NCBI RefSeq assembly: GCF_000178955.2
Contig: NC_016631.1
Location: 5,208,001 to 5,272,000, forward strand
From: Granulicella mallensis MP5ACTX8
GTDB taxonomy: Bacteria > Acidobacteriota > Terriglobia > Terriglobales > Acidobacteriaceae
Direction: 5' to 3'
Length of the DNA: 64,000 nucleotides
Shown here: positions 1 to 64,000 of the stretch, in pieces
Numbering within the stretch: the stretch's first letter is position 1
Layout: each line of letters starts with the position of its first letter
Program-made: the position numbers and the translations under genes
Notes under the pieces: model-generated
What the model saw: only the letters and a program-made list of their open reading frames with translations
What the model was told of the DNA's origin: nothing
The model's database searches: none

Positions 1-1
1 G

Positions 2-3000
2 TCGCAAACGGTCGAGGTAAACGCCACCGCTCCGGAACTCATCACCGACAATCCCGATCGCGGCAACGTCATCGAGAGCGAGTTCGTGCAGAACACCCCG
101 CTCAATATCCGCAACCCGCTACAACTGGTGAACTTCGCGCAGGGCGTCACCGCCTACAGCTCCGACTCCGGCAACAATGACCAGAGCGAGGCCCTGACCA
201 ACACCTTCCGGATTAACGGCGGCAAGATCGCCACCACCGAGAGTCTGCTCGACGGCGCGGCCAACACCACGCTCTACGACTACAACGCCATCGCCGACGT
301 CCCGCAAGTCGACGCCATCCAGGAGTTCAAGGTCCTCACCACCGCCTACGCACCCGAGTGGGGCCGCACCAGCGGAGGCATCGTCACCTTCGCCACCAAG
401 TCCGGCACCAACCAACTCCACGGCAGCGCCTTTGAGTACCTGCGCAACAGCGCACTCGACGCCAACAGCTACAACTCCGACGCCGCAGGGCTAAAGAAAC
501 CACACTTCCAGCGCAACCAGTTCGGCTACGCACTCGGTGGCCCGGTCGTGCTGCCGCATCTCTACAACGGCACCAAGCGCACCTTCTTCTTCTCTACCTT
601 CGAAGGCCTGCGCCAAAGCCAGGCAGGCAGCTTCCTGGGCACCGTACCCACCATGCTTGAACGCAAGGGCGACTTCTCCCAGACGCGCGATGCGAACGGC
701 AACCCGATCGTGATCTACGATCCGCGCTCGACGATGCTCGACCCCACCGCGCCTGCCGGCACCACGCGCTACATCCGTACGCCCTTCCAGGGCAACGTCA
801 TCCCCACGCAGTATCTCGACTCAACCGGGCTCAACATCCTCGCGAACTACCCCATGCCGAACCAGCCAGGACAGGGGCTCAGCTCGGTCAACAACTACTT
901 TTCGAACGCGACCACGGCGAGCAACCAGAACGTCGTGAACCTGCGCATCGACCACCGCATCAACGATGCGCACTCCTTCTTCGCCCGCTTCGACTGGTTT
1001 CAGCGTGACAATATCAATCCCGACCCCTACGGCAATGGCCTCTCTTACGAGCCCGGTAATCAGCGGCTTCCCGGATACAACATCATGGGCGATCACACCT
1101 GGGTGTTGAGCCCGAACCTTGTCTTCGAGCACCACTTCGCCTATGCCCACCAGGAGTCAAACCGCGTGCCGGAGTCGCTCGGCTATAACCCGACCAAACT
1201 CGGCTTCAACGGCAATGTCGTCGCAGGCCTCACCGCGCTCAGCTTTCCTGAAGTTGCAGCGACCCGTATCAGCAGCATCGGCCCCGAGGGTGGGCTCGAG
1301 ACAGACTTCGGCACCGTCTACCAGTACGCAGCCTCGCTCGCGCAGTTGAAGGGCAAACACTCGCTCAAGTACGGATTCGACTTCCGCTACTTCCCTACGG
1401 GATTGAACATCGCGCAGGAGGTCACGGTGACAGCGAACAGCAACTTCACCGGCGGGCCGAACCCGCAGGCTGTCGGCGGCGATTCAGGCTCGGGTATCGC
1501 GGATCTTCTGCTCGGCACAGGCACCGTGAGCAGCGGCTACTCCCCGGGCTTCCACTATAGCCATCCGTACTATGCCTTCTACGCGCAGGACGACTATCAC
1601 CTCACACCGAAGCTGACCCTCACCTATGGTTTGCGCTACAACCTCGAGCTGCCCGATCAGGAGAGCAAGAATCAGTACGTCTTCCTCGATCTCAACTCCT
1701 CGTCACCACTCAACGCAAAGGTCTCCTCGCTGGGCAGCCTCACCGGAGGCCCCGGCTTCGTCGGCACAAACGGCCTGGGCTCGCGCCTGCAGACGACGCA
1801 GAAGCTGAACTTCGATCCGCGCCTGGGCTTTGCGTATCGCTGGAACGACCAGACGGTTGTGCGTGGTGGCTTCGGCATCTTCCATGCGCCGCCTGTGGAC
1901 CTTGCCAACTCCAGCGCGGGCTTTGCCGCCGTCACTACGTCGAATCCCGCACTGGCTAACGGCGTCGCGCCGCAGTTCAACCAGGCCAACCCCTTCCCCA
2001 ACGGCCTCACCCAGCCGACCGGCAACTCGCTCGGCCTCGACACGCTGCTCGGCCAGAACATCACGGGTGTTCCGCGCCAGCAGAAGATCAGCTACAGCGA
2101 GCAGTGGTCGTTCGATATTCAACGGCAGCTTCCCGGCAACTTCGTCGTTACGCTCGGCTACGTTGGTAACAATGGCCTGCACCTGTACTCGCCGGTCAAC
2201 TACAACCAGCTCCCCGATGCCGACCTCGCACTCGGCTCGCAGCTGCTCACTACCGTGCCGAATCCGTTCTACGGAGTCATCACGGATCCCACCTCGCTGC
2301 TCAGCGCGCCGACCGTGCAGTACGGCCAGTTGCTGCGTCCGCATCCGCAGTTTCAGAACATGACGGCAAGCTCGAGCGTTGGCCAGTCGTCCTATCACGC
2401 GCTACAGCTCTCGGTGGAACACCGCTTCTCGCAGGGACTCGCGCTGCTGTTCACCTACACCCACAGCAAGATGTTCGACGATGTGGGCGACTATCTCGTC
2501 ACCGCGCAGGCGCAGGACAACAACTGCATTCCCTGCGAACGCTCGATCTCCCAGCAGGACCTGCCTAACGTTATCCGTCTCAGCGGCCAGTACGAACTTC
2601 CCTTCGGACATGGCAAGCCGATGGTCAACCAAGGCTGGGCCAGCCAGGTCGTCGGCGGCTTTACGGTGGGCGCGTTCTTCACCTATGACGACGGCTCGCC
2701 GATCACCGTCAGCAGTCCTAACTTCTCCAACTCCTTCGGCGGCGGCACGTCGATGCGGCCCGACGTTACCGGTATATCGACGCATGTACCCGAAGGCCGC
2801 ACGATGAAGAACGGCAGCCTCTACTTCAACCCCGCCGCCTTTACGGCCACACCCTCGTTCCAGTTCGGCAATGCACCGCGGTACCTTGCCGATGTGCGTG
2901 CGCCGGGAACAAAGAACTTCGACATGCTCGCGGCCAAGAAGCTCTACTTCACGAAGCGCTACAGCCTCGACTTCCGCATGGAGTTCTTCAACGCCTTCAA

Positions 3001-3118
3001 TCGCGTCCAGTTTGCGGGACCGAACACAAGCATCGCGTCGTCTAGCTTCGGTCAGATCTTCCTGAGCCAGGCCAACACGCCGCGCGAGATCCAGGCAGGA
3101 CTTCGCCTGAGCTTCTAG
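2..3118 (+). CDS. TonB-dependent receptor, Oar-like, 5' end missing
   Basis: Outer-membrane TonB-dependent receptor of the large acidobacterial Oar-like type, which imports oligosaccharides or other large ligands. The frame is open from base 2, so the gene begins outside the window and its signal peptide and carboxypeptidase-regulatory-like domain are missing. What is visible is the plug region (QTVEV, then VNGGK/LDGAAN-type segments and IQEFKV near base 320, followed by GRTSGGIVTFATKSGTN, the usual plug-barrel junction of this family) and a long beta-barrel rich in alternating aromatic strands. The protein ends in LRLSF, a typical outer-membrane C-terminal aromatic residue. The ligand cannot be inferred. 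An 11-bp hairpin follows the stop. The family call is strong; the substrate is unknown. Confidence 0.93.
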   Translation, partial: SQTVEVNATAPELITDNPDRGNVIESEFVQNTPLNIRNPLQLVNFAQGVTAYSSDSGNNDQSEALTNTFRINGGKIATTESLLDGAANTTLYDYNAIADVPQVDAIQEFKVLTTAYAPEWGRTSGGIVTFATKSGTNQLHGSAFEYLRNSALDANSYNSDAAGLKKPHFQRNQFGYALGGPVVLPHLYNGTKRTFFFSTFEGLRQSQAGSFLGTVPTMLERKGDFSQTRDANGNPIVIYDPRSTMLDPTAPAGTTRYIRTPFQGNVIPTQYLDSTGLNILANYPMPNQPGQGLSSVNNYFSNATTASNQNVVNLRIDHRINDAHSFFARFDWFQRDNINPDPYGNGLSYEPGNQRLPGYNIMGDHTWVLSPNLVFEHHFAYAHQESNRVPESLGYNPTKLGFNGNVVAGLTALSFPEVAATRISSIGPEGGLETDFGTVYQYAASLAQLKGKHSLKYGFDFRYFPTGLNIAQEVTVTANSNFTGGPNPQAVGGDSGSGIADLLLGTGTVSSGYSPGFHYSHPYYAFYAQDDYHLTPKLTLTYGLRYNLELPDQESKNQYVFLDLNSSSPLNAKVSSLGSLTGGPGFVGTNGLGSRLQTTQKLNFDPRLGFAYRWNDQTVVRGGFGIFHAPPVDLANSSAGFAAVTTSNPALANGVAPQFNQANPFPNGLTQPTGNSLGLDTLLGQNITGVPRQQKISYSEQWSFDIQRQLPGNFVVTLGYVGNNGLHLYSPVNYNQLPDADLALGSQLLTTVPNPFYGVITDPTSLLSAPTVQYGQLLRPHPQFQNMTASSSVGQSSYHALQLSVEHRFSQGLALLFTYTHSKMFDDVGDYLVTAQAQDNNCIPCERSISQQDLPNVIRLSGQYELPFGHGKPMVNQGWASQVVGGFTVGAFFTYDDGSPITVSSPNFSNSFGGGTSMRPDVTGISTHVPEGRTMKNGSLYFNPAAFTATPSFQFGNAPRYLADVRAPGTKNFDMLAAKKLYFTKRYSLDFRMEFFNAFNRVQFAGPNTSIASSSFGQIFLSQANTPREIQAGLRLSF

Positions 3119-3126
3119 TGAAACGC

Positions 3127-3165
3127 AGCCGTCCGGCGCCGACACCCTTCGGCCGCCGGACGGCT
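3127..3165 (+). terminator. hairpin terminator after the TonB receptor
   Basis: Perfect 11-bp inverted repeat AGCCGTCCGGC (3127-3137) / GCCGGACGGCT (3155-3165), nine bases after the stop, followed by a pyrimidine-rich stretch (TACTTCTCTCC). It separates the receptor from the downstream phosphatase gene. Confidence 0.7.
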
Positions 3166-3266
3166 TACTTCTCTCCCAAAGCACCCGTACGAAAACTGCA
3201 CCTGCGCGCCGTGGCTGCGAGACTGCAGCTCCAACCGACAATCCCACAACCCCATAGAGGAACCCC

Positions 3267-4352
3267 ATGTTGAAACAAAGTATTCTTGCCCTCTTCTTCG
3301 CGGCCGCTACATTCGCGCACGCCGACATCACCCATCTCGATTGCACCCAGACCGGACCCGACGAGTACAAACTTAGCTACACGCTCACCGGCAACACCCA
3401 TGCGGTCGAGATCTTCGCCAGCACCGACGCCCAGCAACCCACCGGTGCTGCACTCCTCAAGACTAGTGAGTCTACCGTCACACTCCATGCAGGCAAGCCC
3501 GGCGAGCGCGTCTTCTTTTTTCTGAAAGCCAATAGCGGCGAGCAGCGCGAGGTCTCCATTCGCCACCTGCCTCTCGAAGGCACGCCGAACTTCCGCGACC
3601 TCGGCGGCTACGAGACGACCGACGACCGATTCGTGCGCTGGGGTCTGCTATACCGCTCGGGCGTGCTGACCTATCTCACGCCCGCCGATTATAGCTATCT
3701 CGGCCACGCGGGCATCCGCGTCATCTGCGACTTCCGCACACCCGAGGAAAACGCAGCCGCGCCCGAGACCTGGATCCCCAACGACACCGCCAAGCACATG
3801 GCCCTGCCTATCGGTACCGATGACAAGAACCACAACACCAATGCCGCGATGCAGCAGATGCTCGCCACCAACCCCACGCCCGCGCAGCTTCGCGATTGGA
3901 TGACGAAGACCTACGCGAACTTCGCCTTCTCAGCCGCCCCCGAGTATGCCAAAGTCTTCGCTGAGCTCAGGAACGAACGCCTCCCCCTGCTCTACCACTG
4001 CACCGCAGGCAAGGATCGCACCGGCGTCTTCAGCGCATTTGTTCTGCTCACCCTCGGCGTTCCCGAGCAGACCGTCCTCGACGACTATGCCCTGACCAAT
4101 CGCTATCTCAGCGAAGCCAATCCCGCCGCGATCAAGAAGATGACCGCAGCAAGCGGAAGCAGCGCCAGCTTCATGGCGAAGCTGACTCCCGAGCAGCAGA
4201 AGGCCATGATGGCAGCCGACCCTGAGTATCTTCGCGCCACGCTTCGCGCTATCGATGCAAAGTATGGCTCCTTCGATAACTATCGCCGCACAGAGCTGCA
4301 CGTCTCCGATGCGGATGTCCAGACGCTGCGTAAGCGTCTGTTAAGCAACTAG
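3267..4352 (+). CDS. secreted tyrosine-protein phosphatase (PtpB/LipA-like)
   Basis: Predicted exported protein phosphatase of the atypical tyrosine/serine phosphatase family (COG2365, to which Mycobacterium PtpB and Listeria LipA belong). Residues 1-19 form a signal peptide ending in AHA. Residues 20-100 form a beta-rich N-terminal domain. The catalytic domain begins at GTPNFRDLGGY (about 105-115), carries RWGLLYRSG, and has the P-loop HCTAGKDRTG at 244-253 with nucleophile C245. The K and D inside the P-loop match the subgroup able to act on phosphoinositides as well as phosphotyrosine (family knowledge, not shown here). The start has a GAGGAA ribosome site 8-10 bases upstream. It is monocistronic, with terminators on both sides. 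Function in the periplasm is inferred from the signal peptide. Confidence 0.88.
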   Translation: MLKQSILALFFAAATFAHADITHLDCTQTGPDEYKLSYTLTGNTHAVEIFASTDAQQPTGAALLKTSESTVTLHAGKPGERVFFFLKANSGEQREVSIRHLPLEGTPNFRDLGGYETTDDRFVRWGLLYRSGVLTYLTPADYSYLGHAGIRVICDFRTPEENAAAPETWIPNDTAKHMALPIGTDDKNHNTNAAMQQMLATNPTPAQLRDWMTKTYANFAFSAAPEYAKVFAELRNERLPLLYHCTAGKDRTGVFSAFVLLTLGVPEQTVLDDYALTNRYLSEANPAAIKKMTAASGSSASFMAKLTPEQQKAMMAADPEYLRATLRAIDAKYGSFDNYRRTELHVSDADVQTLRKRLLSN

Positions 4353-4373
4353 CCGCTGTCCCAATCCCTGTAA

Positions 4374-4421
4374 AGACAAGCCGATGAATCGCCTTTCCAG
4401 AGGCGGTTCATCGGCTTGTCT
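4374..4421 (+). terminator. 20-bp hairpin after the phosphatase gene
   Basis: Left arm 4374-4393 and right arm 4402-4421 pair over 20 positions with one G-U pair and an 8-base loop. It lies 21 bases after the stop codon. There is no long T-tract, so termination efficiency is uncertain. The rest of the gap up to 4607 holds no gene that I can support. Confidence 0.65.
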
Positions 4422-4607
4422 CTGGCTGTGGCGAGACGAGTAACTTCCACGTGACGCCAAGTGGGAGCCACGAATATAGCGATGAGCAGAAGGAGTACGA
4501 AAGTGTTCGACATCGACCTTCTGTTACCTGAGATACTGTGATGCCATGTCTATCGCTTGAACCGCTTGGCTTCGGATGTACGATAAGTTGCACGCATAAG
4601 GACCGGA

Positions 4608-6572
4608 ATGCCGATCAAGGCTTACTACAACGAACCCATATCTAGCTTCTTAAAGGATGACGCTAACCGCATCCTCGGTATTCTGACGGCGGAACATCAT
4701 CATGCCTTGGAGGAACAACAACGTTGGGCTTGGCTGCAACAAATTTCGATCCTCGAAGCTGCCCTCACCGACCAACAGGATGGAAGAATCTTTCTAGAGT
4801 TCTACATTCCAAGAATGGGCAAGCGCGCAGATGCTTTGTTGATAGCGAAAAACATCGTTTTCGTGATCGAGTTCAAAGCAGGAGCAAGCGAACATACGTC
4901 AACAGCCTTTGATCAAGTGGAAGATTACGCTCTCGATCTAAAAAACTTTCACGAAGGCAGCCATCGTGTTCCAATCGTTCCGGTACTTGTCTCAACCAAT
5001 GCTGAATCTCGCCCCATATCTGAACTCAAATTTGCCGATGACCTCGTCGCTTCACCTGTCGGGACAAACAAGGCCGATTTAAGTTCTCTCATTCATAAGA
5101 TTTGTGCTGAGTACATCTTTCCAACGCTTGATATTGACGTGTGGATGGCTAAGGGCTACAGGCCAACACCAACTATCGTTGAGGCAGCAGAGATCCTCTA
5201 TCGCACCCATAGTGTGACTGACATCTCGCGATCGGATGCTGGCGCGAAGAATCTGCAGGAGACGAGTGCCAGTGTCAGCAAAATTATTGATCAAGCTCGT
5301 CAGAACCGTACTAAATCCATTTGTTTCGTGACTGGCGTCCCCGGCTCGGGCAAGACGCTAGCCGGATTGAATATCGCAACACGGCGCTCAGACGAACATC
5401 GTGACGAGCACGCCGTTTTTCTGTCTGGCAATGGCCCACTTGTTGATGTTCTTCGAGAGGCACTTATACGTGACAGAGCTACGCGTGAGCATATTCCGAA
5501 AAAGACAGCAGAACGCGAGGTACGCAGCTTTATCCAAAATATTCATCACTTTCGAGATGATTACGTTGGCAATAATGATATCCCCGTTGAAAAGGTCGTT
5601 GTCTTCGACGAAGCGCAACGAGCGTGGACCCGCAAACAGGCGGCCAGTTTCATGCAGAGAAAGCGAGGACAGGCTGATTTCAATATGTCAGAGCCGGAGT
5701 TCCTCATCAGTGTTATGGATCGACATCCAGACTGGTGTGCCGTCGTGTGCCTTGTTGGAGGCGGTCAGGAGATCAATATAGGAGAGGCTGGCATATCAGA
5801 GTGGATCAGTGCAATTGAAACCCTATTTCCCACTTGGGAGGTCCATGTCTCGCCGCGTATAGCGCTTCCAGAGTACGGTTCCCCAATAGAGATAGAGAAG
5901 TTTCTTGCGTCGCCACGAGTTCGCGTAGACGAACACCTTCATCTTGCCGTTTCGATGCGGTCGTTCCGAGCAGAAGCGCTGTCAGATTTGGTCGGTCACA
6001 TCATAGATAATGAGCCAGAATCTGCGAGAGCCGCATTCAAACGTATAGAGACGGTCTATCCCATCTACTTGACCAGGAATCTCGATGTCGCAAAAACTTG
6101 GTTGCGGAGTCAGGCCCGAGGGACGGAACGCTTCGGACTAGTTGCATCCTCAGGGGCCCAACGTCTCCGGCCCGAAGGGATACACATAAAAACAGAGATT
6201 GAGCCGGCAAATTGGTTTTTGAATGGCAGCACAGATGTCCGATCCTCGTATTACCTAGAGGATGTGGCAAGCGAGTTTGCGGTCCAGGGTCTTGAATTAG
6301 ATTGGGTTGGTGTGTGCTGGGATGGAGACTTCCACCACAAGAATGAAACCTGGGTCTGTCAGAACTTCAAAGGTACAAAATGGCAATCCGTTAATGACGA
6401 GTCCAGGCGACTTTACCTAAAGAATGCTTATCGCGTGGTTTTGACGAGAGCTCGGCAGGGGATGATCCTTTTTATTCCAAAAGGCGATATATCTGACCCC
6501 ACGCGCCCTCCGTCTTTTTACGACGGTACATTTGATTATCTTCGTTCGTGTGGGATTAACACCCTCGATTAA
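4608..6572 (+). CDS. PD-(D/E)XK nuclease plus DUF2075/Schlafen-like helicase
   Basis: A 654-residue cytoplasmic protein combining a nuclease-like N-terminus with an SF1-like ATPase. Residues about 55-130 show a PD-(D/E)XK pattern: D75 in KRADALL, then E88-F-K90 in VFVIEFKAG. The ATPase has Walker A GVPGSGKT (243-250), Walker B VVVFDEAQ (D334, E335), a LVGGGQEIN motif, AVQGLELDWVGV, and the motif-VI-like YRVVLTRARQG near the C-terminus. This order matches proteins named DUF2075 or Schlafen group 3-like DNA/RNA helicase. Base composition and codon use are visibly more AT-rich than in the neighbours, and the gene stands alone between hairpins, which suggests horizontal transfer. The start has AAGGA five bases upstream. 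A role in phage defence or nucleic-acid processing is inference. Confidence 0.82.
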   Translation: MPIKAYYNEPISSFLKDDANRILGILTAEHHHALEEQQRWAWLQQISILEAALTDQQDGRIFLEFYIPRMGKRADALLIAKNIVFVIEFKAGASEHTSTAFDQVEDYALDLKNFHEGSHRVPIVPVLVSTNAESRPISELKFADDLVASPVGTNKADLSSLIHKICAEYIFPTLDIDVWMAKGYRPTPTIVEAAEILYRTHSVTDISRSDAGAKNLQETSASVSKIIDQARQNRTKSICFVTGVPGSGKTLAGLNIATRRSDEHRDEHAVFLSGNGPLVDVLREALIRDRATREHIPKKTAEREVRSFIQNIHHFRDDYVGNNDIPVEKVVVFDEAQRAWTRKQAASFMQRKRGQADFNMSEPEFLISVMDRHPDWCAVVCLVGGGQEINIGEAGISEWISAIETLFPTWEVHVSPRIALPEYGSPIEIEKFLASPRVRVDEHLHLAVSMRSFRAEALSDLVGHIIDNEPESARAAFKRIETVYPIYLTRNLDVAKTWLRSQARGTERFGLVASSGAQRLRPEGIHIKTEIEPANWFLNGSTDVRSSYYLEDVASEFAVQGLELDWVGVCWDGDFHHKNETWVCQNFKGTKWQSVNDESRRLYLKNAYRVVLTRARQGMILFIPKGDISDPTRPPSFYDGTFDYLRSCGINTLD

Positions 6573-6710
6573 ACGACAATTTCCCATAGAACCGTTCTAT
6601 CTGTAAACAACAATGGATAGATAGTGGCGAAGACAGAGCATTTACACCAAACATCATGCCTTCATTTACTCTTTTGTGAAGGCAGAGCAATATTAGGTTC
6701 CTATAGAAAC

Positions 6711-6748
6711 GATGCGCAAAAGCCCGCAACCAGGGGCTTTTGCGCATC
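6711..6748. terminator. 15-bp palindromic terminator between convergent genes
   Basis: Perfect inverted repeat GATGCGCAAAAGCCC (6711-6725) / GGGCTTTTGCGCATC (6734-6748) with an 8-base loop. It lies between the helicase gene (plus) and the GH79 gene (minus), so it probably serves both. The rest of 6573-6836 contains no supportable gene. Confidence 0.7.
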
Positions 6749-6836
6749 TGAGCCAAAGGCCGTAAAGCTAGCCAAACGGTTCGGTTTCTGCTGGACTATC
6801 AAATTGCTAAGTGTCGAGTTTATATGCCGATATCAC

Positions 6837-8318
6837 CTAGTAGAAGTGAACAATCGCCGCCTGAGCTGCCGGCAGTGTAAACGTGTATGTACCATTCGTC
6901 AGAGTTGCTGGCGAACCGTACCCTCCCGTCCACGTTCCGTCCGAGTTCATCGGTGCGCCACCGAACGTGATACCGCTTAGTGCGGTCACATCGTTGTTCG
7001 CCTGCTTCAGCACAATCACCTGGGCATGCGTGAAGCTGCCGCCAGGAGTAATGGTCGCCGTCACGTTGACCGCTCCCGAGCCGAACGTCTTGTTGATGAC
7101 GTGAACCGTCTCTCCGCCGTTGGTCTCCAGCAGTCCATAGGCAGATACATTGGCATTGCTCGGGTTCGACACCGTCGTACTTACCGGCTGGCCCTGGCTA
7201 CCGTAGTGAAATGCCCACAGGCCGTATCCCGGAGGCTCCAGCGTATAGGACGACGCCACGCCTACCGGTGAGATCGCGTTATACGATCCAGCATTCGATC
7301 CGATCGGCCCTGTGTGCAGGTTCATCCCCGAAAGATTCGTGTTGTAGGCCATGTAGCAGAAGTAGTCCAGCGCCCATAGCGTCGCAGCATAGGAGTTTGT
7401 CACGCCATTGTTCGAACCGCCGAACGCACTGTTCGTCTCTTCAATGCGGACCTTGTAGCCGTTATTGCTCGCATTGTCGTTAAACGAGTTGTAGAAGCTC
7501 TGATACTGCGAGTCCAGTGAGGCCGCCAGCAGCTTCGCATCGCCGGCGCCGACCGATCCAAAGCTCGCGGCATTGCCCGCTGGATAGTAGTGGGTTGTAA
7601 CGTCCCCAATCGTGCTCTTCAGCGAGCCCTGGTACGTAGCATCGTTGATAAAGTCCGTGGAGAACGTGCAGCAACCTGCTGTCGAGGGTCCCGTGGAGAG
7701 AATGCCGCTGTTGATCTGTCGGAAGGCGCTGCTGAACCCGTCATACCGCGACTGCCATGTCGACTGCGAGATAGAGCTGCCGGAGACATCTTCACTGTTG
7801 TCCGGTTCATTGCCTACTTCAATGTTCGTGGGATAGCTGTAGCTATGCGCCACATGCTGGTCGTTATAAAGTCCGGACACATACGACACGCTTGTGCTCT
7901 GGTCGTAGAACAGTTTTACCGGCACCGTCCATATCAGGTCCGCTCCGATCAGGTTCACAAACGCATCTACATTCGCACCGTCCTGCGCCGAGGCATAAGG
8001 CTGCCGCTCCGAGGAGTTTCCGCCGATGCGAATATTGCCCACGCCGATCTTTTGCACCATCGCGCTGTAAGCCGTCGCGTTTCCGCTCAGCCACGCCGCC
8101 CCGTTGTTATTGCCGGCTTCAATCGAGCTCATCTCCAGCGACAGCCCTAAAAAGTCGTTCGGGATCGCACGCCGAAGCTGTGTCGAATCCAGGTTGATCG
8201 AGATACTGGCCGAGCTCTGCCCAAACAGCGGCGCGGCAAGCAATATTGCTACTGCGATAAGGCCGCCATAGCATGCGCGGGACATCCTACTTAAAACCCA
8301 CAAACTCTTCTTCTGCAT
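6837..8318 (-). CDS. GH79 beta-glucuronidase-like glycosidase, secreted
   Basis: A 493-residue exported glycoside hydrolase of family 79 (heparanase/beta-glucuronidase clan GH-A). The start at 8318 is chosen because GGAG lies six bases upstream and it leads straight into a signal peptide (hydrophobic run ending LFGQ); a longer frame reaches 8360 without such a site. The acid/base motif VGNEPDN places the glutamate at residue 171, and the nucleophile motif RIEETNS lies at 291-297; the spacing closely resembles the Acidobacterium capsulatum GH79 glucuronidase. A C-terminal all-beta domain (HVINKTFGSGAVNVTAT and onward) fits the GH79 C-terminal domain. It probably removes glucuronic acid from arabinogalactan or similar plant polymers. 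The exact substrate is inference. Confidence 0.85.
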   Translation of the reverse strand: MQKKSLWVLSRMSRACYGGLIAVAILLAAPLFGQSSASISINLDSTQLRRAIPNDFLGLSLEMSSIEAGNNNGAAWLSGNATAYSAMVQKIGVGNIRIGGNSSERQPYASAQDGANVDAFVNLIGADLIWTVPVKLFYDQSTSVSYVSGLYNDQHVAHSYSYPTNIEVGNEPDNSEDVSGSSISQSTWQSRYDGFSSAFRQINSGILSTGPSTAGCCTFSTDFINDATYQGSLKSTIGDVTTHYYPAGNAASFGSVGAGDAKLLAASLDSQYQSFYNSFNDNASNNGYKVRIEETNSAFGGSNNGVTNSYAATLWALDYFCYMAYNTNLSGMNLHTGPIGSNAGSYNAISPVGVASSYTLEPPGYGLWAFHYGSQGQPVSTTVSNPSNANVSAYGLLETNGGETVHVINKTFGSGAVNVTATITPGGSFTHAQVIVLKQANNDVTALSGITFGGAPMNSDGTWTGGYGSPATLTNGTYTFTLPAAQAAIVHFY

Positions 8319-8682
8319 AAAAGACTCCAGGATGGGCAAATTTGTTCGCAGTTCAGTCAATTGGGTTTACAGAGATATAGACATGACCAAACCTTGAGCG
8401 CGAGCATCCTAGCCCTCTAGAAAAGCGGTTGTCTAGATATTTTTCGAAGAATCTCAAATATTCTTTTGTTGAGTCCAGGAGAGTCTTCTCATTTTTGTGA
8501 CGTCAGTGCCTTCGGTTTGTATCCGATTCAGGTCGCTGCCAGTAGAGACTCAGGAGGTACACAGGTCACAAGCATGAGTCTCACGCTGCAGGAAGGGCCC
8601 GTTAAAATCAGAAGGGGCAAGGACAGGAAACCAATCGCTGGCTTCCTGCCCCTGCCCTTCAGATATCTTCGATCCGTTCAGG
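8319..8682. other. intergenic region with 5' region of GH79 and a hairpin
   Basis: 364 bases between two minus-strand genes. It contains the leader of the GH79 gene and, at 8612-8659, an imperfect inverted repeat (AAGGGGCAAGGACAGGAA against TTCCTGCCCCTGCCCTT) that would terminate the upstream minus-strand gene, reading into CTGATTTT. The middle part (8400-8470) is AT-rich with no gene. No convincing promoter could be assigned by eye. Confidence 0.5.
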
Positions 8683-9909
8683 TTAGAGCTGTGATGTTGT
8701 CGTGGCATTGAACTTCATGCCGACGGTTGACTCCAGGTTTCCGATGGCACTGTCGATCACGGCGAAGATTGTTGCACGGTTGCTGGCATTACTGAGGTCG
8801 AGCGAGGCGCTGCTTGAAACACCATGTTGCGATAGCGCGGAGTTGAATGCGGTCTGCGCCTGCGCGGCAGTGAAGAACTGTGCCGCGCTGGTGCCATTCG
8901 AATGAGCCAGCGTCTGGAACACATCAGAGAAAACACCTTCCAGCGTGCTTACACCAAAGATGATGTGATTGGTGGGTGTGACCACTGTGGATGGGCTCGT
9001 GGTCGGAACCGGATTGTCGTACATCTGATCCAGGTAGTAGTGGACCTGGTAAGGATACTGCGCATAGGTGTTCGAATTTCCCCAGACAGAACTATACGAG
9101 TTCACCGATGCCACCGTTGACTCCGTCGCGGTTGCGCCTTCGGTACTGTATTGGGGGACCAGGGTACCGTAGTATCCCTGGTTATAGGCGGCGTTGAGGA
9201 TCACGTCGAGGAAGCTGTTCGGTAAGGTGACGAAGTTGGCCAGCGCTTCGTCGTACTCCGGCTCCCAGGGAGTCGTCCAACCGTACTGGCCTTTGCCGGT
9301 CACGTTCAACGCCACCATATCGTTATAGTGGAAGAACGCCGGCAGCATGGGGCCGTAGTACTTATTGTTGAACGATGGCGGCGTTACCTTCGAATACTGA
9401 GTCGCGGCATTAGCCATGGCGTAGCCAATATTCTTCTGGACTGCGATGTAATTGATGAGCGAGTGACCAGCAGGAGTGTAGCTGCCTGCGACCAGGTCCA
9501 CAGCATAGTTATTGATCTGATAAGGACCGCCCTGGCCTTCATCCATCACGGCCTGCTGATCTGACGAGGGGTCGATGAGGCTGCTGCTGGACTCGTAGTC
9601 TTCAGTGGCGATGTTCTGCTGCAAAAGCTGCGCCATGATAGATCCATACAGATAGTCCTTATTGAATTGAATGCCTGGAACGGCTGCATATTCCTGAACC
9701 AGATGGCCATACATTACGCCTGCGATCATGTTCGACATGATGAGGTCCGTATAGTTCCCTCCGTTCAGGGTTAAAGTCTCTTCCGCGCTGCCATCACCCA
9801 GCAGAAGGTGGAAGCCAATCGTGCCGGTAGTGGTTTGCGCTGAAGCTGCGGCGGTCGTGGTGAGGAAAAGGACCACGGTGGAAAGTGACATGGCAAGTTT
9901 GCATCTCAT
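8683..9909 (-). CDS. exported protein of unknown function
   Basis: 408 residues from an ATG at 9909 that has AAGGAGG eight bases upstream; a longer frame reaches 9990 but lacks a ribosome site. Residues 1-24 are a classical signal peptide ending in ASA-Q. I do not recognise the family. The mature protein is rich in Tyr, Asn, Gln and Ser; it has a DEGQGGPYQINNY segment at 123-135, where a Glu followed by GGPYQIN recalls the catalytic neighbourhood of some lysozyme-like proteins, but this is too short for a call. Two helical stretches near the C-terminus are Ala-rich. It lies upstream of the GH79 gene in the same direction with a hairpin between, so the two are probably separately transcribed. 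Confidence 0.75.
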   Translation of the reverse strand: MRCKLAMSLSTVVLFLTTTAAASAQTTTGTIGFHLLLGDGSAEETLTLNGGNYTDLIMSNMIAGVMYGHLVQEYAAVPGIQFNKDYLYGSIMAQLLQQNIATEDYESSSSLIDPSSDQQAVMDEGQGGPYQINNYAVDLVAGSYTPAGHSLINYIAVQKNIGYAMANAATQYSKVTPPSFNNKYYGPMLPAFFHYNDMVALNVTGKGQYGWTTPWEPEYDEALANFVTLPNSFLDVILNAAYNQGYYGTLVPQYSTEGATATESTVASVNSYSSVWGNSNTYAQYPYQVHYYLDQMYDNPVPTTSPSTVVTPTNHIIFGVSTLEGVFSDVFQTLAHSNGTSAAQFFTAAQAQTAFNSALSQHGVSSSASLDLSNASNRATIFAVIDSAIGNLESTVGMKFNATTTSQL

Positions 9910-10250
9910 CGAAGAATCCTCCTTGCAGATTTTTGGATCAGGGGCAGGTTCTGTACATCCTTTGCGCTTCTCCTCAGTACAAGCATGCATAGCGACTTCG
10001 GAGAGAACGAAAGACTTTTACAGCAGGAGTGGTGAGTGAAAGTGATGATGAGGTGGAATCTTAACACGTCAAATGAGCCTTTAGCCGTGTTTCAGAAAAC
10101 TTTTTTTTGAATCCTAAATAAGAAACATCAAGAGGAGCCACCACCAAAAAGCACAGATCCTTTCGCAAAGGACTGAGGACCAAGGGCAAACGGTTGTAAC
10201 CCCGGTGTGCCTTTTCGCGTCAGATGTGCAGCTTCAAAGAGGTGATAGGC
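9910..10250. other. divergent intergenic region
   Basis: 341 bases between the minus-strand exported protein and the plus-strand DUF1223 gene. It must carry both promoters. An A/T-rich segment at 10085-10130 with a run of eight Ts is present. No operator repeat or small gene stands out. Confidence 0.45.
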
Positions 10251-11027
10251 ATGGTACGGCTCATTCTTGGCATCGCAATGGTTCTGTTTTCGAACGTCGT
10301 CCTGCTGTCGGCACAGGGAACGGCATCGGCTGACACGGCGTCCCGGCCAAAGGTCATACTCGTAGAACTCTTCACCTCGGAAGGCTGTTCGAGCTGCCCG
10401 CCCGCGGACAATCTGCTCCGTGCGATCAACGGAACTCAACCCAGCGCAGGCCAGATCATCGTCGGGATCAGTGAACACGTTACCTACTGGAACTCGCTCG
10501 GGTGGTCCGATCCGTTCTCCTCGGACCTCTATACAGACCGGCAGAACAGGTATGGCTCGAGGTTCGGGCTCGATAGTGTGTACACCCCGCAGATGGTCGT
10601 AAACGGCACGGAGCAGTTTGTCGGCAGCGACCAAAGCAGCCTCGCAAGCGCCATCCGCAAGGAGCAGAATCGTACAGATCCGGTGGATCTGCGCATTCTT
10701 TCTGCAAACCGTTTGGGCGGTGCGCTGATGGTGGACTTCTCCGCAAAGGGCGATGCCTCGCTCCAGGGCTCAGAGATCTTTGCCGTTCTTACCGACGATG
10801 CCGATCAATCGATCGTGCCTCGCGGCGAGAACTCCGGCCGTACCTTGTCGCATGTTGCCGTGGCGCGCACGCTTCTGCGTGTGGCCAAGCTACAGGAAGC
10901 GCCACAACAGACCGTGCAGATTGCCTTGCCGACCTCGTTCCATGGGATGACGGGGCATCATCTCATCCTGTTTGCCCAGGCACCGGGAAGCGGCAAAGTA
11001 CTCGGCGCTGATTCTAAGCCACTTTGA
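10251..11027 (+). CDS. DUF1223 thioredoxin-like secreted protein
   Basis: 258 residues from ATG 10251, which has GAGG eight bases upstream and opens a signal peptide (hydrophobic 3-20, cleavage near SAQG); a longer frame from 10224 is unlikely. The family signature is clear: VILVELFTSEGCSSCPPAD with C46-x-x-C49, followed by SEHVTYWNSLGWSDPFSS, the YGSRFGLDSVYTPQMVVNG segment and FVGSD, as in DUF1223 proteins, which adopt a thioredoxin-like fold. The CSSC pair suggests thiol or metal chemistry in the periplasm, but no member activity is established to my knowledge. It stands 75 bases before an exported peptidase gene on the same strand. Confidence 0.88.
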   Translation: MVRLILGIAMVLFSNVVLLSAQGTASADTASRPKVILVELFTSEGCSSCPPADNLLRAINGTQPSAGQIIVGISEHVTYWNSLGWSDPFSSDLYTDRQNRYGSRFGLDSVYTPQMVVNGTEQFVGSDQSSLASAIRKEQNRTDPVDLRILSANRLGGALMVDFSAKGDASLQGSEIFAVLTDDADQSIVPRGENSGRTLSHVAVARTLLRVAKLQEAPQQTVQIALPTSFHGMTGHHLILFAQAPGSGKVLGADSKPL

Positions 11028-11102
11028 GGTGGCAATTGACCTTGTGCCGGCTGTAGTGGAATCCTTGCGACATCCGCCGCTATACGCCGGTAGAGACAGA
11101 GG

Positions 11103-12089
11103 ATGTTTGTGACATTCAGGATCTTGCGAACGGCACGAGCTCTCGGTCTTTTGTGGGTCATGGCAATGTCCATTGGCAATTCTGACGCGCTAGGCAATGG
11201 CCCTCATCAGCCGGCGATCGCGTTCTCACAGTCTCTGGCTGTCGGCAGCGCAACACTGCAAATTGATTTCTCCGACGGCCCGCTCGACCTGCCGCGGAGT
11301 GAAATCGTTCAGCGCATTCAGACCGCAGCCCAGGCAGTAGCCACCTACTATGGCCGCTTCCCTGCCCCACGCACTCGCATCCTTGTCATCCCTGTAGCGG
11401 GTCAGCATGGTGTACTGCAGGGAACGACCTGGGGCAACAGGTCAGGCTTTTCAGCCTTTCTGCGTCTTCGCATCGGCCAATCGACAACCCGCGAGGAGCT
11501 TGCCTCCGACTGGGTCATTACCCATGAACTCGTTCACACGGCTCTGCCGTCGTTGCCGGACGATCAGCACTGGCTCGAAGAAGGGATCGCCAGCTATGTC
11601 GAACCTATCGCCCGCGTGCAGGCCGGCCAACTTTCCGCTACCCGAATCTGGGCCGACATGATGCAGGGTATGCCCAACGGAGAACCCGAGCCGCATGATC
11701 GAGGACTCGACGTAACCCATACCTGGGGTCGAACCTACTGGGGCGGAGCTATGTTCTGCCTTATGGCCGATGTTGAGATCCGCAAACAGACCGGCAACCG
11801 GCGTGGATTGCAAGATGCTCTACGCGCCATCGTCGCTGCCGGAGGTTCTATCGACAAGGAGTGGCCGCTGCCGCATGTTCTCGACATTGGCGATCAGGCT
11901 ACAGGCACCCACGTGCTGGAGCAGATGTACGCCCGGTGGAGTGTAACCCCGGTTCCCGTCGATCTTCCCCAGCTTTGGACCCAGCTTGGCGTCCGTTCCA
12001 CTACCCATGGCGTTACCTTCGATGCCTCAGCTCCGCTGGCTGCCATCCGAGATGCCATCACCACCCATTTGCCACCTAAGTCCTTATAA
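11103..12089 (+). CDS. exported HExxH metallopeptidase (gluzincin-like)
   Basis: 328 residues with an N-terminal hydrophobic export signal (about 8-30). The zinc site is visible: HELVH at 141-145 with catalytic E142, and WLEEGIASY at 157-164, whose E160 would be the third ligand as in M1-like gluzincins. The protein is much shorter than aminopeptidase N and lacks its GAMEN exopeptidase motif, so it may be an endopeptidase or a degenerate relative. The start is uncertain: the ATG at 11103 directly touches AGAGG, while an in-frame GTG at 11109 sits six bases behind it and is equally plausible. It follows the DUF1223 gene and precedes the bufferin-type cluster by about 250 bases; cotranscription is not proven. 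Confidence 0.8.
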   Translation: MFVTFRILRTARALGLLWVMAMSIGNSDALGNGPHQPAIAFSQSLAVGSATLQIDFSDGPLDLPRSEIVQRIQTAAQAVATYYGRFPAPRTRILVIPVAGQHGVLQGTTWGNRSGFSAFLRLRIGQSTTREELASDWVITHELVHTALPSLPDDQHWLEEGIASYVEPIARVQAGQLSATRIWADMMQGMPNGEPEPHDRGLDVTHTWGRTYWGGAMFCLMADVEIRKQTGNRRGLQDALRAIVAAGGSIDKEWPLPHVLDIGDQATGTHVLEQMYARWSVTPVPVDLPQLWTQLGVRSTTHGVTFDASAPLAAIRDAITTHLPPKSL

Positions 12090-12340
12090 ATGAGAATCAT
12101 AGGGCGGAACTCCCAGGGGTAGATTTTCCACGCACTCAAGGCTTGCTGAAAAAATAAACCCTGTAACCTATTTCGTATTCCGTACTCCAACGTGCAGTAT
12201 GGATACGCGACGATTAAGCTTCGACGCTGGCAATCCATTCGGCTCGTCATCGCGTTCTGTCAGTACGGCAGTTTTTTGCGTTTCTTTATTAACGTCCTGT
12301 GCACATCGTGCGCGGCCCAACCCATAGAAAGGTTCCTCTC

Positions 12341-12613
12341 ATGAAGAACTCCACAAAGTCGCTTGCTCTGGCCGCTGCAGTTGCCGGCCTCCTCGGTGGC
12401 ACCTCCGTTCGTATGAATGCGCAGCCGACCTCCGCAACCACCTCCGTTTCGGCCGGCGTTCTCCTCGCGCAGACCACCCCCGACCCCACCAAGCATTCCT
12501 GCAAGGGCAAGAATGACTGCAAGGGTCAGGGTGGCGGCAAGCACCCCGGCAAGAACTCCTGCAAGGGTAAGGGTGATTGCGCAACCGACGGTTCCAAGGG
12601 ACCCAAGGCCTAG
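12341..12613 (+). CDS. bufA: bufferin-type RiPP precursor, Cys-rich (BufA2-like)
   Basis: 90-residue exported peptide. Residues 1-27 are a signal peptide (ending RMNA). The mature part is short and ends in a Lys/Gly/Cys-rich tail with four cysteines, C54, C60, C74 and C80, in two copies of SCKGK[N/G]DC separated by KGQGGGKHPGKN. This matches precursors of the bufferin family, in which an MNIO enzyme with its partner converts Cys to thiooxazole and the product binds copper; the CKG repeats resemble the BufA2 subgroup (from memory, not searched). The start is chosen for AAAGG eight bases upstream; a longer frame to 12299 has none. The maturase gene begins 81 bases later, after a hairpin. Confidence 0.82.
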   Translation: MKNSTKSLALAAAVAGLLGGTSVRMNAQPTSATTSVSAGVLLAQTTPDPTKHSCKGKNDCKGQGGGKHPGKNSCKGKGDCATDGSKGPKA

Positions 12614-12631
12614 TTTTTCTCCTATATCCGG

Positions 12632-12657
12632 GGGCCTGAAGGATCTCCTTCAGGCCC
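12632..12657 (+). terminator. attenuator-like hairpin between precursor and maturase
   Basis: Perfect 11-bp stem GGGCCTGAAGG (12632-12642) / CCTTCAGGCCC (12647-12657) with a 4-base loop, 18 bases after the precursor stop, followed by only a weak T run (TGTTCCCTTT). Such a leaky terminator would give more precursor than enzyme transcript, as is usual in RiPP operons. Partial read-through is inference. Confidence 0.65.
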
Positions 12658-12694
12658 TGTTCCCTTTCAGGCCTCATAGCACCAGGAGTATGCA

Positions 12695-13579
12695 ATGCCA
12701 GCCAATCGGTTTAATGGGTTCACAGATTATGGGGTAGGAATTGGCTTGCGGGTGCCGCACTACGATCACATTTTCTCCGAGAAGCCTGTCGTCGACTGGT
12801 TCGAGATCATCTCTGAGAACTACATGGTGGATGGAGGCAGACCTCTCAAGGTGCTCGACCAGATCCTGGAGCAGTATCGCGTCGTTCAGCACGGTGTCTC
12901 CATGTATTTCGGCTCCGCCCAGGCACTGGATCGCGAACACCTCAAACGGCTGAAGGAGCTGACCAAGCGCACCAAAACACCGTGGCTCTCCGATCATCTT
13001 TGCTGGGGCAGCGTGGATGGCCGCTATACCCACGACCTGCTTCCTCTGCCGTACACGTTCGAAGCCGTACGCAACACCGCGGCGCGCATTCGCGAGGTGC
13101 AGGACTTCCTCGAGATCCCCATCGCCGTAGAGAACGTCAGCAGCTACGCCGAGTTCCACGAGTCGCAAATGACCGAGTGGGAGTTTCTGAACGAGGTGGT
13201 TCATGCCGCCGACTGCGGCATCCTGCTCGATGTGAATAACATCTACGTGTCGTCGCAGAACCACAACTTCGACCCCATGGAGTACGTGAACGCCGTCGCT
13301 GCCGACCGCGTGGCGCAGATCCACATCGCCGGCCACTCGAAGTTCGAGAAGTACACGCTCGATACCCACGACCACCCCGTGCTCGATCCCGTGTGGCGCA
13401 TGTACGCCCGCGCCATCGAACGCGTTGGAGTAACCGCCACGCTGCTGGAGTGGGACGATAACATTCCTTCGTTCGACGAAGTCCATAACGAAGCCCTGAA
13501 GGCAAACCTCTATCTCAACGAGCAGCAGACGCCTCCTGCGGCGCTGCCTGAGATGCAGCGTGACGAGGTCCGTGCATGA
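12695..13579 (+). CDS. bufB: DUF692 multinuclear iron oxidase (bufferin maturase)
   Basis: 294 residues of the DUF692/MNIO family (MbnB and TglH relatives), TIM-barrel enzymes that use two or three irons and oxygen to modify cysteines of RiPP precursors. Conserved features: GIGLRVPHYDHI near the start, DWFEIISENYM (34-43), QHGVSMYFGS (H66), WLSDHLCWG (D100, H101), VENVSSY (E146, N147), LLDVNNIYV (D179, N181), QIHIAGHS (H210, H214), THDHPV (D226) and LLEWDDNIP (E252). Together these supply the expected His/Asp/Glu/Asn metal ligands. An AGGAG site precedes the ATG. The stop overlaps the next start by four bases, which indicates translational coupling with the DUF2063 partner. Confidence 0.93.
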   Translation: MPANRFNGFTDYGVGIGLRVPHYDHIFSEKPVVDWFEIISENYMVDGGRPLKVLDQILEQYRVVQHGVSMYFGSAQALDREHLKRLKELTKRTKTPWLSDHLCWGSVDGRYTHDLLPLPYTFEAVRNTAARIREVQDFLEIPIAVENVSSYAEFHESQMTEWEFLNEVVHAADCGILLDVNNIYVSSQNHNFDPMEYVNAVAADRVAQIHIAGHSKFEKYTLDTHDHPVLDPVWRMYARAIERVGVTATLLEWDDNIPSFDEVHNEALKANLYLNEQQTPPAALPEMQRDEVRA

Positions 13580-14472
13580 ACCTGCTCGAACTCCAGCGGC
13601 GCATGTCAGAGGATGTTCGGCGGCCTCTGACGGAAGACTTCGAGATGCAGCAGAAGCTCGAAGACGGCCGCTCCATGAGCGAGCTTGCAGCAAGCTACGT
13701 CAAGCCGAACGACCGCCTGACCTCATTTGAGCGCCTCGAGATCTACAACCGGCAATACTGGTTCCGCGTCATTGGTGCAGTCTCGGAGGACTTCCCTGCG
13801 CTCGCAGCCGTGCTGGGAACCAAGCGCTTCGATGCGATGGTGCTCGCTTATCTCAAAGAGAATCCCTCCACCTCCTTCACGTTGCGGAACCTGGGCGGGC
13901 GGCTACCTCTCTGGCTGCAGGAGCATCCGGAGGTCTCGCCGCGACGGCATGTGCTGCTGCTCGATATCGCACGATTGGAGTGGGCGTACGTCGAGAGCTT
14001 CGACCGCGCGGCCGTCGCGCCACTGACGCAGGAAGACTTCGCAGGACTCGATGGCGACTCCAAACTCTGGCTCCAGCCACATCTGCAACTCCTCGACCTT
14101 CAATATCCGGTCGACGAACTGGTTCTGGCTGTGCACAAGGAGACGCCGGAGTCTGACATCATGAGCAACGCCGTCATGGAGCGAAAGCAGACCTCCAGAC
14201 TGCGGCTGCCGGGCTTGCGGCGTGCAAGAACGTATCTCGCCGTCCATCGCTTCGATAACTCGGTCTACTATCGCCGCATCGAACGCGAGGCCTACCTTCT
14301 TCTCTCAGCGTTGCAAAGACATCAAACGCTTGAAGCGGCCATCGAAACGGCTTTTACGGGCAGCAAGCTGAAGCCTGAAGAGCAGGCGGGGAAGATTCAG
14401 CAGTGCTTTGCACACGCAGCAGAGCTTGGCTGGTTCTGCCAACAGCCGCCGGACTATATAGGCCTGCAGTGA
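13576..14472 (+). CDS. bufC: DUF2063 partner protein of the MNIO maturase
   Basis: 298 residues. The N-terminal half (1-100) is the DUF2063/putative DNA-binding domain type: LLELQRRMSEDVRRPLTEDFEM, then LTSFERLEIYNRQYWFRVIGAVSEDFPALAAVLG and FTLRNLGGRLPLWLQ. The C-terminal half resembles the MbnC-like domain that binds the precursor and complexes with the MNIO enzyme. Overlap of ATGA (13576-13579) with the upstream gene shows coupling. In characterised bufferin systems BufB and BufC act together; the role here is inferred from order and family. It is the last gene of the cluster: a convergent gene ends 40 bases downstream. Confidence 0.9.
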   Translation: MNLLELQRRMSEDVRRPLTEDFEMQQKLEDGRSMSELAASYVKPNDRLTSFERLEIYNRQYWFRVIGAVSEDFPALAAVLGTKRFDAMVLAYLKENPSTSFTLRNLGGRLPLWLQEHPEVSPRRHVLLLDIARLEWAYVESFDRAAVAPLTQEDFAGLDGDSKLWLQPHLQLLDLQYPVDELVLAVHKETPESDIMSNAVMERKQTSRLRLPGLRRARTYLAVHRFDNSVYYRRIEREAYLLLSALQRHQTLEAAIETAFTGSKLKPEEQAGKIQQCFAHAAELGWFCQQPPDYIGLQ

Positions 14473-14511
14473 AGCTTGGCTGGCGTCTGCCCGTGCTACC
14501 GCTGTAACCGT

Positions 14512-15111
14512 TCAGGAAGGCCGAAGTTCCGGTCCGGCAGGATGCCATTGGCGGACCAGTGGTCCCCCTGGTCCGCTCACCGGATCGGAGGCAGGAAAAG
14601 CAACCGTCTTCATCCGCTCGGAGCTTGATGCGTCGGGCGCCTTGCGGCAGATATCCCACACCTCACCAGGAGGGTACGCCCCGATCACGAGGAAGTCGGG
14701 ACTGGCCTCAAGACGGCAGTGCCCTGTGCCTGCGGGGAGCACCGCGACATCCCCTGCCTTGACGACCAGTTCGTGCCCGCCTTCTCCGCCAAGCACCAAT
14801 CGGCACCATCCCCCGGCGAAGCCAAGCACCTCATGCGCCGTGGAGTGGTAGTGGTGGAAGTCGTACACTCCGTTCCTCCACTGCGGCGGCCAGCCGTTCC
14901 GCAAGAACGCAGCCTCCATCGCGGAAGCCATGTCCACTCCACCTGCCGCGAAGACACCCCGATAGAGCAACACCGGCAGATGCTCGTTGTTAGGCATCCA
15001 CCCATTCTTTGAGAGGTGCAAGCTCTCTGGAACAGTCTCCGAGGCGAAGGCAGGAGTTCCCATTCCAACGCCAGCCGCCGCCAGCAACGTGTTGAACTGT
15101 CGTCTGTCCAT
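14512..15111 (-). CDS. cupin-domain protein with Tat-like signal
   Basis: 199 residues with a [15 protein letters not shown]-terminus, a twin-Arg-like export signal. The cupin core is intact: motif 1 [16 protein letters not shown] and motif 2 [16 protein letters not shown], giving the His/Glu set for one metal. The region [18 protein letters not shown] before the core resembles the YjlB-type cupins (COG4297), whose function is not known. GGGAG lies six bases before the ATG. It is convergent with the bufferin operon and separated from the next minus-strand gene by 84 bases. Confidence 0.82.
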
Positions 15112-15195
15112 GCTGTTCTCCCTTCTTCTCCAGAGAGTACACCGCCTGTCGATCGCCAGGCTTCATTGTCCGGAGACTATCGAGAGAGCTGCTGT

Positions 15196-16170
15196 TCATA
15201 CCGTCGAACGGCTCAACTGTCCCTTCTTCATCTCTTTGTCCAGATGCTTAGAGATGCTCTTTGCGATGGCATGCACCACGTTCAAGCTGTCGGAATCCCG
15301 GCGATTGCTCTTCTTCAGATTCGTATCAATCACAGTCTCTCCATGCCGATCAACGAGTTTCACCTCAAACGCAATCTTTGTGGTGCCAAGGAACATTCCC
15401 AGTGGCCCGGTAGAGGCGCGTAATGCCTGATTTCCCTTTTGGAAGTTCACTACAGCCACTTGCAAGGTGAAGGCCGTGCAACCTGGTCCGGCTGCGATAT
15501 CGCCAGCGCGGAAGTAGGTCTGCGAGGTTTGTGTACGACGCAATTCCGTGAGGAGGTGCTCGTAGAAGAGCACTCGATACTCAGCGGGTATCTCCATTCC
15601 ATGGATATCGATAGGCTCAACGAGAATCGTATCCGGTTTTACTCCAGCAACCGAACAGGTTTGCGGCTGAACCGCAGCAAGCGGGGCTGTTTCAGCAAGG
15701 ATTTTTTTCTGTAGCTCCGCCGCTTGCTTCGTGGGCAATTCAAAGATAGCTCCGTGGTACCCCTCATGCTCATCGCGATACTCCACGGTGAGAAGATCGA
15801 CTGATTTCTGCGAGAATGCCCCCAGGGCTGCGCCTCCTCCATAGGGAATTACTTTGCGAGCGATCTGACCCGTGGTTCCTCCCTTTTCCGCCCTCTCATC
15901 TCCCGTGAAGACCGCCGTGATTCGATTGGTGGCAATGAGCGCACGAACATCGGTGTTGCTGAACATGAGCGCATCGGGCGTCAGGCTCAAATCGCCCTTC
16001 GTGTTGGACTTAACGTCCGGCAGCCCCGCCAGATGAATAACGCCAGCCGTGTTCGAGGAAACCACACCAGCCACTTCCGGAGACTGTGCGCTTCCGATAG
16101 TCGGTACTGACATGCAGAGGGATAACGACAGCCAAACACCGGCTCTTTTGAAATATTGCAAAAGGAACAT
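15196..16170 (-). CDS. exported protein of unknown function
   Basis: 324 residues with a signal peptide (about 10-28, ending GSAQ). I do not recognise a characterised family. The N-terminal third (about 30-110) is beta-rich and ends in a Gly-rich segment ARKVIPYGGGAALGAF; the C-terminal third contains GPGCTAFTLQVAVVNFQKGNQ and FEVKLVDRHGETVIDTNLKK followed by an amphipathic helix with many Lys. This resembles uncharacterised DUF4410-like periplasmic proteins only loosely. The ATG at 16170 touches GAAAGG, and an in-frame TTG at 16161 would be better spaced, so the start is uncertain. It is transcribed divergently from the two-component system and shares its upstream region. Confidence 0.7.
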   Translation of the reverse strand: MFLLQYFKRAGVWLSLSLCMSVPTIGSAQSPEVAGVVSSNTAGVIHLAGLPDVKSNTKGDLSLTPDALMFSNTDVRALIATNRITAVFTGDERAEKGGTTGQIARKVIPYGGGAALGAFSQKSVDLLTVEYRDEHEGYHGAIFELPTKQAAELQKKILAETAPLAAVQPQTCSVAGVKPDTILVEPIDIHGMEIPAEYRVLFYEHLLTELRRTQTSQTYFRAGDIAAGPGCTAFTLQVAVVNFQKGNQALRASTGPLGMFLGTTKIAFEVKLVDRHGETVIDTNLKKSNRRDSDSLNVVHAIAKSISKHLDKEMKKGQLSRSTV

Positions 16171-16439
16171 CCTTTCAGATCGTTGCTAAAAATATTGGAT
16201 ACCAGGCCAGCTGGCAGAGTCTTCGATGGTGAAGCTTCCAGAGAAGACACCATAGGATCAAGAAAGTTACTGCTCGCGTAGCTCTCTAGCAATCTGACGT
16301 TAGCCGCAACGCAATCGATGTCGAGAATTGTCGTGAGCTATCAAAACCTTTTGGCTGAGTTCTGAAGTACAGCCCACCAATCATCGAAAACGACAGTTCT
16401 CGACAAAAATATTTCGAGAGCAGGAGAGACAATAGATAG
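16171..16439. promoter_or_regulatory. divergent regulatory region with response-regulator-type repeats
   Basis: Contains CGACAATTCTCGACA on the minus strand (16319-16333) and CGACAGTTCTCGACA on the plus strand (16391-16405). Each is a direct repeat of CGACA with a 10-base period, the arrangement expected for a dimer of an OmpR-family regulator. The two form an inverted pair 57 bases apart. A further palindromic match TCTCGA-n10-TCGAGA covers 16398-16419. Autoregulation of the adjacent two-component operon is inferred. Confidence 0.6.
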
Positions 16440-17171
16440 GTGACAGGTCTAACACCACAGATGCCCGTGCAGCCCTCTCGCCTGCTGTTGATCGACGATG
16501 ACCGATCCCTGGCCGCATTGATCACCGAATACTGCGGGTCGGGAGGGTTCTCGATCACAGCCGCCGACACCGGCGAAGACGGCATACGCCTGGCTCAACA
16601 ACAGTATTTTCTTCTGATCATCCTCGATGTCATGCTTCCGGGAATCGACGGCTTTGAGGTGCTGCGGCGGATTCGATACTCCTCGAACACGCCTATTCTC
16701 ATGCTGACGACGCGCGGCGCAGCAAAGGACCGCATCCACGGCCTCGAAAGCGGCGCCGATGACTATCTCCCCAAACCCTTTCAGCCCGAGGAGTTACTGG
16801 CCCGGATACAGTCCATCTTGAGACGAGTTCATCCCAGAGAAAATCTCGCTTCCTTTACGTTGGGAGATCTCACGGTAAATAATCTGGAGCGTTCCATCAC
16901 CCTGGAGGACCGTCCGCTCGATCTCACAGGCGCGGAGTTCCACCTGCTCAAGGTACTTCTTAGCCAGCCAGGCATGGCCTTTTCACGCGAGGAGCTCGTA
17001 CACCGCATCTTCGGAAGAGAGCCGAGCGGTCTCGACCGCAGCGTCGATAATCTCGTCAACAACCTGCGCAAAAAATTAGGAGCCCACGCCAACGGCAAGG
17101 ATAGATTCAAGAGCATCCGCAATGTCGGTTACTGCTACATCTGCGGAAACGATGGGGCTACCGCGCCTTGA
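16440..17171 (+). CDS. OmpR/CpxR-type response regulator
   Basis: 243 residues. Receiver domain with acidic pocket LLIDDDRS (D19-D21), phosphoacceptor D63 in ILDVMLPG and K112 in YLPKPFQPEE; C-terminal winged-helix domain (about 140-235) with LTGAEFHLLKVLLSQPGMAFSREELV and VDNLVNNLRKKLG. It would be phosphorylated by the kinase encoded next and bind tandem repeats. The GTG at 16440 has AGGAGA 12 bases upstream; an ATG at 16461 is the alternative and would remove seven residues. It couples to the kinase by a TTGA overlap. Candidate binding sites lie in its own promoter region and after the kinase gene. Confidence 0.92.
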   Translation: MTGLTPQMPVQPSRLLLIDDDRSLAALITEYCGSGGFSITAADTGEDGIRLAQQQYFLLIILDVMLPGIDGFEVLRRIRYSSNTPILMLTTRGAAKDRIHGLESGADDYLPKPFQPEELLARIQSILRRVHPRENLASFTLGDLTVNNLERSITLEDRPLDLTGAEFHLLKVLLSQPGMAFSREELVHRIFGREPSGLDRSVDNLVNNLRKKLGAHANGKDRFKSIRNVGYCYICGNDGATAP

Positions 17172-18547
17172 AGATCTTCATACGTATCTTCGTCATCTTT
17201 TGGCTCGTAACCATCGCCATGATCGCGATCTCGCCGTTCCTGCTCTCATCCTCCTCTCTGCCGGATGACAGACTGCGGACGCTTCCGCTGACGGACCTGC
17301 AAACCTGCGCTAAAAGCGTTCTCGATCGATATCTGCAGGCCGGGTCCCAGGAACTGCAACAGCAGAAGGCTGCGTGTTACTCCGGAGTATTGCTGGGGCC
17401 CCATGGCGTTCCAGTCGCTGGGTTCACAGGGAGAAAGTTGTCTTCCATGGAGATCCACCTGGTAGTGGACGTCGAAGGCAGCAGGAGCGTGATGACGAGA
17501 TCGCTGTTCTCCAAGACCTATGTCGCGCTGCCCGCCGATCCGGACTCCACAACACCGTATATCTACCTGGCAACGGTCCCCCTGTCCAAGCGTGCTATCG
17601 TCGCTTCGCAACTGAATAAACTGGGCCGCCTTCTGGTGGTATCGGGTCTCTTTTCGTGCCTTGTTGCCGCCTATTTTGTGCGGCCCATTGCCCGGCTCAG
17701 CCATGTAGCGGAACAGTTTGGCAAGGGCGATCTCAAGACAAGGGCCCATCCCTCGCTATCGGAACGCAAGGATGAGATCGGAGAGCTGGGAAAGACGTTC
17801 AATCAAATGGCGGAGAGCATCGAGTCGCTGGTCGAGCGCTACAGGAGCTTTCTCGCTCACGCCTCGCACGAATTAGGCTCACCACTGACGCGCCTCAACA
17901 TCGCACTGGCCCTGGCCAAGCGAAAGGCCGGCCCGCAACTGGAGCATGAGCTTGGGCGCATCGGCTACGAAGCAGACCGCCTCAACGGCCTGGTACAGGA
18001 ACTCTTGTTGCTCGCGCGGCTTGAGAGCGGCAACGAACTTACCCGGGACATCGAGCTCTTTGATATCGCTGCGCTGGTAGATGAAGCGTGCGCGGATGTC
18101 AGTTATGAGGCGAAGGAGTTCGGCAAGTCCATTCTTATCGTGAGAGGCGAGCCTTTCCAAATGCAGGGCTACCGCGACCTGCTGCGGAGGGCCCTCGATA
18201 ATGTACTCCGGAACGGATTGCGATTCGCTCAAGCCGAAGGTTGTGTTCAGGTCTCGTACTTCCAAAGTTCAGGATCGGCAACAGGTACGATCCTGATCCA
18301 GGACGACGGTCCAGGTATCCCTCCCGGGCAGGAAGAGGCTATCTTCGAGCCTTTCTTTACGCTCCCCAACAAGAACTCTGAAGCGATCGCAGGCGGTTCC
18401 GGTCTTGGGCTCGCCATCGCCCGGCAGGCCGTGCTCGCGAACCGGGGAGTGATCTCCGCACAGCAGCTTTCAGGGAAAGGCCTGACCCTCTCGATCGAAC
18501 TGCCGACGGCAGGGGAGACACCGTCTCCGCCCAGAGCAACAGCTTAA
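17168..18547 (+). CDS. CpxA-like sensor histidine kinase
   Basis: 459 residues from a TTG start that overlaps the regulator stop. Two membrane helices (about 5-25 and 150-172) enclose a periplasmic sensor domain of about 125 residues. A HAMP domain follows (RPIARLSHVAEQFGKGDLKTRA), then the H-box HASHELGSPLTRLN with H234, and an ATPase domain with N-box (ALDNVLRNGLRFA), QDDGPGIPP and GGSGLGLAIARQ. The order and H-box match CpxA-type kinases that sense envelope stress. The periplasmic domain gives no ligand clue. The downstream efflux locus and shared DNA repeats suggest a role in responding to envelope-active compounds (inference). Confidence 0.93.
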   Translation: MKIFIRIFVIFWLVTIAMIAISPFLLSSSSLPDDRLRTLPLTDLQTCAKSVLDRYLQAGSQELQQQKAACYSGVLLGPHGVPVAGFTGRKLSSMEIHLVVDVEGSRSVMTRSLFSKTYVALPADPDSTTPYIYLATVPLSKRAIVASQLNKLGRLLVVSGLFSCLVAAYFVRPIARLSHVAEQFGKGDLKTRAHPSLSERKDEIGELGKTFNQMAESIESLVERYRSFLAHASHELGSPLTRLNIALALAKRKAGPQLEHELGRIGYEADRLNGLVQELLLLARLESGNELTRDIELFDIAALVDEACADVSYEAKEFGKSILIVRGEPFQMQGYRDLLRRALDNVLRNGLRFAQAEGCVQVSYFQSSGSATGTILIQDDGPGIPPGQEEAIFEPFFTLPNKNSEAIAGGSGLGLAIARQAVLANRGVISAQQLSGKGLTLSIELPTAGETPSPPRATA

Positions 18548-18555
18548 CCCGCACT

Positions 18556-18580
18556 CGACATTTCTCGACACGCAACGACA
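18556..18580 (+). promoter_or_regulatory. three CGACA half-sites, response regulator site candidate
   Basis: CGACA occurs at 18556, 18566 and 18576, exactly 10 bases apart; 18556-18570 reads CGACATTTCTCGACA, matching the two sites before the response regulator except at one position. A weak promoter-like pair, TTGGAA (18597-18602) and TGTAAA (18620-18625) with 17-base spacing, follows, so the repeats would lie just upstream of the -35 element of the tetR promoter, an activator position. Binding is inferred. Confidence 0.55.
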
Positions 18581-18637
18581 AAGTTTTGCGGCATGCTTGG
18601 AATGAGTATCGTGCAGGGCTGTAAAAAACGTCCTGCA

Positions 18638-18654
18638 AACCGAACCGTTCGGTT
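18638..18654. promoter_or_regulatory. TetR operator before tetR
   Basis: Perfect palindrome AACCGAAC-C-GTTCGGTT. The same core (ACCGAAC-n-GTTCGGT) recurs before the efflux operon at 19449-19463. Position just downstream of the candidate promoter fits autorepression. Confidence 0.7.
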
Positions 18655-18710
18655 CCGCCATGCGGGAGGTGTGCTTGTATACGATTTCGGGGTTCCTGTA
18701 CCGTAACAGG

Positions 18711-19346
18711 ATGTCGAAGTCGAAAAAGGCAGTATCAGCACCTCCAAAGGAGAGATCAGAAGCCCTGACCGATCATCTGCTGGATGTTGCAGGGAAGTTT
18801 TTTCTTGAAAAGGGTTTCGAGGGCGCCAGTGTCAGCCAGATTGCACGACATGCTCATGCATCGAAAGAGACTTTCTACAGCCGCTTTCCGAATAAAGAAG
18901 AGCTCTTCCGCGCAGTCATCCGGCGACGCACAGACATCATGGCAGCCGAACTCGGCACGGTCCTGGTCCCTCATGCGCTCCCTGCAAAGGCGCTCACTTC
19001 CTTTGGAGAGTTCATGTTAGATCTCGTGCTCTCGGAGGAGACGATCGCCTTGCGCCGCACCCTTTCCATGCAGTGGCGGCAGTTTCCCGAACTTACCAGG
19101 ATCTTCTATGAGCTGGGCCCAACACGAACCATTGGCTCGCTTGCCAAATATCTTGAAGAACAGGTGTCTCACGGAAGGTTGCGCAAGTTGAACTCGCAGA
19201 TAGCCGCCCGCCAGTTTATGGACCTGCTTGCATCTGAGATGGTCATGCGGGCATCGCTTGGAATCTTTCCCAAACCCACAAAAAGCGAAAAGCGCAGGAA
19301 AGTGAAGAATACCGTCGAGTTCTTTCTCCGTGGATATGGAGTTTGA
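18711..19346 (+). CDS. TetR/AcrR-family repressor of the efflux operon
   Basis: 211 residues from the ATG at 18711. An HTH domain spans about 18-65 (ALTDHLLDVAGKFFLEKGFEGASVSQIARHAHASKETFYSRFPNKEELF); the rest is the helical ligand-binding domain of the AefR/TetR_C_14-like kind. The N-terminus is uncertain: an in-frame TTG at 18675 has GGGAGG five bases upstream, and an ATG at 18660 lies almost on the operator, which makes it unlikely. Matching palindromes before this gene and before the adaptor gene suggest it represses both. The ligand is unknown. Confidence 0.9.
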   Translation: MSKSKKAVSAPPKERSEALTDHLLDVAGKFFLEKGFEGASVSQIARHAHASKETFYSRFPNKEELFRAVIRRRTDIMAAELGTVLVPHALPAKALTSFGEFMLDLVLSEETIALRRTLSMQWRQFPELTRIFYELGPTRTIGSLAKYLEEQVSHGRLRKLNSQIAARQFMDLLASEMVMRASLGIFPKPTKSEKRRKVKNTVEFFLRGYGV

Positions 19347-19448
19347 TATCGGCGTTTCATGGGAAATAAACGGATAGGTTAAGGCCGCTTTCCCTATCCA
19401 AATTGGAAATATTTGAATCCGATTCCGCTCCAGTTCAATCCTAGGAGT

Positions 19449-19463
19449 ACCGAACGGTTCGGT
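19449..19463. promoter_or_regulatory. TetR operator before the RND operon
   Basis: Palindrome ACCGAAC-G-GTTCGGT, 35 bases before the GTG start of the adaptor gene. It matches the tetR-proximal site in 14 of 15 positions, differing only at the centre. Confidence 0.72.
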
Positions 19464-19497
19464 TTTGTATTGAAACAAGAGATCAGGGAGACAAGCT

Positions 19498-20769
19498 GTG
19501 GCACAGGGCGAGAACGAATCCATCCACGAAAGCACAGGGGAACGTGCCCCAGCAGGACAAGAGGCTGCGCAGGACACCTCGCTCGCACCGCGCCGCCGGA
19601 AGCCATGGTTCCTGCTTGTCGCACTGGTGCTCGTAGCCGCCATCGTGGTCCTGATAGCGCGGAAGCCGAAAGACACCCAGTCATCCGCCACAGCAGGACC
19701 GCAGATTGCAACGATCAAAGCGGCTACGGCTCACCTCGGAGACATCGGCTACTACGTCGATGCCCTGGGGACAGTGACGCCGGTCGCCACGGTCAACCTC
19801 TACAGCCAGGTCAACGGCACAGTGACCGACGTGCACTACACCGAAGGCCAGATGGTGCATCGTGGCGACCCCTTGATCGATATTGACCCACGTCCCTATG
19901 AAGCCCAACTAGAGGAAGCCGAAGGAACCCTGCAGCATGACCGCAGCGTACTGGCACAGGCGGAGATGGACCTGGCCCGCTATGACAAGGCCGCGACACA
20001 ACAGGCCATTGCCCAACAAACCTATGACGACCAGAAGCTTGCAGTCGAGCAGTATCGCGGTACGGTAAGAAACGATATCGGCCAGGTGCAGGCGGCACAG
20101 GTGCAGTTGAGCTATTGCCATCTGACCTCTCCCATCAATGGGAGGATTGGCCTTCGCCTGATCGATCGCGGCAATACTGTGTTTTCGGGGGCGTCTAATC
20201 CTCTGGTCATCATCACGCAACTGCAGCCCGTTACGGTCGTCTTCGATGTGGCTGAAGATAATCTCGGCCAGGTTCGCGATCAGATCCTCCATCGCAAGGC
20301 GCTCCCTGTTGACGCCTTCGATCGATCGCAGGAGACAAAACTGGCCAGCGGCAAACTGCTGACCCTCGACAACCAGATCGATACCACCACGGGCACCGTA
20401 CGATTCCGCGCTCAATTCGATAACACCGGCCTCACTCTCTATCCCAACCAGTTCGTGAATGCGCGTCTGCTGGTAAAGACGCTAAAGAACGCGGTGCTTG
20501 TTCCCTCCGCGGCAGTGCAGCGAAATGGGACGCAGGCCTTTGTCTATGTCGTCACCGGAAACACGGTGAAGATACAGGCGGTCACAGAGCTGACCACCGA
20601 AGGCGACGTCTCTGCTGTGACTGGAATCGATGCGGGCACGGTCGTTCCTGTGACCGGCTTCGACAAGCTCCAAAGTGGTTCGACCGTGACGATCCAAAGC
20701 ATGCAGGCCTTTGACTCCGGCCAGCAACGGCTGGAGAGGACGCAGGACAAGTCAGGGAGCACGCTGTGA
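19498..20769 (+). CDS. RND efflux periplasmic adaptor (MdtA-like)
   Basis: 423 residues from a GTG with AGGGAG seven bases upstream. A single membrane anchor lies at about 38-58 ([18 protein letters not shown]). The membrane-fusion architecture is present: a lipoyl half-motif [32 protein letters not shown], an alpha-hairpin (about 140-200) rich in Gln/Ala, the second lipoyl half [18 protein letters not shown], then beta-barrel and membrane-proximal domains. It links inner-membrane RND pumps to the outer-membrane channel. It is the first gene of a four-gene efflux operon; its stop overlaps the first permease start by four bases. The MdtABC-type arrangement is supported by two successive permeases. 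Confidence 0.93.
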
Positions 20770-23700
20770 GCCCTTCACGCCTCTTTATTCAGCGGCCCGT
20801 AGCCACGGCACTGTTGATGGCAGCGGTTCTAGTGGTGGGACTTGCCGCCTACTCGAGCCTGCCGGTCTCAGCACTGCCACAGGCGGACTATCCCACCATC
20901 CAGGTGCAGACCTTCTATCCGGGAGCCAGCCCGGAGGTTATGTCCTCCGCGGTTACCGCGCCGCTTGAGCGCCAGTTCGGACAGGTGGCTGGTCTTACGC
21001 AGATGACCTCGACCAGCTCTGACGGCAGCTCCGTCATCGTGCTGCAGTTCGCGCTCACTCTCAATATCGATGTGGCAGAACAAGAGGTGCAGGCGGCCAT
21101 CAATGCTGCGCAGGGCTATCTGCCAACAGACCTGCCCGTACCGCCTGTCTACAGCAAGTCGAATCCCGCAGACGCACCGGTGCTGACGCTTGCGCTTACC
21201 TCCGAGACCATGCCGCTCTCGAAGGTGGAAGACCTCGTCGATACCAGGCTCGCACCCAAGATCTCCCAGTTGAGCGGTGTTGGATTGGTTACGATCAGCG
21301 GCGGCCAAAAGCCTGCCGTGCGTATCCAGGCAAACCCGGTCGCTCTCGCTTCGTACGGCATCAACCTCGAAGACCTTCGTACAGCTCTTACCGATACCAG
21401 CGTCAACAGCGCAAAGGGCACCTTCGATGGCCCGGCACAGAACTTCCAGATCAACGCAAACGACCAGTTGCTTTCGAGCGATGGCTATCGCGATGTCATC
21501 GTCGCCTATAAAGATGGCGCGCCAGTCATGCTGACCGATGTTGCGAAGATCACCGACGGCGTGGAGAACACCAAGCTTGCCGCCTGGATGAACGAGACAC
21601 CCGCCGTCATCCTGAACATCCAACGACAACCCGGCGCCAACACCATTGCAGTGGTTCAGGAGATAGAGCAGCTATTGCCGAAGCTGCAGGCCAGCCTGCC
21701 GGTCTCCATCAAGCTGCATGTGCTTACCGATCGCACCACCACCATCCGTGCATCGGTCAAGGATGTCGAATTCGAGCTGATGCTCACGATCGCGCTGGTC
21801 GTGATGGTCATCTTCGTCTTTCTCAGAAACATTGCAGCTACCATCATTCCCGCGGTTGCCGTGCCTCTCTCCCTGGTCGGCACGCTGGCAGCGATGCATC
21901 TGCTGGGCTACAGCCTGAACAACCTCACGCTGATGGCCTTTACCATCTCGACCGGCTTCGTCGTCGATGACGCTATCGTGATGATCGAGAACATCTCGCG
22001 CTATCTCGAAGACGGCATGGCTCCGATGGAAGCAGCCCTGAAGGGAGCCGAGCAGATCGGCTTCACCATCGTCTCTCTGACGATCTCGCTCATCGCCGTG
22101 CTGATTCCCCTGCTCTTCATGGGCGACATCGTTGGACGGCTCTTCCGCGAGTTCGCCGTCACGCTCAGCATTACCATCCTCATCTCTGCCCTCGTCTCGC
22201 TCACGCTCACTCCCATGATGAGCTCGCGGATGCTTCACCACACGCCGCCGTCAGAGCAGAACCGCTTCTATCGCTGGACAGAAGATCTCTTCGACCGCAT
22301 CATCGCTGCCTACGGTCGTAGCCTGCGGTGGGTGTTACGGCACGAGACCCTTGCCCTGCTGGTAGCTGCAGCGATGCTTTTGATCACGGTCTTTCAGTAC
22401 ATCGAGATCCCCAAAGGCTTCTTCCCGACACAGGACACCGGCATCATTCAGGGCATTACGCAAGCGCCGGAGTCTATCTCCTTCACAGCCATGTCGCAGA
22501 AGCAGCAGCAGCTAAGCCATGCGATCCTCCAGGACCCGGCGGTTGCAAGCCTGTCTTCCTTCATCGGTGCCGATGGAACGAATACCACACTCAACAGCGG
22601 CCGCATCCAGATCAATCTCAAACCTGTCGAGGAAAGACATCTCACCTCAAGCCAGGTGATTGCAAGGCTACAGAAGAGCATTCAGCAGATACCGGGGATT
22701 CAGCTCTATATGGAGCCGGTACAGGACCTCACCGTCGACGACCGCGTCAGCCGCACGCAATATCAATACACCCTGGAAGACCCGAACGTTGAGGAACTGA
22801 ACGCCTGGACCACGAAGCTGGTCACGGAACTGCGGAAGCTACCGCAGATTACCGATGTTGCAACCGACCAGCAGACCAACGGTGTGAGCGCGCAGCTCTC
22901 CATCGACCGTGCCACCGCATCGCGTCTGAACATCACACCCGACCAGATCGACTCCACTCTCTACGACGCATTCGGCCAGCGGCAGATCAGCACACTCTAC
23001 ACGCAGTCCAATCAGTATCACGTCATTCTCGAAGCTCTGCCTGACTTCCAAAAGAACCCTTCCAAGCTGAACGATATCTACATCCAGGGCTCCAACAGCT
23101 CCAACTCTTCCTCTACGGCACAGAGCACCTCGGGTCGCACTTCGGCTGGCGGCAACGCTACCGTAGCCACTTTGTCTCCTTCTTCCAATCAGGGGCTGTC
23201 GGCCTCCGCTCCGAGCACAGTGCTTTCCAACACCAGTGGAACCAGTACGACCCTCTCCAGCACCGGCAATAGCCTCTCTTCCATCGGCTCTACGAATAGC
23301 AACACCAGCCTGGCTGCGACCACGCCGACCACCGTACTCTCTTCCTCCGGATCGGGATCGTCATCCTCTACCTCTTCTTCGAGCCAGGGCTCTGGAAGCT
23401 CCTCGTCCAGCTCTTCTCCCTCGTCCTCAACGCCTGTTCCACTCTCTGCCGTCAGCCGCTTCGCCACGATCAAAGCACCGCTTACCGTGGCGCATCAGGG
23501 ACAGTTTCCAGTCGTAACCATCTCCTTCAACGTTGCTCCTGGAGCGGCTCTCGGACAAGCAGTCGATGCCGTCGAGAAGACCCAGAGCGATCTGCACATG
23601 CCGGCCAGCGTGCAGACCAGCTTCCAGGGAACGGCCGCAGCCTACAAAGCCATCGGCTCGAATGAAGCCATCCTGATCCTTGCTGCACTGGTGGCCGTTT

Positions 23701-24209
23701 ATATCGTTCTCGGCATCCTGTACGAAAGCTTCATCCATCCGATCACCATTCTCTCCACGCTGCCTTCCGCAGGAGTCGGTGCCCTGCTGGCTTTGCGTCT
23801 CTTCCATCAGGACTTCGACATCATCGCGGTCATTGGGATCATTCTTCTTATCGGCATCGTGAAGAAGAACGGCATCATGGTCGTAGACTTCGCGCTCGAA
23901 GCAGAACGCACGCGCGGCAAGAGTTCGGTTGAAGCTATCTTTGAGGCCTCGCAGCTTCGCTTCCGCCCCATCCTGATGACCACGCTCTGCGCGCTCTTCG
24001 CGGGCATACCGCTGGCCTTCGGCTCCGGGATCGGCTCGGAGCTGCGGCGTCCGCTCGGCATTGCCATGGTCGGCGGCTTGCTGGTCAGCCAGATTCTCAC
24101 CCTCTACACGACGCCGGTCATCTACGTCTTCTTCGATCGCCTCGCACAACGGTTCGGACACCGGACTCAGACGGCCTTCGATCGTCCGGCCACAGCGGAG
24201 CAGCTATGA
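20766..24209 (+). CDS. RND multidrug permease, MdtB-like, with Ser-rich insert
   Basis: 1147-residue HAE1-type RND transporter. It starts at a GTG overlapping the adaptor stop. Features: first helix and [45 protein letters not shown], the proton-relay helix [19 protein letters not shown] with two adjacent Asp, and the second half [27 protein letters not shown] and [19 protein letters not shown]. It is about 100 residues longer than MdtB because of a Ser/Thr/Gly/Asn-rich insert at about 775-888 (bases 23088-23432), placed in the loop just before PLSAVSRF, where other RND pumps have a short hairpin. It probably forms a heterotrimer with the next permease (by analogy with MdtBC). Confidence 0.94.
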
Positions 24210-27200
24210 ACATCTCTGCTCCATTTATTCGGCGGCCCGTCGCCACGACTTTGTTCGCCGTTGCCATTACGATTGCCGGTCTCATCGCCTTCCAGGCTTT
24301 GCCTGTGTCCTCGCTACCCCAGGTAGACTTCGCGACGATCACGGTGGCTACATCGCTCCCCGGAGCAAGCCCGGAGGTCATGGCCTCGTCGGTCGCGACG
24401 CCGCTCGAGCGGCAGTTCGGCCATATCGCGGGCATCACGCAGATGACCTCGTCGAGCACGCTGAGCATCTCGTCCATCACGTTGCAGTTCGATCTCACGC
24501 GAGACGTCGATGGCGCCGCACGCGATGTAGAAGCCGCGATCAACGCGGCGCGCACCTATCTGCCGACAAACCTTCCTGCCAATCCGACGTACAGAAAAGT
24601 AAACTCGGCAGCGGCTCCGATCATGGTGCTCAGCCTCACCTCGGATACAGCGGATCAGGGCGCGATGTACGATACCGCCTCCTCGATCATCGAGCAGAAG
24701 CTCTCACAGCTACAGGGGGTAGGCCAGGTACAGGTGGTCGGAAGCTCGCTTCCCGCTGTGCGAGTGGATCTCGATCCGCAGCAGCTCAACAGCTATGGGA
24801 TCGGCACGCAGGATGTCGCCCATGCAATCTCTCTACAGAACTCCAATCGTCCGAAGGGGCAGTTCAGCGACGAGTTCACCACTGCCGACATTACGGCAAA
24901 CGATCAGATCTCCAAGGCGAAGGACTACGCTCCGCTCGTCGTAGGCAGCAACAACGGAAGAGTCGTGCGGCTGCGCGATGTCGCCCGCGTCTTCGATTCC
25001 GTACAGACGATTCGCTCCGCGGGCTTCGTCAATGGAAAGCCCTGCGTCATCCTGCTCGTCTTCCGGCTGCCGAATGCGAACGTCATCGACACCGTCGATC
25101 GCATCAAGAAAGAGCTGCCGTCAATTCGCGCGTCCATTCCCGCGAGCGACCAGCTTTCCATCAACACCGATCTCACCACAACCATCCGCGCCTCCGTCAA
25201 CGATGTCGAGCGAACGCTCCTCCTCTCCGTCGTGCTGGTCGTGGCCGTCGTCTTCGTATTTCTGCGCAGTCCCCGCGCCATCCTGATTCCCGGAGTCGCC
25301 GTAGCCGTCTCGCTCATCGGCACCTTCGCGGTCATGTATCTCTTCGGCTACACCATCGACAACCTGTCGCTGATGGCGCTCACGATCTCCACCGGCTTCG
25401 TTGTCGATGATGCCATCGTCGTCATGGAGAACATCACCCGCTTCATCGAGGAAGGGATGCCACCGATGAAGGCGGCGTTCAAGGGGGCACAGGAGGTCGG
25501 CTTCACTGTGCTCTCCATGAGTCTCTCGCTCATGGCGGTCTTCGTCCCCATTCTCTTTATGGGCGGAATCGTAGGCCGACTCTTCCACGAGTTCGCATTT
25601 ACGCTCGACACCTCTATCGCTGTCTCAATGGTGATCTCGCTGACGGTCACGCCCATGATGTGCGCGTACCTGTTGAAGCCCGCGAAGGGGCAGAAGCATG
25701 GGCACCTCTATCGCCTCAGTGAACGCGGCTTCGATCTCTTGCTGGAAGGCTATCGCCGCAGCCTCACCTGGACACTTCAACACCCGGCGCTGGTCGTTCT
25801 GACCTTCGTTCTAACTCTGGTCCTCAACGTCGTGCTCGTAGTGCGCGTGCCCAAGGGCTTCTTCCCTCTGCAGGACACAGGCATCCTGCTGGGAGGAATT
25901 CAGGGCTCGCAGGATGCGTCGTTCCAGTCGATGCGGTCTTCCCTCCTCGATGTGCAGCGCATCATCTCGAAAGACCCAGCCGTGAGCAGCGTTGCCGGGT
26001 TTACCGGTGGACAAGGCGGGCCTGGTGGCGGCGCCAGTAACACTGGCTTCGTCTTTGTGAGCCTCAAACCACTCGCAGACCGCAATAACGTCAGCGCCGC
26101 GTCGGTCCTGGATCGTCTGCGTCCAAAGCTCGGCGCACTGCCCGGAGCGTCCACCTTCCTGCAGCCTGGGCAGGATCTCTCCGTCGGCGGCCGCCAGAGC
26201 AACGCAGCCTATCAGTATCAACTCTCCGCCGATACTGTCGATGCGTTGTCCACGTGGGCTCCGATTCTCTATTCCGAGATGCGCAAGATGCCGCAGCTGA
26301 AAGACGTGACGACCGACCAGCAGAACAACGGTCTTCAGATGCTGTTGAACTACGATCGCCCGACGGCAGCGCGATTCGGCATTACACCGCAGCTTATCGA
26401 TAACGCCCTCTACTTCGAGTTTGGCGAGTCGCAGGTCTCCACCATCTACACCTCCCTGAATCAGTACTACGTGGTCATGGAGGCCGCGCCGCAGTTCTAT
26501 CGCAATCCCTCCACGCTCGATTCGACGTACCTGCACGTCTCAGGACCAGGCGCGGTACCGCTTAACGCCTTCACCCACAAGAAGATCTCCACCTCAGCGC
26601 TGGCTATCAATCACTCGTCGTTTTTTCCGTCGGTTACGATCTCGTTCAACCTCGCTTCCGGAGTTTCGCTCGGACAAGCGACAGCTCTCATCGCCCAGAT
26701 GCAGCAACGCGTGGGCGCTCCGGCCACAGTACGCAGTCAGTTTGCAGGCACGGCGGAGACCTTCCAGAAATCGCTCTCGACGGAGCCACTGCTCATCATC
26801 ACGGCTCTGCTCGCCATCTATATCGTTCTCGGTGTTTTGTATGAGAGCCTCATCCACCCCATCACGATTCTCACTACGCTCCCTTCGGCCAGCGTAGGCG
26901 CGATCTTTGCGCTTATCGTCTTTCACAGCGAACTCGACATCATCTCGCTCATCGGAATCTTTCTGCTCATCGGAATCGTGAAGAAGAACGCCATCATGAT
27001 GATCGACTTCGCGCTGCAGGCCGAGCGCGAGGAGGGCAAGAGCACGCGCGACTCCATCTTTGAAGCCTGCATGCTGCGCTTCCGGCCCATTCTCATGACC
27101 ACGCTGGCCGCGCTCTTCGGTGCCCTGCCGCTGGCTCTCGGTCACGGAACCGGATCGGAGCTGCGCCGTCCGCTGGGCGTTGCTATCGCCGGCGGCCTGG

Positions 27201-27328
27201 CCTTCAGCCAACTACTCACGCTGTACACCACACCGGTGATCTATCTCTACTTCGACCGGATGAGCCAGCGTTTCAAACAGCGTCGCAACCATCAGCTCGG
27301 CACGACACAGAACCCCGCTGCCATTTAG
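24206..27328 (+). CDS. RND multidrug permease, MdtC-like
   Basis: 1040 residues, the standard family length. The ATGA overlap with the previous gene indicates coupled translation and equimolar synthesis. It has [20 protein letters not shown] at the start, [22 protein letters not shown], the proton-relay segment [19 protein letters not shown], a short Gly-rich loop ([12 protein letters not shown] near 600) and [27 protein letters not shown] / [19 protein letters not shown] in the second half. In place of the partner's long Ser-rich insert it has only a short loop ([13 protein letters not shown]). This asymmetry supports heteromeric assembly. Confidence 0.94.
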
Positions 27329-27342
27329 AGGAAATAAAACCA

Positions 27343-28851
27343 ATGGCTTCCCCTTTTCGTTTCGTATCAACTCCTCGACGCCGCACCATCACCGCAGCTA
27401 TCGCCGGAACCATACTGCTTCTGCAGGGCTGCAGGGTTGGCCCCAAGTACATTCCACCTGTGGTCCAGGCTCCTCCTGCATTCAAAGAAGTCGCACCGCA
27501 GGTAGCTGCGGACGGCAGCACCTGGAAACCTGCCACACCGCAGGACGCAACTCTGCGCGGCAAGTGGTGGGAGATCTATCAGGAGCCTGAACTCAACGCG
27601 CTTGAAGACAAGCTGAATATTTCCAACCAGAACATCGCGCAGTCTTTTCAGAACTTCATGGCGGCGCGTGCGCAGGTGCGGCAGGCCCGGGCCAGCTACT
27701 CGCCGACGGTTACCACCACGCCTGCCTACACACGGGCCCGCGCCTCAGCGAATGAAGGCAGCCAGGGGCTCAGCAATGTGAATCTCAACAGCAACGACTT
27801 CAACCTTCCCTTCGATGTGTCGTGGGAGCCCGACGTCTGGGGACGCATTCGGAACACTGTCCGCGAGTATGCCAACGCGGCCCAGGTCAGCGCCGCCGAC
27901 CTCGCCAATGAACGGCTCACGGAGCAGGCGAATCTTGCCGTCGACTACTTCGAGATTCGCGGCCAGGACGAACTGATCGCGCTCTATCAGCAATCCATCG
28001 AAGCCGAGCGCCAGAGCCTCAAGCTGACACAGGTCCTGCGAACGACCGGTATCGACGACGATCAGGCCATTGCCCAGGCAGAGCTCAACCTCCGGACAGC
28101 CGAGGCAACAGCGACCAATCTCGGGGTCGCGCGAGCCCAGTATGAGCACGCCATCGCCCTGTTGCTTGGCGAGCCCGCATCGACGTTCTCCATACCGGTG
28201 CGCTCACTTACGACAGAGGTTCCCGCCATTCCGGTAGGCGTGCCTTCGGAGCTTTTGCAGCGTCGTCCTGACATTGCCGCAGCCGAACGCACCATGTCGC
28301 AGGCGAACGCTCTCATCGGCGTGGAGACGGCAGCCTTCTACCCTAGCTTCAGCCTCTCCGCGGAAGGCGGCCTGCAGAGTTCCACCATAGGAAACTGGTT
28401 TGCGTGGCCCAGCCGTTTCTTCTCCGTTGGCCCGTCTGCATCGCAGACGCTGTTTGATGCAGGCCTGCGCCGCGCCACCATTGCACAGTACCAGGCGCAG
28501 TACGACGGCGACGTCGCTGCTTATCGACAGACAGTGCTCACCGCGTTTCAGCAGACCGAGGACTACCTTGCTTCCCTGCGCATCCTCACGCAGCAGAGGC
28601 AACAACAACAGCAGGCGATCACCGCAGCACAGCGGTACTACGATCTAGCCGATGTCCGGTATCGCACCGGGGTCGATACCTACCTGAATGTCTTCACCGC
28701 GCAGACGACCTTGCTCAGCAATCAGCAGACCGCGGTCACGCTGCACGTACAGCAGGTGACGAGCAGTGTTCAGCTCATAGAAGCCCTTGGCGGAGGCTGG
28801 GATGTAAGTCAGCTTCCCTCTGAAAAATCAGTTGCAGCCAAGAAGATGTAA
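27343..28851 (+). CDS. outer-membrane efflux factor, NodT family lipoprotein
   Basis: 502-residue TolC-type channel subunit. The N-terminus has a lipobox (LLLQGC, Cys at about 30), then VGPKYIPPVVQAPPAFKE, typical of NodT/OprM proteins. Two repeats of the outer-membrane efflux domain follow, with WWEIYQEPELNALEDK, DVSWEPDVWGRIRNTVRE in the first and GVPSELLQRRPDIAAAERTMSQANALIGVETAAFYPSFSLSAEGG in the second. It lies 14 bases behind the second permease with GAGGA before the ATG, completing a self-contained tripartite pump. Confidence 0.95.
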   Translation: MASPFRFVSTPRRRTITAAIAGTILLLQGCRVGPKYIPPVVQAPPAFKEVAPQVAADGSTWKPATPQDATLRGKWWEIYQEPELNALEDKLNISNQNIAQSFQNFMAARAQVRQARASYSPTVTTTPAYTRARASANEGSQGLSNVNLNSNDFNLPFDVSWEPDVWGRIRNTVREYANAAQVSAADLANERLTEQANLAVDYFEIRGQDELIALYQQSIEAERQSLKLTQVLRTTGIDDDQAIAQAELNLRTAEATATNLGVARAQYEHAIALLLGEPASTFSIPVRSLTTEVPAIPVGVPSELLQRRPDIAAAERTMSQANALIGVETAAFYPSFSLSAEGGLQSSTIGNWFAWPSRFFSVGPSASQTLFDAGLRRATIAQYQAQYDGDVAAYRQTVLTAFQQTEDYLASLRILTQQRQQQQQAITAAQRYYDLADVRYRTGVDTYLNVFTAQTTLLSNQQTAVTLHVQQVTSSVQLIEALGGGWDVSQLPSEKSVAAKKM

Positions 28852-28881
28852 ACGCCCTTCAAGCGAGAGGTAGATCGAACC

Positions 28882-29268
28882 ATGGCAAGCGTCTCTTCAC
28901 GAGCAAGAGCATTCCGCATCGCTTCGTGGATCACAGCCCTGAATGTCCTGATAGCCAGCGGATTTTCTATCGCAGGACTCCTTCGCCCTGAGTCCATTCT
29001 GCCCGCCGGTTATGTCCCTACAAATGCGTCGTTGATCTTTGCGCTGTACGCGGCCGCCCGCACGATCCCGCTGGCGTGTGTCGTATTCGTAGCCATCTAC
29101 AAACGCTGGATATCGGCGCTTGTCGTCCTCGGTAGTCTTGCAGGGGGTGTTCAGTTTCTCGATTCCATCGTCGGTCTCGTGCAGCAAGATCCTGGAAAGA
29201 CCTATGGGCCCTTTGTCATCGCTCTTTTTCAGTTGTATGCCGTGATCCGGCTGGTGCGTTCGAACTGA
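28882..29268 (+). CDS. small integral membrane protein
   Basis: 128 residues with four predicted membrane helices (about 14-32, 48-70, 76-98, 105-125) and few charged residues between them. Function is not recognised; the size and topology resemble small membrane proteins of unknown function of the DUF4345-like kind, without a firm match. It starts 30 bases after the outer-membrane factor with AGAGG upstream, so it may be the last gene of the efflux operon. Confidence 0.75.
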   Translation: MASVSSRARAFRIASWITALNVLIASGFSIAGLLRPESILPAGYVPTNASLIFALYAAARTIPLACVVFVAIYKRWISALVVLGSLAGGVQFLDSIVGLVQQDPGKTYGPFVIALFQLYAVIRLVRSN

Positions 29269-29476
29269 GACAAACCTTTATCTGCACTCTTCAGGACAAT
29301 CCGGCCTCGCTGGACAGTCAAAGCGTGATCGTGCGATCTTGTCTACGCTATTTTCTTGATCCTTCTCATGACGCGAATAGGCCACAGCCAGGTTGACCGG
29401 TTTAAAGTGGTGGGCCTCTTGAGGAATTGAGGAAAGTGGCAAAGAAAACCGCTCGACTCCATCTGACAGAGGTCTC

Positions 29477-32400
29477 ATGACACACCAGAGTTGCAAGTTC
29501 ATGGCGCACATCCATCGCCCCTCCTCCTTTGTGAACGGAATATCGTTCGGAACCGGAAAACGCCGGAGCTTTTCCTCCGCGCTTCTTCTGGGTCTCACGC
29601 TCAGCGCACTTCCTCTTTTGACCAGTCGAGGATCGGCGCAGGCCACACCCAACTTCGGCCCGAACGTCTCCATCATCACGCCCGATATGTCGAGCGCGAC
29701 GATTCAGAGCAAGCTGGATTCTCTTTCGCAGGAGGCCCAGTTCAGCACGAATCGCCATGCGGTGTTGTTCATGCCGGGAACCTATAGCGTCCAGGCGCAG
29801 GTAGGCTACTACGAGTCCGTCTCCGGTCTGGGCGAGTCGCCGAATGACGTCACCATCAACGGCTCCATCGAACAGAATGAGGTGGACGAGTTTGGCGCGC
29901 TCACCACCATCTTCTGGCGCTCGATTGAGAACATGACGGAAAACTCGCCGACGACGCTGCAATGGGGCGTCTCGCAGGGCATATCCTTCCGGAGGATGCA
30001 GGTCAACGGAGCGATGGAGCTGACCAACGCCGCCTGCAACTTTTCGAGCGGCGGCTTCATCTCGGACACCGTAGTTACAGGAAATCTCAACTCCTGCTCG
30101 CAGCAGCAGTGGTACACACGCAACAGCCGCATCGGAAGCTGGAGCGGAAGTAACTGGAACATGGTCTTCTCCGGGGTAGAAGGTGCCCCGTTCTCAAACT
30201 ATCCGAGCAATACGTTCACCGTGCTTCCAACCACTCCGGTAAGCCGTGAGAAGCCCTTCCTGTATGTGGACAAGTGGAACAGGTTCAACGTCTTCGTGCC
30301 GACGCTGCAAGAAGGCTCGTCCGGAATCACCTGGTCCCATGGCCTCGAGCATGGATACTCCCTCTCCATTGATGATTTCTTTATTGCGCAACCTTCGACT
30401 CCCGTCGCGCAGATCAATAGAGCGTTGGCCGAGGGCAAGAATCTGATCCTGACTCCCGGCATCTATCCGCTTCAAGGATCGATCAACATCACGAGGCCGA
30501 ACACGGTCGTGCTGGGCCTGGGCTACCCGACACTGGTTCCCCAGACAGGAACCGCAGCCATCACAGTCGCCGACGTCGACGGAGTGCGGCTTGCAGCCCT
30601 GCTGATCGATGCAGGGCCCGTCAACTCCCCTGTCTTGATGCAGGTTGGAGCCTCCGAAAGTTGGTTCGGGAATCAGAACGGATGGAGACCCTCGCACCAT
30701 TTGAACCCGACGTCTCTTAACGACGTCTTCTTCCGCATTGGCGGAGGCACGCCGGGCACTGCGACCACCACGCTCCAGATCGATAGCAACGACGTCATCC
30801 TGGACAACATCTGGGCGTGGCGCGCGGACCACGGAAACGGTGTCGGATGGACCGTCAACGTGGCCGAACATGGTGTGATTGTTAACGGAGACAACGTCAC
30901 CGCGCTGGGCCTCGCCGTCGAACACTACGAGCAGGCCCAGGTGCAGTGGAACGGCGAACGCGGCGAAACGATCTTCTACCAGAGCGAGCTGCCCTACGAC
31001 CCGCCTAGCCAGAGCGCCTGGATGGATGGCAGCGCGAATGGTTACCCCTCCTATGTGGTTGCTCCGCAGGTCAAGAACCATACGGCGTACGGCATGGGCG
31101 TTTATTCGTTCTTCAACCAGGGCGTCGATATCGTCGAAGACAGCGGGATCTCGGTGCCGAATACGCCCGGCGTTACGGTGACGCATGCCGTCTCCGTCTT
31201 CCTGCCGGGAAGCGGCTCCATCACCCATGTGGTGGACGAGGCTGGCGGCTCGGTACAGAGCGGCACCCAGACAAGCTTTCTGCCGTTCTATCAGGGCGCG
31301 CCCTGCACCTTCGGCTGCCCGATAGCGCCGACTGCTCCGGGAGATCTAAAGGCTGCCGTAGTGTCTTCCAATCAGATCGATCTTTCCTGGAGACCAAGCT
31401 TTAGTCCGGGTGTCCGCTACAGCGTATTTCGAGGCATGTCTTCCGGCTTCGCACCCTCGGCGAGCGACCTGGTCTACTCGGGCGTGATTGGAACTTCGTA
31501 CACGGATAACGCAGTCAACCCTGGGACGACTTACTACTACGTCGTCGAAGCGACGAACGACAGTGGCACGTCGGGCGCCTCCAATGAGGCAACCGCCGCG
31601 ATCCCCAGCACCGGTGGAATCATCAGCCAGGATGTGATCAACATCAGCGCAGGCGGCCCGGCCAACGGAAGTTGGGTTGCAGACGAAGACTTTACAGGCG
31701 GCACGGCTACCAGCACAGGAGCAACGGTCAACACCTCGCTCGTCGCGAATCCCGCACCGCAATCCGTATACCAGCACAACCGCTTCGGTCCTATGACCTA
31801 TACGATTCCGGGGCTGACACCTAACGCGAAGTATGTCGTGGACCTGCACTTTGCAGAGACCTTCTGGACCTCGCCTGGGCAGCGCGAATTCAACGTGTTG
31901 ATTAATGGCAAGGAGGTGCTGAGAAACTTCGACATCATCGCCTATGCCGGCAAGATCGACACCGCGGTCGTGCAGTCGCTGTCTGCGATCGCCGACTCCA
32001 CCGGAACAATCACGATCCAGTTCACGGTGGGCGCAGCGGATAATCCGCAGATCAATGGCATCGAGATCGGACTTCTGTGCAAGACAAACTGCGCGGCTGC
32101 TCCAGCCGCTCCGAAGAAGCTGACCGCAACTGAAGCCTCCACGAAGCAGATCAACCTCACATGGTCCGCGAGTGCTACTCCGGGAGTTACCTACAGCGTG
32201 TTTCGCAGCCAGGAGCCTGGGTTCGCGACCACGGCTGCAAGTGAACTGGCTTCGGGACTGACGGGAACGACCTACTCGGATACCAGTGCGAATCCAGCGA
32301 CAACCTACTACTACGCCGTCGCTGCCTTGAACCAGGCGGGACTTTCAGTTGCCACGAATGAAGCCAGCATCACGACTCTGACCGCTGGTGGCGCCATCGC

Positions 32401-32857
32401 CTCCGACGTTCTGGATATCAATGCCGGTGGAGCGGCAGTGGGCTCCTGGGCAGCCGATAAAGACTTCTCCGGTGGCACGGCGACAAGCACCAGTGCCGCA
32501 GTCAATACCTCGAAGATTCCCAACCCCGCCCCTGAAGCGGTCTACCAGACGAATCGCTTTGGTCCGATGACGTATACGATTCCCGGCCTAACACCGGGAG
32601 CCAGCTACATCGTGGATCTGCACTTCGCCGAGACGTTCTGGACAGCTCCGGGACAACGACAGTTCAATGTCCTGATCAATGGCAGTCAGGTCCTGACGAA
32701 CTACGATATCTTTGCGTCGGCGGGCGGGGAGTTTATCGCGACAGTGCAGTCGTTCGCAGTGACGGCGGACAACACCGGAACCCTTACGATTCAGTTCGTC
32801 GTCGGGGCTGCGGACAATCCCCAGATCAACGGGATCGAGGTTGGAAAAGCAAAGTAG
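29477..32857 (+). CDS. secreted beta-helix protein with twin FN3-malectin modules
   Basis: 1126-residue exported protein. An N-terminal signal segment (about 32-56, ending GSAQA) is followed by a parallel beta-helix, pectate-lyase-superfamily-like region (about 65-600; repeated turns such as GKNLILTPGIYPLQGSINI and NTVVLGLGYPTLVPQ). Then come FN3 (about 615-712), malectin-like carbohydrate-binding (716-870), a second FN3 (875-968) and a second malectin domain (972-1126). The two FN3-malectin units are close duplicates (both contain RFGPMTYTIPGLTP and LHFAETFWT). It probably binds and perhaps cleaves a glycan; the catalytic residues cannot be assigned. GAGG lies four bases before the ATG. The preceding gap 29269-29476 shows no gene. 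Confidence 0.8.
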   Translation: MTHQSCKFMAHIHRPSSFVNGISFGTGKRRSFSSALLLGLTLSALPLLTSRGSAQATPNFGPNVSIITPDMSSATIQSKLDSLSQEAQFSTNRHAVLFMPGTYSVQAQVGYYESVSGLGESPNDVTINGSIEQNEVDEFGALTTIFWRSIENMTENSPTTLQWGVSQGISFRRMQVNGAMELTNAACNFSSGGFISDTVVTGNLNSCSQQQWYTRNSRIGSWSGSNWNMVFSGVEGAPFSNYPSNTFTVLPTTPVSREKPFLYVDKWNRFNVFVPTLQEGSSGITWSHGLEHGYSLSIDDFFIAQPSTPVAQINRALAEGKNLILTPGIYPLQGSINITRPNTVVLGLGYPTLVPQTGTAAITVADVDGVRLAALLIDAGPVNSPVLMQVGASESWFGNQNGWRPSHHLNPTSLNDVFFRIGGGTPGTATTTLQIDSNDVILDNIWAWRADHGNGVGWTVNVAEHGVIVNGDNVTALGLAVEHYEQAQVQWNGERGETIFYQSELPYDPPSQSAWMDGSANGYPSYVVAPQVKNHTAYGMGVYSFFNQGVDIVEDSGISVPNTPGVTVTHAVSVFLPGSGSITHVVDEAGGSVQSGTQTSFLPFYQGAPCTFGCPIAPTAPGDLKAAVVSSNQIDLSWRPSFSPGVRYSVFRGMSSGFAPSASDLVYSGVIGTSYTDNAVNPGTTYYYVVEATNDSGTSGASNEATAAIPSTGGIISQDVINISAGGPANGSWVADEDFTGGTATSTGATVNTSLVANPAPQSVYQHNRFGPMTYTIPGLTPNAKYVVDLHFAETFWTSPGQREFNVLINGKEVLRNFDIIAYAGKIDTAVVQSLSAIADSTGTITIQFTVGAADNPQINGIEIGLLCKTNCAAAPAAPKKLTATEASTKQINLTWSASATPGVTYSVFRSQEPGFATTAASELASGLTGTTYSDTSANPATTYYYAVAALNQAGLSVATNEASITTLTAGGAIASDVLDINAGGAAVGSWAADKDFSGGTATSTSAAVNTSKIPNPAPEAVYQTNRFGPMTYTIPGLTPGASYIVDLHFAETFWTAPGQRQFNVLINGSQVLTNYDIFASAGGEFIATVQSFAVTADNTGTLTIQFVVGAADNPQINGIEVGKAK

Positions 32858-32883
32858 TACGGATAGAGAAAGCCGTTTGCATC

Positions 32884-32922
32884 GCGGGGTAGCCACTTGT
32901 CATTCTCAAGTGGCTACCCCGC
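32884..32922. terminator. 16-bp perfect terminator between convergent genes
   Basis: Arms GCGGGGTAGCCACTTG (32884-32899) and CAAGTGGCTACCCCGC (32907-32922) with a 7-base loop, between the malectin protein (plus) and the GH9 gene (minus). A T-rich stretch follows on the plus strand, so it probably serves both genes. Confidence 0.8.
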
Positions 32923-32940
32923 ACTTTCTTAGCGTTGACC

Positions 32941-34791
32941 TTACGGATGGGGCAGGCTTACCGCATACAGATACCAGGCCGCATGCGGCAGCCACTGTTC
33001 CGTCCAGCGCCAGTCTTCGTCCTTACCTGTCACGGCAAAGCCTTCGTTGTAGGCGATGCCGTCTTCATCGTTCGTCGCTGACGTGACGCCGTTAATGACC
33101 GACCCGGGAGCGCTTGTGTACTTATAGGACTTGAAGAACATATACGCGGTATCGCCGTGACCACTGCCCATCAGCATGCTCACATCAAATGGGTTCCGGC
33201 CTTCGATCCAGTGCAGTTGATTCCACGCATAGTCCTGTAACTGCTTTTGAAAGCCAGGATCGTCCGCGAAGAACGGTGCGGCCATGCGTGCGGCAGCGGC
33301 GAGTGAAGCGAGCCGTGCGTTCTCGCCCTGCCACCATGGAGCGGCCTCCGTGTCATGCGGGAAGAAGTAGGCGCTGCGCACCTTGCCATCCCCCATGCGC
33401 ACCAGTTGCCGCGCATAGCCGAACGGATTGTTCTTCTCCGCAGTGATGCTCAGCTCAAAGTGCAGCGACCGCTTTACCGCCGCGTAGACCTTCTGCTGCA
33501 TCGCGGGAGACGCGGTCTCCGCATACTCCAGAAGGCTCACCACCGGCAGCCCGGCATCGGACGGATGAAAGAACGGACGCGATCCGTCGTCGGCGCGCCA
33601 TGGGTCCTGATATCCCGCGATCGTTGTCAGACGGCCCATCAGCTGTTCGGCACGGCCATCGGCAGCGGCTTGATACTTCGGCAGCTTCGTCGCGCGATAG
33701 AGCTCGGTCGCGGCCATGAGCGCGCAGTAGTCGTCGAGGATGTTCTCTTTGCCATCGTTCAACAGCTCTCGATTGTGCGCGGATAGAAACTCGAACGCAC
33801 TCTCCGCTGTCTTCAGATACTCGGCGCGGGAGATGTCGCCTTCCTCGGGCATGGTGCTGGCGAGCGCCAAAGCGGCAATCGCCATGCCTCCTCCGGCCCG
33901 GAAGCTTGCCTCGTAGGCATGCGGGCCGTTGGCGGTCTGAATCTGCTCGGTAGAGTCCGATGCGTTCTTCTTGATCTGCGTCCTCCAGTTCGGGTTTCCG
34001 ATCTCCCGGTCCTTCGCCAGCTTCTCTTTGCCCGGCTCAGTAATGCTCTCGTAGAACGAGCCGTCCGGCCGCTTGATCCGCACCAGGTAGTCGGCTCCGA
34101 ATAGGCCTTCGTCCAACAGACGACGCTCGTATTCACTGAAGTTATCGTCGTGCCGCGCCTGCAGCACAAGGTAGCTCTTCAACAGCGTCCAGGCCACCAG
34201 CGGCACCTGCTGCGGATTGAAGTACGACGTCAGATTCTGATGCGAGAGATGGATGCCGTAGTCGCCGGTCGCGTCATACCAGCCGCCATGAAGATCGACG
34301 AACCCGGAACCGCCCGGAACCTTCAAGCGCCGATCCGCCTTGTCGAACAGGCCGCTGGAGCGCTGCCCCTTGAAGTAGTACACGACATTCGAAAGCGTCT
34401 CGCGCTCCAGCAGGTTGTCCTCGATCGCAAAGGGACACGAGCTCACCTCACCTGCCGCAGTCTTCGTCCGGACCTCGTAGTGCCCGGTCGTATGCCACGC
34501 GGAGAAGTCAGCCGTCCAGAACACTCGGCCTCCCCAGTGATCTACTTCCCCGCTGGGCGTAAGGTCCGCCGTCAGCACCGTTTTGCCCGTCGCAGCATCC
34601 ACCAGTGAGAACTGCCGTGGGTGGTCCTGTTCCGCCCCCAGAATCAACGCCTGCTTGACCGAAGCGGTCTCGTAGCCGACCTGGTCCACCAGTACCCGCG
34701 GCTGGACCTGCGTCTGAGCGGCACCCGCCAGAGCGAACGAAAACAGGCAGCAGCCCACGAATAACTTGACGCCATAACGATCCATCTTCAT
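32941..34791 (-). CDS. GH9 glycoside hydrolase with N-terminal Ig-like domain
   Basis: 616 residues from ATG 34791 (GAGAG five bases upstream); a frame reaching 34884 has no export signal at its start. Signal peptide to about residue 25 (AGAAQT). Residues 30-125 match the CelD_N Ig-like domain (RVLVDQVGYETASVKQALI, DFSAWHTTGHYEVRT). The catalytic (alpha/alpha)6 barrel begins near 130; LHGGWYDATGDYG carries the two family Asp residues, D173 and D177, and RNPFDVSMLMGSGHG lies near the C-terminal active-site region. GH9 enzymes are mainly endoglucanases, with some exo-beta-glucosaminidases; given the chitin genes alongside, a glucosaminidase role is possible but unproven. Confidence 0.88.
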   Translation of the reverse strand: MKMDRYGVKLFVGCCLFSFALAGAAQTQVQPRVLVDQVGYETASVKQALILGAEQDHPRQFSLVDAATGKTVLTADLTPSGEVDHWGGRVFWTADFSAWHTTGHYEVRTKTAAGEVSSCPFAIEDNLLERETLSNVVYYFKGQRSSGLFDKADRRLKVPGGSGFVDLHGGWYDATGDYGIHLSHQNLTSYFNPQQVPLVAWTLLKSYLVLQARHDDNFSEYERRLLDEGLFGADYLVRIKRPDGSFYESITEPGKEKLAKDREIGNPNWRTQIKKNASDSTEQIQTANGPHAYEASFRAGGGMAIAALALASTMPEEGDISRAEYLKTAESAFEFLSAHNRELLNDGKENILDDYCALMAATELYRATKLPKYQAAADGRAEQLMGRLTTIAGYQDPWRADDGSRPFFHPSDAGLPVVSLLEYAETASPAMQQKVYAAVKRSLHFELSITAEKNNPFGYARQLVRMGDGKVRSAYFFPHDTEAAPWWQGENARLASLAAAARMAAPFFADDPGFQKQLQDYAWNQLHWIEGRNPFDVSMLMGSGHGDTAYMFFKSYKYTSAPGSVINGVTSATNDEDGIAYNEGFAVTGKDEDWRWTEQWLPHAAWYLYAVSLPHP

Positions 34792-34902
34792 GCGTTCTCT
34801 CACAATCAGCAGATTCCTCTCGACATGCGCAGCGATTATCGACAATGATGGTATGACTTTATACTGAACTTGCTTAACGAACATAACTAAGGGAGCAAAC
34901 GC

Positions 34903-36087
34903 TTGTCTATGAATGAAAGACGCCGCGATTTCCCAAGCTTCTGGTCTCCCCTACGCCTGACGGTTCTAGGTGCGCTGACCCTGCTTAATGGCTTCCACGC
35001 CATCGCCGAACCGAAGGTTCCTCCCCAAAAGGCCATCGTCGCTTATGTCTTTCTCAAGGACCGCACACTGCAGCCGAACGAGATTGCCGTCAACAAGCTC
35101 ACGCGCATCAACTATGCCTTTGCGAATATCCGGGGCGGCCGTATCGTCAACGGCTTCAAGAACGACGACCAGAACCTGGCGGATCTGGTAGCGCTGAAGC
35201 AGCAGAACCCCTCGTTGACGGTGCTCGTCTCCGTAGGCGGTTGGGAATGGTCCGACAGCTTCTCCGACATGGTTCTTACCAAGGCCTCCCGTCGTGAGTT
35301 CATCGCCAGCGTGACTGACTATGTCCAGCGCCACCAGCTCGACGGCCTGGACATCGACTGGGAGTATCCCGGCATGGCGGGATCTACGAATCACTTTCGG
35401 CCGGAAGATACGCGCAACTTCACACTGCTGCTGAAAGAACTACGCGCGAGTTTCAAGCATCAGGAGCGCAAGCTGCATCGGCAACTCTATCTCACGATCG
35501 CCGCTGGAGCCTCATCGGGCTACATCGCGAACACCGAGATGGATAAGGTGCAGCAGTATATCGACACCGTCAACCTTATGGCCTATGACTACTACGGGTC
35601 AGAGAAGACGACCGGCAATCATGCGCCGCTCTTCACTGACCCGAACGATCCTCAAAAGATCTCCGCCGATCGCTCCGTCCACGAGTTCGAGCAGGCGGGA
35701 GTACCGGCGGAGAAGATCGTCCTCGGCGTTCCCTTCTATGGACATCGGTGGGGCGATGTCGCCGACGTGCAGCATGGTCTCTTTCAGGCCGGGACTCCGC
35801 TGCCGCAAGGCTACACACAGTACAGCATCGTCTCGACAACGTTGCTGAACAACGGCTTCGACCGCTACTGGGATAAGGCTGCTTCTGTGCCCTACCTCTA
35901 CAGCCCAAGCCAGAAGATCTTCGTGTCCTATGAAGACACCGAATCGCTCGCGTTGAAGGCGCGCTACGTGATGGACCAACACCTTGGCGGCATTATGTTC
36001 TGGGATTACGATGGCGATCCCTCGGGAACACTGCTCGATACTGTCCACACAGGTTTGACCCAACCTACAGCGGATAAAGCACCATGA
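34903..36087 (+). CDS. GH18 chitinase, secreted
   Basis: 394 residues from a TTG with GGGAG seven bases upstream; an ATG at 34909 is the alternative start. Hydrophobic export signal about 17-35. Complete GH18 barrel: KAIVAYVF, LTRINYAFANI, LTVLVSVGGWEWS, and the catalytic DGLDIDWEYPG with D147, D150, D152 and acid E154, then VNLMAYDYYG and GIMFWDYDGD. It cleaves chitin or chitooligosaccharides. Its stop overlaps the start of a NagX-like membrane protein by four bases, so the two are cotranslated. It is divergent from the GH9 gene, sharing a short promoter region (34792-34902). Confidence 0.93.
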   Translation: MSMNERRRDFPSFWSPLRLTVLGALTLLNGFHAIAEPKVPPQKAIVAYVFLKDRTLQPNEIAVNKLTRINYAFANIRGGRIVNGFKNDDQNLADLVALKQQNPSLTVLVSVGGWEWSDSFSDMVLTKASRREFIASVTDYVQRHQLDGLDIDWEYPGMAGSTNHFRPEDTRNFTLLLKELRASFKHQERKLHRQLYLTIAAGASSGYIANTEMDKVQQYIDTVNLMAYDYYGSEKTTGNHAPLFTDPNDPQKISADRSVHEFEQAGVPAEKIVLGVPFYGHRWGDVADVQHGLFQAGTPLPQGYTQYSIVSTTLLNNGFDRYWDKAASVPYLYSPSQKIFVSYEDTESLALKARYVMDQHLGGIMFWDYDGDPSGTLLDTVHTGLTQPTADKAP

Positions 36088-37310
36088 CCACTGCGCAACC
36101 GGTATTTGCAAGCGAAGCTCCGCGCACAACACGCGTGGCCTCGATCGATATCTTCCGCGGCCTCACCATGGCCATCATGATCTTCGTGAACGATCTCGAT
36201 GGCGTCCAGGGCTTGCCCTGGTGGACGCATCACGCGAAGGCCAATATCGACGTGATGACTTATGTCGACATGGTCTTCCCGTTCTTTCTCTTCATCATTG
36301 GGCTCTCCATGCCGCTCGCGATCCGGCAGCGACTAAAGAAGAACCCCTCCATACCCCAGCTCTGGCTGCATGTGCTCATCCGCTCCGTCAGCCTGGTTGC
36401 CCTGGGTGTGATCCTCGCCAATGCCGGCAAGGGCAGCGCCGCGCTGATGCATATGTCTCCCTATGCCTGGACGCTTCTTGCGCTTCTCGGAATGGCGCTC
36501 TTTCTCAGTGTCTATCCCAGCAATGGCCGCCATGCGAATCTGCACAAATGGCTGCGCCTGGGAGGTCTTGCGCTGGCGCTTGTCATGTTCGCGATCTTCC
36601 GCCGCCTCACGCACGACGGCCACGTCGCCTGGCTTAGCTTTTCCTACCTGGAGATTCTCGGCCTCATCGGATGCACCTACTTCGCCGTGTCACTCCTTTA
36701 CATTCCAACGCGCCGCTGGCCGTGGGCCTCTCTCGCGTGGTTCATCGTACTGGTGGCCTTCAGCAGTCTCTGCAGCGCAAAGATCATCGTCTTTGAGCAC
36801 GGTTTCCCACTCTACATATGGCCCTTCGGCGACGGCACGATGGCCTTCGTCACGATGGCCGGTATCGTCACATCAGTCGTCTTCATCGGCGAAGAGCGCT
36901 GGCAGACGCTGCGCAATAAACTCCTGCTGGGCTCGGCCTTCGGCGTTGCGGCTCTTATCGCGGGGTACTTTCTGACGCCGCTCGGCATCTCCAAGATTCG
37001 CGACACGCCGACCTGGGGACTCTACAGCGTGGGAGCGGCTGTGCTGCTGTTCACTGCACTCTTCTGGCTGTGCGACGTGAAGAAGCAAACCTCCTGGGCA
37101 GCCCTCGTACACCCCGCCGGAGCGAACACGCTGCTTACCTACCTGCTGCCGGATGTATGGTACTTCCTTACCGCGCTGCTGGGTTTCAAATGGTTTGAGC
37201 TGCATCTCAACTCCGGTTTGCCGGGGGCTCTGCGCTCGGCAGTCTTTACGGCGCTTATGCTGGCGATTGCGGGAGTTCTGCTGCGGATGCGGGTTCGGCT
37301 GCAACTTTAG
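36084..37310 (+). CDS. NagX-like membrane acetyltransferase (COG4299/DUF5009)
   Basis: 408-residue polytopic membrane protein with about ten to eleven helices. The N-terminal RVASIDIFRGLTMAIMIFVND and YVDMVFPFFLFIIGLSMPLAI match the heparan-alpha-glucosaminide N-acetyltransferase-like family, called NagX in N-acetylglucosamine loci. Proteins of this family are thought to act on or move amino sugars at the inner membrane. The ATGA overlap with the chitinase gene makes a functional link likely. The exact reaction in bacteria is not settled. Confidence 0.88.
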   Translation: MTTAQPVFASEAPRTTRVASIDIFRGLTMAIMIFVNDLDGVQGLPWWTHHAKANIDVMTYVDMVFPFFLFIIGLSMPLAIRQRLKKNPSIPQLWLHVLIRSVSLVALGVILANAGKGSAALMHMSPYAWTLLALLGMALFLSVYPSNGRHANLHKWLRLGGLALALVMFAIFRRLTHDGHVAWLSFSYLEILGLIGCTYFAVSLLYIPTRRWPWASLAWFIVLVAFSSLCSAKIIVFEHGFPLYIWPFGDGTMAFVTMAGIVTSVVFIGEERWQTLRNKLLLGSAFGVAALIAGYFLTPLGISKIRDTPTWGLYSVGAAVLLFTALFWLCDVKKQTSWAALVHPAGANTLLTYLLPDVWYFLTALLGFKWFELHLNSGLPGALRSAVFTALMLAIAGVLLRMRVRLQL

Positions 37311-37600
37311 ATAGTTGTATCTAGTCATGCAAGGCATGATTGGATGATCTGCGGATTATTGAGTTCCATCTCGATCTACTTTTGCTCGTTTCTGGCGGTC
37401 GTAGGGGATGAATTTTAGCTCCTTCAGGCGTCGATTTGGCACCAAATAAGTGCAAAACTCCTTCTTTGTTTTTAGCTTGCCGTCACTCGTCCACACCGAG
37501 GCGAAACTGTCTGCCAGCATTCGATCAGCAGTGCCGTACCTTCGGAGGGTGATGCCGCAGCTAAACTAAGCAAAGAGGATTGCAACTGAAAGGAAACTAC
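37311..37600. other. intergenic region, no gene seen
   Basis: 290 bases between the NagX-like gene and a DsrE-family gene. No operator-like repeat or terminator of note was found by eye; it should contain the promoter of the DsrE gene. Confidence 0.4.
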
Positions 37601-38068
37601 ATGACACGTCGTAACTGGATGCTCAGATTTTGTTCCTTGCTTCTGTTTCCCGCAGGCTTGCTCGCCCAGAGCACTGCATCCGCTGCCCCAGCCTCTCCTC
37701 AGAACCAGCCAACGCAAAAGGTCCTGATCCACGTTGGCACGAACAACTCTGAGAACTGGCAGGCCGCGCTGAAGAAGGCAAACGACCTGATGGCATCGAG
37801 CGCAAAGCCCTACGATACCTATGTCGAGATCCTGGCGACGGGCGATGGCCTGAAGCTGATCGACAAAGACAACCCAATGACGAACGAGATCTCGAAGTCG
37901 CTGGATAAGGACGTCAGCTTCGTCGCATGTCACGCGTCGATGAAGACGAATCATATGGAAGATAGTCAGCTTGCAGCTGGAGTAGGTACGGTACCCTCCG
38001 GCGGGCGCGAAATAGCCGCACGCAAGGCCCAAGGTTGGACCGTCCTCGAAGATAAGTCCATCAAGTAA
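37601..38068 (+). CDS. exported DsrE-family protein
   Basis: 155 residues from ATG 37601, with AAAGGA six bases upstream; an upstream TTG at 37580 is less likely. Signal peptide 1-22 (LLAQ). The DsrE/DsrF-like fold is suggested by QKVLIHVGTNNSENWQAALKKANDLM, TYVEILATGDGLKLI and SFVACHASMKT with a cysteine at 110 in the position used by sulfur-relay members. The C-terminal VPSGGREIAARKAQGWTVLE is typical of periplasmic DsrE-like proteins. The function is not known; it stands alone. Confidence 0.85.
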   Translation: MTRRNWMLRFCSLLLFPAGLLAQSTASAAPASPQNQPTQKVLIHVGTNNSENWQAALKKANDLMASSAKPYDTYVEILATGDGLKLIDKDNPMTNEISKSLDKDVSFVACHASMKTNHMEDSQLAAGVGTVPSGGREIAARKAQGWTVLEDKSIK

Positions 38069-38209
38069 AACTCCACGCGCCCTGACACTATTCAATTACT
38101 CATGGTGGCTAGAGGCTGTTATGAACTTGGATCAAGTTAGCGACTTCTCGAACGGTTCCTTTGTTTCGAAATCGGAGAGATGGGGGACGAAGCGAGCCGG
38201 GTATCCGAG

Positions 38210-38244
38210 TGAAGCATCTCGCAAAAAGCGCGAGATGCTTCACA
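38210..38244. repeat. 14-bp hairpin, possible dispersed repeat or terminator
   Basis: Arms GTGAAGCATCTCGC (38210-38223) and GCGAGATGCTTCAC (38231-38244), loop AAAAAGC. The flanking GC-rich segment (38178-38209) has no coding sense. It lies between the DsrE gene and a small convergent membrane gene. Element-family membership would need a genome comparison. Confidence 0.55.
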
Positions 38245-38318
38245 CTGGACCATGAATTTGTGGGGGCTAAACAGAAAACGCTATGGGTACCAGGTAACCA
38301 AGAATGAGACTTCCCAGG

Positions 38319-38651
38319 TCAAAAATGTACATTCCGATAGAAGATGCAGTAGGTCTCCAGATACCAGGACCCGACGAAGAGAAGAAACATCACGCCTGAC
38401 GCCCACCAGAACAGCTGCATCGGCAATGTAGCCGCAAGCCGCGCACTGTTTGCCGATGGCTTTTGCGCCGACTCCCCAAAGATCAACCCGCTTGCGAGTG
38501 CGATTCCGCCGGACAGTGCCAGCAACTCAAGAGAGTCCCAGATTCTCTCGTGAAGTCCGCTTGGCGGACCAAGAAAAGCCGTATGGAAGACAGCACACAG
38601 GGAGAGCAGGCACAACATCAAGGAGATCGGTTTGGCCACCTCTTTCAACAC
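38319..38651 (-). CDS. small membrane protein of unknown function
   Basis: 110 residues from a GTG at 38651 with AAGGAGG eight bases upstream, which supports a real gene. Three predicted membrane helices (about 8-28, 42-60, 78-100). No family is recognised. It is divergent from the permease operon and shares the 38652-38998 upstream region. Confidence 0.65.
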   Translation of the reverse strand: MLKEVAKPISLMLCLLSLCAVFHTAFLGPPSGLHERIWDSLELLALSGGIALASGLIFGESAQKPSANSARLAATLPMQLFWWASGVMFLLFVGSWYLETYCIFYRNVHF

Positions 38652-38761
38652 TATGCTGGCCTCCTTGCGCCCTCAGTTTACGCCCCCTGAAACGCTGCGT
38701 ACAACTTCACATGAAGCGGCAGGGGCACCTTCTCCGAAGTGCGGGGATTTCGGTTTAGGAA

Positions 38762-38779
38762 GATACTTATGAACGTATC
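38762..38779 (+). promoter_or_regulatory. 18-bp operator candidate, copy A
   Basis: GATACTTATGAACGTATC, with palindromic ends GATAC/GTATC. The reverse complement of a site at 43917-43934 matches it in 17 of 18 positions. It lies upstream of the permease/kinase/esterase operon. The ROK regulator encoded between the two copies is the natural candidate ligand (inference). Confidence 0.6.
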
Positions 38780-38936
38780 GTTAACATGTATTCCAGTCAA
38801 CGTAATCTTTACGGACTGCTCATTTCGTTTGCGAGTGCAACCGCCACGACCCCGCTAAAACGCCGAAAACAAGCTGGTATTGCCAACTTCAAGCAGCTCA
38901 GGGGCTTGGCAAGGCATAGAGGCTTATTAACGACTA

Positions 38937-38965
38937 TTGACAAAGAATCGGCATCGCGGGATACT
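38937..38965 (+). promoter_or_regulatory. sigma-70-like promoter of the permease operon
   Basis: TTGACA (38937-38942), 17-base spacer, GATACT (38960-38965). Transcription would begin near 38972, which rules out upstream start codons for the permease and supports its start at 38999. Seen by eye only. Confidence 0.5.
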
Positions 38966-38998
38966 CGTCTATATTCAATGGGTGATCCGGAGCCTCTC

Positions 38999-40360
38999 AT
39001 GCAGGTCAATCTAGCAGGTGCAGAGGAAGGTCCAGATCGCCAAATGGGGCTCTTCGGAGCCTGCACCTCTAACATGCTCAATATGATAGGGGTGGGGCCG
39101 TTCCTGAGCATCCCCCTCGTCCTGATCGCTGTACATGGCTCGAAGGTTCTGCTCGCCTGGGTTCTGGGCGCGGTGATCTCGCTGTGCGATGGCCTTGTAT
39201 GGGCGGAACTCGGCTCTGCCATGCCCTTTTCCGGAGGGCCTTACTTTTACCTTCGGTATGCCTTCGGAGAGAAAACCTACGGCAAGGCGGCAAGCTTTCT
39301 TGTTCTCTGGTCGTCTGTACTTACTGCCCCTCTTCTGATCGCCTCGGGCGCAGTGGGCTTTGCCCAGTACCTTCGATATCTCTGGCCCACCCTCCACGAT
39401 GGGGGGCTTTCCCTCGTAGCGATGGCGGTCTGCCTCATCAACGTGATCCTGCTCTATCGCAGGATCACGACGATCAGCGCCATCTCCATCGGGCTCTGGT
39501 TACTGGTCGTCGGAACGATTATCTGGATCATCGTGAGTGGAGCGACACACGTTCCGTTCGCCCTCAAAGAACAGTTCAGCGGTGGGTATCCAGTCATGGA
39601 CGGAGCCTTCTGGAAGGGTGTGGGCGCCGCAACCCTGATCGCTGTCTACGATTACGCCGGCTACTATAACGTCTGCCTGATCGGGGGCGAATTGAAGCGT
39701 CCCGAACGCACGATCCCCTACTCGATCATCGGTTCTATCTTCCTGGTGGCTATTCTTTACATCGCCATGAACCTTGCCATCATCGGCGTACTGCCGGTTC
39801 AACAGAGTATGCACTCCAGTGCGATCGTAGCGGACTACATGCAGGCGGTTTACAACGTCAGGTATGCCAGGATCGCGGATGTGCTCATCCTGGTCGCAGC
39901 CTTTGCCTCCGTGTTCGCAATCCTGCTCGGCTTCTCGCGCATTCCCTTTGCGGCTGCAAAGCAAGGAGAGTTCTTCAGCATCTTTGCGAAGGAACACCCG
40001 ACGAAGAACTTCCCGCATATGTCGTTGCTGATCCTCGGAGTTCTCTCTGCCTGTGCCTGCTTGCTCAGCCTTAGTACGCTCATCAGCCTGGTCATCGTTA
40101 TCCAGACGATGGTCCAGTTTCTTGCCCAGTGCGTCGCGGTGGTTCTATTGCGCAGGAGCCACGCCGGCAAGAATAATCTTACCTTTCGCATGCCGCTCTA
40201 TCCGTTGCCGGTAGTCATCGCTTTTATAGGATGGCTCCTTATTCTGGCTTCCAGCGGTGTAAGAAATATCCTTCTCGCCCTCGCCATCACGCTCGCGGGA
40301 ATAGCTGCTTTTCTCTATAAATCACGCCAGGAACAAAGCTGGCCTTTTGAAACCTTATGA
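38999..40360 (+). CDS. APC-superfamily amino acid/amine permease
   Basis: 453 residues from ATG 38999, chosen because GGAG lies six bases upstream and a good promoter ends at 38965; the frame is open back to 38786, but those residues look unlike an APC protein. Twelve membrane helices are predicted. Motifs: MGLFGACTSNMLNMIGVGPFLSIPLV (helix 1 with the unwound Gly-rich segment), AELGSAMPFSGGPYFYLRYAFGE (helix 3 region) and GGELKRPERTIPYSI. It is the first gene of an operon with a PfkB-type kinase (ATGA overlap) and an esterase. The substrate is unknown; the setting suggests an amino sugar, nucleoside or sugar-amine. Confidence 0.88.
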   Translation: MQVNLAGAEEGPDRQMGLFGACTSNMLNMIGVGPFLSIPLVLIAVHGSKVLLAWVLGAVISLCDGLVWAELGSAMPFSGGPYFYLRYAFGEKTYGKAASFLVLWSSVLTAPLLIASGAVGFAQYLRYLWPTLHDGGLSLVAMAVCLINVILLYRRITTISAISIGLWLLVVGTIIWIIVSGATHVPFALKEQFSGGYPVMDGAFWKGVGAATLIAVYDYAGYYNVCLIGGELKRPERTIPYSIIGSIFLVAILYIAMNLAIIGVLPVQQSMHSSAIVADYMQAVYNVRYARIADVLILVAAFASVFAILLGFSRIPFAAAKQGEFFSIFAKEHPTKNFPHMSLLILGVLSACACLLSLSTLISLVIVIQTMVQFLAQCVAVVLLRRSHAGKNNLTFRMPLYPLPVVIAFIGWLLILASSGVRNILLALAITLAGIAAFLYKSRQEQSWPFETL

Positions 40361-41289
40361 CTAAATGCTGGAATATCGCCGTTGTCGGCGAAGTATATGT
40401 AGACCATATCTTTACCGATTTTGACCACGTCCCGCTGCCTGGGGAAGAGGTCTTCGCAGAGCAGTATCGCCGCGAGGCCGGAGGCGGCACCGTCAACACA
40501 GCCTGCGCCCTGGCTCGCCTTGGCCACAACTCCTCCATCTTCGGAGTGTTTGGGGAAGATGAAGAGGCGTGGCTTCGCTTGAGACTAAGTTCGTTTGGAG
40601 TGCATGCTGAGCACGCTGCCTCCTCTGAGCTCCCAAATGCACTCACTGTAAGCATGTCGACGACCTCGGACCGCAGCTTCTTGAGCTATGCCGGGGCCAA
40701 TCGAATTCTGGAAAAGTATGTAGCTCTGCCTGAAACGATCGCCGCTCTTTCCATGGCTCAGCACGTTCATTTCGCCATGCCGCTCGAAGTTGAACTTGCA
40801 AAGGTATTGCTGCCTTCCCTGCGTGCCGCCGGCTGCACCCTATCGATCGATCCGGGCTGGCGTAAGGATTGGTTCCTAAGCTCTGGAAGCCTTGATATAT
40901 TACGCATGGTCGACCTATTTTTACCGAACGAGAGCGAAGCCCAATTGCTGACCGGACACAAGAAACCAGAACAGATGTTGCGTTCCTGTGCCGCATTGGG
41001 ACTGCACCACACAGTCATTAAGCTGGGGCCTCGTGGAGCTGTCACTTTTCAGAACGACCGGCTATACACGATGGTGCCGCCAGATGTTCAAGTGATCGAT
41101 ACCACCGGGGCGGGCGATGCTTTTGATGCCGGCTTTATCGATGCCTGGCTATCCGGGGCCGATATCGAAGAGCAGCTGCGGAGGGCCTGCATCTGCGGCT
41201 CCCTCTCCACCCGTGCCCGCGGCGCTCTTACCGCTCTGCCTTTCCGTGAGGAGATGCGGGACTTTGTACAGGAAAAATCTATCTTCTAA
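40357..41289 (+). CDS. PfkB-family carbohydrate kinase
   Basis: 310 residues of the ribokinase/PfkB family. N-terminal NIAVVGEVYVDHIF and the first signature AGGGTVNTACALARLGHNSSIFGVFGED; second signature DTTGAGDAFDAGFIDAWL with catalytic Asp in GAGD. The middle contains LSIDPGWRKDWF and LFLPNESEAQLLTG, as in sugar kinases. It starts inside the permease stop (ATGA), so import and phosphorylation are probably coupled. The sugar cannot be read from the sequence. Confidence 0.9.
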   Translation: MTKCWNIAVVGEVYVDHIFTDFDHVPLPGEEVFAEQYRREAGGGTVNTACALARLGHNSSIFGVFGEDEEAWLRLRLSSFGVHAEHAASSELPNALTVSMSTTSDRSFLSYAGANRILEKYVALPETIAALSMAQHVHFAMPLEVELAKVLLPSLRAAGCTLSIDPGWRKDWFLSSGSLDILRMVDLFLPNESEAQLLTGHKKPEQMLRSCAALGLHHTVIKLGPRGAVTFQNDRLYTMVPPDVQVIDTTGAGDAFDAGFIDAWLSGADIEEQLRRACICGSLSTRARGALTALPFREEMRDFVQEKSIF

Positions 41290-41304
41290 GCTCGTGGAGA
41301 ATGA

Positions 41305-42246
41305 ATGTCGAACCTACCGATGGACCCTGCGTTCGCATCGCTTGCCAAGCACCCGAGGGAGGTTCTCCGGGATGCAAACGTTGCGCGTGAAGCACTCTCT
41401 GCTGCGCGGCAGGGCTCTAAGTCGTGGGCATCAGAGTTAGATCTTGCGGTAGAAGACCTGGATGTTCCTTCTTCCAACAGCGAAGAGAAGCAGGTCCCGA
41501 TACGTATCTATCGCCCAAAAGCCGCAGGGGGCGCACTGCCCGTACTGCTCTACCTTCATGGGGGTGGGTTTTATTGCGGAGACCTCTTCTCTGAGGAGCG
41601 GCAATGCGCCCATTATGCACACAACGCGCAGTGTGCCGTTGTGTGCGTTGCTTACCGGCTCTCTCCTGAAAACCCCTTCCCCGCCGCGCTTACAGACTGT
41701 TACCGCGTACTAGAGTTTCTCTGGAACGAGAGCCAGGACCTGAATCTGGATCGCGACCTTCTTGCTGTAGGAGGCTCCAGTGCGGGAGCGAATCTCGCCG
41801 CCGCCATCGCTCTGCTCGCGCGTGATCGCAAGGGGCCCAGGATCTGCTTCCAAATGCTGTTGATTCCTGCGCTGGATGACCGTCTCGAGACGCCGTCCGC
41901 ACGTCAATTTACCGATGTTCCTGACTTTGCGAGACCCGAAGCAGAGGGCATGTGGCGTTGGTACCTTGGCCAAAACGTGCAGGAGGTTTCGCCTTACGCG
42001 GCTCCGGCGCGCGCTGAAGATCTATCTGACCTGCCCGCAGCGTACGTACTCTGCGCCGGTCTTGATCCCCTTCGAGATGAAGGCCTCCATTACGCACGGC
42101 GCCTGACAGAGGCCGGAGTAGCTGTGGAACTCCACCTGGTTCCCTCCATTCCTCATGGTTTCGCCAGTATTCCTTCTGCGGAGGTCTCAAAGCGCCTATT
42201 AAACGAGCAGGTAGACATCCTGCGTAATGTATTTCTCCCCAAATGA
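41305..42246 (+). CDS. alpha/beta hydrolase, HSL-type esterase
   Basis: 313 residues of the hormone-sensitive lipase (family IV) esterases. The oxyanion motif HGGGFYCGD and the nucleophile motif GGSSAGANLAAA are present, then the Asp region CAGLDPLRDEG and the catalytic His in IPHGFASIP. The lack of a signal peptide suggests a cytoplasmic enzyme. GGAG lies five bases upstream, 15 bases after the kinase gene, so it is the third gene of the operon. It may deacylate a substituted substrate brought in by the permease (inference). Confidence 0.9.
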   Translation: MSNLPMDPAFASLAKHPREVLRDANVAREALSAARQGSKSWASELDLAVEDLDVPSSNSEEKQVPIRIYRPKAAGGALPVLLYLHGGGFYCGDLFSEERQCAHYAHNAQCAVVCVAYRLSPENPFPAALTDCYRVLEFLWNESQDLNLDRDLLAVGGSSAGANLAAAIALLARDRKGPRICFQMLLIPALDDRLETPSARQFTDVPDFARPEAEGMWRWYLGQNVQEVSPYAAPARAEDLSDLPAAYVLCAGLDPLRDEGLHYARRLTEAGVAVELHLVPSIPHGFASIPSAEVSKRLLNEQVDILRNVFLPK

Positions 42247-42472
42247 AACAGTTTATGAGACTATGTAGGAATTCCATTCCAGAGTAGGCCTACATGGATG
42301 TCCCTGCCCGCATCTTTGGTTAGACAAGATTGCTACTGCCAGGTTCAATCAAGGCAGTTCAAGGTTTGTCATTCGCTTTTGTTTCCTTCAACGGAAATAG
42401 ATAAGCTAGATTACCCATAAGAGCTGATGGCGGAAGTTTTAGAATTTTTCTAGGATCGTTCGAGGCAGCAGG

Positions 42473-43666
42473 ATGAGTAAGAGTCGGATATTGATAGGCA
42501 GTCCAGCATTAATGCGCCAGACAAATGCGCGCACAATTTTGATGTTGTTGAAGAAATTGGACCACTGTTCGCGTGCGGACCTTGTTCGCGAAACGGGCAT
42601 GAGCGCTCCAACGGTTGCGAATGTCGTCTCCGATCTCAACGACCTCGGATTGATTGAATGGATTGGCGAAGGTACATCCAGCGGAGGCCGCCGGCCGGAC
42701 AATCTTCGTTTCAAAGCTGACTATGGCTGCCTTGCAGGAGTCGATATCACTGCGGATGCGCTTCGCATTCTGGTTACTGACCTGAACGGCACGCTCATCG
42801 AGGAACAGTACGAATCTCTGCCAAAGGACTCCCGCAATCCAATTGCTGTGATCGAGATATTACGTGGGTCGCTAAAAGCAATCATGCAGAGACATAGTCT
42901 GGCCTGGAAGAAGTTACTTGCCATGACGGTCGGCGTGGCCGGAATTATCAACGTTCGAGATGGCGTTGTGATCTCCGTTAGCAATTTAAACGCCTGGAGA
43001 GATCTTCCTCTCCTGGATATGCTGAAAAAACAATTTTCGTGTGCCCTGTTCGTGGAGAACGATACCAATCTCGCAGCGATTGGGGAGCACTTTCGCGGTG
43101 TTGCTCAATCGGAAGAAAGCTTCATCTTCGTCACCGTAGGATCGGGCGTCGGTGCGGGAATATTTGTCAATGGCCAGATCGTGCATGGATCGAGTTGGTC
43201 GGCTGGAGAAATTGGCTATCTCCGCATCCCCAATGTCTCGGGCATGCCACCTTCTTTGTATGAATTCGGTGGCCTCGAGCAAGTGGTAGGTGGTCCCGGC
43301 ATTTTAAGAAGCTGGAATGCGGCCGGAAACAAATCGGGCGCGACGATCAAAGTACGCAAAGCGAGCGATGTGCTGGACCTCGCGCTGGAAGGCAACTCGG
43401 CTGCACAGAAACTGGTCTTGCAGCGAGCTCGCCTGCTCAAAGACGTGGTTCTCAATCTCGCTCTCACCTTGAATCCCAGCCTCTTTGTATTCGGAGGCGA
43501 ACTGGGAGCTCATGCGGCGTTACTGGAGCCGACAGTGGAGATGCTGCGCAAGAGTGAGATTGCGGTAGCCGAGGTATTGCCAAGCAGCCTCGGGAAATCG
43601 GCCGTCGTATGGGGCGCCGTGGCTATGGCGATGCGGGATTCCGAGCAGAAACTATATCGCTACTAG
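42473..43666 (+). CDS. ROK-family transcriptional regulator (NagC/XylR-like)
   Basis: 397 residues. N-terminal winged helix (about 15-80): RQTNARTILMLLKKLDHCSRADLVRETGMSAPTVANVVSDLNDLGLI, then a ROK ATPase-fold domain with GVDITADALRILVTDLNGTLIEE, VGVAGIINVRDGVV, VENDTNLAAIGEH and VTVGSGVGAGIFVNGQ. The usual ExGH...CxCGxxGC zinc motif is altered: GEIGYLRIP lacks the His, and the following PPSLYEFGGLEQ lacks all Cys. It is therefore probably a DNA-binding sensor rather than a sugar kinase. It lies between two copies of an 18-bp site, one before the permease operon and one before the large chitinase. Confidence 0.88.
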   Translation: MSKSRILIGSPALMRQTNARTILMLLKKLDHCSRADLVRETGMSAPTVANVVSDLNDLGLIEWIGEGTSSGGRRPDNLRFKADYGCLAGVDITADALRILVTDLNGTLIEEQYESLPKDSRNPIAVIEILRGSLKAIMQRHSLAWKKLLAMTVGVAGIINVRDGVVISVSNLNAWRDLPLLDMLKKQFSCALFVENDTNLAAIGEHFRGVAQSEESFIFVTVGSGVGAGIFVNGQIVHGSSWSAGEIGYLRIPNVSGMPPSLYEFGGLEQVVGGPGILRSWNAAGNKSGATIKVRKASDVLDLALEGNSAAQKLVLQRARLLKDVVLNLALTLNPSLFVFGGELGAHAALLEPTVEMLRKSEIAVAEVLPSSLGKSAVVWGAVAMAMRDSEQKLYRY

Positions 43667-44276
43667 ATCCATCGCTGGCACAGAGTCAGACTGTAAACCT
43701 CTATCTGATTGGTTTTGCGTTGCCTGGTTTCGATAGACGATAAAACGTCCGGCCAGGCAGCGTTGCAACAGGCGTCAATACCCTGCAATCCCTGCAACAT
43801 CTTGCGATAGCAGGAGATATCTCCGTATCCTTTTTAAAATTTGTTTCGCAAACACAGATGCAGACAATGCTGAACAAGGTATTGTTAAAATACTGTTGAC
43901 CATCCTTGATTCTAATGATACGTTCCTAAGTATCTTTTGTACCCAATCTTTCGCGTCACATTTCGAGTGAACGTCGTATGCAGAACCTTTGCGGCTCACT
44001 CTCTTTCAGGCTCGCATTTCATTCTGTTCTATCGACGTACCGATGGAGGTTTCGAATGTAACGATGTCGAACCGCTTTCCGCCTGTGCTTATTGGCTGGT
44101 TTGTTATCCGCACTATAGGTTGCTACATCGATCCTCCCTCCTATCCTGTCCGCTCAAAGCATGATCGCAAGTTCGCTCTCAGGTTTACCCAGACCAATCT
44201 GGCACGCCCATCATCGAGTTTCCAAACTCTCAACCACGGGTGGAGAATCTAGCCCCCAAAATTCAAGGAGATTCAA
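43667..44276. other. 610-base AT-rich regulatory region
   Basis: No gene is supported. It includes a GTATT-n5-AATAC repeat (about 43879-43893), the operator candidate at 43917-43934 and a plain stretch of about 340 bases before the chitinase ribosome site (AAGGAG). A long untranslated leader for the chitinase gene is possible. Confidence 0.5.
43917..43934 (-). promoter_or_regulatory. 18-bp operator candidate, copy B
   Basis: GATACGTTCCTAAGTATC; its reverse complement GATACTTAGGAACGTATC differs from copy A (38762-38779) at a single base. It lies about 340 bases before the chitinase gene. Shared control is inferred. Confidence 0.6.
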
Positions 44277-46406
44277 ATGAAGCGCACTATCATCTCCCTA
44301 TTTCTGTTTTGTGGCTTACTCGTTCTATCACTTCCCAGGGCCGCCTCAGCCCAGACCGCATGCGCTGCAGCATGGAGCGCCACGGCGGTCTACACCGCAG
44401 GCATGACAGCAAGCCTGAGCGGCGAGAACTACGTCGCCAACTGGTGGACACAAGGCAACAGTCCGGCAACCAACAGCGGCGGAGCCGGTACGGGTCAGCC
44501 TTGGACCGCGACAGGAGCCTGTTCGAGCTCGACCTGTTCGACGGTGCCGGCTATACCGACTGGATTAGCATCTTCGGGAACGACTAGTTCCGGCACAAGC
44601 CTGAGCTGGGGAGCGGTGACTGCTCCTACAGGCTGCACCGTTAGCTACAAAGTGCTGCAAGGTGGAGCTTCGATTGCGACCCCAAGCACAAACTCCGATG
44701 CCGTAACGGGCCTCTCTCCCTCGACAACATACAGCTTCGCCGTGGAAGCCTCGGACGCTGCGGGCACATCAGCCGCGAGTTCGGCAGTGAGTGTGAAGAC
44801 CCTGGCTAGCTCCTGCGCGACCGCGCCGAGCGCCCCAACAGGATTGACAGCCTCTGGCACGACGGGTTCCACCACCAATTTGACCTGGACCGCAGTTACG
44901 CCTCCTACTGGCTGCACTGTCAGTTATTCCATCTCAGGTGGACCTTCGACCTTAACCTCGACCACAGCGTCGGATACCGTAAGCGGCTTGACCCCTTCGA
45001 CCGCCTATACCTTCACTGTCGTAGCCAAGGACAGCGCCGGTACATCGACTGGAGCCACGGTGCATGTAACGACAACCGCCGTCGTCAGCCAGTCGTTTGT
45101 TGGAGGGTGGTTTGAAGAGTGGGGCACCTACTATGCCAACTCGAACGTTGCGGACCTGCAAAACAGTGGAGGAGTCAACGCTCTTACCCATCTCATCTAT
45201 GCCTTTGCCAAGCCTGCTGCGAACGGCAGCAATGTGACTTGCGCAATTGCCGACTCCTATGCCGATTACCAGAAGGTCGTCCCCCAGGTAACTGGTGCTA
45301 CTCCCGCCGTGGCTCCGCTGCAGGGCAACTTTGGCGCGCTCGCGCAACTCAAGCAGCTCCATCCCAACCTGAAGGTGCTGATCTCCATCGGTGGATGGAA
45401 CCCACCCACCTACAATCAGCTCTTCGACCAGGCATCCAGCACGGCTGCTCAGCGCCAGGCCTTTGTCAGCTCGTGCGTCAACATGTTCATCCAGGGCAAT
45501 ATCGCCTCGGGTGTTTCCACCGGCACTCTCTTCGATGGCTTCGACATCGATTGGGAGTTCCCGAACGCAAACGATACGGCCAACTTCACAGCGTTGATGA
45601 CCGAATTCCGCAACGAGCTGAACACGCTGACGACAACCACCGGCAAGACCTATCAGCTACTCGCCGATCTGCCTGCTGGTCCGTCAACACCGGGCGCGGC
45701 TGCGGACTCGGGCAACGACGGCGGTTATGACACGATCAATATCGCGGGTCTGTCCGCGGTGTTGGACTACATCAATGTCGACGGCTATAACTACTCCGGC
45801 GACTTTTCAAGCGCCACCAATGACGCGTCTCCGCTGTTCGACGAAGCTGCAAGCCCGCTTTTTGGAACAGGTGAGACGATTCAATCCACCGTACAGTACT
45901 ATCTTGCTCACGGCGCAGCGCCGGCCAAGTACACCATGGGCTTCCCACTCTATGGTGCTGGCTGGGCGGGGGGTCTGACCTCAGCCAACAGCGGCATGTA
46001 TCAGAACGCAACCGGAGTGACAGATCCGACCGGCGCTCTGACTACGAACGGAACAGCTCCGGTTCCTAACCTCAACGGAGTAGGAAACTGCTCGACAGGT
46101 GATAACCAGGGAAGTCCGGCAGCAGGATGCGACTACATCCTGACCGACGGTCTGGCAACCTATCAGACGATTGAGAACCTGTTGAATCACGGATTCACTT
46201 CCAGCTACGACGCTACCCGCTGCGTAGTTCGTATGTATAACCCAACCACCAACACGGCATTCAGCTACGACAATCCTGAGTCGGTGCAGTGCAAGGTGAA
46301 CTACATCAAAGCCAATGGTTTGGGCGGAGGCTATGTCTGGGCGTTGAAAGACGACGACACCAGCTCATCCCTGACCAAAGCCCTTGGAACAGACCTTAAC
46401 CCGTAA
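44277..46406 (+). CDS. multidomain GH18 chitinase with chitin-binding and FN3 domains
   Basis: 709 residues. Signal peptide 1-26 (AASAQ). Residues 27-80 form a CBM5/12-type chitin-binding domain (CAAAWSATAVYTAGMTASLSG and YVANWWTQGNSP). Two FN3 domains follow (about 88-176 and 184-268). The GH18 catalytic domain spans about 275-705: SFVGGWFEEWGTYYANSNV, LKVLISIGGWNPP, and the catalytic DGFDIDWEFPN with D420, D423, D425 and E427, then YINVDGYNYSGDF. AAGGAG lies six to seven bases before the ATG. This is the most elaborate chitinase of the window and probably attacks solid chitin. An 18-bp stem terminator follows. Regulation by the upstream ROK protein is inferred from the shared operator. Confidence 0.93.
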   Translation: MKRTIISLFLFCGLLVLSLPRAASAQTACAAAWSATAVYTAGMTASLSGENYVANWWTQGNSPATNSGGAGTGQPWTATGACSSSTCSTVPAIPTGLASSGTTSSGTSLSWGAVTAPTGCTVSYKVLQGGASIATPSTNSDAVTGLSPSTTYSFAVEASDAAGTSAASSAVSVKTLASSCATAPSAPTGLTASGTTGSTTNLTWTAVTPPTGCTVSYSISGGPSTLTSTTASDTVSGLTPSTAYTFTVVAKDSAGTSTGATVHVTTTAVVSQSFVGGWFEEWGTYYANSNVADLQNSGGVNALTHLIYAFAKPAANGSNVTCAIADSYADYQKVVPQVTGATPAVAPLQGNFGALAQLKQLHPNLKVLISIGGWNPPTYNQLFDQASSTAAQRQAFVSSCVNMFIQGNIASGVSTGTLFDGFDIDWEFPNANDTANFTALMTEFRNELNTLTTTTGKTYQLLADLPAGPSTPGAAADSGNDGGYDTINIAGLSAVLDYINVDGYNYSGDFSSATNDASPLFDEAASPLFGTGETIQSTVQYYLAHGAAPAKYTMGFPLYGAGWAGGLTSANSGMYQNATGVTDPTGALTTNGTAPVPNLNGVGNCSTGDNQGSPAAGCDYILTDGLATYQTIENLLNHGFTSSYDATRCVVRMYNPTTNTAFSYDNPESVQCKVNYIKANGLGGGYVWALKDDDTSSSLTKALGTDLNP

Positions 46407-46462
46407 GAACGTTATGCCGTTCAGGAGAAGTCGTCCTGGCCGGTGAAAATAGCTCCTAATGA

Positions 46463-46506
46463 GTTCGACCTTCAGATCGCAACAGATCGCGATCTGAAGG
46501 TCGGAC
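46463..46506 (+). terminator. terminator after the multidomain chitinase
   Basis: Arms 46463-46480 and 46489-46506 pair over 18 positions with one G-U pair and an 8-base loop. It separates the chitinase from the TonB receptor gene. Confidence 0.75.
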
Positions 46507-46581
46507 TAAACCACAGACAAAGCTGAGCAATTCGAAAACCACGCTCCTGCGCCGCGAGCAGCAATATTTATGGAGAGCCTC

Positions 46582-49500
46582 ATGATCAAAGCTAGTTCCG
46601 CTTTTTGTACAGAAGTTGCGTTCGTTCCGAACGTTTCGGCGAAGAGAGCGAGTTTCACAAAAAAACGCCCCTATCTGCTTCTTCTGTTAATGACGATTTT
46701 GTTTTTGTTCTCTCCGCTGACGCGCGGACAGGAGTTAGCAGGAACTTTTTCGGGCACGGTAACGGACAGCACCGGCGCAGTGATTCAGAACGCCAATATC
46801 ACCATCACTCAGAACGGAGTGAATGGAGAACCTCGCATAGTCCAGTCCAATAGCTCAGGAAACTACACAGCCAGCAACCTGCCTGCCGGCACCTATACGA
46901 TTACTGTGACAGATCCAAACTTCGAGACATTTGCGGACCGTAACGTCGTTCTGAATGTGGCGCAAAAGCGCACAATCAATGTGCAACTGAAGCCCGGATC
47001 ACAAAGTCAGACTGTGACGGTCGAGGATCACCCGGTGTCTGTCGACACCGAAAGCAGCTCTCAGGCTGGAACCATCTCTGGAACCCAGGTACGCGAGCTG
47101 GAGCTGGTCAATCGCAACTTTCAACAGTTGGTCACGCTGCAGCCAGGCGTTGTAAACCAACTGCCGGATCAGCCTGGCTTCGGAAGCCTTAACAGTACGT
47201 CTACAATCTCCGTCAACGGTGCGCGTACAGGTGCTAATAATTGGTCGGTCGATGGCGCGGATATCAACGACAGCGGCTCGAACACCACGCTGCTTAACAC
47301 CCCCAGCATCGATGCTATCCAGGAGTTCACGCTGGAACGCAGCTCCTACGATGCCAGCTTCGGACGCAGCGGAGGCGGCCAGGTTCTGGTGTCGACCCGG
47401 TCCGGCACCAGTTCATTCCATGGCGATGTCTATGAATTTGTGCGAACGGAAAATACCAATGCAAACTCCTACTTCAACAATCTGACCGGCCTCCCTCGCT
47501 CCCCTGATCACTACAACAATTACGGCTTTACTTTGGGCGGGCCGCTCTATATTCCGCATGTCTACAACACAGGCAAGAATAAGACCTTCTTCTTCTGGTC
47601 GGAAGAATGGCGCAAGATCTCTACACCTACAACAAACAATGTACCGGGTGCGACCGCGGCTGAATTAAGCGGCACATTTTTCTCACCGACTGCACTGAAT
47701 GCACCCGCGGGCTGCGTCACCAGCTATACGCCCTACATCGCACCGACCGCGCAGGGCGGTGTCGGTTCGGGTGGTGTCGGCACCATCAATATCAACAACC
47801 CCAACTGCATCAGTAAGAATGCCCAGGTATATCTGTCGCAGATCATCAGCAAGTTCCCGGCAAATTTCACTACGGTCAACGCTCAGACTGGATTTGCCGA
47901 AGGAAGCAACATCACGTCTTACACCGTTTTGAATAACTTTCGCCAGGACCTGGTTCGTATAGACCATTACTTCAGTGACAGGCTGCATTTCTTTGCGCGC
48001 GGCATGGAAGATTCCGCTCCCAGCAATAGTCCTACCGGTCTGTTTGGTGGCGCTAACTACCCAGGCGTCTTGAATGTGCCTATCAATGCTCCAGGCTACA
48101 ACGTTGTGGGTAACCTGACCTGGACAATCTCTCCAAAGATGGTGAACGAACTGGAGTTTGCGTACTCCCAGGGAGGCATCAAAGGTGGATTGAATGGTGC
48201 TGGAAATTCACCCAGCGTCCTTGCCTCGCTGACCAACCAGCAGGCCTATCCCGACCCCTACGGACGTATTCCAGGCGTGACGCTGCTGGATTCCTCGGTT
48301 ACCGGCGTATCGCAAGGCAATGCTCCATACAACGAGCGCAATCTGGACCGCAACATCTTTGACAACTTTACGGTAACCTTGGGCAATCACACGCTGCATG
48401 CCGGTGTTACTGTCCAACAGATGTTGAAGACCGAGAACGGCGGCGGCGGAAATCCAAACTTCCAATTCAATACATGGGGAGATTTTCTGCTGGGCAATGT
48501 GGCACTGTACACACAGGGCAGCCGCGATATCGTTCCAGACCTTCAATTCTGGAACACGGAAGCCTATATCCAGGACGACTGGAAAGCGACCCACAACTTG
48601 AATGTGAATCTAGGCCTTCGCTGGACACGATTCCCTTCGCCCGGAGATGTAAACGATACACTCACCAACTTTGATCCGACGGTGTACGACCCGAAGAAAG
48701 CGCCGCTTCTCGATGGCAATGGAAACTTTGTGGCCGGGCAGGCTTTCACGTCGGCAAATTATGCCAATGGAATGATCTTTCCCACGGGCTCTGCTTGCGC
48801 AGCCGCTCAGGCCATCACCTCTCAGGCCTCCTGCTCTCCCTATGGCGGCATCGTGAACCCAAACAATAACTGGAACTTTGCGCCCCGCGTGGGCTTTGCC
48901 TACGATCTCTACGGGAACGGGAAGACTGTTTTGCGCGGCGGGTTCGGCATATTCTTCGATCGCACCCTGGACGGCATCTGGGAACAGAACGCGTTCAGCG
49001 ATCCACCGCTGGTGCAAACGACGACGATCAGCAACACGTCATTTGATAATCCTTTGGGTACTGGTGCTGCGGTGCCTGCTCTTGGACCAAATGCTCTTAC
49101 GACAACGGGCGATCCCACCTTCAAGGTTCCCTCCTACACCGACTACAACCTTTCACTGCAACAACAACTGGCTCCCACGACCGTGCTTGAAATTGCCTAT
49201 GTGGGTTCGGTCTCTCGTCACCTGCTGGGAGAGCTGGATTTGAATATGCCCACGCTAGCTACCCGTGAAGAAAATCCGTTAGCTCCTCTCAACAACATCC
49301 GTCCCTATCTGGGGTATTCGGATTTCCATACCCGGCTTCCCGTCTTCACCTCCAACTACAACTCGCTACAGGTACAGTTGACTCACAAGTCGCGAGACCT
49401 AAACTTAGGTATCGCCTATACCTGGTCTAAAAATCTGTCGGATCAAGCCAATGATCGCGGCACAGCCAATACCTATACCTACGATCCGAAACTGGACTAC

Positions 49501-50133
49501 GGACCTTCTTCCATCAATGAACCGCAGATCTTTATCGCCAACTTCGTCTATAAGGAACCCTTCCTCCGTGAGCAACATGGATTGCTTGGGCACGTATTGG
49601 GCGGCTGGGAGATTTCGGGTATTACCAACTTCCAATCCGGACTGTCCACCACACTCTCTCAGAACACCGATCCCTTCGCTTGCACCCCTCCAGGCAATAA
49701 CAACCCCGCAGGCACTGCCACTCCCCTCTGCGCGGCCACCAATGCAGGAGGACCCTATCCCGGCGGTTTGGGCATGGTAAATCCAAATGCAGATATTCTG
49801 CCTCGTCCCGATCAGATAGCTCCAGTCCACTTAACCAAGACAAAGGCTCAATGGTTCACAACGAGTTCTTTCATACCGGCAGAGGGCCATTTCGGCACTG
49901 CTCCGGTTGGCGGCTTCCTGAGCCCGGGACTGGAAAAGATTGATCTGGGCTTGCTGAAGAACTTCAAAATCACACAGCGAGCCAATCTTCAAATGCGCGC
50001 TGAGACCTTCAACGTCTTCAACCACACCAACTTCTCGACCCTGGACACGGGCATTGCGGATGGAACCTTTGGACAAGCCACAGCCGCTCATTCGCCGCGT
50101 ATCATGCAGTTCAGCGGAAAGCTCTACTTCTAA
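46582..50133 (+). CDS. TonB-dependent receptor, Oar-like, complete
   Basis: 1183 residues from ATG 46582 (GGAG six bases upstream; an ATG at 46570 would add four). Signal segment about 28-52 (YLLLLLMTILFLFSPLTRGQ). A carboxypeptidase-regulatory-like domain follows (FSGTVTDSTGAVIQNANITITQNG, GNYTASNLPAGTYTITVTDPNF), then the plug with TVSV/VDTESS, ISVNGARTGANNWSVDGADIND and GRSGGGQVLVSTRSGT, and a large barrel ending KLYF. Located between a chitinase and a hexosaminidase, it is a good candidate for uptake of chitooligosaccharides, a role inferred only from position. A terminator hairpin follows. Confidence 0.93.
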   Translation: MIKASSAFCTEVAFVPNVSAKRASFTKKRPYLLLLLMTILFLFSPLTRGQELAGTFSGTVTDSTGAVIQNANITITQNGVNGEPRIVQSNSSGNYTASNLPAGTYTITVTDPNFETFADRNVVLNVAQKRTINVQLKPGSQSQTVTVEDHPVSVDTESSSQAGTISGTQVRELELVNRNFQQLVTLQPGVVNQLPDQPGFGSLNSTSTISVNGARTGANNWSVDGADINDSGSNTTLLNTPSIDAIQEFTLERSSYDASFGRSGGGQVLVSTRSGTSSFHGDVYEFVRTENTNANSYFNNLTGLPRSPDHYNNYGFTLGGPLYIPHVYNTGKNKTFFFWSEEWRKISTPTTNNVPGATAAELSGTFFSPTALNAPAGCVTSYTPYIAPTAQGGVGSGGVGTININNPNCISKNAQVYLSQIISKFPANFTTVNAQTGFAEGSNITSYTVLNNFRQDLVRIDHYFSDRLHFFARGMEDSAPSNSPTGLFGGANYPGVLNVPINAPGYNVVGNLTWTISPKMVNELEFAYSQGGIKGGLNGAGNSPSVLASLTNQQAYPDPYGRIPGVTLLDSSVTGVSQGNAPYNERNLDRNIFDNFTVTLGNHTLHAGVTVQQMLKTENGGGGNPNFQFNTWGDFLLGNVALYTQGSRDIVPDLQFWNTEAYIQDDWKATHNLNVNLGLRWTRFPSPGDVNDTLTNFDPTVYDPKKAPLLDGNGNFVAGQAFTSANYANGMIFPTGSACAAAQAITSQASCSPYGGIVNPNNNWNFAPRVGFAYDLYGNGKTVLRGGFGIFFDRTLDGIWEQNAFSDPPLVQTTTISNTSFDNPLGTGAAVPALGPNALTTTGDPTFKVPSYTDYNLSLQQQLAPTTVLEIAYVGSVSRHLLGELDLNMPTLATREENPLAPLNNIRPYLGYSDFHTRLPVFTSNYNSLQVQLTHKSRDLNLGIAYTWSKNLSDQANDRGTANTYTYDPKLDYGPSSINEPQIFIANFVYKEPFLREQHGLLGHVLGGWEISGITNFQSGLSTTLSQNTDPFACTPPGNNNPAGTATPLCAATNAGGPYPGGLGMVNPNADILPRPDQIAPVHLTKTKAQWFTTSSFIPAEGHFGTAPVGGFLSPGLEKIDLGLLKNFKITQRANLQMRAETFNVFNHTNFSTLDTGIADGTFGQATAAHSPRIMQFSGKLYF

Positions 50134-50156
50134 CCCCTAACCGAAACAGTAAGGAC

Positions 50157-50182
50157 AAGGCCGGAGCGCAAGCTTCGGCCTT
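50157..50182 (+). terminator. terminator after the TonB receptor
   Basis: AAGGCCGGAGC (50157-50167) / GCTTCGGCCTT (50172-50182), loop GCAA, one G-U pair, followed by CCTTTATCT. Confidence 0.75.
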
Positions 50183-50228
50183 CCTTTATCTCCAGGGCCT
50201 GTCATCAAACTTTTTTCCGTGCTAATCC

Positions 50229-50312
50229 AACTGCAAACGCCAAGTGTGCCAATTGACGCAAAGGAAACTCCGAGCAAACTTGGCGTCCTTCGCGCACTTG
50301 GCGTTTGCAGTT
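50229..50312. repeat. 21-bp inverted repeat upstream of hexosaminidase
   Basis: Arms 50229-50249 and 50292-50312 pair at 20 of 21 positions with a 42-base spacer; the spacer holds a further partial copy (ACTTGGCGT near 50278). It begins 46 bases after the preceding terminator and ends 75 bases before the GH20 start. It may be an operator pair or an RNA structure in the leader. Confidence 0.6.
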
Positions 50313-50386
50313 CGAGGACCCACCCTGGCTCTATACAATTCTCTTTTCCAAGCATTGCCATACGATTCCACAATCAAGAAGGTGCC

Positions 50387-52435
50387 ATGTTCCGTTCAGA
50401 TATGAGACGTACGAGTTGCGCAGTCTTTATGTTCTCTTTCATGTTGCTCGCCGGCAACTCAGCGAAGGCCCAGACACCACTCCCCCTCATTCCTCTTCCT
50501 GCAACGGCAGTGGAGGGAACCGGCAGTCTGTCCGTCGATCATGGATTGCAGGTTGTCTTGGAGGGCTACACGGAACCGCGCCTTGAACGGGCGCGTGCGC
50601 GATTCCTAGACACCTTGTCCCGAGAGATCGGAACTTCCGGCGTACCTCCCCAGACTGTTGCAGGCGGAAAGCTCATCATCAAGACGGCTGGACCGAGTGC
50701 ACCCGTACAACAACTTGGCGAAGATGAGTCGTACCATCTGGAGATCACCACCACAGGAGCACACCTCACTGCTCCGACTCCCCTTGGCGTACTACATGGG
50801 TTACAGACATTTCTGCAACTGGTCCACAGCACTCCTGAAGGCTACGCGGTTACAGGCGTAACGATCGACGACAAGCCGCGCTTTCCCTGGCGCGGACTCA
50901 TGATCGATACAGGGCGTCACTTCATGCCGCTCGATGTCCTCCGGCAGAACCTCGATGGTATGGAGGCCGTGAAGATGAATGTCTTTCACTGGCACCTCTC
51001 CGAAGACCAGGGCTTTCGAGTAGAGAGCAAGACCTTTCCCCTGCTCCAGGAGAAAGGTTCAGACGGTCTGTACTATACGCAGGACCAGGTTCGAGGCATC
51101 CTCGAGTACGCTCATGACCGCGGCATTCGCGTCGTCCCGGAGTTCGATATGCCAGGCCATGCAACCGCATGGTTCGTCGGCTATCCCAACCTCGCGAGCG
51201 GCAGCGGGCCCTACAAGATTGAGCGTCATTGGGGGATCTTCGATCCGGCGATGGACCCTACCCGTGAGAGCACCTACCAGTTTCTTGATCAGCTCCTCGG
51301 AGAGATGACGGCCCTCTTCCCCGACGCCTATTTCCATATAGGAGGCGATGAGTGTAACGGCAAGGAGTGGGATGCCAATCCCCGCATCAAGCAGTACATG
51401 CAGACCCACCACATCAAGGATGACGCCGGTCTGCAAGCGTATTTCACCAGCAGAGTGCAGCAGCTCGTTACGAAGCGTCACAAGATTACGGTAGGTTGGG
51501 ATGAGTTGCTGCAACCGGATACGCCTCGCGATGTCGTGATCCAATCATGGCGCGGTCAGGATTCCCTGGCAGAAGCTGCACGGCGCGGCTATCGTGGGCT
51601 TTTATCGGCAGGCTACTACATCGATCTGAACCAATCGGCAGCGGACCATTATGCGGTAGATCCTCTCGTGAACGGCAAGGCCAAGTTATCCCCTGCGGAG
51701 GAAGCCAATATTCTCGGTGGTGAAGCGACCATGTGGACGGAGTACGCCACTCCTGAAAACATAACCGGCAAAATCTGGCCGCGAACCGCCGCCATCGCAG
51801 AGCGACTCTGGTCGGCTCAGAGCGTGAAGGATGCCGACTCCATGTACCGGCGTATCGATACGCTCTCGCAAAATTTCGCTTACTACGGCTTGCCCTATCA
51901 GGGTGTCAGAGAGCAGATGTTGAGGAGGTTGAATAGCTATAGCGATCCGAAGGCACTACAGATTCTTGCAAGCGTAGTGCAGCCTCCCAGGGACTATGCT
52001 CGAGAAGAGCTGCGAGCCTACGATGCCTTCTATCCCTTGAATCGACTCGTCGACACGGTTCCCCCCGAAAGCAACAAGGCACGGGAGTTCAATGAACTTG
52101 CCGCGCGAATCGCCGCAGGAAAGGCCGCCCCAGAAGACTGGCGGAAGGCGCGTCAATGGCTGGCGTTGTGGCGCGACAACGATGCAGCTCTCCAGCCCTC
52201 CCTGCCGAAATCTACCTTGACGGCTGAGTTAGCACCGCTGTCTCACAACCTCTCGCAGGCCGCCACCATCGGCTTACTCGCTCTCGATGCCCTGCAAAAT
52301 AATGCGCCTGTTAGCGCCGAAATGCAAAAACAACAACTGGCTGAACTCAAAGAGCTTGAAAAACCACAGGCTATCCTGCTAAACAGGATCGTCCCAGGCG
52401 TGGAGGTGCTGGTAAGCGCAGCCAAGGCCCAATAA
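50387..52435 (+). CDS. GH20 beta-N-acetylhexosaminidase
   Basis: 682 residues from ATG 50387 (GAAGG upstream); the frame is open to 50219 but includes the inverted repeat and lacks an export signal at its start. Signal peptide ends near AKAQ. An N-terminal GH20b domain (about 30-155) precedes the catalytic barrel: FPWRGLMIDTGRHFMP, MNVFHWHLSEDQGFRVES, VPEFDMPGHATAW and the catalytic pair D321-E322 in HIGGDECNGKEW, then WRGQDSLAEAARRGYRGLLS. It releases GlcNAc from chitooligosaccharide ends in the periplasm or outside. It lies in the chitin gene group; the GT39-like gene starts 18 bases later on the same strand. Confidence 0.93.
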   Translation: MFRSDMRRTSCAVFMFSFMLLAGNSAKAQTPLPLIPLPATAVEGTGSLSVDHGLQVVLEGYTEPRLERARARFLDTLSREIGTSGVPPQTVAGGKLIIKTAGPSAPVQQLGEDESYHLEITTTGAHLTAPTPLGVLHGLQTFLQLVHSTPEGYAVTGVTIDDKPRFPWRGLMIDTGRHFMPLDVLRQNLDGMEAVKMNVFHWHLSEDQGFRVESKTFPLLQEKGSDGLYYTQDQVRGILEYAHDRGIRVVPEFDMPGHATAWFVGYPNLASGSGPYKIERHWGIFDPAMDPTRESTYQFLDQLLGEMTALFPDAYFHIGGDECNGKEWDANPRIKQYMQTHHIKDDAGLQAYFTSRVQQLVTKRHKITVGWDELLQPDTPRDVVIQSWRGQDSLAEAARRGYRGLLSAGYYIDLNQSAADHYAVDPLVNGKAKLSPAEEANILGGEATMWTEYATPENITGKIWPRTAAIAERLWSAQSVKDADSMYRRIDTLSQNFAYYGLPYQGVREQMLRRLNSYSDPKALQILASVVQPPRDYAREELRAYDAFYPLNRLVDTVPPESNKAREFNELAARIAAGKAAPEDWRKARQWLALWRDNDAALQPSLPKSTLTAELAPLSHNLSQAATIGLLALDALQNNAPVSAEMQKQQLAELKELEKPQAILLNRIVPGVEVLVSAAKAQ

Positions 52436-52452
52436 TCTCTCAGGATGGTGAC

Positions 52453-54447
52453 ATGATCTCTCGGCAACGGAAGTGTCTTTGGCCTGCAGTCATCGGACTG
52501 CTTATTCTCCAGGCCGTACAGGCGCTCTACATCGTCCATCGCGAATCGCTCACCTTCGACGAAGACAACCACATGTTCGCCGGTTACATGATGTGGAAGG
52601 CGGGTGACTACGGTCTCAATCCCGAGCACCCGCCGCTCGTAAAGCTCCTCGCAACTCTTCCCATACTGCATGAGCCCCTTTGGATTCCACCGCAGCAGGG
52701 CCGCGATTTCAAAACCGAGGCCTACCTCAGCGGCCGCGACTGGCTGGCTCGCAATGACGGAGCGAGCCAGCGGCTCGTCTTCCGCATGCGAGTCGGCGCG
52801 GAACTGCTCGCACTCCTCCTCGCCCTCACTGTTTTCCTTGCGGCACGCGAATGGTTTGGAGATACCGTAGGCCTCGTCGCACTCCTTCTGCTCGTATTCG
52901 ATCCCAACATCCTGGCGCACTCCGCGCTCGTCACTACAGACGTCGGCGTCTCGCTCTTCTTTCTGGCTTCGATCTTCACCTTCTATCGCTACATCACTCG
53001 CCCCACTCTTGTTCGTCTGGGACTCACCGGGATCGCTGTCGGTCTGCTGCTCGCGACCAAGCATTCAGGCATCCTCATCGCACCCATGCTTCTGCTGCTC
53101 ATCGCATGGGAAATCTTCATTGCGCCGAAGCCTGAGCGTGCCCGCACAGCACTAAGGCTGGCGGGGGCCTTGGCTGCCATCACGGTCATCAGCGTAGTGG
53201 TACTGTGGAGCTTCTATGGCTTCCGCTATGCGGCTCGTCCGGCGGGCTTGCAGCTCAGCACGTCGCTGCGCAACTACACAGCGCCGCTCAGCCACTTTCA
53301 GGCCGCCGCGGTCCTCACCATCGCGCGCCTTCATCTCCTGCCCGAGTCCTACCTGATAGGTCTCGTCGATGTGAAGCGCATGGCAGAGTTCTATCCCACG
53401 TTTATCTTCGGGAAGGTCTACGCGCACGGTCAGTGGTGGTACTTTCCCGCCGTCATCCTCATCAAGACGACGCTTGGGCTTCTCGTATTGCTGGCTCTCG
53501 CTACATTCGCCGCACTTACCGGCAAGCTGGAAAAGCGCCGCGAGTTGACCTACATCCTGATTCCCGCGCTGGTCTATCTCGCTATCGCCATCGCCGCCGG
53601 CATGAACATCGGAGCACGTCATCTTCTGCCGATGTACGTACTGCTGACGATCTTCGCCGCGGCTGGCGTTGTTACTCTCGCCCGTATCAATCGAGGCTGG
53701 GCCGTGGTCTGCACGCTGCTCGTCGCAGCGCACATCGTCTCCTCGCTGATGGTCTTCCCCAACCAGCTGGCCTACGCCAACGAGGCCGTGGGAGGACCGA
53801 AGAACCTTCACAACCTGCTAAGTGATGCGAACGTCGACTGGGCGCAGCAGCTCCTGCAGGTCAAACAGTGGCAGGACCGTCATCCTTCAGAAGACTGCTG
53901 GTTCGCCTACTTCGCGCGACCGGAGATTGATCCGGCAACCTACGGCATCCACTGCCATGCACTACCCACCATCGATACTTCCTGGCTTGGAGGCTCGGAG
54001 ATCGTGCCTCCAACGATCAACGGAACCGTACTGATCAGCGCCGGAGACCTTAGCGGCTGCGAGTGGCCCAGCGGCAAACTCAATCCCTATCAGAGCTTCC
54101 AATCCCGGCGGCCTGACGAGTCCATCGACGAGGCGGTCTACGTCTATCGCGGAACGTTCGATATGTCCTTTGCCGCAGCCATGAGCCGAGCCCAGCAGAG
54201 CCACACTCTCCTCAGGCATCACCAGCCCGAGGAGGCCTTCGCGCTTGCTCACGAAGCAGTAGCCATTCAGCCCACAAATCTCTTCGCTCAGACGGCATTG
54301 GGAGATGCAGCCTCCGAGCTCGGCAAGAAGCCCGAAGCGGTGAGCGCCTGGCAGGTGGCAATCGTGGCTGCCCAGGAGCTCGAACAGGATGCTCAAGAGA
54401 GCTACATTCCCGATCTGCAGAAGAAGACCAGGCGAGCCGCGCAGTAA
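52453..54447 (+). CDS. GT39-like membrane glycosyltransferase
   Basis: 664 residues of the GT-C fold (dolichyl/undecaprenyl-phosphate-sugar-dependent mannosyltransferase or ArnT-like). First helix, then the loop SLTFDEDNHMFAGYMMW carrying the acidic pair, LNPEHPPLVKLLATLP, ten or more membrane helices to about 430, and a soluble C-terminal part containing GPKNLHNLLSDANVDWAQQLLQVKQW and an Ala/Gln-rich helical repeat like a tetratricopeptide pair (about 575-655). It transfers a sugar from a lipid carrier to a protein or lipid in the periplasm. It begins 18 bases after the hexosaminidase, so cotranscription is likely but the functional link is unclear. Confidence 0.85.
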   Translation: MISRQRKCLWPAVIGLLILQAVQALYIVHRESLTFDEDNHMFAGYMMWKAGDYGLNPEHPPLVKLLATLPILHEPLWIPPQQGRDFKTEAYLSGRDWLARNDGASQRLVFRMRVGAELLALLLALTVFLAAREWFGDTVGLVALLLLVFDPNILAHSALVTTDVGVSLFFLASIFTFYRYITRPTLVRLGLTGIAVGLLLATKHSGILIAPMLLLLIAWEIFIAPKPERARTALRLAGALAAITVISVVVLWSFYGFRYAARPAGLQLSTSLRNYTAPLSHFQAAAVLTIARLHLLPESYLIGLVDVKRMAEFYPTFIFGKVYAHGQWWYFPAVILIKTTLGLLVLLALATFAALTGKLEKRRELTYILIPALVYLAIAIAAGMNIGARHLLPMYVLLTIFAAAGVVTLARINRGWAVVCTLLVAAHIVSSLMVFPNQLAYANEAVGGPKNLHNLLSDANVDWAQQLLQVKQWQDRHPSEDCWFAYFARPEIDPATYGIHCHALPTIDTSWLGGSEIVPPTINGTVLISAGDLSGCEWPSGKLNPYQSFQSRRPDESIDEAVYVYRGTFDMSFAAAMSRAQQSHTLLRHHQPEEAFALAHEAVAIQPTNLFAQTALGDAASELGKKPEAVSAWQVAIVAAQELEQDAQESYIPDLQKKTRRAAQ

Positions 54448-54458
54448 CTCCGCAACTC

Positions 54459-57056
54459 TTATTCTTGAAGCTGCCGGAAGCTCGCTTCTAATTTTGCCGT
54501 CAACTCCGCCGGTTCTATTCCCTCGGCGGAGAGGGCTTGCCCTACACGGACCACCAAGCGCCCTGAACGGAACCATCCCGTCTTCCCGGCCCGGAGCTCA
54601 TGCAACCCGATCAAGGCTACCGGCACAATTGGCGCACGCGAGTCTTGGGACAGCAGCCCGATCCCCGGGCGAAAAGGTTGCAGCTTTCCATCCTTGCTCC
54701 GGGTTCCCTCCGGAAAGATCAACACTGAATAGCCCCGATCCATCGCCTCTCCCGCATGCGCAAAACTTCTCCGAAACCCTCGCAGGCGAGGCAGCGGAAA
54801 GACATTGAACAGTGCCGTGACCAACAGGTACGCCATCGGCGCCAACAGATCGCGTAAGGCACTCCGTTGATTTCGCGCGTAACGAAAATCCATCAGCATC
54901 TCGCCTGACATGGCAATCGCCATCCGGCGGCGCAGGCAGCCCGGCAACGCATACAGAACCAACGCCGCGTCGTACGAAGTCACATGATTGGCAATCACCA
55001 ATACAGGCGTTGGCGGCAATTCATTCGCCACCCTCTCTACTCGCGGCGCAACCAGCAACCAAACCAACGGCCGCATCACCCCTTCAACAAAGGCCACTCG
55101 CATCGCCTGCGCCGGCCAACTCCACGGCCATCGAGGATACGCATCTTTCTCCTCCTGTGACGTCGATGCACCTGTCGCAAGCATAGACGGCGCAGCAGGA
55201 CGATCCTCCGTAACAAAACCGGACCGTACCTGTGATTCCGCAGCAATGCTTCCCTCTACCATCGAGCGCAACTCGCCCAGGGTTTGCACTGCGGCAATCG
55301 CATCGTCGGCCGACTCCACACCGAACTCCCGCTCAAGCGTTGATTGCAACTGCACACGTCCGAGGCTGTCCAGATGCAGGTCCTCCGATAGCCGCAGATC
55401 ATCGGAGCTGGCAGGAGGATGCTCGCCGGTTACTGCAGCAATCAGATTCAGCAGCACATCTTGCGCTGTTGAAGCCGAAGCAGCATCTCCGTTCTGACGC
55501 TCCACAATCGTTGCGCGAGCCCACTGCGCCACCTTCCTCCGCAATAGCTTCCCTGTAGAGGTATAAGGAAACTGCGTCTCCGGCCACTTGAGCACGCGTC
55601 GAATCTTCTGATAGTCGGCCAGTCCGTGATTCGCCTGACTGGCGGCAACCTGCAACTCCTGATCGTTGCCCCGGAAAAGCGTCACCGCGACCGGCTCCAT
55701 TCCCACCGCCGTCTGGCATGGCACGACGACACACCCATAGACTCCGGGCTGCTTCGTCATCGCCTCTTCCAGATCGGTGGGATGCACATTCAAGCCCGCA
55801 CTGGTGACGATCACGTCGCCCTTTCGGCCCGTAAATCTCAACCCGCCGGAGGCTTCCTGCACGGCCAGATCTCCCGTGGCCAACCACTCTCCATCGCGAA
55901 GTCGCATCGCTCCGTTCTGCCAGGTTGTCATGGCCAGCATGTCGCCCCGCACCAGGATCTCTCCCTCTTTGCTGAGACGCACCTCACGCCCCGGAAGAGC
56001 TTTGCCGATCGTCCCTCGATTCATGTGGAAGGGATGATTCAGCGTGACCAGCGCGGCCGTCTCCGTCATGCCATAGCCCTGGATGAGAGCAAAGCCCAGA
56101 TCACGCCAGAAGCTCTCCAGCTCCTGCGGCAGAGACGCGCCACCGGAGATTGCCGCCCAGAACTTCCACCCCAGGGTGCTATGCACCTGACGGAATCGCC
56201 ACCAGCGCTTCCAGATCGATAATCCTTTGGCTTGCTCCAACTCTATGGCTAACCGGGCAAAGCGCCCGAGTAGATGCGCTCGCAGCAACTGCAACACCCG
56301 AGGCACCGCCACCAGCACAGAGATGTGTTCCCGCTGGATAAGTCCGATCATGCGTGCGGCATCGAACTGATCGACGAAGTGCACCTCCACCGCCAGAAGC
56401 GTGGGTACCCACAAACCCATGAACTCCCCGAAGACATGACTCAGCGGAAGACTATGCAGGAATCGCAGGGGATGCACCCAACGCTCATATCTTCGATACT
56501 TCGCAATCTCATCTTCTATCGGCTGCAGGCTCGCCAATACATTGCGATGCGTGTGAACGATGCCCTTAGGCTCCGATGTCGTACCGGAGGTAAAGATGAT
56601 CTGGAACGGTGCCTGGGCCGTAACGGCTTCGCTCACTGTAAACAAGGGCTCCGGTGGCAGTTGTGCCGCAAGTGCCGAGAGCGGTAGCTGCGGCAAGTCC
56701 ATGCCCAGCGATTGCAGCAGGCCGGAGTCACCCACGATCAAGCGTGGAGTAACATCCGCCACCACACGCTGGGCGAACTCAACTGACCCCGCCGCATCCA
56801 GCGGCACCACGATAACCCCGCGCAGCAAGCAGCCAAAGAAGGCTCCGATCCACTCCGCGGAGTTCTCGCCCCACAACACGACACGCTCACCGGCAACGAT
56901 CTGGCGGCGTTCCAACTCCGCTGCGAAACAGCCGGCTAATCTTGCCAGTTCGCCATACGTCGTCGCGTAACGCCGGTTGCCGCGATGCCGCACGACCGCG
57001 GTCTCCGTGGTGTGCCGGCGAAAGTCTTCAACGAGACTGGCCAGGTTCGGGCGCAT
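54459..57056 (-). CDS. fusion: AMP-dependent ligase, acyl carrier and PlsC acyltransferase
   Basis: 865 residues in three parts. (1) Adenylate-forming acyl ligase, about 1-480: FTSGTTSEPKGIVHTHRN (P-loop), GYGMTETAALVTLNHP, WLATGDLAVQEASGG, FTGRKGDVIVTSAG. (2) Acyl carrier domain, about 500-575, with phosphopantetheine serine in EDLHLDSLGRVQLQ. (3) PlsC-type acyltransferase, about 625-865, with ANHVTSYD (HxxxxD) and FPEGTRSKDG. It would activate a fatty acid, load it on its own carrier and hand it to a lysolipid or other hydroxyl acceptor. The start at 57056 is chosen by alignment with ligase N-termini; a frame runs 12 codons further. The 3' end converges on the GT39-like gene, 11 bases apart. 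Reaction order is inference. Confidence 0.88.
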   Translation of the reverse strand: MRPNLASLVEDFRRHTTETAVVRHRGNRRYATTYGELARLAGCFAAELERRQIVAGERVVLWGENSAEWIGAFFGCLLRGVIVVPLDAAGSVEFAQRVVADVTPRLIVGDSGLLQSLGMDLPQLPLSALAAQLPPEPLFTVSEAVTAQAPFQIIFTSGTTSEPKGIVHTHRNVLASLQPIEDEIAKYRRYERWVHPLRFLHSLPLSHVFGEFMGLWVPTLLAVEVHFVDQFDAARMIGLIQREHISVLVAVPRVLQLLRAHLLGRFARLAIELEQAKGLSIWKRWWRFRQVHSTLGWKFWAAISGGASLPQELESFWRDLGFALIQGYGMTETAALVTLNHPFHMNRGTIGKALPGREVRLSKEGEILVRGDMLAMTTWQNGAMRLRDGEWLATGDLAVQEASGGLRFTGRKGDVIVTSAGLNVHPTDLEEAMTKQPGVYGCVVVPCQTAVGMEPVAVTLFRGNDQELQVAASQANHGLADYQKIRRVLKWPETQFPYTSTGKLLRRKVAQWARATIVERQNGDAASASTAQDVLLNLIAAVTGEHPPASSDDLRLSEDLHLDSLGRVQLQSTLEREFGVESADDAIAAVQTLGELRSMVEGSIAAESQVRSGFVTEDRPAAPSMLATGASTSQEEKDAYPRWPWSWPAQAMRVAFVEGVMRPLVWLLVAPRVERVANELPPTPVLVIANHVTSYDAALVLYALPGCLRRRMAIAMSGEMLMDFRYARNQRSALRDLLAPMAYLLVTALFNVFPLPRLRGFRRSFAHAGEAMDRGYSVLIFPEGTRSKDGKLQPFRPGIGLLSQDSRAPIVPVALIGLHELRAGKTGWFRSGRLVVRVGQALSAEGIEPAELTAKLEASFRQLQE

Positions 57057-57671
57057 GCCTTCATGATAGCGACCCTCAGAGCGGCGCCGCACGCAATCTT
57101 CCGCAACTATCCATCGGCATACCTCTCTCTGCGAACAGATAACCTGCCGATACGTTCAAGCTTTTACTTCTGTACTTACTTACAAGAACCTGCCAGTCAT
57201 GCATCGCAGGCCGGTATTACAACTTATTAATAAAACCATAAAAAGATTAAATTCCGGGCAATTACCAAAATAGACAAACGTTAGTCTTACAAAATTGTAT
57301 TGACACAAGAATTACTGACTGTTACTGTTTCCGCTTACCAGACACAGAGTGCAAATGTTTGCAACGAAACCTGGAGATCGTTTCGCTCTACGAAACTCTG
57401 CAGCACTGAATCTTCTCTGGCTTTACTTGAGGATCTTGCCCCCGCACCTGAAATAACAGTAAAGATGAGGCCGCCCACTTTCGAATAACAACGAAGTGTT
57501 GGTAGCCGATCCATAATCCCGCACCATCGGGAGGATGATTTCCGTTCCAGTCCGAACAAATACCAGGCCCCGAAGGCTTTCGAATCGGGCTCTATGAAGC
57601 CGCGTCGAAAAAACCGCCCTATCTCCTGGCCAAACAACGCACATCCCAACTAACGATAAGAAGGAGACAAC
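57057..57671. other. AT-rich divergent intergenic region
   Basis: 615 bases between the minus-strand ligase fusion and a plus-strand chitinase, markedly more AT-rich than the genes (57160-57330). It holds a near-palindrome AGACAAACGTTAGTCT (57272-57287), TTGACA at 57300-57305 with a poor -10 match, and inverted CGAAAC/GTTTCG motifs at 57365-57385. No gene is supported. Confidence 0.5.
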
Positions 57672-59123
57672 ATGTCACGCATCCGCATGGCCGCAGGTTC
57701 CTTTGTTGAGTTACTCGGTCAACGCTGCTTCATCTCCCGGTTCTTTCTCTTCCTCGCAATGGCCTTACTGACTCCCCTCTCTTTACTGCACGCGCAAACC
57801 GTCTACGAAGGCAACGCCAGTGCCAACGCCCTCGAAGGCACGGCTGTGTCAGAAGCCTGTTCCGGATGTCTGAACGGTACGCGTATAGGCAACATTGGAA
57901 ACGGCAATGCCAACTATCTCCGGATCAAGAACATCAGCGTTCCTACTACCGGCACCTACACGGTTACGCTGTACTACACAGAAGGCACCGACGGCGGAGC
58001 CCGCTCCTTCACCATCCAAATCAATAATGGCGCAGGGCCGACTCTGACCAACCTGACTGGCAGCAGTTGGACAGCTCCTGCGGCACCGGTTACCTTTCAG
58101 GCGAACTTCACGGCCGGCAGTGGTAACTCTGTTGGATTTTTCAATGCGACAGGCTCCGCCCCCGATGTCGATCACATCGAAGTAAGTGGCGGTGGTGGTG
58201 GTGGCAGCACGACCAAAATCGTCGCACCGTACGTGGATATGGGGAATGGCGCTCCCTTCAACGACGTCCCTTCCATGGCGGCCAGTGCCGGTCTCAAATA
58301 CATAACACTTGCCTTCATCATTGCGGACGGATCCAGCTGCAAGGCTGCGTGGGACGACGGCACCCCTATCACCTCGGAAAACACCTATGCCGGCTATATC
58401 CAGAGCCTGCGGAATGCCGGTGGCGATGGCATCATCTCCTTCGGTGGCGAGGGTGGCGATGAACTCGCGGACGTTTGCACTTCCACCAGCGCCCTCCAGG
58501 CGCAATATCAAGCTGTCATTACCAAGTACAACGTCACCAGGATCGACTTTGATATCGAGCAGGACGACGGAGATGCGATCGACAATACAGCAGCCATCGA
58601 CCGTCGTAACCAGGTGCTGGCTGCCTTGCAGGCTGCGAATCCGAACCTGATCGTCAGCTACACGATCCCGGTCGATCCAGGGGGACTCGAGTCCAATGCG
58701 CTGAACGTCCTGCAGAGTGCGCTGAAGTTCGGAGTGAAGGTTTCCATCGTCAACATCATGACAATGGATTACGGGGTACGCGGTGAAGAGGGAACCTTTG
58801 CCGTCGACTCTTCGAACGGCACGCTCTCTCAACTGGAGCAGATTGGTATGAATGCTCAGCTGGGCATTACACCCCAGATCGGCTACAACGATCCGACACC
58901 CGGACTATCTCCATTGGAAGTCTTCACCCTCGCAGATGCACAAACCGTGGCCACCTATGCCAACGGCAACAGCAAGGTGGGTCTGATCTCCTTCTGGGCG
59001 CTGGAACGCGATCAGGCTTGCCCAAACGGAGAAACAGGACTGCAGCAGGGACAAGCACCGAACACCTGTAGTGGCTTGTCACAGAGTCCCTATGAGTTCT
59101 CGAATATCTTCGAGCAATTCTGA
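57672..59123 (+). CDS. GH18 chitinase-like protein with N-terminal carbohydrate-binding module
   Basis: 483 residues with a strong AAGGAG site. Signal peptide ends near LLHAQ (about 42). Residues 43-172 form a CBM6/35-like beta-sandwich (VYEGNASANALEGTAV, YLRIKNISVPTTGTYTVTLYYTEG, VDHIEVSGG), joined by a GGGGGGS linker to a GH18 barrel of the bacterial ChiC/ChiD-like group: VAPYVDMG, GLKYITLAFIIADG, GIISFGGEGG and the catalytic RIDFDIEQDD with D292, D294 and E296, then VNIMTMDYG and GLISFWALERDQAC. It is separated from the GH5 gene by a terminator, so it is an independent unit. Confidence 0.9.
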   Translation: MSRIRMAAGSFVELLGQRCFISRFFLFLAMALLTPLSLLHAQTVYEGNASANALEGTAVSEACSGCLNGTRIGNIGNGNANYLRIKNISVPTTGTYTVTLYYTEGTDGGARSFTIQINNGAGPTLTNLTGSSWTAPAAPVTFQANFTAGSGNSVGFFNATGSAPDVDHIEVSGGGGGGSTTKIVAPYVDMGNGAPFNDVPSMAASAGLKYITLAFIIADGSSCKAAWDDGTPITSENTYAGYIQSLRNAGGDGIISFGGEGGDELADVCTSTSALQAQYQAVITKYNVTRIDFDIEQDDGDAIDNTAAIDRRNQVLAALQAANPNLIVSYTIPVDPGGLESNALNVLQSALKFGVKVSIVNIMTMDYGVRGEEGTFAVDSSNGTLSQLEQIGMNAQLGITPQIGYNDPTPGLSPLEVFTLADAQTVATYANGNSKVGLISFWALERDQACPNGETGLQQGQAPNTCSGLSQSPYEFSNIFEQF

Positions 59124-59194
59124 CGGCACAATCCACTTGTTTCACAGCGTTGCCTGCGTGATGTTCTCTTCTTAGGAACATCGCAAAACTACCA

Positions 59195-59225
59195 GGCCGT
59201 TGAAGACTCCTACTCTTCAACGGCC
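59195..59225 (+). terminator. terminator after the third GH18 gene
   Basis: Perfect 12-bp stem GGCCGTTGAAGA (59195-59206) / TCTTCAACGGCC (59214-59225), loop of seven bases, about 70 bases after the stop. Confidence 0.7.
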
Positions 59226-59312
59226 CACAACGGCACAACCGGATCGTCCAGTCCATACAGCGCGAGACAGAGCTGTATTCGCTCATCCTGCTGTGCAGAA
59301 GAGGTTACTTAG

Positions 59313-60551
59313 ATGAACAGAATTACAGCAGCACACCGTACATCTCGTTTACTAGTCCGCATGGCCCTTCGCTTGGCGGCCTGTCTTCTCGTCATTCTTG
59401 CCTGTTCTCACTCCGCACTGGCGCAGCTCAGCATGCTGCACACCAGCGGCCGCTCAATCGTGAATGCAAACGGAAATATCGTTCAACTGAAGGGCGTCAA
59501 CCTGGGTGGATTTATGGTGATGGAACCCTGGATGTGCCCCGCCGACAGCGGCGGCCTTCCTGACACCTACAGCATCATCTCCGAACTCGACAGCCGCTTC
59601 GGTGTTGCCGAAGAACAGGCCCTCATCAGAGGCTACCAACAGGCCTGGATCACCTCGGCCGATTTTGCCAACATTAAGGCGGCTGGATTTAATGCCGTGC
59701 GCGTGCCCGTCTGGTGGGGGAACTTCTATCCCATTGCGAACGTCTCCAACGCCAGTTGGAGAGCGGATGCGTTCACCGAGCTCGATTGGGTCGTCAGTCA
59801 GGCCGCAGCACAGGGCATCTATGTGATCATCGACATGCATGGAGTAGTAGGCGGACAAAGCACTTCGGACGATACCGGCCAGCAAAATCAAAACCAGTAT
59901 TGGACCAACGGCAACGACCAGGGCAATACCGCCTTTATGTGGTGGCAGATTGCCAACCACTACAAAGGAAATCCAACGATCGCAGGCTACGATCTGATCA
60001 ATGAGCCCATGAACGCGCCCAGCAATAGCGCCGTGATCAGCGCCAATGCCGGCTTATATAACTCCGTCCGCTCCATCGATCCTTCGCACATCATCATCAT
60101 CGAAGGAACCTGGGGTAACTGGGACTGGAGCATGCTGCCCAACCCTTCGACAGAAGGATGGACCAACGTCGTCTATGAGATGCACGAGTATCAGTGGAAC
60201 GCTTCTCAGTCTGTCGTAGCGCAGGGATCAGTCAACCAGGTCAATGATTTCAATAACCACTCCAGCTACAACGTGCCGGGCTATATCGGCGAATGGAATG
60301 ACTTTCAATATAGTTCGTCTGTCTGGCAGGGTTCCGTAAGCGACTATAACAACGGCGGTGAAAGCTGGACCTTCTGGGCCTACAAGGCCACCAGTGGACT
60401 CAACCCCAATGGCTGGGGTCTTTACAATCCTACCCACTGGGCCACGACTCCCAACGTCTCCACCGATTCAGCAGCAACGATTCTTGCCGACTGGCAACAG
60501 TGGACCACCGCCAATAGCTTTGCGTTTAATAGCTCGCTTGGCTTCAACTAA
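59313..60551 (+). CDS. GH5 glycoside hydrolase (glucanase-like), secreted
   Basis: 412 residues with AGAGG eight bases upstream. Signal peptide ends near SALAQ (about 39). GH5 barrel: NIVQLKGVNLGGFMVMEPWM, FNAVRVPVWWGNFY, YVIIDMHGV, acid/base E231 in YDLINEPMN, YEMHEYQWN and nucleophile E327 in YIGEWNDFQ, then SWTFWAYKA. The opening resembles fungal-type exo-1,3-glucanases as well as bacterial endoglucanases, so the subfamily is open. It probably acts on beta-glucan, fitting a lifestyle on fungal walls together with the chitinases. Confidence 0.9.
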   Translation: MNRITAAHRTSRLLVRMALRLAACLLVILACSHSALAQLSMLHTSGRSIVNANGNIVQLKGVNLGGFMVMEPWMCPADSGGLPDTYSIISELDSRFGVAEEQALIRGYQQAWITSADFANIKAAGFNAVRVPVWWGNFYPIANVSNASWRADAFTELDWVVSQAAAQGIYVIIDMHGVVGGQSTSDDTGQQNQNQYWTNGNDQGNTAFMWWQIANHYKGNPTIAGYDLINEPMNAPSNSAVISANAGLYNSVRSIDPSHIIIIEGTWGNWDWSMLPNPSTEGWTNVVYEMHEYQWNASQSVVAQGSVNQVNDFNNHSSYNVPGYIGEWNDFQYSSSVWQGSVSDYNNGGESWTFWAYKATSGLNPNGWGLYNPTHWATTPNVSTDSAATILADWQQWTTANSFAFNSSLGFN

Positions 60552-60571
60552 TCACTAGATAGTTTCGCATT

Positions 60572-60615
60572 CAGCGATCTACTCCCGGCCTGTGGAGGCC
60601 AGGAGTAGATCGCTG
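60572..60615. terminator. 20-bp terminator between convergent genes
   Basis: Arms 60572-60591 and 60596-60615 pair at 19 of 20 positions with a 4-base loop, between the GH5 gene (plus) and the small Cys/His gene (minus). Confidence 0.75.
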
Positions 60616-60649
60616 ATACTTGCAAGATCCTATTATTTGATCGAGAGAC

Positions 60650-60895
60650 TCAGTGGATGAATTGGTTGTGGTGATTCTCACCACGTTGAAAAGGATTCTC
60701 GCCTCCCTCCTGAGCCCCGACGATCTCTCTTAGTTGCTCCATCGCATTGCGAATGAGAATCGCTGTTTCTACAAAGGCCTCCGGCGAGAGCGTAACCGTG
60801 ACGGGACCGATGCTCAGGTGGATGGAGTTGCATTCACAGAGCTGGACATGGCCCAGACCTGGATATTTCGCCAAGATTACGTTGATTTCATCCAT
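60650..60895 (-). CDS. 81-residue Cys/His protein of unknown function
   Basis: Starts at ATG 60895 with AAGGAG five to six bases upstream. Sequence features: HVQLCECNSIHLSIGPVTVTLSPEAF (about 16-41) with C20, C22 and H26, then an amphipathic helix (about 42-58) and a His-rich tail ending HHNQFIH. I do not recognise the family. The CxC plus His cluster suggests metal binding, which fits its position 73 bases after a zinc-ligand-free S4 gene on the same strand. Confidence 0.75.
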   Translation of the reverse strand: MDEINVILAKYPGLGHVQLCECNSIHLSIGPVTVTLSPEAFVETAILIRNAMEQLREIVGAQEGGENPFQRGENHHNQFIH

Positions 60896-60968
60896 AACTT
60901 TCTCCTTGAACGGCTTGGAACGGGTGATTCGATGCGAGCGCAATTCGAAGACTTCGGCAGAGCGCGCG

Positions 60969-61592
60969 TCACACGCCGCGTTTTGCGTAATACTCGGCGA
61001 CCTGTTTTTTATTGAACTCAAACGGAATGTGGCTGGAGTTCGGAATAAATAGAACAATTCCCTTGCTTGGAGTACCAGGGTTTTGAAGCTGCAGGTAGCT
61101 GGGCAAAGGCAGGCGGGGTGACTCAAGCGAAGACTGAATAGCCTCCAGTTGCGCTGCCTTCTCCGAGAGCCAGACGACCTCACCAGGACGAAGCACCATG
61201 GAGCCGATCGTCTGGCGACGGCCATTCACCAGGATGTGACCATGCGATACCAACTGCCGGGCCGCGGCGATGCTGCGCCCAAACCCAAGCCGAAAGACAA
61301 CGTTATCGAGTCTGCGTTCCAGTAATCCGATCAGACTTTCGATCCAGTTGGAGGCGCTGAGGCTTCGCGCCTTGCGCACAAAGCGGCGCAACTGCTCCTC
61401 GCGCAGCCCATAGTGAAAGAGCAGCTTCTGCTTCTCACGAAGCTGCAACCCAAACTGGGTCATGGTTGGTCTCTGTGCCCTGCCGTGCTGACCGGGCGGA
61501 TAGTTCCTCTTGGCGAGCGCCCCGGGCTTTCCCAGACCTGGCAACTCGATCCCCAGCGAACGCTGGAGTTTGAACTTCTTTCGTCCACGCAT
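60969..61592 (-). CDS. rpsD: ribosomal protein S4 paralogue lacking zinc cysteines
   Basis: 207 residues, full S4 length. N-terminal extension with RNYPPGQHG, FGLQLREKQKLLFHYGLREEQLRRF, the S4 RNA-binding domain LLERRLDNVVFRLGFGRSIAAARQLVSHGHILVNGRRQ and a C-terminal YYAKRGV. Zinc-binding S4 proteins carry four Cys in the N-terminal extension; here that segment (1-37) has none, the C-minus form. The gene stands alone rather than with S11, S13 and rpoA, which suggests a second copy, perhaps used under zinc limitation (inference). AAGGAG lies eight bases before the ATG and an 11-bp hairpin lies in the leader. Confidence 0.92.
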   Translation of the reverse strand: MRGRKKFKLQRSLGIELPGLGKPGALAKRNYPPGQHGRAQRPTMTQFGLQLREKQKLLFHYGLREEQLRRFVRKARSLSASNWIESLIGLLERRLDNVVFRLGFGRSIAAARQLVSHGHILVNGRRQTIGSMVLRPGEVVWLSEKAAQLEAIQSSLESPRLPLPSYLQLQNPGTPSKGIVLFIPNSSHIPFEFNKKQVAEYYAKRGV

Positions 61593-61670
61593 GCAACCGT
61601 CTCCTTGTGGATGCAGGCTGCGGGACCGTCCCGAAGAGAGTCACGCCCAGCCTTCATCATCGATCTCCGA

Positions 61671-61709
61671 AGTTGCCGTGGCGCTTCGCCAAAAGACTCC
61701 ACGGCAACT
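61671..61709 (-). promoter_or_regulatory. hairpin in the S4 leader
   Basis: Perfect 11-bp inverted repeat AGTTGCCGTGG (61671-61681) / CCACGGCAACT (61699-61709) with a 17-base loop that can itself fold (GGCG-aa-CGCC type). It ends about 80 bases before the S4 start. It could be a translational autoregulation structure or an operator. Confidence 0.5.
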
Positions 61710-61908
61710 CGTTCTTGAATGCAGACTATTTCAGTCCTATATCAAGACCAACCCTCTTTCAGTGAGGTGCGATTTTTGGGATTGAATGGGGAGGAATGCA
61801 GGGCAAAGCGTATGGAGCTCACTGAGAGTGAACACTTTTCAGACGCACGAAGGCCCTTGCGGCACTCCTATGGGCGAAGGCATACGCCATAAAGACCTGG
61901 CACAAAAG

Positions 61909-62102
61909 CTAAGCCCCGAAGGGGCGACACTATCACAGCCCAGGGTGAAACCCTGGGTAACTATGCCCAAAAAGAGGTGAGCCCTAAAAGGGCGATCTAT
62001 CTCGTTGGGCCGATAGAACGCCCTTCCAGGGCTCACCTTCTTTTCGCTGCGGACCCAGGGTTTCACCCTGGGCTGTGATGATGTCGCCCCTTCGGGGCTT
62101 AG
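61909..62102. repeat. 194-bp compound palindrome (REP-like element)
   Basis: The ends CTAAGCCCC (61909-61917) and GGGGCTTAG (62094-62102) are exact inverted copies, and pairing continues through GGGCGACA / TGTCGCCC, ATCACAGCCCAGGGT / ACCCAGGG...GGGCTGTGAT and inner GAGCCCT / AGGGCTC arms. Each arm also contains smaller hairpins (CCCCGAAGGGG, CCCAGGGTGAAACCCTGGG). It lies between the S4 leader and the 3' end of the GH28 gene and is non-coding. The structure resembles intergenic repeats common in soil bacterial genomes. Confidence 0.8.
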
Positions 62103-62109
62103 TTCGATA

Positions 62110-63783
62110 TCAGAGCGTCTGGCTCTCCACGTTCGCGAGGGTCGTATCTTTCGCCGCGCGGCTCCAGAGAATGCGTAGATCCGTAACTTTGCGCAGGTTA
62201 AAGTTCGCAGCACCCGGCGCAGTAACCGCAAAGAAGTCCGCACGATGCACGTCTTCCAGCCAGAAGGCCGGACGCGGATCGGGATTCTGAGGAGCGACTT
62301 CGACATGCGACATCTCAAGATTTTTGAGGTGGCGGATGAAGAAGCCATTCGACGGCGTAGGTCCGAAGCGCAGCAACTCAGGGTAGGCATCTTCAATCTC
62401 AGGAACCTGCAGGCCGTGCCAGTCAGGCATAGGCTTGGAAGTATCGCCCCAACCCGTAAGCGCGTCGGTGGGCAGGCCCTTGTGACCGAAGTAACAGTTC
62501 GAGAGCTTCACATCTTCAATGAGATTTTCGGGAATACCGGAGAGAATCGACGCCGTGGACGCCAGCGAGTTATGCGAGACGAGATTGGAGATCGCTACGC
62601 GCCGCAGCGTGCCAGGACGCATCGTATCCTTCGGCCCGCGATTGCGGCGGTTGAGGCGAAGGAAGAGCGGCGCATCGACCGTATCGCGCAGCGTGATATT
62701 CGAGATCGCAATGTCTTCGAGCAGCGCACCGTCAGAGGTCTCCAACGAAATGCCCTTGGAGCCTTCGCAGACGCAGTTCGAAATGGTGATATTGCGGAAG
62801 CCGCCGTTGGACTCCGTACCGCACTTGATGCGGCCGTTGCGCGAGACCTTCATCTCCGCCGCAAACTTCTTCCACGTACCGGCGACGACAGAGCCGAGTT
62901 CGTACGTCCCGCTGACAAAACAGTTCGCGATGGTCACGTTGTCCGTAGAGCGGGCGTAGCCGAGCGCGTAGCTGGACTTCGGACAGATCGCGTCGTCCCA
63001 CGGCGAGTTGACCGTGCAGTTGCTGACTCGCACATTCCTGCAGCAGTCGATGTCGAAGCCGTCGCGATCGGTATCGATCAGCAGGTTGTCGAGCGTGAGG
63101 TTATCGACACCCGTAGCGAGCAGAGCGAAGTGGCCACCCTTGAGGACCGAGAAATCGCGCAGGAGAACGTTGTGGCAGTTCTTGAGCGCGATCGCCTTGT
63201 TGCCGACACCAGCCTGTTCAGCGTCGAAGAGAAGGCCACGGCCACGCGGCGAGTTCTGGTCGAGCTGGGCCTGGCGTGAGCGCGTGCCGCAAGAGAGACC
63301 AGAGCCGTGAATCAACCCTGGGCCCAGGATGGAGAAGTTGTCAATGTTCTCGCCGTAGAAGAGCGAGTTGCGCCAATGGTTGTGGCCATAGTCCTGGAAG
63401 TCCTCCCAGGGCTTGTTGGGCTCGGCAGGATCATAGGTGCCGCCGTTATAGCCGGTGGTCTCGCCGGGCTTGGGAGAATCGGCGGCGAGGATAGTGCAGC
63501 CGCGCGAGAGATACAGGTCGACCCTGCTACGCAGATGGATCGTGAAGCACATGTAAGTTCCTGCGGGAAAGAGCAGCGTGCCTCCACCGGCCGCGGCCAC
63601 GGCTTCAATGGCCTTGTTGATCGCCGGGGTGTCGACGGTCTTGCCGTCGCCCGTCGCGCCATAGGTGCGAACGTTGAAGACCGCCTCTGCAGCAGCAGGT
63701 GCGGGCGATTCGGCCAAAGCGATATGGCCGATGGTGGAGGCGAGGGCGAGCGGCGAGAGCTTGAGTAAATCGCGACGATCCAT
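62110..63783 (-). CDS. GH28-like pectinase (pectate-lyase superfamily), exported
   Basis: 557 residues from ATG 63783, giving a Tat-like signal MDRRDLLKLSPLALAST; the frame runs on to 63831 without an export signal. Mature start VFNVRTYGATGDGKTVDTPAINKAIEAVAAAGGGTLLFPAGTY is the hallmark of GH28/Pectate_lyase_3 proteins. A right-handed beta-helix follows with TLDNLLIDTDRDGFDIDCCRNVRVSNCTVNSPWDDAICPKS, where NSPWDDAI supplies the conserved Asp pair of GH28, and SNGGFRNITISNC further on. It probably cleaves polygalacturonan or rhamnogalacturonan; the specificity is not readable. No good ribosome site is seen. Confidence 0.85.
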   Translation of the reverse strand: MDRRDLLKLSPLALASTIGHIALAESPAPAAAEAVFNVRTYGATGDGKTVDTPAINKAIEAVAAAGGGTLLFPAGTYMCFTIHLRSRVDLYLSRGCTILAADSPKPGETTGYNGGTYDPAEPNKPWEDFQDYGHNHWRNSLFYGENIDNFSILGPGLIHGSGLSCGTRSRQAQLDQNSPRGRGLLFDAEQAGVGNKAIALKNCHNVLLRDFSVLKGGHFALLATGVDNLTLDNLLIDTDRDGFDIDCCRNVRVSNCTVNSPWDDAICPKSSYALGYARSTDNVTIANCFVSGTYELGSVVAGTWKKFAAEMKVSRNGRIKCGTESNGGFRNITISNCVCEGSKGISLETSDGALLEDIAISNITLRDTVDAPLFLRLNRRNRGPKDTMRPGTLRRVAISNLVSHNSLASTASILSGIPENLIEDVKLSNCYFGHKGLPTDALTGWGDTSKPMPDWHGLQVPEIEDAYPELLRFGPTPSNGFFIRHLKNLEMSHVEVAPQNPDPRPAFWLEDVHRADFFAVTAPGAANFNLRKVTDLRILWSRAAKDTTLANVESQTL

Positions 63784-64000
63784 GATGCAGAGAATGGTAC
63801 CGCATTCGAGACACAATCTGTCAGACAGCATGTGTGTGGGGTAATTTGAGCTCAGAGAGTATCTGTGATCGCGAACGCATGGCAGAGGACATGATCATGC
63901 GTGAAATGGGCGGCTAACACGACATCGGCAGCATTGCCTGCCCCGTGCAGCTCGACCACAAGAGGGCATCCTGGGACTCGCCAGAAAAAACTGTTTCAGC
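63784..64000. other. right edge of the window, no gene supported
   Basis: 217 bases. A short minus-strand reading frame (63846-63995, between stops) gives a protein-like peptide, but it is too short and has no start in the window, so I do not call it. Confidence 0.3.

Follow-up and report, generated by a model that had tools for sequence, protein, structure and literature searches.

The window analyzed here is a 64 kb stretch of the genome of the soil bacterium Granulicella mallensis, in which three reading frames follow one another in A-B-C order on the + strand; the other window features given below lie on this strand too. The first, a bufA-like frame (12341..12613), starts with ATG and encodes a precursor of 90 residues with four cysteines, whose N-terminus, judged by eye, is signal-peptide-like and conserved in relatives. 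It is preceded by GAAAGG (12327..12332), which resembles a ribosome-binding site and is kept in relatives. The second frame, bufB (12695..13579), encodes an MNIO (MbnB/TglH/ChrH) enzyme of 294 residues, and the third, bufC (13576..14472), a PME1-type partner of 298 residues, made of DUF2063 and an RRE-like C-terminal part; the bufB stop and the bufC start overlap in ATGA (13576-13579). An initial annotation of this DNA had described the precursor, the DUF692 enzyme, the DUF2063 partner and their overlap in the same way, and had read the locus as a bufferin-type RiPP cluster. This reading is borne out by matches to PF05114, NF050167 and PF09836 and by the conserved cysteine precursor: at the level of sequence, the locus is confirmed as a bufferin-type (captophorin) MNIO/PME1 RiPP cassette, assignable to the BufA2-related 'Cys-Lys' group.

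The profile matches proposed for the enzyme and its partner, to PF05114 and DUF2063, were both obtained. In a Pfam profile search, bufB scored 361 bits against PF05114, the only match to this family in the genome. It also exceeded the curated cut-off of the NCBIfam BufB model (NF050167, 354.2 bits for a cut-off of 310), and remained under that of HvfB (NF003818, 263 bits for a cut-off of 360). Its closest PDB match was 3bww (E 4.5e-50), and the MNIO residues are conserved. In its LEWDDN motif, the catalytic Asp is followed by a second Asp, as in 75 of 80 loci (LEWDD), whereas 3bww has Phe at this position; Asp at this site is reported for Cys-Lys MNIOs in the available part of Gadgil et al. 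(2026, PMC13097082). As for bufC, it passed the DUF2063 profile (PF09836, 59.6 bits for a cut-off of 27.2) and stayed under the cut-off of the NGO1945_C domain (16.9 bits for 27), and a sequence search of the PDB gave no match. An AlphaFold2 model (pLDDT 76.6) was closest in fold to TglI (8hci/8hi7) and NGO1945 (3dee), with E <= 2.5e-5, and reached only E 0.5 with the RRE protein TbiB1. From these matches, bufC combines DUF2063 with a predicted RRE-fold domain, the composition that defines a PME1 partner.

Cysteine layout of the precursor and its relatives

The four cysteines occupy residues 54, 60, 74 and 80 of the precursor, KHSCKGKNDCKGQGGGKHPGKNSCKGKGDCATDG, within a conserved core (residues 51-84, 12491..12592); their codons, at 12500, 12518, 12560 and 12578, correspond to C1, C2, C5 and C6 of six-Cys relatives. 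The usual acidobacterial core of the Cys-Lys group has six cysteines in two C-x5-C-x5-C triads, and the alignment of precursors from the Granulicella-type clade has C1, C2, C5 and C6 present, and C3 and C4 absent. One of the six-Cys relatives is L031, from Edaphobacter aggregans. The two SCKGK[N/G]DC units that the initial annotation had pointed out are present, but since the clade has C1, C2, C5 and C6 without C3 and C4, they are offset halves of a six-Cys core rather than copies of one repeat. We infer that the four-Cys precursor is a six-Cys core reduced by the loss of C3 and C4. Lys-Gly follows three of the four cysteines, which gives multiple Cys-Lys motifs, while C6 is followed by Ala. 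The idea of two modified pairs is not established by this layout, in which the units match positions C1-C2 and C5-C6 of the two triads and Lys follows only three of the four cysteines. Among six-slot sequences, CKG is found at C2 in 63 of 66 and at C5 in 63 of 66; these counts leave out the frameshifted precursor L066, which is nevertheless a three-Cys row in the MNIO tree described below. Over 28 codons of the core in 21 four-Cys loci (210 pairs), a pN/pS-based dN/dS of 0.056 points to purifying selection.

The precursor frame is conserved beside DUF692 genes in relatives, as the initial annotation had expected. Across 28 genomes of the genus, including this one, the precursor accompanies MNIO in 10 of 10 genomes and is absent from all 18 that lack the enzyme (Fisher p 7.6e-8). 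It lies upstream of MNIO in 78 of 80 named loci; among these 78, one precursor is frameshifted, one lies at a distance of about 1 kb, one is truncated at the end of its contig and one contains an unread base. A quick tree of 157 MNIO rows (144 different proteins), calculated without bootstrap, comprised 112 six-Cys, 26 four-Cys, 6 five-Cys, 8 other and 5 unassigned rows. The four-Cys state requires three changes on this tree, and 24 of the 26 four-Cys rows form one group (SH-aLRT 92), with L052 and L128 outside. A family search returned 76 matches, five of them without such a core, three of which are beside MNIO.

Precursor comparison with the BufA1 and BufA2 families, also suggested at the outset, revealed a relation to BufA2 that stays under the family cut-off (NF050166, 27.5 bits for a cut-off of 60), and no Pfam family, DUF2282 included, matched at E <= 0.1. 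Because of this score, we filed the precursor as a BufA2-derived variant and not as BufA2 itself. Relatives with 12, six and five cysteines scored 61.8 (L014), 39.2 (L013) and 23.9 bits (L012), respectively, and two four-Cys relatives 18.9 (L005) and 23.8 bits (L010). BufA2 (Buf2, 'Buf_6/12Cys', Antoine et al. 2025, PMC12452194, cited from part of its text) shares with the present cassette the A-B-C order, a signal-like N-terminus and CKG motifs, and the first four cysteine spacings (x5, x5, x6, x5) are common to four of four plasmid BufA2 and to acidobacterial six-Cys relatives. It differs in its last cysteine, x12 after C5 instead of x5, in having 6 or 12 cysteines instead of four, in scoring 88-106 bits (plasmid BufA2, n = 4), and in that the DoxX and sigma genes are unlinked in our genome. 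BufA2 proper was ruled out on score and cysteine number. The captophorins of the Cys-Lys group have in common with our locus the MNIO-PME1 pair, several Cys-Lys motifs and Asp at the FonB-Phe250 site, but have symmetrical triads where two diads are found here, and their clusters were mapped across Pseudomonadota, again in the available part of PMC13097082. Buf1 bufferins (DUF2282, PF10048) also have four cysteines, MNIO and DUF2063, and their control by an ECF sigma factor is known in Caulobacter; their cysteine spacing differs, and the two Buf1 enzymes compared have Asp-Gly and Asp-Gln where the window enzyme has Asp-Asp. BufA1 identity was ruled out by the missing DUF2282 match. The oxazolin/fontiphorin EGKCG group (HvfA, FonA) also consists of MNIO-PME1 substrates, which are exported, but its EGKCG repeats are absent here, which rules it out, and the window enzyme passes NF050167, not the HvfB model. 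Finally, the CxxxxC precursor family in the same part of PMC12452194 was rejected by motif, the spacing here being C-x5-C. Neither the acidobacterial four-Cys form nor the DoxX-sigma-anti-sigma operon presented below was found described in the main texts of the literature searched, and the string 'acidobacteri' did not occur in the parts of PMC12452194 and PMC13097082 at hand.

A distant sigma operon and a shared promoter motif

No ECF sigma or anti-sigma gene adjoins the cassette; the initial annotation was correct on this point for the genome itself, within about 6 kb, a distance that also holds no DoxX gene, a frequent but not universal component of such clusters. It had concluded that regulation may differ. 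This has to be corrected: the pair is encoded elsewhere, and shares a promoter motif with bufA. Its DoxX-sigma-anti-sigma operon, which includes the unlinked DoxX copy at 1.78 Mb, is on contig 1 of the genome (1,779,724-1,781,089), 3.44 Mb from the cassette in contig coordinates. Within it, the sigma gene occupies 1,780,209-1,780,835 and the anti-sigma gene 1,780,826-1,781,089. In relatives, a zf-HC2 anti-sigma gene is near 22 of 26 four-Cys loci, its usual setting being the DoxX-ECF sigma-anti-sigma operon, and all three genes are near 19 of 26 (L197, on the same contig stretch as L024, was left out of these counts). Within the genus, a close anti-sigma accompanies bufABC in 10 of 10 genomes, versus 2 of the other 18 (p 5e-6).

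The sigma-operon promoter reads TGTAACC-N17-TCTAAC, and has a close counterpart upstream of bufA (12162..12191), a predicted ECF-type promoter with a -35 element TGTAACC (12162-12168), N17 and a -10 element TCCAAC (12186-12191). With a weight matrix built from 25 sigma-operon promoters, whose sites were chosen by a strict pattern, it scored 23.4, within the range of the training sites (23.0-30.7), and the next site on either strand of the window scored 10.6. The strict pattern occurs five times in the 6.24 Mb genome, the sigma operon and bufA being among the five, compared to once in the reversed control. The looser pattern GTAAC-N15-18-TCTAAC was not enriched genome-wide (5 sites versus 13 in the reversed control). 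Of 132 related bufA upstream regions, 62 were not above their own shuffles, and TGTAAC was absent from 17 of 17 Verrucomicrobiota upstream regions. The background scan was made without the window-locus copies (L001, L002, L018, L020, L103); other duplicates were kept, and their bufA sites account for most of its 35 'other' sites. We noted in passing that one of the five looser-pattern sites precedes a DoxX paralogue (position 1,328,702).

Taken together with the shared motif, this organization suggests that bufA is probably controlled by an unlinked ECF sigma factor encoded far off on the chromosome, and transcription would start just after 12162-12191, near 12198. There is a precedent in Caulobacter, where, in the accessible part of PMC3511200, the ECF factor sigmaF (GTAACC-N16-CGAA) has two DUF2282-DUF692-DUF2063 operons under its control, one of which is unlinked to sigF and controlled in trans. 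The -35 elements are alike, whereas the -10 is CGAA and the anti-sigma is the membrane protein NrsF there, compared to TCTAAC/TCCAAC and a small zf-HC2 anti-sigma here. If true, the pair of a soluble zf-HC2 anti-sigma and an ECF factor, with its readable promoter, would be a second bufferin switch, independent of sigmaF-NrsF. Antoine et al. report, in the part of PMC12452194 cited, that Buf2 clusters have no sigma/NrsF neighbour; unlike this report, two plasmid BufA2 loci do have one. The earlier expectation of such a neighbour stems from Buf1 clusters.

An imperfect inverted repeat of uncertain significance (12296..12315) lies in the leader, ahead of the ribosome-binding site. In 17 of the 25 four-Cys leaders, its helix was paired in 87.1% of cells versus 79.1% in shuffles; the eight leaders left out (L026, L052, L122-L126, L128) had no repeat visible by eye, a choice that favours the helix. 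The mean folding z-score was -0.36 for the four-Cys leaders (n = 25), similar to the -0.26 obtained for regions upstream of long ORFs in the window (n = 32), RNAalifold predicted no pair on the aligned four-Cys leaders, and an Rfam search of 9000-16000 gave no match. A conserved RNA element was rejected as having too little support.

Proposed function and competing readings

We consider it likely that the locus as a whole is a BufA2-related Cys-Lys cassette with a reduced core, which makes a modified, exported, metal-buffering peptide under unlinked ECF control. BufB, helped by the DUF2063-RRE partner BufC, would oxidize selected precursor cysteines, each by a four-electron oxidation (-4 Da), probably to 5-thiooxazole. 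C2 and C5, which lie in CKG in nearly all relatives, would be modified, C1 possibly so, and C6, followed by Ala, would remain a thiol or form a disulfide. After export by Sec, the peptide would act as an envelope buffer for copper or another thiophilic metal; it is probably copper-binding. Acidobacteria are common in acidic soils, which are rich in dissolved metals. Only tentatively, a minimal Buf2 may have converged on the Buf1 layout, with thiooxazoles at C2 and C5, a C1-C6 disulfide and a shift of -10 Da, and be the main effector of an acidobacterial ECF/zf-HC2 metal-sensing regulon, linked in most relatives and trans-acting in the Granulicella mallensis lineage. According to the part of Antoine et al. 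(PMC12452194) cited, the chemical identity of the Buf2 modification has yet to be established. The acidobacterial series of 3, 4, 5, 6 and 12 cysteines offers a natural deletion series for separating modified from structural cysteines, with the four-Cys form as its smallest two-diad version.

It is conceivable that the precursor is an unmodified, metallothionein-like peptide and that the MNIO pair is vestigial or serves another substrate: with none of the models tried did the precursor reach the cut-off, and four cysteines in C-x5-C pairs could bind metal as such. This is very improbable, as precursor and MNIO are jointly present or absent in 28 of 28 genus genomes, and the genome's single PF05114 protein retains the MNIO residues. 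There is a small chance that the shared promoter is a coincidence, bufA being transcribed by the housekeeping sigma or another ECF factor. ECF promoters often have AAC-type -35 elements, and the related regions not above shuffles and the looser pattern could be read this way; the gap between 23.4 and 10.6 in 64 kb, the five strict sites versus one, with sigma operon and bufA among them, and the co-occurrence of bufABC with the anti-sigma gene argue against it.

In another reading, the main signal for the cassette is not copper but a different stress (cadmium, chromate or thiol oxidation), sensed by the zf-HC2 anti-sigma. The latter carries HLEHCELC, an Hx3Cx2C pattern known from thiol-sensing anti-sigma factors. 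Chromium and cadmium elicit a response of the sigmaF regulon in Caulobacter (PMC3511200, same part), but the MNIO-PME1 products studied generally bind Cu in the available parts of PMC13097082 and PMC12538549, and we regard a mainly non-copper role as unlikely. We give little credence to the reading in which a neighbour cuts the modified peptide into a small diffusible metallophore, instead of an envelope buffer. This neighbour (11103..12089), a secreted-looking, HExxH metallopeptidase-like protein above no Pfam family cut-off, is recurrent: in 16 of 81 loci (the window and the 80 named ones), a homologue lies no more than about 4 kb from the cassette, and within the genus homologues occur in 6 of the 10 genomes with a bufferin cassette versus 1 of 18 others (p 0.003). 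It is, however, absent from 4 of the 10, and in three of those six its gene lies far away or on a separate contig. We keep it as a candidate member of the cassette, together with a DUF1223 protein with a CSSC motif (10224..11027; PF06764, 199.8 bits), a recurrent neighbour in the four-Cys clade.

The cassette, its families and its distribution

The three reading frames lie on the forward strand exactly where the initial annotation had placed them (bufA 12341-12613, bufB 12695-13579, bufC 13576-14472), and its reading as a bufferin-type cluster is borne out by the families of the enzyme and the partner and by the conserved Cys-containing precursor. The bufB product is an MNIO enzyme of the BufB group (NF050167, 354.2 bits, cut-off 310) that does not pass the HvfB model (NF003818, 263 bits, cut-off 360), and the bufC product scores above the DUF2063 cut-off. 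An AlphaFold2 model of the latter, based on an alignment of 12 rows (pLDDT 76.6, pTM 0.72, weak at residues 9-25 and 191-206), matched only TglI (8hci, 8hi7) and NGO1945 (3dee) in the PDB at E ≤ 0.001; such a fold is what a PME1 partner should have. The precursor had no Pfam match at E ≤ 0.1 and scored 27.5 bits on the BufA2 model, under its cut-off of 60.

The genome of the window (a single contig of 6,237,577 bases) has one PF05114 match, and the closest named locus among the best 80 is that of Granulicella mallensis X5P3 (MNIO identity 99%). Sixteen of 61 genomes searched with the enzyme had a match: 10 of the 28 of the genus, three more distant ones with a like cassette (L012, L013, L014), and three with distant paralogues (L015-L017, 26-32% identity), in whose loci a precursor of this kind was not seen. 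A precursor profile retrieved the same 10 of 28 genomes in the genus and none of the 18 others, and 72 of 200 genomes in the family. The family search gave 76 precursor matches, 71 of which combine a Cys core of this kind with a downstream MNIO; of the five without it, three adjoin an MNIO, namely a shortened three-Cys core (L184), a C-N-G variant (L186) and a frame that stops ahead of any core (L188). The precursor was found at 78 of the best 80 named loci, and not at L068 (414 bases upstream covered) or L077. At L157 (genome G214), two six-Cys precursor genes stand in tandem upstream of a single MNIO. Verrucomicrobiota titles are borne by 25 of the best 80 loci (for examples, L042-L045, L050, L053, L056, L057, L059 and L060), and one locus so titled, L091, is labelled Akkermansia. 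The enzymes of these loci are 73-82% identical to that of the window and the sigma operon described below is absent there, which suggests either inter-phylum transfer or mislabelled bins.

The Cys series of the precursor core

Comparison of 88 core sequences, some sharing a genome, gave KH[SA]CKGxN[DS]CKGxGGC-x6-CKGKNSCKGKGGCATDG as the usual core in relatives, with six Cys (C1 to C6) in two C-x5-C-x5-C triads. This six-slot pattern fits 66 of the 88; in these, CKG occurs at C2 and C5 in 63 each, at C1 in 57 and at C4 in 51, and Gly directly precedes C3 and C6 in 65. In four plasmid BufA2 sequences of Pseudomonadota (88-106 bits on the BufA2 model), spacings one to four (x5, x5, x6, x5) agree with those of the six-Cys relatives, but the last is x12 instead of x5.

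In the alignment of the Granulicella-type clade, Gly replaces C3 and the stretch of C4 is shorter, leaving C1, C2, C5 and C6. The two look-alike units noticed initially do exist; since only these Cys remain, the units are not equivalent but offset parts of triads, one made of C1 and C2 at the front of triad 1, the other of C5 and C6 at the end of triad 2. A quick IQ-TREE tree of the MNIO (157 rows, 144 different, no bootstrap) places the four-Cys state on 26 rows, requiring three changes, and 24 of these rows form one group (SH-aLRT 92). Tree counts alone give no direction of change; we infer Cys loss from a six-Cys form, since that form is widespread, its spacing is BufA2-like, and five-Cys forms lacking only C4 exist (6 rows, including L012 and L037). 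On this reading, the locus is a reduced, BufA2-derived variant of the bufferin-type cluster. The four-Cys core of L052 stands apart, its linker being different, and L128 has a Granulicella-like core, yet its enzyme falls outside the main four-Cys group. Four-Cys (L123) and six-Cys (L144) cassettes occur together in genome G229, and both types also in G168 (L126, L146); in G168 the alignment covers only part of the enzyme encoded with the four-Cys precursor. Elsewhere the triad is multiplied or single, with 12 core Cys at L014, nine at L087, eight at L094 and L072, and three at L056 and L075.

The window MNIO carries the motif LEWDDN; among the best 80 loci, LEWDD is found in 75, LEWDA in three, and LEWDQ and LEWDN in one each, and the structure 3bww has Phe in place of the second Asp. 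Gadgil et al. (PMC13097082) report Asp at this site for MNIOs of the Cys-Lys group. In the four-Cys core, Lys-Gly follows three Cys and Ala the last. Judging from the core sequences, the strongest candidates for modification are C2 and C5, because CKG is retained there across the family; C1 is a possible further site, and all four Cys, as initially proposed, may be modified.

An unlinked sigma operon and a predicted shared promoter

No ECF sigma gene adjoins the cassette, as the initial annotation had remarked, and the same holds for its two nearest relatives, L021 and L190. Around 26 four-Cys cassettes including the window (flanks up to about 6 kb), anti-sigma genes were found in 22, ECF sigma in 20, DoxX in 21 and all three in 19; in 17 loci the anti-sigma gene is upstream and runs opposite to the cassette. 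The loci lacking a nearby anti-sigma gene are the window, L021, L190 and L206. Sigma and anti-sigma genes accompany 20 of 46 other acidobacterial loci and none of 25 Verrucomicrobiota loci, and Pfam confirmed Sigma70_r2/r4_2, zf-HC2 and DoxX in the proteins of L022. The genome of the window does possess a DoxX-sigma-anti-sigma operon, at 1,779,724-1,781,089, in which sigma overlaps DoxX by ATGA and the anti-sigma (87 residues) contains HLEHCELC; it lies 3.44 Mb from the cassette in contig coordinates, or, should the chromosome be circular, some 2.8 Mb in the opposite direction. Within the genus, a close anti-sigma (at least 65% identity) occurs in 10/10 bufferin genomes versus 2/18 others (G016, G021; p 5e-6), and a close DoxX in 9/10 plus G021. 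According to Antoine et al. (PMC12452194), sigma genes are found in Buf1 and not Buf2 clusters, whereas the Buf2-like acidobacterial group has them; in Alphaproteobacteria, L114 and L116, two BufA2 loci on plasmids, likewise lie close to a sigma gene.

TGTAAC(C)-N16/17-TCTAA(C) precedes the sigma operon at 25 loci, standing before DoxX in 23 and before sigma in two (L192, L219). A weight matrix built from these 25 sites predicts a bufA promoter, TGTAACCTATTTCGTATTCCGTACTCCAAC, at 12162-12191, 179 bases before bufA; its score of 23.4 falls in the training range (23.0-30.7), with 10.6 for the runner-up on both strands of the window and a mean of 1.0 (maximum 7.6) for 20 shuffles of the bufA upstream region. 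Strict TGTAACC-N16-17-TCNAAC occurs five times in this genome (sigma operon, bufA, three elsewhere) versus once for the reversed control. On the coding strand, TGTAAC is present at a distance of 40-260 bases upstream of bufA in 21/25 four-Cys regions (opposite strand 4/25), in 45/87 other acidobacterial regions (9/87) and in 0/17 Verrucomicrobiota regions. Evidence to the contrary is that 62 of 132 bufA upstream regions were no better than their own shuffles for the matrix and that a looser pattern showed no genome-wide enrichment (5 sites versus 13 for its reversed control). The Caulobacter sigmaF promoter is GTAACC-N16-CGAA, and one bufferin operon there is unlinked to sigF, a precedent for control in trans (PMC3511200). 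The lack of an adjacent sigma gene is confirmed, but the initial expectation of different regulation calls for correction: an unlinked ECF operon with a like promoter is present, and a trans-acting ECF regulon probably includes the cassette. As GTAACC-N17-TCTAAC (L221, 1,328,702-1,328,730) also precedes a second DoxX-like gene, that gene may belong to the same regulon. An imperfect inverted repeat between promoter and ribosome-binding site (12296-12315) gave mixed test results; most leaders of four-Cys loci contain it, and some of the differences among them are compensating.

Recurrent neighbours and proposed mechanism

Upstream of the cassette lie a secreted-looking HExxH...E peptidase-like protein (11103-12089) and a DUF1223 protein with a CSSC motif (10224-11027), the latter recurring in the four-Cys clade. 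Of 81 loci (the best 80 named and the window), 16 have an HExxH homologue close to the cassette; such homologues recur next to bufABC or to the DoxX gene that goes with it in loci of both Acidobacteriota and Verrucomicrobiota, and in the genus they occur in 6/10 bufferin genomes versus 1/18 others. A DUF1223 gene lies close to 13 of the 26 four-Cys cassettes and, in the genus, occurs in 9/10 bufferin genomes versus 3/18 others. The peptide, or its thiols, could be the target of either protein, both being putative cassette members.

The cassette, its family, the Cys pattern, the co-occurrence and the promoter similarity are read directly from sequence; by analogy with characterised relatives, precursor Cys would be oxidised to 5-thiooxazole, and the peptide would be exported by Sec and buffer copper, while metal or oxidant would strike the anti-sigma zinc finger and release sigma.

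In genome G021, where no MNIO or precursor was found, a DoxX-sigma-anti-sigma operon adjoins a broken HExxH gene (L218), which looks like a relic locus. A small membrane-protein gene is convergent to the anti-sigma gene in L022, L198 and L215 (6160-6657 in L215).
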